Shown here one piece after another: positions 1-38,685 of a DNA stretch of 38,685 nt (its first letter is position 1; the number at the start of each line of letters is the position of its first letter). Origin of the DNA: an uncultured Chlorobiaceae bacterium (GTDB taxonomy: Bacteria > Bacteroidota > Chlorobiia > Chlorobiales > Chlorobiaceae); the NCBI GenBank assembly GCA_903882665.1, contig CAIRXW010000020.1, positions 1-38,685 of the forward strand, in the 5' to 3' direction. The notes beneath the pieces are model-generated. The model did no database searches. It had not been told where the DNA came from and saw only the letters and a list, made by a program, of their open reading frames with translations. A program made the position numbers and the translations under genes.

Positions 1-616
1 CGAGCAGGGAGTTCTGCAAGGGGGTTGCGGTGAGCAGGACTTTTTGTGTATGGGCAAGGGCCGACTTGATGGATTTGCCGATTTTGTTGTCGGGCCGATA
101 GACATTCCGCAAGCGGTGGGCTTCATCAATAATGACAAGGTACCATTGTACGTGCCGGAGATACGATTCTTTGGAGCGTGCAAACTGGTATGAGCAGATG
201 AGAATTTCATTCTGCTCGAAGGGGTTGAGGTTGCCGCTTTTGATAACTTGATTGAATGATTTTGCTTCAATGATGGTTGATGGCAGAAAAAACTTGTCGG
301 CAAGTTCCTGATTCCACTGTTTCCGGAGGTTTGCCGGGGCGATGATAAGAAGCCTGCGTTTACGCTCTGCCCATTTTTGGGAGAGGATGATTCCGGCTTC
401 GATGGTTTTGCCGAGCCCTACTTCGTCGGCAAGCAGTGCTCCTTTGGAGAGTGGCGACTTGAAGGCAAAGAGCGCGGCTTCGACCTGGTGGGGGTTCAGG
501 TCAACCGTGGCGTCTTGCAGTGATGCGGTGAATTTACCCTGATCGTCAGCGGCACGGCTTCGTGTTAGCTCGTAGGCAAAGTATTGCGCGTGATATTTGG
601 TTAAGCTAACGCCCAT
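1..616 (-). CDS. SNF2-family DNA helicase/ATPase, N-terminal part (cut by window edge)
   Basis: About 205 N-terminal residues of a superfamily II helicase-like ATPase, open through the left edge. Translating the minus strand from the ATG at 616 gives a Q-motif-like LNPHQVEAA, Walker A LLADEVGLGKTIEAG (about residues 61-75), a motif Ia region LLIIAPANLRKQW, the Walker B box IIDEAHRLRN and motif III LLTATPLQN near residue 200. This order is diagnostic of SNF2/RapA-type double-stranded DNA translocases, which use ATP hydrolysis to move on or remodel DNA-protein complexes. The protein starts almost directly with the helicase core. Such proteins are common in bacterial accessory and defence islands, often beside methylases or nucleases, but the partner genes would lie outside the window. 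The exact subfamily cannot be told from this part. There is only a weak AGG upstream of the start, so the start is fairly but not fully certain. Confidence 0.9.
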   Translation of the reverse strand, partial: MGVSLTKYHAQYFAYELTRSRAADDQGKFTASLQDATVDLNPHQVEAALFAFKSPLSKGALLADEVGLGKTIEAGIILSQKWAERKRRLLIIAPANLRKQWNQELADKFFLPSTIIEAKSFNQVIKSGNLNPFEQNEILICSYQFARSKESYLRHVQWYLVIIDEAHRLRNVYRPDNKIGKSIKSALAHTQKVLLTATPLQNSLL

Positions 617-1010
617 GCTTTTTGCCTGTGATAATTTACTAACCAACAGCCGTCACCTGCTGAATCTTGAAAAAGAGAACACAACTTACAGGAATTTATA
701 CAATTTACTCACATCCAAACCAGTTCTGCGCCCCATTCCGATCCACGCTGCACAAGGCGATGAAAGGCTGTCATGGTTCGAAACGCTGATTCATCGCGGT
801 TATGACATCGCGGCCAGGCATCCGAAAGTTTATCTTCAAACCGCGACAACACAAGGTCACCCGGAATAAGGCAGAGAGTACTGGTGATCATTTATACATG
901 GGGTTGAGCAATATCCCGAAACGGACGAAAAGCGAACGGTGAAATGTTTTTGCCTGTTTATTTATGATGCACAAATATTTCAGGTTGTTTGGTTCCGGTT
1001 AAAATAACGG
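617..1010. other. Intergenic region, no gene recognised
   Basis: Roughly 390 bases separate the divergent helicase gene and the membrane-protein gene. Two short open frames exist here (90 codons on plus, 60 on minus), but they overlap each other, show no recognisable motif and lack a good ribosome binding site. The region presumably holds the promoters of both flanking genes. I cannot point to a specific site. Confidence 0.5.
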
Positions 1011-1016
1011 GTGTTT

Positions 1017-1769
1017 ATGTTTAAAAAACTGTTTATGAACAAGGTGTGGACGGTGTCCGCCCTCTTCATCATCTCGCTGGCCCTTTATGGTATTGACTTC
1101 AGCATTTTCGGCAACTTGAGGGAAATATCAGCCAGCTTTCTCGGCAATCTCGCCTTCCTGCCCATTTACATCATCGTCGTAACGCTCCTCTTCGAAAGGG
1201 TGCTCAGGGAAAGGGAGCGACAATCGGTCATGAGAAAACTGAACATGGTCATTGGCGTCTTTTTCAGTGAATTCGGCAACCACTTGCTGAAAGAGTTGTC
1301 GGAACACTTGGTCGGAAGCGAGGAGCTGAAAAACCGCATGCGTATGACTGGATCATGGAAAAAACAGGATTTTGACTCGGCGCTCGAGTATCTGCGCCGA
1401 AGCAATGTCAGGATCAGCATCGATAGTGACGCCCTCCCCTGCCTGAAGCAGTTCATGGCTGGAAAACGGAGCTTCCTCCTGAGCCTGCTGGAAAACCAGA
1501 ATCTGCTTGAGCATGAAAATTTTACTGACTTGCTCTGGGCAGCGTTTCATATCACGGAAGAGCTCGAGGCCCGGGAGTCGTTCGATCGTATTCCTTCGAG
1601 CGACAAAGAACACATCAATGGCGACATAAAGCGGGTTTTCGGTCATCTAATCCGGGAATGGATCCTCTATATGCAGCATCTCAAGGAGGATTACCCCTAT
1701 CTTTTCTCTCTGGCGGTTCGTCTCAATCCCATGATCGACTCGCAGGATCCGGTGGTGTATCAGGACTGA
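1017..1769 (+). CDS. Unknown two-TM membrane protein
   Basis: I do not recognise this protein. It has about 250 residues. Two hydrophobic segments lie near the N terminus (about residues 9-28 and 40-63). A charged stretch rich in R and E follows directly (RVLRERERQ), then a soluble, mostly helical domain of about 180 residues that is probably cytoplasmic. No catalytic motif is visible. An in-frame GTG lies 6 bases upstream at 1011. I prefer the ATG at 1017, although neither has a strong Shine-Dalgarno. The gene is divergent from the helicase gene and is followed by about 340 non-coding bases, so it is probably monocistronic. Confidence 0.7.
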   Translation: MFKKLFMNKVWTVSALFIISLALYGIDFSIFGNLREISASFLGNLAFLPIYIIVVTLLFERVLRERERQSVMRKLNMVIGVFFSEFGNHLLKELSEHLVGSEELKNRMRMTGSWKKQDFDSALEYLRRSNVRISIDSDALPCLKQFMAGKRSFLLSLLENQNLLEHENFTDLLWAAFHITEELEARESFDRIPSSDKEHINGDIKRVFGHLIREWILYMQHLKEDYPYLFSLAVRLNPMIDSQDPVVYQD

Positions 1770-2110
1770 GTACTGAGCGTAGTTGATGATGCTGGTTGGG
1801 TTCATCTTCAAGAGGAAAAGAGGATAAAATGGTTGGAAAGCCAATAATTAAAATGCTTTGTGCCGAAACCGGCAAAGTTGTGGTACCTATTTTTCCGGGC
1901 AACACCCGATAAGAATGGGTGGTGATGGCTGCTGCTGAATGGCCAGCAACTTGCTCAAGAGCAGTTCAGCCACGATGATTACTCTTTGCCTGCCTTTTTG
2001 GTCTGCGGTAAAAATCATTTTCAGGAATTAGCAATTTCCGTCCCTGTATATTGCTCGAAGAAGGTTACTTTACAAGTTCACGATTTTATTTCATAATACT
2101 ATCCCTTTTG
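1770..2110. other. Intergenic region upstream of rlmN
   Basis: There is no convincing gene here. Two weak hairpins can be drawn (tgccg-aaac-cggca near 1860-1873 and cggg-caaca-cccg near 1897), but neither has a following T-run, so I do not call a terminator. The segment just before 2111 is A/T rich and probably carries the rlmN promoter. Confidence 0.4.
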
Positions 2111-3190
2111 ATGACCGAACCGCTCCAGAATATTACCGATCTGACACTCAGGGAACTTCAGCAGGCACTGAGTGCGCTGGGAGAACCTTCTTTCAGGGCC
2201 ACACAGATACATCAATGGCTTTTCAGCCACCGTGCTGCAAGTTTTGATGAGATGACCATCCTGAGTCTTGCCTTGCGCAAAAAGCTTGCGGAGAGCTTTT
2301 CAATCCACCAGTTGAGGGCTGTTGACCATCAGGAGTGCCTTGAAGAGGGTTGCGAGAATCCGACACAAAAAATTTTGCTGGAGTTGCAAGACGGCATCAG
2401 GGTTGAAAGCGTCCTGATTGCGTCAGAAAACAGGATGACTGCCTGCGTTTCGTCGCAGATCGGCTGCCCGCTGCAGTGCCCTTTTTGTGCTACTGGAAGA
2501 ATGGGGTTCCGGCGCAATCTTACTGCCGGAGAGATTACCGGTCAGATTTACGCACTCAACGAGCTGGTTGCTGCAAGGGTTCCGGGCAAAGCCCTTACCA
2601 ACATTGTGTTTATGGGGATGGGTGAACCGTTGCTGAACACCGATAACGTCATTGAGGCCATTGAAACCCTTACGACGCGAAATTACCGTTTTTGCCTTTC
2701 ACAGAAAAGAATAACTATTTCAACGGTGGGCGTCATCCCTGAAATCCAGAGGCTTGGGAAGTCGGGCATGAAGACAAAGCTTGCCGTCTCGCTCCATTCT
2801 GCCGATCAAGAGAAACGTGAGTCGCTGATGCCGATCGCGGCCCGGCAATATCCACTCAAGGAGTTGGGTAAAGCACTTGGTGAGTACAGCTCTTCGACAG
2901 GAATGCCGGTTACCATTGTCTATCTTCTCCTCAGGGGGATCAACGACTCCCTCGATGATGCCAGGTTGCTTGCCCGGTTTGCGAAAACGTTTTTGTGCAA
3001 AATAAATTTGATTGATTACAATTCAATCAATAATATTAAATTCAAGCCTGTTTATAGTGCTGCCAGAGAGCTGTTCCAGCAGTATCTCATGAATTCCGGA
3101 CTGCATGTTACAGTCAGAAAAAGCTACGGCACTACCATTAATGCGGCATGTGGCCAACTGGCAACAGTCGGGATGCCGAACCCGCAATAA
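2111..3190 (+). CDS. rlmN: 23S rRNA (adenine-C2)-methyltransferase RlmN
   Basis: A radical-SAM enzyme that methylates C2 of A2503 in 23S rRNA (and A37 of some tRNAs), acting in the cytoplasm. It has 359 residues from the ATG at 2111, typical for the family. The radical-SAM cluster motif is CPLQCPFC (cysteines at about 119, 123 and 126). The mechanistic cysteine seven residues earlier, in ACVSSQIGC (about 112), and the methyl-carrying C-terminal cysteine in NAACGQL (about 347) are both present, so the enzyme should be active. The glycine-rich SAM motif FMGMGEPLLN is also clear. An upstream in-frame TTG at 2051 would add 20 residues unlike the family, so I use the ATG. The unknown gene at 3212 follows after 21 bases, suggesting co-transcription with it and adk. 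Confidence 0.97.
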   Translation: MTEPLQNITDLTLRELQQALSALGEPSFRATQIHQWLFSHRAASFDEMTILSLALRKKLAESFSIHQLRAVDHQECLEEGCENPTQKILLELQDGIRVESVLIASENRMTACVSSQIGCPLQCPFCATGRMGFRRNLTAGEITGQIYALNELVAARVPGKALTNIVFMGMGEPLLNTDNVIEAIETLTTRNYRFCLSQKRITISTVGVIPEIQRLGKSGMKTKLAVSLHSADQEKRESLMPIAARQYPLKELGKALGEYSSSTGMPVTIVYLLLRGINDSLDDARLLARFAKTFLCKINLIDYNSINNIKFKPVYSAARELFQQYLMNSGLHVTVRKSYGTTINAACGQLATVGMPNPQ

Positions 3191-3211
3191 TCTCTAACCG
3201 TCTTGAGAATC

Positions 3212-3991
3212 ATGGAGTTGATCGATTTTATTCCGTTCAAAAGTGAATTTGCCAAAGCTTGCCATGGTCTTACCACCAATGCGACGCACACCTCGGAAAA
3301 TCCCGTTTTCAGTGAACTGAAGGTACGGCGGTACGACAGACCAATCGCCGACGTCTCGGAATTTATTCTCAGTAAAGTTGATCACTGGATTGGCTGGAAC
3401 CTGATAAGCGAAAGAACGGCCGTGGGCGGCATGGTTACCATTCGAGCTGAAGTGAGCTCCTTTATCCTTTTTGGACTGAAAATCAATGTCACTTTTGGCC
3501 TTCTTGAGGAAAAGGATATCAATGGCCGTTTGATCACTACGGTCAATGCAAAAGCGGCAACCCATATAGAATCAAAGGGTGACCTTGGTGAAAGCCGCCG
3601 CGTTATCAGAATGATGCTTGGTGCAATGGATTTCTCGTTCCGGACAGAACAGATCAGCGATGAGGATTACCAGTACCGCTCTCTGGATTTACAGGGATCT
3701 GCTGCGGCTTCCCAGCAGATTTTTGATGATCTTCAGTTGCAGCATCAGTCGCAACCTGAAGGCGCCCCGAAAGGCACCGCAATCGAATTCAAGAAAAAGC
3801 CTGCCAAACAAACAATCCTGCTTAAACCCGCCGCTAAACATGACGAGGCCCTCCTTGCCGAATCTCCCCTTTCAGGCGCTGAAGTACAAAATGGATCATC
3901 GACAAGCGCCCCCGCAGCCGATATGACCGCAGAAGAAACAAGGCCATCAAAGCCAAAAATCATGATTGTTACGACAAAAAAAACCCTATAA
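3212..3991 (+). CDS. Conserved-looking protein of unknown function with a disordered tail
   Basis: I do not recognise a family. About 259 residues from the ATG at 3212; an upstream TTG at 3203 is less likely. Residues 1-150 look like a compact alpha/beta domain with alternating hydrophobic strands ([32 protein letters not shown]). From about 165 onward the sequence is low in complexity, rich in A, P, Q, K and S, and probably disordered. It ends in a run of basic and threonine residues. There is no signal peptide or membrane segment, so it is probably cytoplasmic. It sits 21 bases after rlmN and 10 bases before adk, so the three are probably one transcript. That is the only functional hint. 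Confidence 0.8.
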
Positions 3992-4001
3992 AATCAGTTT
4001 G

Positions 4002-4658
4002 ATGAGAATTATTCTACTGGGAGCACCGGGGGCCGGAAAAGGCACGCAGTCGAACTATATATCAAAAGCCCTCGGTATACCGCAAATATCGACTGGCGAC
4101 ATGTTGCGTTCTGCGGTCAACTCGGGAACCCCTCTTGGGATTGCGGCAAAAAAAGTGATGGATCGCGGGCAACTTGTCTCCGATGAAATCATTATCGGTC
4201 TCGTAAAAGAACGATTGAAGGAGAGTGACTGCACCAATGGATGCCTTTTCGATGGCTTTCCCCGTACCCTTAACCAGGCCGAGGCATTGAGAAAATATGA
4301 AATCCACATTGACCATATTATAGAAATCAATGTTGACGATAAAGATATTATCGAGAGGATGAGCGGACGCCGTGTACACCTTGGATCTGGCAGAACCTAT
4401 CATGTGCTCTTTAATCCGCCGCAAAGAGCGGGTTTTGATGATGAAACCGGCGAGCCACTGATCCAAAGGGAGGATGATCATGAATATACGGTTAAAAAAC
4501 GGCTTGAAGTCTATCACGCTCAAACCGCCCCATTGATTGCATACTATACAAGCTTGTCGCAAAACGAAGCCTCCGATCATCCTCGCTATTACAGGATTGA
4601 GGGAACCGGGAAGGTAGAGGAGATCCGCGACCGGATTCTTGAAGTGCTGCTCGCCTGA
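4002..4658 (+). CDS. adk: Adenylate kinase
   Basis: Catalyses ATP + AMP = 2 ADP, maintaining cytoplasmic adenylate balance. It has 218 residues, the long form with a LID domain. The P-loop [10 protein letters not shown] lies at about residues 7-16. The AMP-binding region follows ([10 protein letters not shown]), then the DGFPRT motif at about 84-89. The LID starts at [15 protein letters not shown] and lacks the four cysteines of zinc-binding versions. I use the ATG at 4002, because the family starts with [10 protein letters not shown]; the open frame extends to 3966 without homology. The gene is closed by a strong hairpin terminator, which separates it from priA. Confidence 0.98.
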
Positions 4659-4684
4659 TAACCCTGAACGAAAAGAATTCAAAT

Positions 4685-4717
4685 AAAAAAGTCAGTACCC
4701 CCGGTACTGGCTTTTTT
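4685..4717 (+). terminator. Intrinsic terminator after adk
   Basis: An A-run (4685-4690) precedes a stem CAGTACC/GGTACTG (4693-4699 with 4703-4709, loop CCC), extended by G4691-C4711. A T-run follows at 4712-4717. The A and T flanks make it potentially bidirectional. It lies 11 bases before the priA start. Confidence 0.9.
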
Positions 4718-4728
4718 AATTCGTCATC

Positions 4729-7167
4729 ATGTATGCACTGATTGCAGCAGAAACCGTATTCAGGGGTGAGCCATTTTTCGCCCTGGTGCCCGATACCCTC
4801 GAACACGACATCCAGCCGGGATGCATGGTACTCCTGTCGGCAAAAAGAGGAAATGGAAGGCTCTTTATCGGCTACATTTTGAGCATCACAAACCTGCATG
4901 GTGGCGAAGTGTCGGGCATGGAGTTGCTCGATCTGCTCTACGGCGGAGAGCCTGTGCTCAACTCCTCCCTTTTGCGGCTTACCGAGTGGATGGCCGATTA
5001 TTATCTCACAAGGAGAGTTGATACCCTGACGGCAGCTCTCCCTTCGGCAGTAAGAACGACGGTGCATGATGTCGTTGAAATAACTGATTTTACGCTCAAG
5101 AGCGATGCTCAGAAGGTCATCAACACGGCACTCCGGCGCACTATCATGCAGGTGATGATGGTCGAAAAGCAACTTACGGTTCATCAGTTGCAGCGTCGGA
5201 TCGGCAAAAAACAGCTTTATCGCACCATCGCTGCGCTTGAACGGGGAGGAGAGCTGAGGCTCTCAAAAAAGTTTTCAACCACAAAAGCGAGGCAGAAACT
5301 TGCCTGGTGCCTGAGCCTCTCATTACCGGAAAATATAGAAGAGATGCTGAAAAGCTCGCCGAAACAGCTTGAAGCGATCAGGAAACTGGCCTCTCTCTCA
5401 GAAGGAGGAGCTTTCGCCGAAACCATCGGAAGCTCAAGAGAGACGCTCAATGCCCTTGAAAAAAAGGGATTTGTTAAAAAAATTTTGATGGATCGGGCAA
5501 GCCTCTTCACAACCGGCTTTGCCGAATCGCAGCAATCACCAAAAACACCGACAGCGTTACAGCAAAGAGCGCTTGAGCAGTTAATTGCTGCGTTCGATAA
5601 GGGTGAATACAGCACCTTCCTGCTTCATGGTGTGACCGGAAGCGGAAAAACCCTGATCTATATCGAGCTGCTGAAAAGAGTTCTTGCGGCAGGAAAAACC
5701 GCCATTGTACTGGTGCCTGAAATAGCCCTGACCCCCCAGACAGCAGGCCGCTTCCGTGAGCATTTTCATGAGGAGATCACCATTCTTCACAGTGCCATGA
5801 GCAACCAGGAGAGATATGATGCCTGGCACAGTCTCCGGCTTGGAAAGACAAAAATTGCCCTTGGCGCCCGCTCAACCATCTTCGCTCCACTTGAAAACCT
5901 CGGTGCAATCATTGTGGATGAAGAGCATGACAGCGCCTACAAGCAGGATCGCAATCCTCGCTACCATGCACGGGATACGGCAATCATGAGGGCAATGTTC
6001 AGCCAGGCGATCTGCGTACTTGGTTCGGCAACACCTTCGTTTGAGTCGTACAACAACGCGGTCACGGGTAAATACACCCTTGTCAATCTTCCTGAACGGG
6101 TTGATGGGGCAGCCATGCCCGCACTCACGCTTATCTTGATGAAAGGAAGTCCAAAAGCTTCTGCGTCAATTTCAGAGCTGCTCTGCCGTCAGATAGAGAT
6201 TCGTCTTGAAAAAGACGAGCAGGTTATTCTTCTGCAAAACAGGAGAGGGTTTGCCGGAAGTATCCTTTGTCTTGCATGTGGCCACATCCCTCTCTGCCGC
6301 TTCTGCAATATTCCCCTGGTCTACCACGCCACCCAAAAACAGCTCCGCTGCCACTACTGCGGCCATACCTCAAGATTCACGGAGTCGTGCATGAAGTGCT
6401 CTTCGACCAACCTTTTTTATAAAAGCAGTGGTACCGAACGCATTGAGGAGGAGCTGAAAACCCTCTTCCCCGAAGAAAAAATCCTCCGTATGGATGTCGA
6501 TACCACCTCCACAAAAGGCTCTCACGGCCGGATTCTCAAGGAGTTTCATGACCGCAAGGCGAGGATTCTGCTCGGTACACAAATGGTCGCCAAAGGGCTC
6601 GATTTTCCCTCGGTCACCCTTGTCGGTGTTCTCATGGCCGATATAGGCCTCAACATTCCTGACTTTCGCGCATCAGAGAGGACGTTTTCACTGCTCACCC
6701 AGGTTGCCGGACGTGCAGGACGTTCTTCGATACCCGGAGAGGTCTACTTTCAGGTTTACAATATGGAGAACGATGTATTCCCCGCTCTTTTGCAGGGAAA
6801 AGAGAGCTATGAAAAGTTTTTTTTCCAGGAAATAGCCATCCGAAAAGAGCTCCGCTACCCTCCGGCATCACGTCTCATAAAATTCGAATGCAGTGCCGAA
6901 GATGAAAAACAGGCGGAAGCTGCCGCTCTCTCCTGCAAAAAAACACTGGAACTGCAACTTCATGCAGAAAAAGGGGTTATTCTTGGGCCTGCACCAGCTT
7001 GTATTGCAAAAATACGGGGACGATACCGCTACCATGTGGTCGTTAAACTCTTCGATGGCAAGCTTTCGCCCCTTTTCGTCAAACAGATGAGCGACGACAT
7101 CACCTCCCGCTTCCGTTCCGCAAGGCTCACCTTCACGGTTGACGTCGATCCCCAGAACCTAATGTAG
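4729..7167 (+). CDS. priA: Primosomal helicase PriA
   Basis: A 3'-to-5' superfamily II DNA helicase that recognises stalled forks and reloads the replisome. It has 812 residues, somewhat longer than E. coli PriA (732). The N-terminal 3'-OH binding and winged-helix region spans about 1-270. Walker A GVTGSGKT lies at about 301-308 and the DEEH box at about 397-400. A zinc-binding cysteine cluster follows from about residue 514 (CLACGH, CRFC, CHYCGH, CMKC), eight cysteines in four pairs as in the family. The helicase C-terminal motifs GTQMVAKGLDFP and QVAGRAGR are intact, followed by the C-terminal domain. The ATG at 4729 lies just past the adk terminator, so it must have its own promoter or read-through. 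Confidence 0.98.
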   Translation: MYALIAAETVFRGEPFFALVPDTLEHDIQPGCMVLLSAKRGNGRLFIGYILSITNLHGGEVSGMELLDLLYGGEPVLNSSLLRLTEWMADYYLTRRVDTLTAALPSAVRTTVHDVVEITDFTLKSDAQKVINTALRRTIMQVMMVEKQLTVHQLQRRIGKKQLYRTIAALERGGELRLSKKFSTTKARQKLAWCLSLSLPENIEEMLKSSPKQLEAIRKLASLSEGGAFAETIGSSRETLNALEKKGFVKKILMDRASLFTTGFAESQQSPKTPTALQQRALEQLIAAFDKGEYSTFLLHGVTGSGKTLIYIELLKRVLAAGKTAIVLVPEIALTPQTAGRFREHFHEEITILHSAMSNQERYDAWHSLRLGKTKIALGARSTIFAPLENLGAIIVDEEHDSAYKQDRNPRYHARDTAIMRAMFSQAICVLGSATPSFESYNNAVTGKYTLVNLPERVDGAAMPALTLILMKGSPKASASISELLCRQIEIRLEKDEQVILLQNRRGFAGSILCLACGHIPLCRFCNIPLVYHATQKQLRCHYCGHTSRFTESCMKCSSTNLFYKSSGTERIEEELKTLFPEEKILRMDVDTTSTKGSHGRILKEFHDRKARILLGTQMVAKGLDFPSVTLVGVLMADIGLNIPDFRASERTFSLLTQVAGRAGRSSIPGEVYFQVYNMENDVFPALLQGKESYEKFFFQEIAIRKELRYPPASRLIKFECSAEDEKQAEAAALSCKKTLELQLHAEKGVILGPAPACIAKIRGRYRYHVVVKLFDGKLSPLFVKQMSDDITSRFRSARLTFTVDVDPQNLM

Positions 7168-7573
7168 CCAATCCGCTCGTTTTCTCCCCCGCCCCTGCAA
7201 CAGCGCTGGAAGCCCGGTTAACGATCAGTTGAACCATTCTCAAGCATTATTTGTGCTGAAAAACCGTTCCTCAGTGAGTGGATTGGTTTATGGTCTGCAA
7301 AACGATACCGCTCCCCCGCAGGGGTGGCTTTATTTTGACAAAAAAGTGGTTTTTCTTGCAGCTTGCCACAAAAACCTAACATTATTTACATAAATGTATT
7401 TTTTTATTAAATATTTTATACTATTTTTGAGCTGAACCTTAATTTATAACACGAATAGATTCGTGGACACAAGCCGAACACAAACAACTTCTTAACCATC
7501 TAAAAAAAATCCTATGAAATCAGGCACCGTCAGTCTCGGAAGGAGGGGCTATTTTACCCGAATCAGGGCAAAT
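7168..7573. other. Intergenic/leader region upstream of amt
   Basis: About 400 bases between priA and the preferred amt start. The first half is G/C richer. From about 7330 the sequence becomes strongly A/T rich (TTGACA at 7335-7340; TATACT near 7419). Promoter activity for the ammonium transporter gene is likely here, but I cannot assign a sigma factor. A sigma-54-like element near 7347 has wrong GG-GC spacing. Confidence 0.45.
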
Positions 7574-9055
7574 ATGTCGAAACAAAAAAACTGGAAACTT
7601 GGGTTAACCATTTTTGCAGGGAAGATGATCGGACTCTTGTTAGTCCTCTTGTCCATGAACACCTTAACCGGAATTATAGGTACACCTGCCAACGCCGCAG
7701 TAACCTATTCTCCGATTGAAACAAATCTGATTAACTCGATCAATACCCTGTGGACATTGATCGCAGCAGCCCTCGTTTTTGGCATGCAGGCTGGATTTGT
7801 GATGCTTGAAGCAGGATTCGCCAGAAAACGGGAAACCGTTAACGTCCTTATTGAGTGCGTGCTCGACACGGCTATTTGCGGCATCTCTTTCTGGGCAATC
7901 GGCTATGCATTCATGTTCAGTGAAGGTAACGGTTTTATCGGGCAAAAGTGGTTCTTTCTGCAGGGTGCTCCTGCTACGTACGGAACAACCGGCGTTGCGC
8001 TCCTGGCACACTGGGTGTTCCAGTTTGCCTTTGCTGATACCGCTTCAACAATTACCTCTGGTGCGATGATTGGACGGACCAGTTTCCGTGGCGATATCCT
8101 TTACAGTATCGTTGTAACGGCTCTGATCTATCCAATTATTGGTCACTGGGCCTGGGGTCCGGACGGCTTTTTGGTAACCATGGGTACTGCCGGAAATTTC
8201 CTGCCTGCATTGGGTAACCCTTTCCGCGATTTCGCAGGTTCAACAGTTGTGCATACCATTGGTGGTGTCGTTTCGCTGGCAGGTGCCATTGTTTTAGGGC
8301 CTCGTATCGGTCGCGTATTCCTGCGGGATGACAAAGAGAGGGGTGGTCTGCCTGCTGCACACAACTTGCCAGTTGCTGTTACAGGAGCCTTCCTCTTGTG
8401 GTTCGGATGGTACGGATTTAACCCTGGAAGTACTCTTTCGGGAATGGATGCCATAGGTGTTGGCCGTGTGGCTGCAAATACAACACTGGCGGCTTGCGGC
8501 GGTGCATTGAGCGCCATGTTTCTCGCCTTTTATATTGGCTCCTTCAAAGGGAAATTTGACGTTGGCTTTACGGTGAACGGTCTCCTGGGCGGGCTGGTTG
8601 CCATCACGGCGCCATGCTACTGGGTTTCGCCATTTGGCGCAGTTATCATCGGTCTCATTGCTGGTGCGATTGTTTTTGGCGGCATCTACCTGCTTGAATA
8701 TCTGCGCATTGATGATCCGGTTGGTGCGGTTTCGGTGCATGGATTCAACGGTATTTTTGGAACCTGGGCAATCGGTCTTTTTGCCAGTGGAGAGTTTGGA
8801 TGCAGCACTCCTTTCGGCCCCGACAACTCTGCTCCTGTGACCGGATTGTTTTACGGTGGAGGCTGGAATGTATTCCTTGCACAATTTGTCGGAAATGGAA
8901 TTATTACACTCTCGACCTTTGTTGTTGCGTTCATTGTCATGCTGGTCATCAACAAGTTGCCCTATCCGTTCAAGTTACGTGTTGAGCCTGAAGGTGAAAC
9001 CGGAGTTGGCGGATTAGATGTTTTTGAACATGGCGCAGAAGCATATACCAACTGA
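7574..9055 (+). CDS. amt: Ammonium transporter Amt
   Basis: An inner-membrane ammonium/ammonia channel-transporter of the Amt/MEP/Rh family, 493 residues from the ATG at 7574. A probable signal peptide (hydrophobic core LGLTIFAGKMIGLLLVLL, A-x-A-like cut near NAA) precedes the mature start VTYSPIETN. Eleven hydrophobic helices follow, as expected. Family motifs are AGFVMLEAGFARKR, FADTASTITSGA, the first pore histidine in STVVHTIGG and the second in VSVHGFNGIFGTW. An alternative ATG at 7514 has no ribosome binding site, whereas AGGG precedes 7574. A P-II gene follows 165 bases downstream, the classical amt-glnK arrangement in which P-II plugs the transporter under nitrogen sufficiency. A long perfect hairpin lies between the two genes. 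Confidence 0.96.
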   Translation: MSKQKNWKLGLTIFAGKMIGLLLVLLSMNTLTGIIGTPANAAVTYSPIETNLINSINTLWTLIAAALVFGMQAGFVMLEAGFARKRETVNVLIECVLDTAICGISFWAIGYAFMFSEGNGFIGQKWFFLQGAPATYGTTGVALLAHWVFQFAFADTASTITSGAMIGRTSFRGDILYSIVVTALIYPIIGHWAWGPDGFLVTMGTAGNFLPALGNPFRDFAGSTVVHTIGGVVSLAGAIVLGPRIGRVFLRDDKERGGLPAAHNLPVAVTGAFLLWFGWYGFNPGSTLSGMDAIGVGRVAANTTLAACGGALSAMFLAFYIGSFKGKFDVGFTVNGLLGGLVAITAPCYWVSPFGAVIIGLIAGAIVFGGIYLLEYLRIDDPVGAVSVHGFNGIFGTWAIGLFASGEFGCSTPFGPDNSAPVTGLFYGGGWNVFLAQFVGNGIITLSTFVVAFIVMLVINKLPYPFKLRVEPEGETGVGGLDVFEHGAEAYTN

Positions 9056-9066
9056 TGTAACAACAA

Positions 9067-9112
9067 ACTGACTGAAAACAGGAGTGGTAATATGTTCCTG
9101 TTTTCAGTCAGT
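9067..9112 (+). promoter_or_regulatory. Long perfect hairpin between amt and the P-II gene
   Basis: A 17-base perfect inverted repeat (9067-9083 pairs with 9096-9112) around a 12-base loop, starting 11 bases after the amt stop. No T-run follows (next bases CAGTTACCC), so it is not a textbook intrinsic terminator. It may act as an attenuator, a 3' mRNA stabiliser for the transporter transcript or a Rho-assisted terminator. Confidence 0.7.
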
Positions 9113-9220
9113 CAGTTACCCATGATGAAAATGAGAAACTTCAATGCAAATTCTCTTATTTTGGAATTACGTTGCGCTTTAATTTTTAATAAACACTAAC
9201 TCATTAAAAATAAATCTATT

Positions 9221-9568
9221 ATGAAAAAAATAGAGGCAATTATAAGGCGTTCAAAATTTGAAGAGGTGAAAGCGGCATTGCACGCTATTGATATCGACTT
9301 CTTTTCCTATACCGAAACATTCGGGGTTGGGAATGAGCGCAAAAAAAAGGATGTCTTCCGTGGCTCTGCTGATACTGACTATATTTCACGTTTGACGCTC
9401 TCGATTGTTGTTCGGGACATCAATCTTCGAAAAACAGTAGATTGTCTTTTGAAGACAGCGTATACCGGTGAGATCGGTGACGGCAAGATCTTCGTCTGGA
9501 ATATTGAAGAATCCTATCGCATCCGTACCGGCGAGAGTGGTGACGAATCGATGTATAATAAAGATTAG
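9221..9568 (+). CDS. P-II family nitrogen regulator, atypical T-loop
   Basis: A trimeric 2-oxoglutarate/ATP/ADP sensor, 115 residues, probably regulating the adjacent ammonium transporter. The start MKKIEAIIRRSKFEEVKAAL, the B-loop AAYTG equivalent TAYTGEIGDGKIFV (about 81-94) and the C-terminal YRIRTGE are typical. The T-loop differs from enterobacterial GlnB/GlnK. RGSADTDY replaces RGAEY, so position 51 is Asp and the uridylylated tyrosine is missing; the nearest Tyr is at 54. The basic cluster NERKKKD replaces GRQKGH. This resembles a P-II branch seen beside amt genes in Bacteroidetes relatives, and suggests control by ligand binding rather than by uridylylation. It is closed by a bidirectional terminator shared with pgi. 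I leave the symbol blank because GlnB and GlnK cannot be distinguished here. Confidence 0.92.
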   Translation: MKKIEAIIRRSKFEEVKAALHAIDIDFFSYTETFGVGNERKKKDVFRGSADTDYISRLTLSIVVRDINLRKTVDCLLKTAYTGEIGDGKIFVWNIEESYRIRTGESGDESMYNKD

Positions 9569-9603
9569 CCGAACAAAAAAAAGGTAATCTTTCGTGAACG
9601 CAG

Positions 9604-9631
9604 AAAAGCCGCCCGTAATAAGGCGGCTTTT
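9604..9631. terminator. Bidirectional terminator between P-II gene and pgi
   Basis: Stem AAAAGCCGCC (9604-9613) pairs with GGCGGCTTTT (9622-9631) around an 8-base loop. A and T flanks allow use from both sides, fitting the convergent genes. Confidence 0.92.
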
Positions 9632-9665
9632 CCTTGTCTCAACTTTTTTCTGGATTCAGAGGAAC

Positions 9666-11321
9666 TCAATCAGCCATCTTCTTGGTTCGAGCTTCGCGGT
9701 ACCTATTGATCAAGGCATTGGTCGAACTGTCATGGCCAGAAACCCTCTCCTCCCCCTGGATTTCAGGGAAAATGGCTTTTGCCAGTTGCTTGCCGAGTTC
9801 GACACCCCACTGGTCGAAGGAATTTACCCCCCAGATCATGCCCTGCACAAACACCTTGTGCTCGTACATGGCAATGAGGCTCCCAAGAGCAAAGGGATTG
9901 AGTTCATTGAAGAGGAGCGTGTTTGTCGGACGGTTTCCTGGAAAAACCTTGTGCGGCAGCAGTGCGTCAAGCTCCGAAGGTTCAGTGCCGGCTGCTTCAA
10001 GTTCCTGTCGTACCTCATGCTCATTTTTCCCCTTCATGAGCGCTTCGGTCTGTGCAAAACAGTTGGCAAGCAAAATATCATGATGCTCCCCTGCCGGGTT
10101 TCGGGTTTTAAGCGGCACAATAAAATCTGCGGGGATAAAATTGGGGCTCTGATGCAGCAACTGAAAAAAAGCGTGCTGTGAATTGGTGCCAGGTTCGCCC
10201 CAGATCACCGGCCCCGTTGCATAAGCGACCCTCTGGCCTTGCTTGTCAACCCGCTTGCCGTTGCTCTCCATATCGAGCTGCTGAAGATAGGCGGGAAAGC
10301 GGTGCAGGTACTGGTCGTAAGGAATGACTGCGTATGAGGAAACATCGAAAAAATTATTATACCAGACGCCAAGCAGGGCAAGAATGACTGGAATATTGCG
10401 TTCAAGGGGCTCATGACGGAAATGCTCATCCATCGCATGTGCGCCATCAAGCAACTCCTGAAAGCGGTCAAATCCGAGAAAAAGTGCTATGGAGAGCCCT
10501 ATTGAAGACCAGAGAGAGTAACGCCCTCCAACCCACTTCCAGAATCGGAACATGTTTGCTTCATCAATGCCAAATTCCACAACCTTTGAACGGTTGGTTG
10601 AGACCGCCACAAAATGCTTTGCAATATGCGACGGGTCGATGGCATGAGTCAAAAACCATTCACGGGCACTCATGGCATTGGTCAGCGTCTCCTGGGTCGT
10701 AAAGGTTTTTGATGCAATGACAAAAAGCGTCGTCTCCGGATTAAGCTTTTTCAGGGTCTCGCAGATATGGGTGCCATCAATATTGGAGACAAAATGCACT
10801 TCGAGATTGCCGTGGGCAAAGGGGCGGAGCGCTTCGGTTACCATGAAGGGACCGAGATCGGAACCACCGATACCGATATTGACCACATCGGTCATCCGCT
10901 TGCCGGTATATCCCTTCCATGAGCCCGAAATAACCCGCTCACAGCACGCTTTCATCTGGGCAAGCACATCAGCAATTTCGACTGAAAGATTAAGACCGTC
11001 AACTTCAAGCAAGTAGCCTTGAGGCCTGCGAAGAGCGGTATGGAGTACCGCACGCCGTTCTGTAGAGTTGATTGGTGCACCCTCAAACATCTCGTCACGC
11101 CTTTTTTCGAGCTCAACGCTGCGCGCGAGCTCCACAAGCAGCTCCATGGTTCGGGGAGTGATCCTGTTTTTTGAATAGTCGAGCAGCAGTTCGCCCCACT
11201 GAATGGAGAAGCGCTCAAACCGATCCTCCTCCTGCCGGAACATCTCCCGTAAATGCAGTTGCTCAATTTCCTTTTTGTGTGATGCAAGAGCATTCCAGAC
11301 TGCGCTTCGTGATAGAGCCAT
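9666..11321 (-). CDS. pgi: Glucose-6-phosphate isomerase
   Basis: Interconverts glucose 6-phosphate and fructose 6-phosphate in glycolysis, gluconeogenesis and glycogen metabolism; cytoplasmic. It has 551 residues, like the E. coli enzyme (549). Sugar-phosphate binding motifs are [11 protein letters not shown] and [10 protein letters not shown]. The catalytic Glu lies in QLDMESNGK, the His in [13 protein letters not shown] and the Lys in [12 protein letters not shown]. All signature positions are intact. An anti-sigma-type gene lies 66 bases upstream on the same strand, so the two may share a transcript. In an autotroph it would feed storage polysaccharide synthesis; the GH13-like protein in this window may touch the same pool, but that is inference. 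Confidence 0.98.
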
Positions 11322-11387
11322 GTTGTAATAGTTGTTTACCTGTTTATAATTTCAGACAAATCATGATAATCCAGCGGAATCAATTAT

Positions 11388-11795
11388 TCAAAAGGGATGG
11401 TAACGCAGCCTCAGTACCGATCCATCCCCGTCTCGTTCCAGAGCCATGATTTCGGCAATGCTTCGGATAATATGGATTCCCCTTCCCGACAGCCTCAAGA
11501 CATTGAGGGAATCTAAAGGGTTGGGCAGTTCATCGGGATTGAACCCTTTTCCGCAATCCCTGACAGATGCCAGAAGCGCGCCGGCAACAGCCGTAAACGT
11601 ACAGGAGACCCTCAACGCTTCCAGTTCCCTGTTACCATGCTTGACAGCATTGACAAAGGCCTCCTTCATGGCAAGCTGAAGGCGCTCCACAAACAAGCTG
11701 CTGTACCCTTCGCCCTCGGCAAACGATGCGACAAACCCATGCAAGGCTTCATATCCGGAGTATCCCCCTTGCAGCACAATTTCAGCTCGCTTCAT
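11388..11795 (-). CDS. RsbW/SpoIIAB-like anti-sigma regulatory factor (GHKL serine kinase)
   Basis: A small (135-residue) GHKL ATPase of the anti-sigma factor/serine-protein kinase type. Such proteins phosphorylate STAS anti-anti-sigma partners or bind sigma factors. The N-box is KEAFVNAVKHGN (about 44-55), the G1 box RDCGKGFNPDELP (about 85-97) and the G2 region LSGRGIHIIRS (about 107-117). The domain is the whole protein, with no receiver or sensor attached. No STAS or sigma partner lies in the window, so its target is unknown. It is upstream of pgi with a 66-base gap. Confidence 0.9.
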   Translation of the reverse strand: MKRAEIVLQGGYSGYEALHGFVASFAEGEGYSSLFVERLQLAMKEAFVNAVKHGNRELEALRVSCTFTAVAGALLASVRDCGKGFNPDELPNPLDSLNVLRLSGRGIHIIRSIAEIMALERDGDGSVLRLRYHPF

Positions 11796-12069
11796 GACAC
11801 AGGGATTTCATTACTGCGACTTTTTCAAGAGATGAAGTGAATGTACCATGAAGCAAGCCTTCAAACAAACGCTGAAAAATCACAGGAATCTTAACTAAAT
11901 TAAGCACAAATGCTGATTTGCCTAACAATTGTTACTGATTTGTATTATTTCATTAATTTTTTATATTACGCATGAAGATTTTCTTAATGGGTTCATTATT
12001 TTTTTTTAGAACAGGAAAAAAGAAAATAACTGATACTATTACAACACAAAAAAAAACAGGAGCAGGTCG

Positions 12070-12768
12070 ATGAAAAAAACAGCAAAACTTTTAACCTTCG
12101 CCGTTGCACTTTTTGCAGGATTCGGTGGTACCGCCCAGGCTGAAGGGTTTAAAATCGGTGCAGACGCGGTCACCAGCTATGTATGGAGAGGCATCGAACT
12201 CGGTGATTCACCGGCAATTCAGCCAGCCCTCTCTTATACCTTTGCGGGTAGCGGCATTATTGTTGGCGCATGGGGTTCCTACGCAGTTATCGACAATACA
12301 AAAGATATCGCAGGCAACAAATATCGCTACAAGGAAGTTGATCTGTATGCTACCGTCCCTGTTGGACCATTCAGTCTGACTGCAACCGATTATTTTGTTC
12401 CTGCTGGTGACAACAACAAATCGTTCGACTTCAGCGGTGATGGCCCGAACGTCGTTGAACTCAGCGTCGGTTATGCACAGGATAATCTCAGCCTGCTTGC
12501 CGCAATCAACGTAGCCGGCAATGATACGAGCCTTGGTTACAAAAATGCCAAGTATTTTGAAGCTGGCTACAAATTCTACAACAAGGACGGCTACTCGGCA
12601 AAAGGTGTTGTTGGTTTAGGTAATGAAGATTACTACGGTGCCGCGAAAGGTGATAATATAGCTCTTGTCAACACCGGGATATCGGTTTCAAAAGATCGCT
12701 ATACCGCCTCTTATGTTTACAACCCTAACACAGAGGTTTCGCATTTGGTCTTTATGGCGTCATTCTGA
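12070..12768 (+). CDS. TorF/Gcw_chp-type outer-membrane protein
   Basis: A 232-residue secreted protein, probably a small outer-membrane beta-barrel. A clear signal peptide (KKTAKLLTFAVALFAGFGG, cut after AQA near residue 25) is followed by alternating amphipathic strands and a terminal phenylalanine (VFMASF), the usual barrel-assembly signal. The opening of the mature part, with VTSYVWRGIELGDSPAIQP, matches the Gcw_chp/TorF family of short proteobacterial and chlorobial barrels of unknown substrate. AACAGGAG about 10 bases upstream is a good ribosome binding site. About 270 A/T-rich bases upstream separate it from the divergent anti-sigma gene and must hold its promoter. A bidirectional terminator follows. 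Confidence 0.88.
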   Translation: MKKTAKLLTFAVALFAGFGGTAQAEGFKIGADAVTSYVWRGIELGDSPAIQPALSYTFAGSGIIVGAWGSYAVIDNTKDIAGNKYRYKEVDLYATVPVGPFSLTATDYFVPAGDNNKSFDFSGDGPNVVELSVGYAQDNLSLLAAINVAGNDTSLGYKNAKYFEAGYKFYNKDGYSAKGVVGLGNEDYYGAAKGDNIALVNTGISVSKDRYTASYVYNPNTEVSHLVFMASF

Positions 12769-12806
12769 GCTGAAATTCCTCAATGTTCTTGTCCTGAATC
12801 AGCTAC

Positions 12807-12842
12807 AAAAAAAGAGACCGTTTCTGGCGGTCTCTTTTTTTT
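12807..12842. terminator. Bidirectional terminator between barrel protein and GNAT gene
   Basis: A 14-base stem AAAAAAAGAGACCG (12807-12820) pairs with CGGTCTCTTTTTTT (12828-12841) around a 7-base loop. The flanking A and T runs serve both convergent genes. Confidence 0.93.
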
Positions 12843-12860
12843 GCGTGTATGGCCTCAAGG

Positions 12861-13994
12861 CTAAAGATCAGCCTCGTAAATAACATACTCCTTGTAGGGC
12901 TTCCCTCCGATAACCTTTGCCAGCTTGCTCATAGACTCATTTGCTTTGAGCACCCAGCTCATTTCACTGGCAAATACCCCGTGTTTGCCACCATAATCGG
13001 CAATCTGTGTATTGAGAATACTGTCAACACCCTTGTTTCGATATTCCGGCAACACACCCATGGTTATGGTACGAACCATGGTAATTTTGCGACTGTACCA
13101 GAGATATTTCAGCAGACCAAGTGGTGAGAAGGGGTTGCCATTGACATGTTTCAGTGCCTGGTTCACATCGGGAAGCGAGAGCGAAAAGCCAACCGTCCGC
13201 TTGTTGCGATCTTCGACAAAGTAGATGTAGTGAGGATTTGCAAGAGGCTTGAGGCTTTTTGCAAGAAAATTGAACTCCTTTTCAGTCATAGGCACAAAGC
13301 CCCAGTTTTTTTCCCACGCCTTGTTGTAGATATCACGGATACGATCAATTTCCCGGTCAAAATCCTTCATATTCATAATCCGTACCGTCAACCCTTCCCT
13401 TTTCATCACATGGCCTGCGATACGGCGCAGGCGTTCAATATCAATAATTTTCTGGTCGATATACCATGCAAGCAGCTCCTGGCCGACATGGTGACCATAC
13501 TTCAAAACAAGATCATTGTAGTAGGGCGGGTTGTAAAGCATGAGAAAAACCGGAGGGCTGTCGAACCCTCTGGTCAACATGCCGCACTGATCGTTCATTG
13601 AGGGACTGACCGGACCACGCATGGCATCAAGTCCCTTCTTTTTCAGCCACCTGGCGGAAGCATCAAACAGGGCGTTGGCCACACCCTGATTATTGATACA
13701 CTCAAAAAAGCCCCAGAAACCAACCTTGTCGGCGTGAAACTCATTATGCCGCCGGTTTTCAACAGCCGCAATAGTTCCTGCCATAACCCCATCCTTCCAG
13801 GCAGTAAACATGGCGAGATCAGCATGATCATACAACGGAAACTTCCCGATATCAAGAGTTTTCATGTAATCGTCAATAACGGGAGGAACCCAGTTTTTAT
13901 TAAGTTCCGGGTCATTTCGATAGATCTGCCATGCAAATTTGATAAACTCTTTTCGCTCTTTTTTATTCTGTACCTGCCGAATCTCTATTGCCAT
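12861..13994 (-). CDS. GNAT-like N-acyltransferase family protein
   Basis: A 377-residue cytoplasmic protein related to the large GNAT-fold proteins found in lipid or amino-acid conjugation contexts. The N-terminal part has IKFAWQIYRNDPELNKNWVPP, then conserved MRGPVSPSMNDQCGMLTRGF and a PPYYNDLV region. The C-terminal half has the acetyl-CoA-site-like ITMGVLPEYRNKGVDSILN (about 315-333), resembling the Q/RxxGxG/A motif of GNATs. The substrate cannot be told from sequence. A G-rich ribosome binding site (GGGGGGAT) precedes the ATG. It shares the minus strand with DAHP synthase, 138 bases downstream of it. Confidence 0.8.
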   Translation of the reverse strand: MAIEIRQVQNKKERKEFIKFAWQIYRNDPELNKNWVPPVIDDYMKTLDIGKFPLYDHADLAMFTAWKDGVMAGTIAAVENRRHNEFHADKVGFWGFFECINNQGVANALFDASARWLKKKGLDAMRGPVSPSMNDQCGMLTRGFDSPPVFLMLYNPPYYNDLVLKYGHHVGQELLAWYIDQKIIDIERLRRIAGHVMKREGLTVRIMNMKDFDREIDRIRDIYNKAWEKNWGFVPMTEKEFNFLAKSLKPLANPHYIYFVEDRNKRTVGFSLSLPDVNQALKHVNGNPFSPLGLLKYLWYSRKITMVRTITMGVLPEYRNKGVDSILNTQIADYGGKHGVFASEMSWVLKANESMSKLAKVIGGKPYKEYVIYEADL

Positions 13995-14132
13995 ACTATC
14001 CCCCCCTGTTTTGTGATGATAATAGACTGTTTCTTTGAAGGTAACCCAATTGCAAACACACTGCCTTGGCGGGAAATACCGGCAAGCGGAGAAAACGTTG
14101 TGATGATCGCCCGGGCAGTGTTCAACGCGTGC

Positions 14133-15185
14133 TCAGTGAAGAAGCTTGTGCATGACCGCAGCCCCTTCACGAAGCATGCGCTCGCTCTCTTCCCATGAAA
14201 GACACTCATCAGTAATAGAGACTCCATACCTGAGCTTGTCGGGATCTTCCGGGAATGGCTGATTGCCGCAAAAAAGATTACTTTCAATCATGACACCGAC
14301 AATACTTTTATTGCCCTCTCTTTTCTGCTTCAGTATATTTTCCCAGACGCTCAACTGCTGCTCATGCTTTTTGCCTGAATTGGCATGACTGCAATCAACA
14401 AGCAGCGACTGCTCCAGACCAGCCTTCCCAATCCATGATTCAGCAAGAGCAATGCTTGCTGCGTCATAATTTGGTTTCTCACCACCACGCAGCACAAGAT
14501 GCCCGAACGGGTTTCCTTTTGTCGTGATGACACTGCTGTGCCCCTCCTGGTCAATACCAAGAAAACTGTGAGGGTGCATTGCTGAACGGATCGCATCAAC
14601 AGCAACGTTAAGACGACCATCGGTGGAGTTTTTGAAGCCAACCGGCATGGAGAGACCGCTGGCCATCTGGCGGTGCGTCTGCGACTCAATGGTCCTAGCC
14701 CCGATTGCCGCCCAGCTCACCAAATCAGCAACATACTGGGGCGATATAGGATCGAGAAATTCAGTGGCGGCTGGCAACCCCATCGCATTGATTTCAAGCA
14801 AAAGCTTGCGGGCATGAAAAAGGCCATGCTCAATATCATAGGTATCATCCAGATGTGGATCATTGATAAACCCTTTCCAGCCAATGGTTGTCCGTGGTTT
14901 TTCAAAGTAAACCCGCATCATGAGACAAAGATCACTCTGGAGTTCAGTGCGCAACACCGAGAGACGGGATGCGTACTCACGTGCAGCCTCCATATCATGA
15001 ATCGAACAAGGCCCGACAATCACCAGCAACCGCAAATCCTTGCCAGTCAATATATTCTCAACTTCACGACGTCCAGCAGCAACGGTAGCCGCAATACGCT
15101 CATCCACCGGCAACATCTCCTTGAGTGCCCTTGGGGAGGAGAGACGGATAATTCGTGAAACTCTTAAATCATGTAACTGTTCCAT
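14133..15185 (-). CDS. 3-deoxy-7-phosphoheptulonate (DAHP) synthase, type I-alpha
   Basis: Condenses phosphoenolpyruvate and erythrose 4-phosphate, the first step of the shikimate pathway to aromatic amino acids. About 350 residues from the ATG at 15185. The isozyme (AroF/G/H type) cannot be named from sequence alone. Motifs are [48 protein letters not shown] and the metal/substrate-binding [14 protein letters not shown]. The N-terminal extension ([18 protein letters not shown]) matches the regulatory arm that binds feedback amino acids in E. coli enzymes. An upstream TTG at 15230 would add 15 residues; I prefer the ATG, which matches the family length, although neither has a good ribosome binding site. 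Confidence 0.95.
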
Positions 15186-15483
15186 TCGTTTTACAACAAT
15201 AATAACCTCATTAGAATTTACAAGAGGCAAGATAAAAAAACCACACGAATATCATGAACAACCATACCGATAATTTCCCGCGAAATGTTTCTCCCTGGAA
15301 AACACAGGGTAATTCATGCTCTCCTGTATGAATGCCCCCCTGTGCAGCAAGTTTTCTTTAATAATAGTAACTTCAAAAAAAATATATTACAGCAGCAAAG
15401 AATGATGGCTCTGGCACAAAGGCAGAAACCGCCTTGAAGGCCTTGGTCAATCAAATTCCGCGAAAACCAATAATAAAAAAACC

Positions 15484-17064
15484 ATGAATGTACTGATCAC
15501 TGACGGTATTGATCCTCAATGCGGTCAGATCCTGGCACAAAACGGCTTTACGGTGACCGAAAAGCCGAAAATCAGCAAGGAAGAACTCAAAGAGATCATC
15601 GGCGGCTTCGACAAGCTGATCGTCAGAAGTGCAACAAAAGTTACGGCTGAAATTATCGAGTGCGGCACAAAGCTGCAACTTATCGGGAGGGCTGGTGCCG
15701 GAGTCGACAATATCGACATTGAAGCCGCAACGCGAAACGGCATTATTGTGATGAATACGCCCGGAGGAAACACCGTTTCAGCCGCCGAGCATACCTGTGC
15801 CATGATGCTTTCTGCAGCACGTCGTATTCCCCAGGCAACGGCAGACCTCAAGCTGGGAAACTGGAACAAGACAAAATTTTCGGGCGTGGAACTTGAGGGC
15901 AAAACCCTCTCCATTATCGGTCTTGGGAAAATCGGGCGTGAGGTGGCATCCCGCATGCAGGCGTTCGGAATGAAAACGATCGCCTATGACCCCATGATTC
16001 CCGACGAATACGCCGCAAAGCTCAACATTGAGCTTCTTCCCCTGCATGAAAATTTCATACGTGCCGATTTTATCACCATCCACTCATCGCTCAACGAATC
16101 AACCCGTAACCTGATTTCAAAAAAGACGATTGAGCTGATGAAGCAAGGTGTTATCATCATCAACTGTGCCAGGGGAGGAATCATTAATGAGGCCGACCTT
16201 GCGGAAGCCATTCTTTCCGGAAAAGTTGCCACAGCGGCACTTGATGTTTTTGAGACCGAGCCGGTCAAACCGGACAATCCCCTTCTCAAACTCGAACAGG
16301 TGATTGTTACACCCCATATTGCTGCCTCCACCAGCGAAGCACAGGAAAAAGTCGCTATTCAGATAGCAGAACAGATTGTTGCATGGAAACGTACAGGACA
16401 GCTTCAGGGCGCGGTCAATGCCTCGGCTGTCGAACTGGCACAGGCTCCCGGAGTGAGCTCATATCTGGCGTTGGCCGAAAAACTCGGAGCCATACTGGCA
16501 CAGATGGCACCAGAACCGGCGAGCAAAATGACCGTCAGAACCTCCGGAGAATTCCTTCATACCTTCAATGAGGTCATTACCGCAGCGGCACTGAAAGGGT
16601 TTCTTGATGTACGGCAATCAAAAGATACCAACTACATCAATGCATTCACCCTGGCAAAGGAGCGCGGCATAAGTCTGGAACAGAAGTTTGAAAAAGAGAA
16701 TCCGGATTACACCAACCTCATCCGCATAGAACTTGAAACCGGATCGACAAAACGGATGATCGGAGGAACGGTCTTTGGTGAAAAGGAGATAAGAATTGTG
16801 ATGATCGACCGCTTTCTTGTGGAATTCAAGCCTGAAGGAAACATCATCATCTACAACAATAGTGACAAACCGGGTGTTATTGCCCATGTCACCCAGTTAC
16901 TCTTGCAGCATAACCTGAATATTGCTTACATAGCCCTATCAAGGGATGAGGAAAAAAAGGTCGCCATGACCGCAATTGTTGTTGATGGCAATGTTACGAC
17001 AGCACTGCTTGATGAAATAAGGGCCGTTAATGGCGTTGACGTCGCCAATCTTGTTTCGCTTTAA
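15484..17064 (+). CDS. serA: D-3-phosphoglycerate dehydrogenase
   Basis: Oxidises 3-phosphoglycerate to 3-phosphohydroxypyruvate, the first step of serine biosynthesis, with NAD. It has 526 residues, the long form. The substrate domain with GRAGAGVDNID is followed by a Rossmann fold with GLGKIGREVA (about 146-155). The catalytic Arg is in CARGGIINE, the Glu in DVFETEPV and the His in VTPHIAASTSEA. An intervening ASB-type domain (about 320-450) and a C-terminal ACT domain (IIYNNSDKPGVIAHV onward) provide the usual serine feedback. The ATG follows an A-rich stretch without a strong Shine-Dalgarno. The 250-base upstream region shared with the divergent DAHP synthase gene holds both promoters. 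Confidence 0.97.
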   Translation: MNVLITDGIDPQCGQILAQNGFTVTEKPKISKEELKEIIGGFDKLIVRSATKVTAEIIECGTKLQLIGRAGAGVDNIDIEAATRNGIIVMNTPGGNTVSAAEHTCAMMLSAARRIPQATADLKLGNWNKTKFSGVELEGKTLSIIGLGKIGREVASRMQAFGMKTIAYDPMIPDEYAAKLNIELLPLHENFIRADFITIHSSLNESTRNLISKKTIELMKQGVIIINCARGGIINEADLAEAILSGKVATAALDVFETEPVKPDNPLLKLEQVIVTPHIAASTSEAQEKVAIQIAEQIVAWKRTGQLQGAVNASAVELAQAPGVSSYLALAEKLGAILAQMAPEPASKMTVRTSGEFLHTFNEVITAAALKGFLDVRQSKDTNYINAFTLAKERGISLEQKFEKENPDYTNLIRIELETGSTKRMIGGTVFGEKEIRIVMIDRFLVEFKPEGNIIIYNNSDKPGVIAHVTQLLLQHNLNIAYIALSRDEEKKVAMTAIVVDGNVTTALLDEIRAVNGVDVANLVSL

Positions 17065-17081
17065 AAAGAGAAAAAACAGTC

Positions 17082-17114
17082 AATAAAAACCTGCCGAAGA
17101 GGCAGGTTTTTATT
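17082..17114. terminator. Bidirectional terminator between serA and ArsA-like gene
   Basis: A perfect 14-base stem AATAAAAACCTGCC (17082-17095) pairs with GGCAGGTTTTTATT (17101-17114), loop GAAGA. It has the A and T flanks expected for use by both convergent genes. Confidence 0.93.
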
Positions 17115-17146
17115 GTATCACTTGCTGAATAAAAGCCTGAAGAACC

Positions 17147-18337
17147 TCAGGGTTTAGCCTTCTCAAAATCAATACTCAGCCACTTGTCTTCATAAGATGC
17201 GCCTGTCGACTCCATACCTGCAAGGAAAATCGGTAAAGCCACAATCTTCTGATAATCACCAATACGGATGGTAAGATCATCGCCAAGCTTGAGGATTTTC
17301 GGTTCCAGTCCCATATTCTCCATAAACGGCAATCTGACACGCACCTTGTAGTGACCATCAGAAACCTTTTTGATATCAATAGGGTTCTCGTTAAAGAAAA
17401 TATCGAGAGGATTCAAGTCACCATACACCTTCTCACCTACCCTGCGAAGCATCGCTATACCGACAACCTCATCATCAAACAACGGCACTTCAGTGATGGG
17501 AATTGGAGCAAAAGCTTCCTGGATCTGCTCAATATACTTCTGCTGAATGGCACGCCACTTCTGGAAATAAGGATCGGGGCTCTGGTCTGGCATGACACGG
17601 TTAATGGTAATACGGTCAACTGTAATGCCATAGAGATTAAGATAGGTCAAGGCACGCATCGACTCCTTGATAACCATCTTTTCAGGGTTCATGACCAAAC
17701 GCATGGTTGTTTTGGAGCTGTCGGCCAGCAAATCAATAATCCCTTCTGTAGAAGAGAAGAGGTTGTCAACCTTGTCATAAACCTCTACCGGAGCTACAAA
17801 ATCGTCTATTTTCTTGATTTTCTTTGAAAGCGGCCGGATAACGGGTTTCACCATGAATTTCTCAACATTGCGGATAAGCTTGATAAACCATCCAAATGTT
17901 TCAGGCAGAGAGAGAAGGCGGAGGGTTTCGCCGGTAGGCGCACAGTCAACAACAAGAAGGTCATACTCCTGCTGCTCATTATAACGCTTGATATACGAAA
18001 GCGAAAAAAGCTCTTCCATACCCGGAAGCACACCCATCTCCTCGGCATAAACACCTTCAATACCCCGGGATTCCATCAAATGGGCAAAATGCTCTCTGAC
18101 GACATCCCAGTTCAGATTGAGATCACCAAAAACGCTGACTTCCTGACCCCAGAGGTTTTCAGCAACTTTAACCGGGGAAGGTCCTAACTGAACATCGAGT
18201 GAGTCACCCAGACTGTGGGCCGGATCGGTAGACATAATGAGGGTCTTGTACCCCATATCTGCTGCTCTGAGCGCTGTTGCAGCGGCTACAGAAGTTTTAC
18301 CAACTCCACCTTTTCCGGTAAAAATGATATTACGCAT
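17147..18337 (-). CDS. ArsA/Get3-type ATPase with C-terminal Hsp20-like domain
   Basis: A 396-residue cytoplasmic P-loop ATPase of the ArsA/Get3 family. The deviant Walker [15 protein letters not shown] starts at about residue 5. The A-loop/switch motif [12 protein letters not shown] (about 36-47) and switch [16 protein letters not shown] (about 128-141) are intact. Residues from about 318 to the end form strands typical of the Hsp20-like extension found in ArsA homologues of green sulfur bacteria and actinobacteria. The cysteine triad for arsenite of plasmid ArsA and the Get3 CxxC pair are absent; the only Cys I see is in VVDCAP. A role in arsenite efflux is therefore unlikely, and a chaperone/targeting role is more plausible. 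No arsB or arsR lies nearby. Confidence 0.93.
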
Positions 18338-18508
18338 ACGTTTTAATGATTCTCATTTAAAGAATTATTGAATAAAGCGGCTCCTAACCAACAATTATTC
18401 TCCATCAGTTGACCAACCTGGAAAGGCTCAAGATAATAAAATTATCCTTTATAGAACACGACGAAATAACAATTGCCGTCGATAAAAAAAATCTTTGCAT
18501 CACCATTC

Positions 18509-20224
18509 TCACCTCCTGCGCCTGCGATCATGTCCAGAGAGTCTCTCATGTTTTGCGTTATGGTGTTTTGCCGCCGAAACCTTCCTTGAGGATGAACGGC
18601 TGTTTCTAACAGTTCCCCTGAAATGTTTTTCCGCCGAAACATGCCTGGATGATGAACGGCTTTTAGTGATGAGAATCTCCTTGTCAAACTTGATAAGCTG
18701 ACCAGGAACAATCGTCGTCCTTCGACCAAGATCGTTCAGTGCGACCAGGCGCTGAAGGGTGGTATTATACTTTCTGGCAAGCAGTAAAAGAGAGTCACCT
18801 CTTTTTACCCTGTACCGTCCAATCGTTTTCTTGACAATAGTCGTCCTTTTGCCCTCACCTTTTTCCTGCCCTGCCTGGGATGACGTGGTGTTGTCAGTTG
18901 TACCGAAAACAATAAGCTTCTGCCCCGGGGTAACATCAGACTCTTTAAGGTTATTCCATGCTATAAGCTGACTGATATAGGCCCGGTACATCCTTGCAAT
19001 CGAGCCAAGACTCTCTCCCTGCTGCACAACATGGATCTTTCCACCCTTTTCTGCGGATCCCGGCTCTGCAGACTGCATGCGGGCGCCGGCATTGACACTT
19101 TCAAGCCTGGCATAAAGCCCCTCGCGTTCAGCGGTTGCTGCGGATTTATAGGCATAGATCTCCTCTTCCCGCTTCTGGAACTGGGCGATATATTTTTTAG
19201 GAAGCCGGATAACATTTGGCATTGAAGAGCTGGCTGAAGGAATAATGCCAAGCTTGTACTGCGGGTTAAGAAACTGGAGATCGCGCATCGGCACACCCAG
19301 TGTCTCATTAATCTGCTCGAACGACAAAAAACGGGTCGTTTGCAGTGTATCAACATCCTGATACAAAAATCCAGGTTCAACCGGACGGATATTATGCTCT
19401 TTATAATAGTTCATAATATAGTTCACCGCAATAAACGCAGGAATATAACCTCTGGTTTCGGCTGGCAGGTAATCCCATATTGCCCAATAATCCTTTATTC
19501 CGCCAGCCCTCCTGATCGCCTTGTTGACATTTCCCGGACCGGAATTATAAGCTGCAAGAGCGAGGAACCAGTCTCCGTAAATATTGTAGAGATCCCGCAA
19601 ATATCTGCTTGCAGCAATTGACGCCTTGTAAGGGTCGTACCGATCCTCAATAAAAGAGGATGATTGCAAACCATACATTTTTCCTGTTCCATACATAAAC
19701 TGCCACAACCCTCTTGCCCCGGCAGAAGAGACCGCCGTCGGATTGAGGGCAGATTCGACAATAGCGAGATATTTTATCTCAAGGGGAACATTATACTTAT
19801 CAAGCTTTTCCTCAAAAAGAGGGAAAAAGAGCTTGGTCAGCCCAAGAATTTTTGCCGTCGAACCTCTCTTGTCGACAGCATAGAGTCTGATAAATCCACG
19901 AACATGATCATTATAGACAAGATTGATCGCTGTTTTGCGTTTGAGGGCCGCAATTCTGGAGGCATAAACCGAATCACTGTACTGTGGTACAAAGGTAGAA
20001 GGAAAACCAAACTTGTCACCCTCTTTTAACGGAGCGGAAAAGTGCTCGTCCTTGAAATAGGTTGCATTCACCAGACTGTCAAGAATTTCGGCAACTGAGG
20101 AGTGGGCAAACAAATCCCTCTCTTTTGTAATGGAGTCAGCCGCACGAACAGGCAGGGCCAGAAACTGGAAAAAAAGTGCCAATAACAACACCTTGAGCAT
20201 CATGGAAGAAAAGCTGATTTTCAC
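18509..20224 (-). CDS. mltD: MltD-like lytic transglycosylase with two LysM domains
   Basis: A murein-cleaving lytic transglycosylase acting in the periplasm, 571 residues. A signal peptide ends near LPVRAADS. The SLT domain shows [11 protein letters not shown] with the catalytic Glu at about 157, then [10 protein letters not shown] and [12 protein letters not shown]. Two LysM peptidoglycan-binding domains follow, at about 398-440 ([16 protein letters not shown]) and 470-513 ([16 protein letters not shown]). The last 50 residues are an unusual, very basic Arg/Ser/Lys/His tail containing two copies of a 20-residue unit and ending in RRRRR. The GTG at 20224 and an ATG at 20203 are both possible starts; both keep the signal peptide. 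Confidence 0.93.
18542..18661 (-). repeat. Two tandem 60-bp units in the mltD 3' end
   Basis: Units at 18602-18661 and 18542-18601 share the blocks GCCGTTCATC and GTTTCGGCGG at exactly 60-base spacing. They encode two 20-residue copies beginning [13 protein letters not shown] and [13 protein letters not shown]. The second halves of the units have diverged. Confidence 0.85.
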
Positions 20225-20377
20225 AAGCGGCAGTTTGAATTAGAGGAGTGGTTGTTAAACGATCCGTGCTGCAACAGCAAAAATCCACATTGAACCCTTC
20301 AAAGTAACATAAAAACAGTTCCTGACTATTACAATAATCGAGTGCGTTTCTTTCAGTACAAGGGAGTGAATCCTCGG

Positions 20378-21109
20378 TCAGTAGCTCACCTTCCACAGAA
20401 AAAGGCCGCCTGGCAACGCCGGATTGAGCTGACTCGTCATGACCCCGCTTTCAAGCATCCGGCTGAACTCTTCGGAAGAAAGTATCCCCTTTCCAGCACG
20501 AATCATGGCATCAACAAGATAGCGCACCATACTTCGTAAAAAGCGGTCCGCTGAAATCCGCAGCACCATAAAATCCTTGTCACGGTACCATTTGCAGGCT
20601 GTTACCGTACAGATTCGTCCGGGATTATCCCGGTTTTCCCTCGAAAATGCCAAAAAATCGTGTTTTCCGACCATGAGAGCCGCCAGTTGCTGCATGAGTG
20701 CCAGATCAAGCTTTCCGAAAGAACAGCCCGCAAACCGGCCATAAATTGCCGACGGCTCCTCAATAAGAAAGTAGCGGTACTGCCTCTGTCTGGCACTATG
20801 GCGGGCATGAAAATCCATATCAACCTCCACCGGATCGCTTATCCTGACTGTTTTGGGCAAAAGCGAATTCAATGAGTGAACAATTCTGGATGGCTCCAAA
20901 AGAGAGGCTGTAAAAAAATTTGCCGTCTGCGCTCTGGCATGAACCCCCTTGTCCGTTCTTCCTGCAGCGGCAAGAGAGACCCTTTCCTGCAAAATCTTGC
21001 CCAGAGCCGCCTCAATCTCCCCCTGTACCGTAACAAGAGCACCTGCCTGTCGTTGCCATCCGGCAAAAGAGGTTCCATCATATTCAACAGTAATCCGAAT
21101 GTTCTTCAT
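20378..21109 (-). CDS. truA: tRNA pseudouridine(38-40) synthase TruA
   Basis: Converts uridines 38-40 of the tRNA anticodon arm to pseudouridine. It has 243 residues from the ATG at 21109. The start ITVEYDGTSFAGWQRQ and the catalytic block AAGRTDKGVHARAQ (aspartate in RTDKG, about residue 50) are diagnostic. HARHSARQRQYRYFL and the C-terminal RFLRSMVRYLVDAMI are also family-typical. The open frame continues 113 codons upstream without homology to TruA, so I trim it to the conserved start. It is divergent from the GH13-like gene, with only about 70 bases between. Confidence 0.96.
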   Translation of the reverse strand: MKNIRITVEYDGTSFAGWQRQAGALVTVQGEIEAALGKILQERVSLAAAGRTDKGVHARAQTANFFTASLLEPSRIVHSLNSLLPKTVRISDPVEVDMDFHARHSARQRQYRYFLIEEPSAIYGRFAGCSFGKLDLALMQQLAALMVGKHDFLAFSRENRDNPGRICTVTACKWYRDKDFMVLRISADRFLRSMVRYLVDAMIRAGKGILSSEEFSRMLESGVMTSQLNPALPGGLFLWKVSY

Positions 21110-21181
21110 AAAGAGAAATAAAATCTTTAGTACATTACGTTTCAAATAATAATTACCTTCCCGAAAAACAATACCATCACG

Positions 21182-23098
21182 TTGCAGAAAACCCACCTTG
21201 CATCGCTCCTTCATGCGCTGAAAAGTCTTCAAAGTGCTGAAACCGGAAGCGGCTACTGCGTACCCGGCATCTGGAGCGGAAAAGAGAGCGGTACCGAACA
21301 GGTCAATCCCGCCTCGTACTTCGCTCACATCATCGAAACAATCCTCTCTAAATGCGAGAACCATGCCCCAAAAGAAAGTGATGGCGACTGGAAAAACAAA
21401 GCGGTAGTCTACAACCTCTTTGTCCGCCTCGCAGCAGCCTTTGACCATAACGGCGATGGCTCCATCAGCACGGAACCGCTTTCATGCGGCTTCAGGGAGA
21501 CCGGTACCCTCCTGAAAGCTATCGCGCTCCTGCCGTATATAAAAAATCTCGGGGCAAATACCATCTACCTTCTTCCGCTCACCGAAATAGGCATAAAAAG
21601 CAGAAAAGGCTCTCTCGGCTCCCCCTATGCCGTTAAAAATCCCCGAAAGCTTGACCCATTGCTTGCTGAACCCGCACTTGGGCTTTCAGCAGAACACCTC
21701 CTCAAAGCATTTGTTGAGGCGGCACATATCCTTGACATGCACGTCGTTATGGAGTTTGTCTTCAGGACAACCTCTGTTGACAGCACCTGGATACAGGAAC
21801 ATCCTGAATGGTTTTATTGGCTGAAAGAGAATGAGCGTACCCGAAACTATGGGCCACCCCATTTTGACCAGCAGACACTCAACCGCATTTATGAGGTTGT
21901 TGATCGCCATGAACTGCATAATCTCCCCTGCCCCCCGGCCGTATACCGTGAACAGTTTGTTGAGCAACCCGTAACGCTTCACAGAGAGGACGATACCCTT
22001 CAGGGCACTGCGGCAGACGGCACGGCATGCCGTATTGCAAGCGCCTTCTCCGACTGGCCTCCTGACGACCAGCAACCGGCATGGAGCGATGTCACCTATC
22101 TGAAAATGCACACCCATGAGGCATTCAACTACATTGCATACAACACCATAAGGATGTACGACCGTGCACTCGACAATCCCGCCACCTTCAACAGCACTCT
22201 CTGGGAAGAGATTTCGGATATCATCCCCAGCTTTCAGGAAAAGTACCAGATTGACGGCGCAATGATCGATATGGGCCATGCCCTGCCGACACGGCTCAAA
22301 CAGACGATTGTTTGCAAGGCACGCGAAAAAAGGGCTGACTTTGCCTTCTGGGATGAAAATTTCAATCCAACTCCCGAAATTCGCAATGAAGGATTTGACG
22401 CGGTCTTCGGCTCTCTCCCCTTTGTCATCCACGATATTGTCTTTATCCGTGGGCTGCTGAACCACCTGAACAAAACCGGTGTTGCACTGCCCTTTTTCGG
22501 AACAGGAGAAAATCACAATACTCCACGGCTCTGTTTCCGTTATCCATGCCAGGAAGCAGGCCGTAACCACTCCATCTTTATCTTTACCCTGAGTGCCATA
22601 CTGCCAACCATCCCGTTTATCCATTCAGGCATGGAACTCTGCGAATGGTATCCGGTAAACCTCGGGCTGAATTTCACCGACTCCGACCGGGCACTTTACC
22701 CGCCGGAAAAACTGCCCCTCTTCAGCGCATTCAGTTTCGACTGGGAAAAGAACAACGGCCTCGCTCCACTCAACAGCTATATCCGCAAAATCATTGAGAT
22801 ACGCTCACACTACCTCGATTTGGTACTCTCGGGCGAACCCGGCTCGATAACCATTCCCTATACCAGCCAGCCGGAGCTTTTTGCCGTCATGAGAACCGTT
22901 GCCAGCCGCTCGCTTCTGTTTGTCGGCAACAGCAATACGAACGAAACAAGGGCCGGCTGGCTTGAATTCAGCATGAAAAACGGTTCTCTTTTTGAGTTGA
23001 TCAGCAAAAAAGAGCGTCCGATAAAAGAGCACCGACTTGAAGTGAGCTGCAAACCGGGCGAGTGCATGCTCTTTGAACTTCCACATGATGAGCCCTGA
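21182..23098 (+). CDS. GH13 alpha-amylase-like protein with altered catalytic motifs
   Basis: A 638-residue protein with an alpha-amylase (GH13) barrel; no signal peptide, so cytoplasmic. The barrel starts near [19 protein letters not shown] (about 76). Conserved GH13 regions can be placed but deviate. Region I is [11 protein letters not shown] (187-197), with Glu for Asp and Arg-Thr for Asn-His. Region II is [12 protein letters not shown], with the nucleophile Asp at 363 but Met361 where Arg is usual. Region III WDENFN keeps Glu392. Region IV is GENHNTPR, with Asn446 where the transition-state Asp should be. It may act on alpha-glucans in a modified way or be a binding pseudo-enzyme. The start is TTG at 21182; no in-frame ATG lies near. 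A PfkB kinase gene follows. Confidence 0.85.
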
Positions 23099-23161
23099 AA
23101 AAAATTCCAGGTGAAAAACGTATCTTTTGAACTTTTCCGTTAACCAAATCCATCTTTTCCT

Positions 23162-24073
23162 ATGTCTATCCTTATTGTCGGCTCCCTTGCCTTTGACGAC
23201 ATCGAAACCCCTTTTGGACGCTCCGACAACACCCTTGGCGGTTCATCCACCTACATTGCCCTCTCTGCAAGCTATTTTACCGACCAAATCCAGATGGTTG
23301 GTGTCGTCGGATCCGACTTTGAGGAGAAACATTTTGAGCTGCTGCACTCCAGAAACATCGACACCAAAGGAGTTCAGATGGTTGAAGAGGGGAAAACCTT
23401 CCGCTGGGCTGGCCGTTATCACTACGACATGAACACCCGCGACACGCTCGACACCCAGTTGAACGTCTTTGCCGATTTTGACCCAATGGTACCTCATCAG
23501 TACCAGAATGCGGATTTTGTCTGTCTCGGCAATATCGATCCTGAACTGCAACTCAAGGTACTTGACCAGATCAGCAAGCCAAAGCTCGTCATCCTCGATA
23601 CCATGAATTTCTGGATTGAAGGAAAACCTGAAGAACTCAAAAAAACCCTTGAGCGGGTTGATATCTTCATCCTCAACGACAGTGAGGCAAGACTTTTAAG
23701 CGGAGACCCGAACCTTGTTAAATCAGCAAGAATCATCCGCCAGATGGGCCCGAAAACCCTGATCATAAAAAAAGGCGAACACGGTGCCCTGCTCTTTACT
23801 GAAAATGGCATCTTTTCAGCTCCAGCCTTTCCGCTCGAATCCATTTATGACCCCACCGGTGCCGGCGACACCTTTGCCGGAGGTTTTATCGGCCACCTTT
23901 CCCGCTGTGAAACCATCACCGACACGGAGATGCGCAGGGCAGTGCTCTACGGCAGCGCGATGGCCAGCTTCTGCGTGGAAAAATTTGGTACCGAAAAAAT
24001 TGCAGCACTTGACCTGCTTGAAATCGAAGACCGCTTTCAGAGCTTCCGGGAGCTTTCAAGAATTGACGAATAG
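23162..24073 (+). CDS. PfkB-family sugar/nucleoside kinase
   Basis: A 303-residue ribokinase/PfkB-family kinase; transfers phosphate from ATP to a sugar or nucleoside in the cytoplasm. The N-terminal MSILIVGSLAFDDIETPFG and GGSSTYIALSASYF match the substrate-binding region. The C-terminal signature YDPTGAGDTFAGGFIG (catalytic Asp at about 236) is intact. The substrate is not determinable. The gene follows the GH13-like gene by about 60 bases and precedes a sodium:solute symporter by 34, so the three probably form one transcript and could serve one sugar or nucleoside. Confidence 0.93.
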   Translation: MSILIVGSLAFDDIETPFGRSDNTLGGSSTYIALSASYFTDQIQMVGVVGSDFEEKHFELLHSRNIDTKGVQMVEEGKTFRWAGRYHYDMNTRDTLDTQLNVFADFDPMVPHQYQNADFVCLGNIDPELQLKVLDQISKPKLVILDTMNFWIEGKPEELKKTLERVDIFILNDSEARLLSGDPNLVKSARIIRQMGPKTLIIKKGEHGALLFTENGIFSAPAFPLESIYDPTGAGDTFAGGFIGHLSRCETITDTEMRRAVLYGSAMASFCVEKFGTEKIAALDLLEIEDRFQSFRELSRIDE

Positions 24074-24107
24074 AGGTTACCGACAACAATAATTTCAAAA
24101 AAAAGAG

Positions 24108-25865
24108 ATGGAACAGCTCAACCTGCTTGATTACAGTTTCATCGTCGGCTATTTGCTGCTGACGCTTGTTATCGGTCTCTGGTTCTCCCGACGCGCTTCG
24201 GAAAATGTCGGTGAATTTTTTCTATCAGGGCGCCAACTCCCCTGGTGGATTGCCGGTACCGGCATGGTAGCGACAACCTTTGCCGCCGACACTCCCCTGG
24301 CGGTAGCAGGATTTGTAGCCAAAAACGGCATTGCCGGCAACTGGGTCTGGTGGACCTTTGTTTCAGGCGGGATGCTGACCGTCTTCTTTTTTGCCCGGCT
24401 CTGGCGGAGGGCGGAAATTTTGACCGACCTTGAATTCATCGAGCTGCGCTACAGCGGCCCGGCAGCCAGATTCCTGCGCGGCTTCAAGGCTATCTATTTT
24501 GGCCTCTTCATCAACGCCGTCATTATCGGCTGGGTCAACCTCGCCATGTTCAAGATCATCAGAATCATGGTACCGGAACTGAACCCCGAACTGGCAATTG
24601 TCATCCTCGTGCTGCTGACCACTTTTTATTCCGGCCTTTCCGGGCTCTGGGGTGTCTCTATTACCGATGCGGTACAATTTGTCATCGCCATGACAGGCTG
24701 TATCATTCTTGCCGTCCTTGCCGTTCAGTCACCCGTGGTAGTCTCTGCCGGAGGACTGACCAAAGCCCTTCCTGGCTGGATGTTCGACTTTTTCCCCACC
24801 TTCAGCTCATCAGGCAAAAGTATTACGGGAGCTGTCGCCCTTCCCTTCATCTCTTTTGCAGCCATGGCATTTGTCCAGTGGTGGTCATCATGGTACCCCG
24901 GAGCTGAACCCGGCGGCGGAGGGTATATCGCCCAGCGCATGATGAGCGCCAAAAACGAAAAACACTCGCTTCTTGCAACGCTCTGGTTTACCGTTGCCCA
25001 TTACTGCCTGAGACCGTGGCCATGGATCATCGTTGGCCTTGTCAGCCTCGTCATGTTTCCCGACCTGCCGATGAACCAGAAAGAAGATGGTTACGTCTAC
25101 GTCATGAAAGCGGTACTCCCTCCCGGACTGAAAGGGTTGCTGATCGCTGCCTTCCTTGCCGCCTACATGTCAACGCTCTCAACTCACCTGAACTGGGGCA
25201 CAAGCTACCTCATCAACGACTTCTACCGGCGCTTCCTGAAAACAGGCGCAAGTGAAAAGCACTATGTCACGATCTCCAAAATCACCACATTTCTGACTGC
25301 CGCATTTGCACTCTACATAACCTTCTTTGTGCTCGACACCATCACCGGAGCTTGGGAGTTCATCATCCAATGCGGTGCAGGCACCGGCTTTGTCCTCATT
25401 CTTCGCTGGTTCTGGTGGAGACTGAATGCCTGGTCGGAAATAACCTCCATGGTGGCGCCCTTCATCGCCTTCACCTTTTTACAACTCTTTACCACCATCA
25501 CCTTTCCGTTCTCGATTTTTTACATCGTTGCCTTTACCATCACCGCAACCCTGATCGTCACCTTTCTGACGCCACCAACCGAAACAGCGCAGTTGGAGAT
25601 CTTCTACAGAACCACGCGCGTCGGAGGCCGGCTCTGGAAAAAAATCTCAAAAAACCTGCCCGATGTTGAGTCCGACACCGGCTTCGTCATGCTCTTTGTT
25701 GACTGGGCACTCGGCATCATCATGATCTATGCAATCCTGTTCGGTACCGGAAAATTTATCTTTGGCGACATCCTCCAGGGATCACTCTATCTTGGATCAG
25801 GCATCATTGCCGGATCACTCATCTTTGCTGACCTGAACCGCAGGGGCTGGAACAACCTGAACTGA
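24108..25865 (+). CDS. Sodium:solute symporter (SSF family)
   Basis: A 585-residue inner-membrane transporter of the SSS/SSF family (PutP/SGLT-like), using a sodium gradient to import a solute. It begins with a short periplasmic tail and a hydrophobic helix (FIVGYLLLTLVIGLWFS). The conserved SENVGEFFLSGRQLPWWIAGTG and VATTFAADTPLAVAGFVAKNG follow; the paired small residues after TTFAA are in the sodium-binding segment. I count about 13 to 15 hydrophobic helices. SSWYPGAEPGGGGYIAQRMMSAK matches family loop 6. The substrate is unknown. AAAAAGAG directly precedes the ATG. maf follows after 10 bases. Confidence 0.94.
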   Translation: MEQLNLLDYSFIVGYLLLTLVIGLWFSRRASENVGEFFLSGRQLPWWIAGTGMVATTFAADTPLAVAGFVAKNGIAGNWVWWTFVSGGMLTVFFFARLWRRAEILTDLEFIELRYSGPAARFLRGFKAIYFGLFINAVIIGWVNLAMFKIIRIMVPELNPELAIVILVLLTTFYSGLSGLWGVSITDAVQFVIAMTGCIILAVLAVQSPVVVSAGGLTKALPGWMFDFFPTFSSSGKSITGAVALPFISFAAMAFVQWWSSWYPGAEPGGGGYIAQRMMSAKNEKHSLLATLWFTVAHYCLRPWPWIIVGLVSLVMFPDLPMNQKEDGYVYVMKAVLPPGLKGLLIAAFLAAYMSTLSTHLNWGTSYLINDFYRRFLKTGASEKHYVTISKITTFLTAAFALYITFFVLDTITGAWEFIIQCGAGTGFVLILRWFWWRLNAWSEITSMVAPFIAFTFLQLFTTITFPFSIFYIVAFTITATLIVTFLTPPTETAQLEIFYRTTRVGGRLWKKISKNLPDVESDTGFVMLFVDWALGIIMIYAILFGTGKFIFGDILQGSLYLGSGIIAGSLIFADLNRRGWNNLN

Positions 25866-25875
25866 TAAGGGAACC

Positions 25876-26454
25876 ATGGCCAAACCGGCACTTATCCTTG
25901 CATCGCAGTCACCAAGACGACGGGAAATTCTCTCGTTGACGCTTCTGCATTTTGAAACCATGGCGGTCGAGACCCCGGAAGTGCTCGATCCCTTGTACTC
26001 AATCGAAGAAAATGTCACCAGAATCTCGCTTGAAAAAGCTGAGGCAGCCACACTGCTGCTGCCGGAGAAAAGGAAAAACAACATCATTCTTGCTGCCGAT
26101 ACCGTCGTGGCAAAAGGCAACCGGATCTATGGAAAACCGGCAGGATTTGATGATGCGTTCGATATGCTCAAAAGCCTCCAGAACCGCTCGCACCGGGTCT
26201 ACACTGGTTTTGTGCTCCTTTACGGCGGCAAAGCCCACACCGAATGCGTGACGACAACCGTAGAGTTTGAGCCCATAAGTGACAACGAGATCAAACGCTA
26301 CCTTCTCTCTGAAAAACCTTATGACAAAGCTGGGGCCTACGGCATTCAGGATCCCCTGATGGCCTGCCACGTCCGGCGAATTGAGGGGTGCTACTACAAC
26401 GTTGTCGGCCTCCCCCTCTCAAGGGTCTGCAAGGCGCTCAAAGCCTTCCTGTAA
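25876..26454 (+). CDS. maf: Maf-like nucleoside triphosphate pyrophosphatase
   Basis: A nucleotide-cleaning pyrophosphatase of the Maf/HAM1-like fold, hydrolysing non-canonical or modified NTPs (dTTP/UTP or m7GTP types); cytoplasmic, 192 residues. Motifs are LILASQSPRRREIL, the catalytic AADTVVAKGN (Asp at about 76), GKPAGFDDAFDML, HRVYTGFVL and DKAGAYGIQDP. KAGAYGIQ fits the YhdE/dTTPase branch. A good ribosome binding site (AAGGGA) precedes the ATG. Its 3' end overlaps the convergent GGDEF gene by 61 bases, with no terminator between. Confidence 0.96.
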   Translation: MAKPALILASQSPRRREILSLTLLHFETMAVETPEVLDPLYSIEENVTRISLEKAEAATLLLPEKRKNNIILAADTVVAKGNRIYGKPAGFDDAFDMLKSLQNRSHRVYTGFVLLYGGKAHTECVTTTVEFEPISDNEIKRYLLSEKPYDKAGAYGIQDPLMACHVRRIEGCYYNVVGLPLSRVCKALKAFL

Positions 26455-29246
26455 TCCGGCGAGAAGAGGACTGCTGCCGTTTCAGCACCAAAGAGCTCCC
26501 GACTATGCACGGCATCTAATGACGGCTCACCACAAAACACCGTAAAGCAATTTCTCCCGTCACTCTTCGACTGGTACATGGCATCATCAGCATGCTTCAT
26601 GAGCGTCAACTCATCCTCTCCATGAAGGGGATAGATGGCTATACCGATGCTGCACGAGATATTGATCGTATGACCTTCAATTTCAAACGGCTTGACAAGA
26701 GCATGAAGAATCATTTCGGCCACGGCCGCAGCATTCGATATGGCGACAATTTGCGGCAGCAAAACAACAAACTCATCGCCCCCAAGTCGTGCAAGCGTAT
26801 CGCCGCTCCTTCGCAATGCTTCGAGAGCACGGCTTGCCACCTGCTGAAGCAGCACGTCACCAATACCATGACCAAACGCGTCATTGACCGGTTTGAATTT
26901 ATCAAGATCAAAGAGCATAATGGCGGCCATCATACTGCTCCGCCGACACAGGGCAATAGCCTGGCCGATACGGTCAGAGAGAAGACGGCGATTTGGAAGA
27001 GCGGTCAAAGAGTCATGCATGGCCATATTTTCAATGACATACTTCTGCGCCTGAAGTATCGTCTGTTTCTCCTCCGCATTTTTTTTAGCAACAATATCCC
27101 AGGCGATATCGGCAAGAATACCAATCCATTTTACATCACTTTCATCATAGTTCGTACATTTGTTGCCGACACCGAGAATCGCAACGACCTTTTCATTGCG
27201 CAAGACTGGAACAACCACCTCTCGCTTTATTTCAGCATGACCTTCCGGCATCCCTTTGCGATCCTTGAGTGTTGCATAATCGTTATGGATAATGGCTCTC
27301 TTTTCCCGTGCAGCATCGTCCCACACAGCCTTGTCGAGCGCATAGTACTGCCCCTCACCAACGGCATTGCACATCTTTTTTATCGTATTGGTTGACCACG
27401 CTTCCAGCGAAAGTGTTATCTGATCCTCCGCAACAAAGTGAAAAAAGCCGATAGAGCTTTCGGTCAACCGCTCAGCTTCATCAAGTGTCAGTTGGAGCAA
27501 CTCCTTTATCGAATGGGTTCTTTCCATCTCAAGAAGAGCGATATGAAGTGCTGTGGCAACTTCGTAGTGTCGGCGCTCGGTGACGTCATGAACAATGGAA
27601 TAGAGGATGGATTTGCCATTCGACTCAATCGTCCTGCTAAAGACTTCAACATCGCGGACAGAGGCGTCAGCACGACGGTGACGGAATAAAAAGCCGGTTT
27701 TTTCCTCTGAACGGTTTTGCTCTATGGCTGCCTTTATCTCTTCAGGAGTGAATGTATTGATCTCCTGGATACGAATCCGGCGGAATTCATCAGCAGTCCA
27801 CCCATAAAACTTCTGGGCAGCAGGGTTGGCTTCCATAATGAAGCCTGTATCTGGATCAATGATAAGCATGATGGCAGAATGGCCCTCAAACATCGTCTTG
27901 AAACGCTGCTCGCTTTGGCGGAGAGCCTCTTCCGTTTGACGGCGCAGCACTTCCAACTGGCGGGTATCAAGTGCAAAGGAGATATCCCGTCCAATCTCTT
28001 CAAGCAATGCAATTGCCGCTTCGGAAATAAATTCAGCTTCGACGGCATAAAGATTCAGCAATGCAACTACCGCGCCATTGAGTCGAATAGGAACTGACAC
28101 GCCAGCATGAAACCCGCCCGCGACCGTCATCTCCTGCCACTGCTTTGTAGCTGGGTCTGTCTGGATATTTTTACAGAAAACGACCTTCCCGCTTTCCACG
28201 GCTGATGCGACGATCCCCTGGAGGAAGGGCTCCTCCTTTATATTAATCAAGGTAAACGGGAGAAACGTTTCCGTCGCACCATACACGGCTTTAGGTGTAA
28301 CAAGAGCAGTTTCATGGTCGATCTCACCGATCCAGGCCAGACCGAATTTACCATACTCCACAGCCACGCGGCAAATGGTTTGAAACAACAGCCCCCTCTC
28401 CTTGACATGCAAAATGGCTTGATTCACCTGACTGAGCATAGCATAAAGCCTCGAAAGATTGCTGATTTTCAGCTCATTTTGCCTGCGCAGCTCCAGTTCA
28501 ACAAGCAGGTTTTCGCTCGTGCTGTTCAATTTTGCTGTGCGCTCTTTGACACGCTCTTCCAGTTCGCTGTTGAGCAGTTGCAGCTTCTCTTCAGCACTCT
28601 TTCGCATCTTGACTTCATGGTTGATAATGACAAAAGAGAGGAGTATGAGGCAAAGAGCCAAACCCATGCCTGCTGTCATGGCAAAAATCATCTGCTGCAT
28701 GCTCTTGTCAGCCAATCCGGAACGCTGCTGCAGGAGCACCTCCTCTCTCGTTTTCATCTTGACAACGAGACGGCGGACATCATCCATCACCTTCCGGCCG
28801 ACATCGGCGGCTATCCATTCCTTCGCAGCCTCAAACCCTGCACTTCTCCTTAACTCAACAACTTTTTTCATAAAGGCCAGTTTCTCGCCAATAACAGGCT
28901 CAAGCATCCCGAGTTGCTCTTGTTGCTGCGGGTCAATGATCAATTGACGCAGCTCCTGCAAGTGCCAACCGATCCCCCTTTTTGATAAAACTGCATCATA
29001 ATAGGGTTCAAGAAATTTTTCATTTCCCATGATAACGAAACCACGCGGAGCTGTTTCGGCGTCGGTAACCAGAGAAAACAGTTCATCAAGTCGGCCTTGT
29101 ATCACAAGCGTTCGATGGAGCTGCCGGTTACTCTCGATAAGGGCGTGGAGATGGTTGACCATATAGAGAGTCAGTCCGAGAATCATTGCGAACGCCAGGG
29201 CAAACAGGATTTTTGGACTTCGGCGAATCAGGTTACGTCTCATCAT
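26394..29246 (-). CDS. CHASE3-GAF-PAS-GAF-GGDEF diguanylate cyclase
   Basis: A 950-residue membrane-bound signalling enzyme that should make cyclic di-GMP from two GTP. An N-terminal transmembrane helix (about 14-32) is followed by a periplasmic CHASE3 sensor (about 38-185, with TDAETAPRGFVIMGNEKFLEPY), a second helix (about 190-210) and a coiled coil. Then come GAF (about 275-430), PAS (about 445-565, QRFKTMFEGHSAIMLIIDPD), a second GAF (about 570-735) and GGDEF. The active-site LGGDEF lies at about 821-826. The inhibitory I-site RSGD sits exactly five residues before GGDEF, so product feedback is expected. No EAL domain is present. It lies 86 bases downstream of the glycosyltransferase gene on the same strand. 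Its 3' end overlaps maf. Confidence 0.95.
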   Translation of the reverse strand: MMRRNLIRRSPKILFALAFAMILGLTLYMVNHLHALIESNRQLHRTLVIQGRLDELFSLVTDAETAPRGFVIMGNEKFLEPYYDAVLSKRGIGWHLQELRQLIIDPQQQEQLGMLEPVIGEKLAFMKKVVELRRSAGFEAAKEWIAADVGRKVMDDVRRLVVKMKTREEVLLQQRSGLADKSMQQMIFAMTAGMGLALCLILLSFVIINHEVKMRKSAEEKLQLLNSELEERVKERTAKLNSTSENLLVELELRRQNELKISNLSRLYAMLSQVNQAILHVKERGLLFQTICRVAVEYGKFGLAWIGEIDHETALVTPKAVYGATETFLPFTLINIKEEPFLQGIVASAVESGKVVFCKNIQTDPATKQWQEMTVAGGFHAGVSVPIRLNGAVVALLNLYAVEAEFISEAAIALLEEIGRDISFALDTRQLEVLRRQTEEALRQSEQRFKTMFEGHSAIMLIIDPDTGFIMEANPAAQKFYGWTADEFRRIRIQEINTFTPEEIKAAIEQNRSEEKTGFLFRHRRADASVRDVEVFSRTIESNGKSILYSIVHDVTERRHYEVATALHIALLEMERTHSIKELLQLTLDEAERLTESSIGFFHFVAEDQITLSLEAWSTNTIKKMCNAVGEGQYYALDKAVWDDAAREKRAIIHNDYATLKDRKGMPEGHAEIKREVVVPVLRNEKVVAILGVGNKCTNYDESDVKWIGILADIAWDIVAKKNAEEKQTILQAQKYVIENMAMHDSLTALPNRRLLSDRIGQAIALCRRSSMMAAIMLFDLDKFKPVNDAFGHGIGDVLLQQVASRALEALRRSGDTLARLGGDEFVVLLPQIVAISNAAAVAEMILHALVKPFEIEGHTINISCSIGIAIYPLHGEDELTLMKHADDAMYQSKSDGRNCFTVFCGEPSLDAVHSRELFGAETAAVLFSPDYRKALSALQTLERGRPTTL

Positions 29247-29332
29247 AGATTGTTATTATGACCTCCAGGCCAAGAAGCCATATTTTGCTGTAAAAAAAGC
29301 TGTTGCTATCAATAGGTCAATCATCTCTCCAA

Positions 29333-30784
29333 TTATGGTACCGGTGGTGACCTGTACTCTGTTCGCTCCCTGTAACCATAAGCTAACTTGCCTCTTACCA
29401 GCAGATCATACATGCCCATAAGCCGGCAGAGAACATGAAATTGATGAAAACCGAAATGCTCAATCAATCCGGCCGACAACATGCGGATAAGATCGCGGGT
29501 TTTTTCCTGCCGCATTCTCGTCGTTGACTGCAGCAGCACGGCGCAAATCGAAACAAGCGTGCCGAGCATAACTCCGAAAATAAAGAGCAGCATCAGTATG
29601 GCTGGACTGTCTATCCTGAAGAACAATACCAGGACTGCGATAATGTATGCACCAGCCTCCACCAGGGCAGAGAGCGCTTCAAAAATGAAATAAAAAGGAA
29701 TACCAAACATTCCAGCCATCCCGTAAAGGCTATTGAATGCCATATCGCGGTTCCATATCAGCGACTGGAGAATGGCCCGCTGCCAGAAATTGCGTTGTGA
29801 ACAGAAGGCTTTAAGGGTTTCTGGTACCTGACTGTAACATCCGGGATCAGGGATATAGGAAATCTCAAAATCCTTTGCTTCCGGATGCTCATGGATGTAG
29901 CGGTGAAGAGTGACGGTAAGCTCAAAATCATCAACGACCGCGCCAACATTTGCCCCTCCGACAGCAATAAAAATCTCTTTTCTGATGATCGTAAAGGCAC
30001 CCGACATGCAGAGCATGCTCTTCAGTCGGGTGAGCCCCAGTCGGGCCCACTGGAATGAGCGGAGATATTCAACAGCCTGAAAGAGCGGTATCCAGGTTTC
30101 AGGCAGATTACGCTTGATGATGCGCCCGTTTTCAACGATAAGCCCATTTGAGGGACGTATGATTGCCGCAGCAGCCACCACATTGCGATTATAGAGGAAG
30201 GGGCGAATCATATAGAGCAAGGCATCCTCTTCAAGCACACAATCGGCATCGATCTGGCAGATTATCGGATAGCGTGCATGGTCAACTCCTGAATTATTGG
30301 CGTCGGCTCGCCGACCGTTCTCCTTGTCGACAACAATCAGGTTCTTGTGAACTGCCGAGTGGTAAACCGCACGAACGGGCTTTGAGGGAAGCTGCTTCTT
30401 GAATACCTTGTCGAGAGGCTCCAGTTGAAACCGCTCAATGAGGAGCTTCAGTGTGCCATCCTCGGAGCCGTCATTGACAACAATAACCTCAAACTGCGGG
30501 TAGCGGAGTTGCAAGACATTGAGAAGGGTCTGGACAATCACCTTCTCTTCGTTATAGGCCGAAATGACAATCGAGACGGGTGGCGTCAAAGGAGAGTCGC
30601 TGATGCGTTTGAATTCGTGAAACTGAATCCCCTGGTGGTACCGTTTTTGATCAATGGAGCCAAACAGAATGAGCAAAAAATAGATGCCGTGCATCATCAG
30701 ATAGTAGATGAGGATAATCCTGACAAGGATATCGAGGACCGCCAGCATATCCGGGCTCATGGTTGCGAAGTAACGGTACTGCAT
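29333..30784 (-). CDS. Processive-type family 2 glycosyltransferase, membrane-bound
   Basis: A 483-residue inner-membrane glycosyltransferase resembling chitin/cellulose/hyaluronan-type synthases and E. coli YaiP. It has an N-terminal helix (about 14-42), then the GT-A domain: VSIVISAYNEEKVI, VIVVNDGSEDGT, KENGRRADANNSGV, the DxD metal site QIDADCV and the acceptor Asp in VVDDFELTV. Where processive synthases have QxxRW, this has SQRNFWQRA, so the Arg is Phe. About four C-terminal helices (from about 345) form the membrane part. No PilZ domain is attached. Two starts are possible: ATG 30784, or ATG 30760, which makes an exact ATGA overlap with the HEAT gene stop. It probably polymerises a surface glycan; the sugar is unknown. 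Confidence 0.93.
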   Translation of the reverse strand: MQYRYFATMSPDMLAVLDILVRIILIYYLMMHGIYFLLILFGSIDQKRYHQGIQFHEFKRISDSPLTPPVSIVISAYNEEKVIVQTLLNVLQLRYPQFEVIVVNDGSEDGTLKLLIERFQLEPLDKVFKKQLPSKPVRAVYHSAVHKNLIVVDKENGRRADANNSGVDHARYPIICQIDADCVLEEDALLYMIRPFLYNRNVVAAAAIIRPSNGLIVENGRIIKRNLPETWIPLFQAVEYLRSFQWARLGLTRLKSMLCMSGAFTIIRKEIFIAVGGANVGAVVDDFELTVTLHRYIHEHPEAKDFEISYIPDPGCYSQVPETLKAFCSQRNFWQRAILQSLIWNRDMAFNSLYGMAGMFGIPFYFIFEALSALVEAGAYIIAVLVLFFRIDSPAILMLLFIFGVMLGTLVSICAVLLQSTTRMRQEKTRDLIRMLSAGLIEHFGFHQFHVLCRLMGMYDLLVRGKLAYGYRERTEYRSPPVP

Positions 30785-31845
30785 TTTATGAGACTTCGCT
30801 CCTGCATGACCAGCCGACTGACTTCAGCAGCAAACCGGTCTTCATGGGTGAGCGCATTTTTCAAGGCTGTGATGCCCTTTTGGCCGAGTTCAGCCAGAGC
30901 ATCGGCTGAGTTATAACGAACCCACCAGACTGAATCGCCAAGAGCGCCCGCCAGCGCAGCAATTGCGCGATCGGCTTTCAACAACCCCAAAGAGCTCGCT
31001 GAGAGAGCCCTGACCTCCCAGGCGCTGTCGCGCATGGAGTCGCACAAGGCTGTTACTGCTTCGAGCCCTCCAATATTGCCAAGGGCTTTTGCGCTCTGTA
31101 TGCGAAGCTCTTTGTCAGGACTGGAGAGATAGGCAAGTATGAGGGGAATGGCCTGACGAGCACGCTGCAGGCCAAGTGCACTGATGGCAAATACCTTGCC
31201 GTCATTCTTTGGTGAAGGTTGCGCAAGGTAGTGCAAAAGAATCGGGATCGCTTCACATCCCATCTCGTTGATGATCTCAATTGTCCGTGCAGCAGGCCAT
31301 TGCGCCGGTGCAGAGAGTTGTTCAAGAATGGGAACAGTGGCCTCGATGGCCTTTATCTTTGCTAATGAATGGGCGGCTGAAAACCTGACCATCAGAGACT
31401 TGTCTTCAAGCGCACGAAGCAACGGAGGAATAATAACGTGATTGATTGCGATATAGGGCAGATAGGTTGCTGCCCGCTGACGCCTCCGCCAGTTTCTTGA
31501 GTGCGAAAGTCGCCGGAGTTCCTGTTGCACCAGAAAATGCGTGCCCGTCGTCTCAAAAATATAGAGCAGCTTCTTTCGCGCAGCCTCTCCCATCTCTTCG
31601 GCAAGCTGGGCCACAAGGCCGATGAGCAGCTTCTCTTCGCCATGATCCGGGGTACTGAACGCCGACGCACGAATCTCTCCCCTTAGACAGCCCTCAAGAG
31701 CTTCGCGCAAGGCTGAACGACCTTTTTTTGCCAGAGCCTCCCGCCGAATGGCCATATTGTTGAACAGGACGACCCATATCGACAGAAGAAGGACGATGGC
31801 AGTCAAAAAAACAATGGCTTTTGCAATGAAAAAAAAAACGGTCAT
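30757..31845 (-). CDS. Membrane-anchored HEAT-repeat protein
   Basis: A 362-residue protein with one N-terminal transmembrane helix (about 5-28, FFIAKAIVFLTAIVLLLSIWVV) and a long cytoplasmic alpha-solenoid. From about residue 125, repeated units of about 30 residues occur, such as LLRALEDKSLMVRFSAAHSLAKI, LAYLSSPDKELRIQSAKALGNIG, LCDSMRDSAWEVRALSASSLGLL and LAGALGDSVWWVRYNSADALAELG, typical of HEAT/PBS-lyase repeats. Such solenoids bind other proteins. Its gene starts inside the epimerase stop (ATGA) and ends at the glycosyltransferase start (ATGA). I therefore infer a scaffold or regulator of the glycosyltransferase at the inner membrane. No enzymatic motif is seen. Confidence 0.92.
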   Translation of the reverse strand: MTVFFFIAKAIVFLTAIVLLLSIWVVLFNNMAIRREALAKKGRSALREALEGCLRGEIRASAFSTPDHGEEKLLIGLVAQLAEEMGEAARKKLLYIFETTGTHFLVQQELRRLSHSRNWRRRQRAATYLPYIAINHVIIPPLLRALEDKSLMVRFSAAHSLAKIKAIEATVPILEQLSAPAQWPAARTIEIINEMGCEAIPILLHYLAQPSPKNDGKVFAISALGLQRARQAIPLILAYLSSPDKELRIQSAKALGNIGGLEAVTALCDSMRDSAWEVRALSASSLGLLKADRAIAALAGALGDSVWWVRYNSADALAELGQKGITALKNALTHEDRFAAEVSRLVMQERSLIKCSTVTSQP

Positions 31846-32822
31846 GCTGTCTCAAGCCTCCTCCGTTCCAGTGAGATAAGATTATCGAGAGTATCTGGCA
31901 AGAGCCATTTCGCTTCAAATCCAGTCAGTTCATGCAACTTGTCGAGAATCGGGCGGCGGTGGGTAATCTCATCAATCTCCATGCCATAGGCCTCTTTATA
32001 GGAGAGAAATGCCAGCGGGGAGCTGCTCCCGGCCCGTTTCGATACAAGCGCAGCCAATTCAAGAATAGAGATCTCCTGATCATTGCCGACATTGACAATC
32101 TCGCCATTTGCAGCGGGTGACGAAGCTAAAAGCTCCAATGCAACGACCGTGTCGCGGACATCACAAAACGAGCGGGTCTGCAATCCATCGCCATAGATAG
32201 TAATCGGCTGATTATTGACCGCCTGATGAACGAAAGTCGGCACCACCATGCCATATTTACCACGTTGACGAGGGCCAATGGTATTGAACAGACGGGCAAT
32301 GACAACCCTGATGCCGGACTTGTACATGAATGAGTAGGCAAGAAATTCGTCAGCAAGTTTTGTAACCGCATAACACCATCGTAATCGGGCACCTGAACGA
32401 AGCACAATATCGTCTGTTTCTGAAAACCCGTTTTGTGTATTAAAACCGTAAACCTCTGAACTGGAGGCGATAGTGACCTGTGCATCCGGTCGCACCTCTG
32501 CAACTGCCCGAAAGACCCTCTCCGCTGCAGCGATATTCGTAGCCATAACCGCCCGGGGGTCCTCGAGCACCTTTTTAACTCCCACAATTGCAGCCATGTG
32601 ATAGATGCGCTCAACCTCGCTGACCACCTCTTTCAATTGATCCCAGACAAGGATATCTGCCTGGTGAAATAGAAAGGACGGATTATGGAGGAACGGCTGT
32701 ATATTGTTGATCGACCCGGTCGAAAGATTGTCGACAACAGAGACCCGGTCGCCCCGTTCAAGATGATGGGCAACAAGATGAGAGCCGATAAACCCGGCGC
32801 CACCAGTGACAAGTACATGCAT
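31842..32822 (-). CDS. NAD-dependent sugar-nucleotide epimerase/dehydratase (extended SDR)
   Basis: A 326-residue extended short-chain dehydrogenase of the GalE/RmlB/UDP-glucuronate epimerase superfamily. The NAD site VLVTGGAGFIGSHLV is at the N terminus. The catalytic Ser lies in IASSSEVYG, and Tyr/Lys in YAVTKLADE (YxxxK). RLFNTIGPRQRGKYGMVVPTFV is typical of the substrate half. It probably converts a nucleotide sugar used by the adjacent glycosyltransferase; the exact sugar is undetermined. The ATG at 32822 has a strong ribosome binding site (AAAGGAG, 5-6 bases), so the upstream 21 codons of open frame are excluded. Its stop overlaps the HEAT-protein start. Confidence 0.94.
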   Translation of the reverse strand: MHVLVTGGAGFIGSHLVAHHLERGDRVSVVDNLSTGSINNIQPFLHNPSFLFHQADILVWDQLKEVVSEVERIYHMAAIVGVKKVLEDPRAVMATNIAAAERVFRAVAEVRPDAQVTIASSSEVYGFNTQNGFSETDDIVLRSGARLRWCYAVTKLADEFLAYSFMYKSGIRVVIARLFNTIGPRQRGKYGMVVPTFVHQAVNNQPITIYGDGLQTRSFCDVRDTVVALELLASSPAANGEIVNVGNDQEISILELAALVSKRAGSSSPLAFLSYKEAYGMEIDEITHRRPILDKLHELTGFEAKWLLPDTLDNLISLERRRLETA

Positions 32823-32888
32823 AACCACTCCTTTTTGACTTGAGATAAAAAAATTATACATCCACGATGGTACCTCCCCGTCCACCCT

Positions 32889-34721
32889 TTAAGTTAACTC
32901 CCCGGTGGTTATCATCTTCAAAAACAGGGCAACTATTTCTGGGTCAAAGTGTATGCCTGAAAGCGATTTGATATGCTCAATCAATGCGGCCTTTGGCAAA
33001 CCCTGACGATAGGGCCGATCAGATTGCATGGCATCCCATACATCAACAACGGCAAACAGACGCGCGGCCAAGGGAATTTGCTTCCCTTTCAATCCGCGGG
33101 GATAACCACTCCCATCCCATTTTTCATGGTGACAATAGGGTATGTCGATCGCGCAACGCAGGTAGGTGATCGGCGAAAGCAACTCAAAGGCGAACACAGG
33201 ATGCTTGCGCATGAGAACCCACTCCTCCTCGGTCAACTGATCACCTTTAAAAAGAATGGTGTCCGGGAGAGCCATCTTGCCAATGTCATGCAAAAGAGCT
33301 CCACGACGGATATCGGCCATGGCATCATCCGGGATTTCTGCTGCACGGGCAAGCTTCATGGTCATATCTGTTACGCGACGGGAGTGACCTTCGGTCGCTT
33401 CATCCCGTAAATCAAGTGCGTGTGACCAGCCCTCAATGGTGGCATCATAGGCATGCAAGAGCTCCTGATTGGCATGGCGCAAGTTTTTGACTGATTGATC
33501 ATCTTCAATCGCCATAGCCGCCAGGCCACCCAGGTTATGCAGAAAATCAAGCCAATCAGGGTTTATCTGCAATGGTTTTCGTTGAAAAATCTCAAAGAGT
33601 CCGATAAGATTATTTTTAACAACCAGAGGAATGGCGTAATACTCAACAAACCCTTCGCTTTCGAGAAAAGAGGAAGGAAGAAATGCATCACCAGTAACGG
33701 CGAAGTTTGAACGATGCAGCTCTTTATGCTCAAGCAAGTTCTGCCATGCAGATCCAGGTACAATTTTCAAATCAGTACGCTCAGTTGTTAGCCCCCGAAA
33801 CCCGCAACCTGCCTTATAATTCAAGGTATGGAGGTAGGTATCCATCAAAAGAAAATCAGCAGCGTCAACTTGCAGTTCTGAAAGGGTAAATTCAAGTATG
33901 GTTTTAAGCGACAGGTAAACATCAGTCGTTCCCCTTATGACAAAGTCAATTTCCCGCAAAGAGCGCAGGTGTTGCAACTGACGGCGGAGCTCTTCCTCGG
34001 CCAATTTCCGCGCTGAAATATCAATACCGGCACCGACAAGAAATGGATTGCCATCGATGATCATTCTGCTGCCGGTCATCAGGAATCTCTTGTATTGCGG
34101 GCCTCCTTGAAGCAGTACCCTGGTTTCAGTAATCAATTCTTCACCGTTCTTCATAATCTTCTCTACTTTTTCAGCCATCATCGCTCTGTCATCCGGATGG
34201 ATGCACTCAATGCCAATGATGCCGACCATTTCGCTTTCGGTTTTACCAAAAATTTGATCACGAACGAAACGATTCCACGCAGTCAATGTTCCGCTTGCAT
34301 CATGAACATAAAAGGAGCCCGGAATGGCTTCAATCACCGACCGACTAAAGAGCCTCTCATTTTTCAGCAATTGCCCGATATCGGTAATATCCCGGGCGAT
34401 GATCAACAGTTGATCAATTTCACCCTGCGGTGATTGAGAGGGATAAACGGTATAGCGCAGAAGCCGAACCTCATATTCATCGTCCCAAGTGATGGTTTTC
34501 CGGCTCCGTAACACCTCTTGCATCACGACCAATCGCTGCTCCGCTTCTTCAGGTGACAGCAACTCGTAATAATTTTTTCCCCGGCATTCCGCCTCACGCC
34601 TGCTAAATCTGGAGCAAAAAGCGTTATTGGCTTCAAGGATGATACCCTCCCGGTCAATAAGAAAGATCGGTTCTGAAACGGAGAAAAAGAGTGGTAAAAA
34701 TGAAATTTCACGATTATTCAT
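32889..34721 (-). CDS. PAS-PAS-GAF-HD-GYP cyclic-di-GMP phosphodiesterase
   Basis: A 610-residue cytoplasmic signalling protein without transmembrane segments. The first PAS (about 10-115, SEPIFLIDREGIILEANNAF) and second PAS (about 125-240, EAIPGSFYVHDASGTLTAWN) are followed by GAF (about 265-405) and HD-GYP (about 430-605). The metal-binding GHSRRVTD, LLHDIGKMALPD and HHEKWDGSGYPRGLKG motifs are complete, so c-di-GMP hydrolysis is expected. Start ATG 34721 has GGGGTGG just upstream; a TTG-type extension to 34766 is not supported. The gene lies 66 bases before the epimerase gene on the same strand and probably heads or joins the glycan operon. Confidence 0.94.
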   Translation of the reverse strand: MNNREISFLPLFFSVSEPIFLIDREGIILEANNAFCSRFSRREAECRGKNYYELLSPEEAEQRLVVMQEVLRSRKTITWDDEYEVRLLRYTVYPSQSPQGEIDQLLIIARDITDIGQLLKNERLFSRSVIEAIPGSFYVHDASGTLTAWNRFVRDQIFGKTESEMVGIIGIECIHPDDRAMMAEKVEKIMKNGEELITETRVLLQGGPQYKRFLMTGSRMIIDGNPFLVGAGIDISARKLAEEELRRQLQHLRSLREIDFVIRGTTDVYLSLKTILEFTLSELQVDAADFLLMDTYLHTLNYKAGCGFRGLTTERTDLKIVPGSAWQNLLEHKELHRSNFAVTGDAFLPSSFLESEGFVEYYAIPLVVKNNLIGLFEIFQRKPLQINPDWLDFLHNLGGLAAMAIEDDQSVKNLRHANQELLHAYDATIEGWSHALDLRDEATEGHSRRVTDMTMKLARAAEIPDDAMADIRRGALLHDIGKMALPDTILFKGDQLTEEEWVLMRKHPVFAFELLSPITYLRCAIDIPYCHHEKWDGSGYPRGLKGKQIPLAARLFAVVDVWDAMQSDRPYRQGLPKAALIEHIKSLSGIHFDPEIVALFLKMITTGELT

Positions 34722-34794
34722 TTCGCCACCCCGAAATTGTTGATTGCATAAAGCAGCATAGAGCACCTCCTGATTTGTTATGTGCCACTACTTA

Positions 34795-35628
34795 TCACAA
34801 GATGATACGAAGTCCAAGTTGCCCGCCATTGCGTTGATAGTAATCACCTTCCATGCCATGCCAGTATGCAGCAACCACCCCGACTCTCTTGAGGGGCCAA
34901 AAGAGGCCGTCAAGCTGAAGGAAGTTTGTCTTTATTGATGAAAGGCTGTTTTGGTAGACGACTTCAGGCTCGATACCAAACGCATAGGTCACCCCAAGGC
35001 GGCTATTGCTGGCAGATATCCATTGTACCTGCACTCTGTGAGCAAACTCCCCACGACTATGATCAATTGATGAAACAAGGGCGGTATAGGCAAACCGAAA
35101 CTCCCCGGCATTTTTTTCAACACCCAGACTCTCAATATTTGTTTTTGCTTCATGGTATTGCCGCTGTTCTGCTCCAAGCGTATAACCAAACCCGTCTGGA
35201 AGCTTTCCATTCCACATCAATCCGACCGTATTCTTTGCCAGAAAATCCGGGTTTGCGGCGTAACTGCCACCCAACGTGATAACACCAATCGGAAAGGGGT
35301 AGGCATAGGAGGCACCGATAGTCTGGTCTGATAACCCAAATCGAAAAACATCATCACCTTGAACAGTGATGAGCCCGAAAGCTTTGAGTGGCAAACAGGC
35401 CCTGACATATTTACTGTTCCAGTCAGGAGCGTGAGTGGTCAGATAGTCGGCAGTATAGCCCGCCTCAAGGTATGGCGCAGCATCAAAAACTGAAGGTCTT
35501 GTTGCCACACTCTCCTCTGCCGCAGCCGGCGTGGCTTGCAGCAAGAGTGATAGGGCGATTGCTGATCCCATAAAGGAAAAAAGCCTTTTTTTAAAGGGCA
35601 ACACCGGTTTCCGGGTAAAACTCTTCAT
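34795..35628 (-). CDS. YaiO-like outer-membrane beta-barrel protein
   Basis: A 277-residue exported protein. The signal peptide has a basic N region (KPVLPFKKR), a hydrophobic core and a cut near PAAA-EES (about residue 37). The mature part alternates short amphipathic strands rich in Tyr, Gly and Phe and ends QLGLRIIL, consistent with a beta-barrel. YLEAGYTADYLTTHAPDW near the start and the general size fit the YaiO family of outer-membrane proteins. In E. coli, yaiO lies near a glycosyltransferase gene (yaiP), as here. It may help polysaccharide leave the cell. I use the ATG at 35628 rather than a TTG four codons upstream. Confidence 0.8.
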   Translation of the reverse strand: MKSFTRKPVLPFKKRLFSFMGSAIALSLLLQATPAAAEESVATRPSVFDAAPYLEAGYTADYLTTHAPDWNSKYVRACLPLKAFGLITVQGDDVFRFGLSDQTIGASYAYPFPIGVITLGGSYAANPDFLAKNTVGLMWNGKLPDGFGYTLGAEQRQYHEAKTNIESLGVEKNAGEFRFAYTALVSSIDHSRGEFAHRVQVQWISASNSRLGVTYAFGIEPEVVYQNSLSSIKTNFLQLDGLFWPLKRVGVVAAYWHGMEGDYYQRNGGQLGLRIIL

Positions 35629-35668
35629 GGTTTTTGACAATTAACGTTGTTGGCAATTGATTCTGCGA

Positions 35669-37096
35669 TTAAAGAGATTTCCTTATGGTTTCAATACTAA
35701 ACGACTCCTTGATTTTTGAGGAGGAAAACTTGAACTTTTTTTCTCTAAAAAGCCTGAGACATATCGCTACAATTTTCGGATCAAACAACTTTTCGCTCTC
35801 CTCCAGGATGTTCATCAAGGCAATATCGAGCCCCACTGCCACCCGGTATGGTCTTGAACTGGTAAGTGCCTCAACGGTATCGGCCACACCAATGATGCGC
35901 GCCTCGTCACAGATGCTGTCGCCCTTGAGGCCGTTTGGATAGCCGCTTCCGTCAAGGCGTTCGTGATGCTGCAACACGGTTTGCGCTACCGGCCAGGGGA
36001 AATGAATAAGCTTGAGGATTTTGTAGCCTTCAATAACATGGCTGCGTAACATCCCTATTTCAAAATCAGTCAATGCTGTCGGCTTGGTAAGGATCTCCGC
36101 AGGGATAATAAACTTGCCGATATCATGCAGCATGGCACTCATGCGCAACCCTTCCAGATTTGTTTCAGCGTAATGCAGCTCTTTGGCAATCGCAACCGAG
36201 AGTTCGGCGACTCGAAGCTGATGTCCGGCCGTATAGGGATCGCGTGCCTCCGCCATAGAGACCAGAGCGTTGACCAGATCATCCATACCGATCGCGGCAA
36301 GATATTGAACTTGCCGCAATTTTTTCAGACTTGAAATGTCACGGATATTGCATTCAATCACTTTTTCACCGCCAGCATCGTAAACATTACCTATAAACTC
36401 AACGTCAATGAGCTGGCCGTATTTTTTTTTCAGGGGCAGATTTTCATAACGGAGATAATCTTTCCTTTGCAACTCCTCATAAGCCTGAAGGGTAAAATCC
36501 TTGTCAAACGTGCTGCCGATCTCCCAGAGCTCTTTGCCAACAAGCTCCTCGTAGGAAAACCCGAGCAGGTCAAGAATAAAAGGATTGGCATCGACGATTT
36601 GGCCACTTATAAAATCCAGAATGAGAATGCCATTCTGCGCACTTTCAAAAAGCCTGCGATAGCGTAACTCTGACTTAGCCATTTTCTTGGTCAGAATTTT
36701 TCTTTCAGAAACATCGCGAATTTCGCACTGAATTACTTTTTCAAGTCCAACTTCATAAACATTGCTGACAAACTCAACATCGATGACTTGCCCGTTCTTA
36801 TGCTGCAATGGCAGATCGTCGTAACGAATAAAATTATTGGTCTGCAGTTCCAGATAAGCATGTCGGGCCAGTTCCTTGTCAATAATGAATCCAATCTCCC
36901 AGAGCTCTTTGCCAATAACTTCATTGACTGCAAAACCCAGCAGATTGGTGATAAAAGGATTGGCATCGACGATTTTGCCGCTCTTGAAGTCAAGAATCAG
37001 GATACCATCCTGTGCGCTTTCAAAAACTCTGCGATAGCGTAACTCGGATGCCTGGATTGCTGCGCGTGATGACTTACCCTTATCTTTTGAAATCAT
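35669..37096 (-). CDS. Tandem-PAS HD-GYP cyclic-di-GMP phosphodiesterase
   Basis: A 475-residue cytoplasmic protein with two near-identical PAS domains and an HD-GYP domain. PAS1 (about 17-128) and PAS2 (about 142-253) align without gaps at 74 of 112 identical residues (SELRYRRxFESAQxGILILDF; IVDANPFI; GKELWEIG). The HD-GYP part (about 275-460) has GHQLRVAELS, LHDIGKFIIP (H324, D325) and HHERLDGSGYPNGLKG, all metal ligands in place. GAGGG four bases before the ATG at 37096 is a good ribosome binding site. It lies 34 bases downstream of the histidine-kinase-like gene on the same strand, suggesting that the two are co-expressed and functionally linked. Confidence 0.95.
   Translation of the reverse strand: MISKDKGKSSRAAIQASELRYRRVFESAQDGILILDFKSGKIVDANPFITNLLGFAVNEVIGKELWEIGFIIDKELARHAYLELQTNNFIRYDDLPLQHKNGQVIDVEFVSNVYEVGLEKVIQCEIRDVSERKILTKKMAKSELRYRRLFESAQNGILILDFISGQIVDANPFILDLLGFSYEELVGKELWEIGSTFDKDFTLQAYEELQRKDYLRYENLPLKKKYGQLIDVEFIGNVYDAGGEKVIECNIRDISSLKKLRQVQYLAAIGMDDLVNALVSMAEARDPYTAGHQLRVAELSVAIAKELHYAETNLEGLRMSAMLHDIGKFIIPAEILTKPTALTDFEIGMLRSHVIEGYKILKLIHFPWPVAQTVLQHHERLDGSGYPNGLKGDSICDEARIIGVADTVEALTSSRPYRVAVGLDIALMNILEESEKLFDPKIVAICLRLFREKKFKFSSSKIKESFSIETIRKSL
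36338..37048 (-). repeat. Tandem duplication encoding two PAS domains
   Basis: Two units of about 336 coding bases at a 375-base period, with long identical stretches such as AAAAGGATTGGCATCGACGA and CTGCGATAGCGTAACTC in both (plus-strand reading). Protein identity is about 66%. Confidence 0.9.
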
Positions 37097-37130
37097 AATA
37101 CCCTCTTTTGCGAAGCGTGTTTACAAAGTG

Positions 37131-38471
37131 TTATGCATAACAGGGCAGATAGACTCTGACGGTCGTTCCCGTTCCAAATTGAGTCTCAACAGTAACCAAT
37201 CCCATGTTCTGTTTTGTGATGCCTTGAACGATCGGAAGGCCAAGGCCCGTCCCGTTACTTTTGGTGGTAAAAAAAGGATCAAAGAGATGGTCGGCGCTCT
37301 CTTTGGTCATACCCATCCCGGTGTCACTTATCTCAATGCAGACATACTCTCCTGGTATTGCGTTTGTATCAGGATAAATCTCATCTTCATGCAGGTGATG
37401 ATGGTATATCTTCAGCTTTAACATTCCACCATTCGGCATGGCCTCTTGTGCATTGTCAACAAGATTGCCCAAAATCTGACATAACTGGTTGCGATCAATG
37501 CTCACAAAAGCCGGATTAATACTTTTTTGAACGGTCATGTTGATTTTTTCATCAACAAGCAGCTTCAATGAATCAAGCTGGTCGGAAAGCACGGCATTGA
37601 TATCCATTTTTTCCGATTTTATCGGCGTAGAACTGCCTAAGGCTGAGAGAAGCCCGCTCATCTCCAGTGAACGATGTAAACCTTGTTTGATGGCCAGTAA
37701 CTGCTCACGGCTGGCACTGTCGAGACTCGTGGATTGAAGAACAAGATCCATTTTTTTGTCCATTTCGGTCATCGTTGACTGAAAATCTTGACCAATCCCG
37801 CGTGAAAACCGCTTCATCAACTCGACTTTCTGGAAAACAGCGAGCTTTGTTTCCAGCTTTTTGATTTCAACGACAGACTTTTTTTGAGCGGTAATGTCAA
37901 TCACCGTTGCATGACACACATCTTTACTTCTGTGAGCTACAGCGTCAATGCGAAAAAAACGGCAAAGCTGCATGGGCTGCTGATTAATAAACTCCACTTC
38001 AACAGAGTCGGAACTATTGCTGGCAAAGATGCTGTTCAGAAAGTTCTTGAACAGGAGCCGGTCATGCAGCGCAACAAACTGCATAAATCTCGCTCCGACA
38101 AGGTTTGACCGTGTAATGCCAAAAAGTGTTGTACAGGTCAAATTGATCTCGACTATGGTACCGTTTTCGGAGAGCGTCATAGCACCTATGGGCGAAAAAT
38201 CATACAGTTCGTTATAATGCGTAGTGCTTTGCTCAAGCTTTATATTGGCCCGATTCAACTCTTCCTGCTGCATTTCAAGCTCGAGTTGATGAACCTTCAG
38301 TTTATGCATCACCCGCTGCATATCAAGGCGCATCTCGGGGAGATTATCAGGCAGACCATAGGCATCCAGACCATTTTTAAGAGATACCTTCTTTTCCTTT
38401 TTTTCGGCACCGCCTGGTTTTTCAGGAGAATCTGTCATCGATGGTTTGTTTTTTTTTGACCATTGTTTCAC
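37131..38471 (-). CDS. PAS sensor histidine-kinase-like protein lacking the phospho-His
   Basis: A 446-residue cytoplasmic sensor. A coiled-coil-rich N terminus (about 45-85) is followed by PAS (about 86-195), then a dimerisation region and a HATPase domain. Where kinases of this type have GIAHDFNN, this reads GIGQDFQS (about 226-231), so the acceptor histidine is Gln228 (codon CAA). The ATP-binding part is intact: N-box LGNLVDNAQEAM (about 334-345), G1 DTGMGM (about 383-388), F-box LFDPFFTTK and G2 GTGLGLPIV. It could bind ATP but not autophosphorylate in the usual way; no receiver protein lies nearby. The start is GTG 38471 or ATG 38438; neither has a strong ribosome binding site. It is the first gene of the minus-strand signalling/glycan block. 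Confidence 0.9.
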   Translation of the reverse strand: MKQWSKKNKPSMTDSPEKPGGAEKKEKKVSLKNGLDAYGLPDNLPEMRLDMQRVMHKLKVHQLELEMQQEELNRANIKLEQSTTHYNELYDFSPIGAMTLSENGTIVEINLTCTTLFGITRSNLVGARFMQFVALHDRLLFKNFLNSIFASNSSDSVEVEFINQQPMQLCRFFRIDAVAHRSKDVCHATVIDITAQKKSVVEIKKLETKLAVFQKVELMKRFSRGIGQDFQSTMTEMDKKMDLVLQSTSLDSASREQLLAIKQGLHRSLEMSGLLSALGSSTPIKSEKMDINAVLSDQLDSLKLLVDEKINMTVQKSINPAFVSIDRNQLCQILGNLVDNAQEAMPNGGMLKLKIYHHHLHEDEIYPDTNAIPGEYVCIEISDTGMGMTKESADHLFDPFFTTKSNGTGLGLPIVQGITKQNMGLVTVETQFGTGTTVRVYLPCYA

Positions 38472-38608
38472 CTGTGAGTCTGGCTTATTGTTGCTTGTAT
38501 TTTGGGATCGCCTATCTCTTCAAAGAGAACGCATAGGAGATGTGGTTTGAAGTGGACCCCAACCGGTAGACAAAAAGTGGCTTAGTTTAAGTTACTAACC
38601 TGACCTGT
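38472..38608. other. Non-coding region, possibly containing an insertion-element end
   Basis: No gene is seen. On the minus strand it follows the partial coding fragment. The element AGTGGACCCCAACCGG near 38551-38566, and a second GTGG block at 38577, resemble the short repeated blocks at the ends of some insertion sequences. The partner end is outside the window, so this is only a suggestion. The promoter of the histidine-kinase-like gene must also lie here. Confidence 0.35.
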
Positions 38609-38685
38609 TTATGCAGCGGAAAGGCGCTGCCCCTCTTTTATCTGTAACTCTTCTGTCGGCTTATTCTTCTTGCTGTATTTGTCAA
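38609..38685 (-). CDS. C-terminal fragment of an unidentified protein (cut by window edge)
   Basis: On the minus strand an open frame enters from the right edge and stops with TAA at 38611-38609, encoding 25 residues, DKYSKKNKPTEELQ then IKEGQRLSAA (one residue shared with the edge codon is lost). The lysine/glutamate-rich tail is not diagnostic. With the insertion-end-like sequence just downstream it could be the end of a transposase or its helper, but I cannot name a family. Confidence 0.4.
   Translation of the reverse strand, partial: DKYSKKNKPTEELQIKEGQRLSAA

Follow-up and report, generated by a model that had tools for sequence, protein, structure and literature searches.

The window analysed here is the whole stretch of 38,685 nucleotides, one entire contig of a 2.81-Mb host genome of 57 contigs. 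The host genome contains a match to the FMO bacteriochlorophyll protein (742 bits), which identifies it as that of a green sulfur bacterium; its genus is probably Chlorobium. The ORF listing of the window places eight co-directional genes on the minus strand, spanning 26394-38471. With the window being a complete contig, whatever precedes the locus upstream of 38471 is out of view. An earlier note on this DNA had described these eight genes, and their coordinates, shared orientation and families all hold against the ORFs and the Pfam and NCBIfam profiles. Read along the minus strand, the genes are:

37131 to 38471, minus strand: PAS and HATPase pseudo-histidine kinase (Pfam PAS_9 and HATPase_c)
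35669 to 37096, minus strand: HD-GYP phosphodiesterase 1 (HD-GYP1), PAS-PAS-HD-GYP (HD_5, 1.2e-36; HHERLDGSGYP intact)
34795 to 35640, minus strand: YaiO-family outer-membrane barrel (TIGR04390; likely start at 35628, then a signal peptide)
32889 to 34766, minus strand: HD-GYP phosphodiesterase 2 (HD-GYP2), PAS-PAS-GAF-HD-GYP (HD_5, 1.7e-34; HHEKWDGSGYP intact)
31842 to 32885, minus strand: NAD-dependent sugar-nucleotide enzyme of the extended SDR type, called EPI (Epimerase, 2.7e-46; likely start at 32822)
30757 to 31845, minus strand: membrane-anchored HEAT-repeat protein, called HEAT (HEAT_2, 1.9e-29; N-terminal TM)
29333 to 30784, minus strand: processive-type GT2 (Glycos_transf_2, 5.2e-22; likely start at 30760)
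26394 to 29246, minus strand: CHASE3-GAF-PAS-GAF-GGDEF diguanylate cyclase, called DGC (GGDEF, 5.1e-47; CHASE3, 2.7e-31)

The EPI-HEAT and HEAT-GT2 junctions are 4-base overlaps, and the remaining intergenic gaps are 3-86 bases. An Rfam scan of the window that included the c-di-GMP riboswitch families gave no match. Promoter and terminator scans of the window came out close to shuffle level and were uninformative, and PADLOC, run on the pseudo-kinase together with some further window proteins, gave no match either.

Both HD-GYP proteins carry the HD pair plus HHE..DGSGYP that characterizes phosphodiesterases, and DGC keeps the GGDEF motif and an RxxD I-site. Predicted enzymes for both making and breaking c-di-GMP are encoded in the locus, as the earlier note had inferred. 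The same note was right to speak of a pseudo-kinase. The phospho-acceptor His of an active histidine kinase is replaced in the alignment by Gln in the window protein and by Asp in the G020 homologue; a G010 paralogue in the same alignment does carry the His. The place of the pseudo-kinase is taken in G021 by a CheB-CheR-PAS fusion (L030:6807-9899) and in other relatives by an ORF of similar size, 1017-1036 aa (L029, L118, L119, L122).

Genomes of green sulfur bacteria hold few c-di-GMP genes. HD-GYP was found in 16 of 41 genus genomes, and most genus genomes have one GGDEF gene and zero HD-GYP genes. The host genome has three HD-GYP and three GGDEF matches in total. Two of the former and one of the latter fall within the 12 kb of the locus, a clustering beyond chance. 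No intact copy of the ~430-aa diguanylate cyclase of nearly all genus genomes was seen in the host genome, which shows just a weak partial GGDEF match in a 625-aa frame (G000:C35:16039-16344). Profile searches of the host genome found no PilZ, MshEN or EAL domain. As PilZ and MshEN are both absent from it, some other c-di-GMP receptor would be required.

The YaiO protein passes both profile cut-offs (TIGR04390, 71.3 against 32 bits; PF19413, 35.4 against 23.9 bits). A structure model predicts a 14-strand barrel (barrel pLDDT >90) and shows the barrel only; TPR is absent from the window protein but fused to YaiO in the relatives L035 and L036. The fold resembles OmpG, CymA and FadL, and its likeness to exopolysaccharide exporters is a general barrel likeness only. 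Exporters of 16-18 strands are wider than a 14-strand barrel. The YaiO barrel is likely to be an exporter. EPI had been called an epimerase. The name stands for its Pfam family, and a PDB search refines it, the best match being the UDP-glucuronate decarboxylase UXS1 (1.2e-43). The SSSEVYG, YAVTK (YxxxK) and QTRSF segments of EPI align with UXS1; EPI reached no curated model, and the LegB and RmlB models score equally.

The catalytic positions of GT2 (D, DxD, D and Q-R-x-x-W) are invariant or nearly so across 93 homologues. The QRxRW of the wider GT2 family reads QRNFW in the window and QRNFW or QRNWW across the genus, so that Phe or Trp takes the place of the QxxRW Arg in every genus sequence examined. 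The genus GT2s also show K to R, G to T and E to D changes at otherwise near-invariant positions. Because the Arg of QxxRW is replaced, GT2 activity or processivity could differ in the genus, and the genus enzymes may use an altered sugar donor, which is testable. Among curated models, GT2 is most like PgaC/IcaA (3.6e-31), and hyaluronan and cellulose synthases are similar too. It scores 108.5 bits against the 422.3-bit cut-off of the PNAG synthase model (PgaC/IcaA, TIGR03937) and 41 bits against the 699-bit cut-off of the cellulose synthase model (CelA/BcsA, TIGR03030). Pfam detected no MshEN in GT2 itself and no periplasmic polysaccharide-modifying enzyme among the eight locus genes.

Does GT2 make a polymer? 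One alternative model has it transferring sugars one at a time onto a lipid or envelope glycan; HEAT would then act as an assembly factor and YaiO as a structural porin. This model would account for the genus-specific motif in place of QRxRW, for scores below the curated PgaC and CelA cut-offs, and for a cassette that holds no modification or hydrolase gene. However, all the remaining catalytic positions are kept, the overall likeness is to processive synthases, and the distribution of YaiO described below suits an export path. We regard single-sugar transfer as unlikely.

The structure model of HEAT (pLDDT 93) shows a single N-terminal TM helix followed by a HEAT solenoid. An excess of K/R after the TM occurs in 69 of 69 HEAT homologues, which by the charge rule predicts a cytoplasmic solenoid. 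No residue is invariant across the 69 HEAT-family sequences. The matches of a fold search were generic HEAT/ARM proteins and designed alpha-Rep proteins, and no known c-di-GMP-binding HEAT fold was among them. Two HEAT partners elsewhere (L083:7963-9963 and L099:8145-9959) are longer by ~250-300 residues, which may be fused domains.

The GT2 alignment, scanned against 84,980 named species genomes, yielded 80 loci, picked by GT2 alone, that span Bacteroidota, Acidobacteriota, Pseudomonadota, Bacilli, Nitrospira, Elusimicrobia and others. HEAT was then sought in these loci with an iterated HEAT profile. A HEAT gene lies directly upstream of GT2 in 75 of the 76 loci that have upstream sequence, and the two ORFs overlap or nearly do so in most; the profile had no match at other positions within the loci. 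HEAT and GT2 thus form a fixed pair across phyla. The sole exception is L060 (Nitrospira), whose HEAT and YaiO genes are on the strand opposite GT2, several kb off. YaiO is found in 37 of 47 non-Firmicutes loci (10 have no detected YaiO) and in none of the 17 Firmicutes loci, which is what one would expect of an outer-membrane exporter. The pore genes of known synthase-dependent systems are likewise missing in Gram-positives (PMC7112194).

Some of these loci contain additional parts. In the Bacteroidota loci L033, L034, L085, L089, L096, L116 and L117, ORFs of ~1,140-1,180 aa join the HEAT-partnered GT2 to a sulfatase-family domain (PF00884), and a YaiO gene adjoins. Firmicutes loci encode a large protein, 700-1080 aa long and membrane-anchored (L065:11359-14592, L112:11398-14610, L095:11260-14436, L086:6518-8743 and L067:5785-8835). 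The scanned examples beside HEAT-GT2 had no Pfam match, and the protein is perhaps a modifying or exporting part in Gram-positives.

What regulates the HEAT-GT2 pair? A receiver-domain gene is nearby in 56 of 64 HEAT-GT2 loci, and the short receivers at the loci keep the phospho-acceptor Asp and the Lys in 67 of 68 cases. A GGDEF gene is nearby in 16 of 64, several of them degenerate, and an HD-GYP gene in 1 of 64. Outside the genus the usual partner of HEAT-GT2, and presumably its usual regulator, is a single-domain response regulator and not c-di-GMP. These counts bear on the proposal of the earlier note that HEAT may replace PilZ-type control, taken here to mean that HEAT is itself the c-di-GMP receptor in place of PilZ or PgaD. 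The host genome without PilZ or MshEN leaves room for such a receptor, HEAT is the invariable, membrane-anchored and cytoplasm-facing partner of GT2, and several Bacilli have GGDEF-REC genes directly upstream of HEAT. On the other hand, a receiver protein with no c-di-GMP gene nearby is the arrangement at most loci, several of the neighbouring GGDEF domains are degenerate, and neither the residue conservation of HEAT nor its fold search points to a c-di-GMP site. The loci do not support HEAT as a general replacement for PilZ, and HEAT as the c-di-GMP receptor is improbable, with perhaps one chance in several.

Within the genus, GT2 and YaiO, both searched, are confined to the identical 6 of 37 genomes. 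HEAT occurs in 8 of 65, namely these six plus G062 and G069. YaiO-EPI-HEAT-GT2 is contiguous in G021, G062 and G069, although the GT2 of G062 would fall past the contig end; HD-GYP2 sits between YaiO and EPI in the window's clade. EPI is present with the cassette in each of the eight genomes of the genus that carry it. The locus is split across contigs in G020 and G034. G034 also has two versions of the DGC-GT2-HEAT end on separate short contigs (L027, L028, L029), and its assembly probably mixes strains.

Further evidence comes from G010 and G026, which have the maf and SSS symporter flanks of the window and keep the HD-GYP1-HD-GYP2 pair at 73-80% identity to that of the window. Both genomes are without the two glycan blocks (YaiO, and EPI-HEAT-GT2), and G026 retains DGC too. 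In G010 the tails of DGC (residues 879-904 and 932-950) and of the pseudo-kinase gene persist as scars, indicating that the glycan genes were lost and that their absence is not primitive. That two separate glycan blocks are gone together argues for a joint function. The four glycan genes YaiO, EPI, HEAT and GT2 form one unit.

Is this unit tied to c-di-GMP? An HD-GYP2 orthologue is near the cassette in G000, G012, G020, G021, G024 and G034, and at least one GGDEF and at least one HD-GYP gene lie within several kb of the cassette in all eight cassette genomes. The glycan set is conserved jointly in relatives together with c-di-GMP genes, a point in favour of the earlier note. The signalling genes outlast the glycan genes at the identical site in G010 and G026, which argues that they are not dedicated solely to GT2. 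One possibility is that the cassette is real and the adjacent c-di-GMP genes serve other targets, with HEAT-GT2 ruled by receivers elsewhere or by expression and the locus being a signalling hot spot. The scarcity of GGDEF and HD-GYP genes near HEAT-GT2 across phyla agrees with this possibility, as does the variable upstream sensor gene within the genus. It is harder to reconcile with the association in all eight cassette genomes, with G069, where the GGDEF and HD-GYP neighbours are divergent or non-orthologous genes at a different site, and with the G010 scar, according to which DGC was lost along with EPI-HEAT-GT2. We regard service to other targets as a possibility of rather less than even weight. 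The association of GGDEF and HD-GYP genes with the cassette is real in the genus and is no general property of HEAT-GT2, and c-di-GMP control of the cassette is plausible.

The model that we favour, with moderate confidence, is that YaiO-EPI-HEAT-GT2 is a synthase-dependent surface-polysaccharide machine that is receiver-controlled in most bacteria and probably c-di-GMP-controlled in Chlorobium. From the sequences and models we infer polymer synthesis, the identity of the sugar, export, contact between HEAT and GT2, and any c-di-GMP effect. The SDR enzyme, which is UDP-glucuronate-decarboxylase-like, would supply or modify a sugar nucleotide. GT2 in the inner membrane would polymerise the sugar and drive the polymer through that membrane. 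HEAT, anchored by its one N-terminal TM and with its cytoplasmic solenoid next to the GT domain, would be indispensable to the synthase as its scaffold or gate, and the 14-strand YaiO barrel would be the outlet of the polymer. In most bacteria, the phospho-receiver protein encoded just upstream would be the control input. In Chlorobium, where the receiver is absent, the sensor DGC and HD-GYP enzymes encoded beside the cassette would set the c-di-GMP level, and c-di-GMP probably acts via the HEAT-GT2 complex or on transcription. Several observations count against this model: the HD-GYP genes of G010 and G026, and DGC in G026, that persist where the glycan genes are gone; the replaced QxxRW Arg of the genus; the missing periplasmic modification enzyme and TPR; the narrowness of a 14-strand barrel beside exporters of 16-18 strands; and the 10 non-Firmicutes loci with no detected YaiO.

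A bolder version, which we offer tentatively and think may well not hold in full, is that HEAT-GT2 represents an undescribed multi-phylum class of synthases in which HEAT is the signal-receiving subunit instead of PilZ, BcsB or PgaD. It would mostly serve phospho-receivers, and in green sulfur bacteria c-di-GMP, with a GT2 active site re-tuned there, perhaps for the product of the decarboxylase-like enzyme. The main biofilm polymers under c-di-GMP control are synthase-dependent exopolysaccharides. A HEAT-partnered arrangement found as far apart as Bacilli, Bacteroidota and Pseudomonadota would add a widespread and so far unexplored way of making surface glycans. The locus itself is a clear candidate c-di-GMP target in green sulfur bacteria, and it is directly testable.

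How does the locus compare with known systems? A literature search on YaiO, HEAT repeat, GT2 and exopolysaccharide found no description, which is weak evidence given its thin coverage of subscription papers, and the main reviews found mention neither HEAT nor YaiO. The statement in the earlier note that no described system has this composition agrees with the search; the HEAT-GT2 pair has a much broader distribution than was supposed there, and it seems to be undescribed. The same note had pointed to E. coli yaiO and yaiP as neighbours. In the yaiS-yaiP-yaiX-yaiO region a YaiO-family barrel gene does lie near a GT2 gene, as in the locus. However, the parallel is weak, because an IS2-interrupted yaiX stands between the two, YaiP has no QxxRW, reaches only 47 bits against the GT2 profile and falls outside the subfamily, and the region has no HEAT, GGDEF or HD-GYP gene.

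Another comparison is with E. coli NfrBA, which makes the N4 receptor glycan. NfrBA also combines a GT2 synthase with an outer-membrane partner, a linked sugar-nucleotide enzyme (WecB-like) and a dedicated, locally acting diguanylate cyclase (PMC8669469). NfrB carries a c-di-GMP-binding MshEN (PMC8669469), whereas the host genome has no MshEN and the partner at the locus is HEAT. The PNAG (Pga/Ica) system contains PgaC/IcaA, the best match of the locus GT2 among curated models, yet the locus has no PgaB- or PgaD-like gene.

A 2020 survey of synthase-dependent exopolysaccharides counts five systems, namely cellulose, acetylated cellulose, PNAG, alginate and Pel (PMC7112194). Like the locus as we read it, these have an inner-membrane GT2, a membrane partner subunit, an outer-membrane barrel and nearby c-di-GMP enzymes, and as with HEAT-GT2 the outer-membrane part is missing in their Gram-positive versions (PMC7112194). 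The locus differs in having HEAT where those systems have PilZ, BcsB, PgaD or Alg44, and a 14-strand YaiO barrel that is without TPR in the window version. A modification enzyme and TPR are usual there, whereas the locus has no periplasmic modification enzyme. Receiver proteins are the usual neighbours of HEAT-GT2, which is not among the five listed systems (PMC7112194). We class the locus as a variant of the synthase-dependent systems that corresponds to no named member, with a GT2 below the PgaC and CelA cut-offs and neither PilZ nor MshEN. What is new in it is HEAT as the partner of a synthase, together with changes at the GT2 active site that are specific to the genus.
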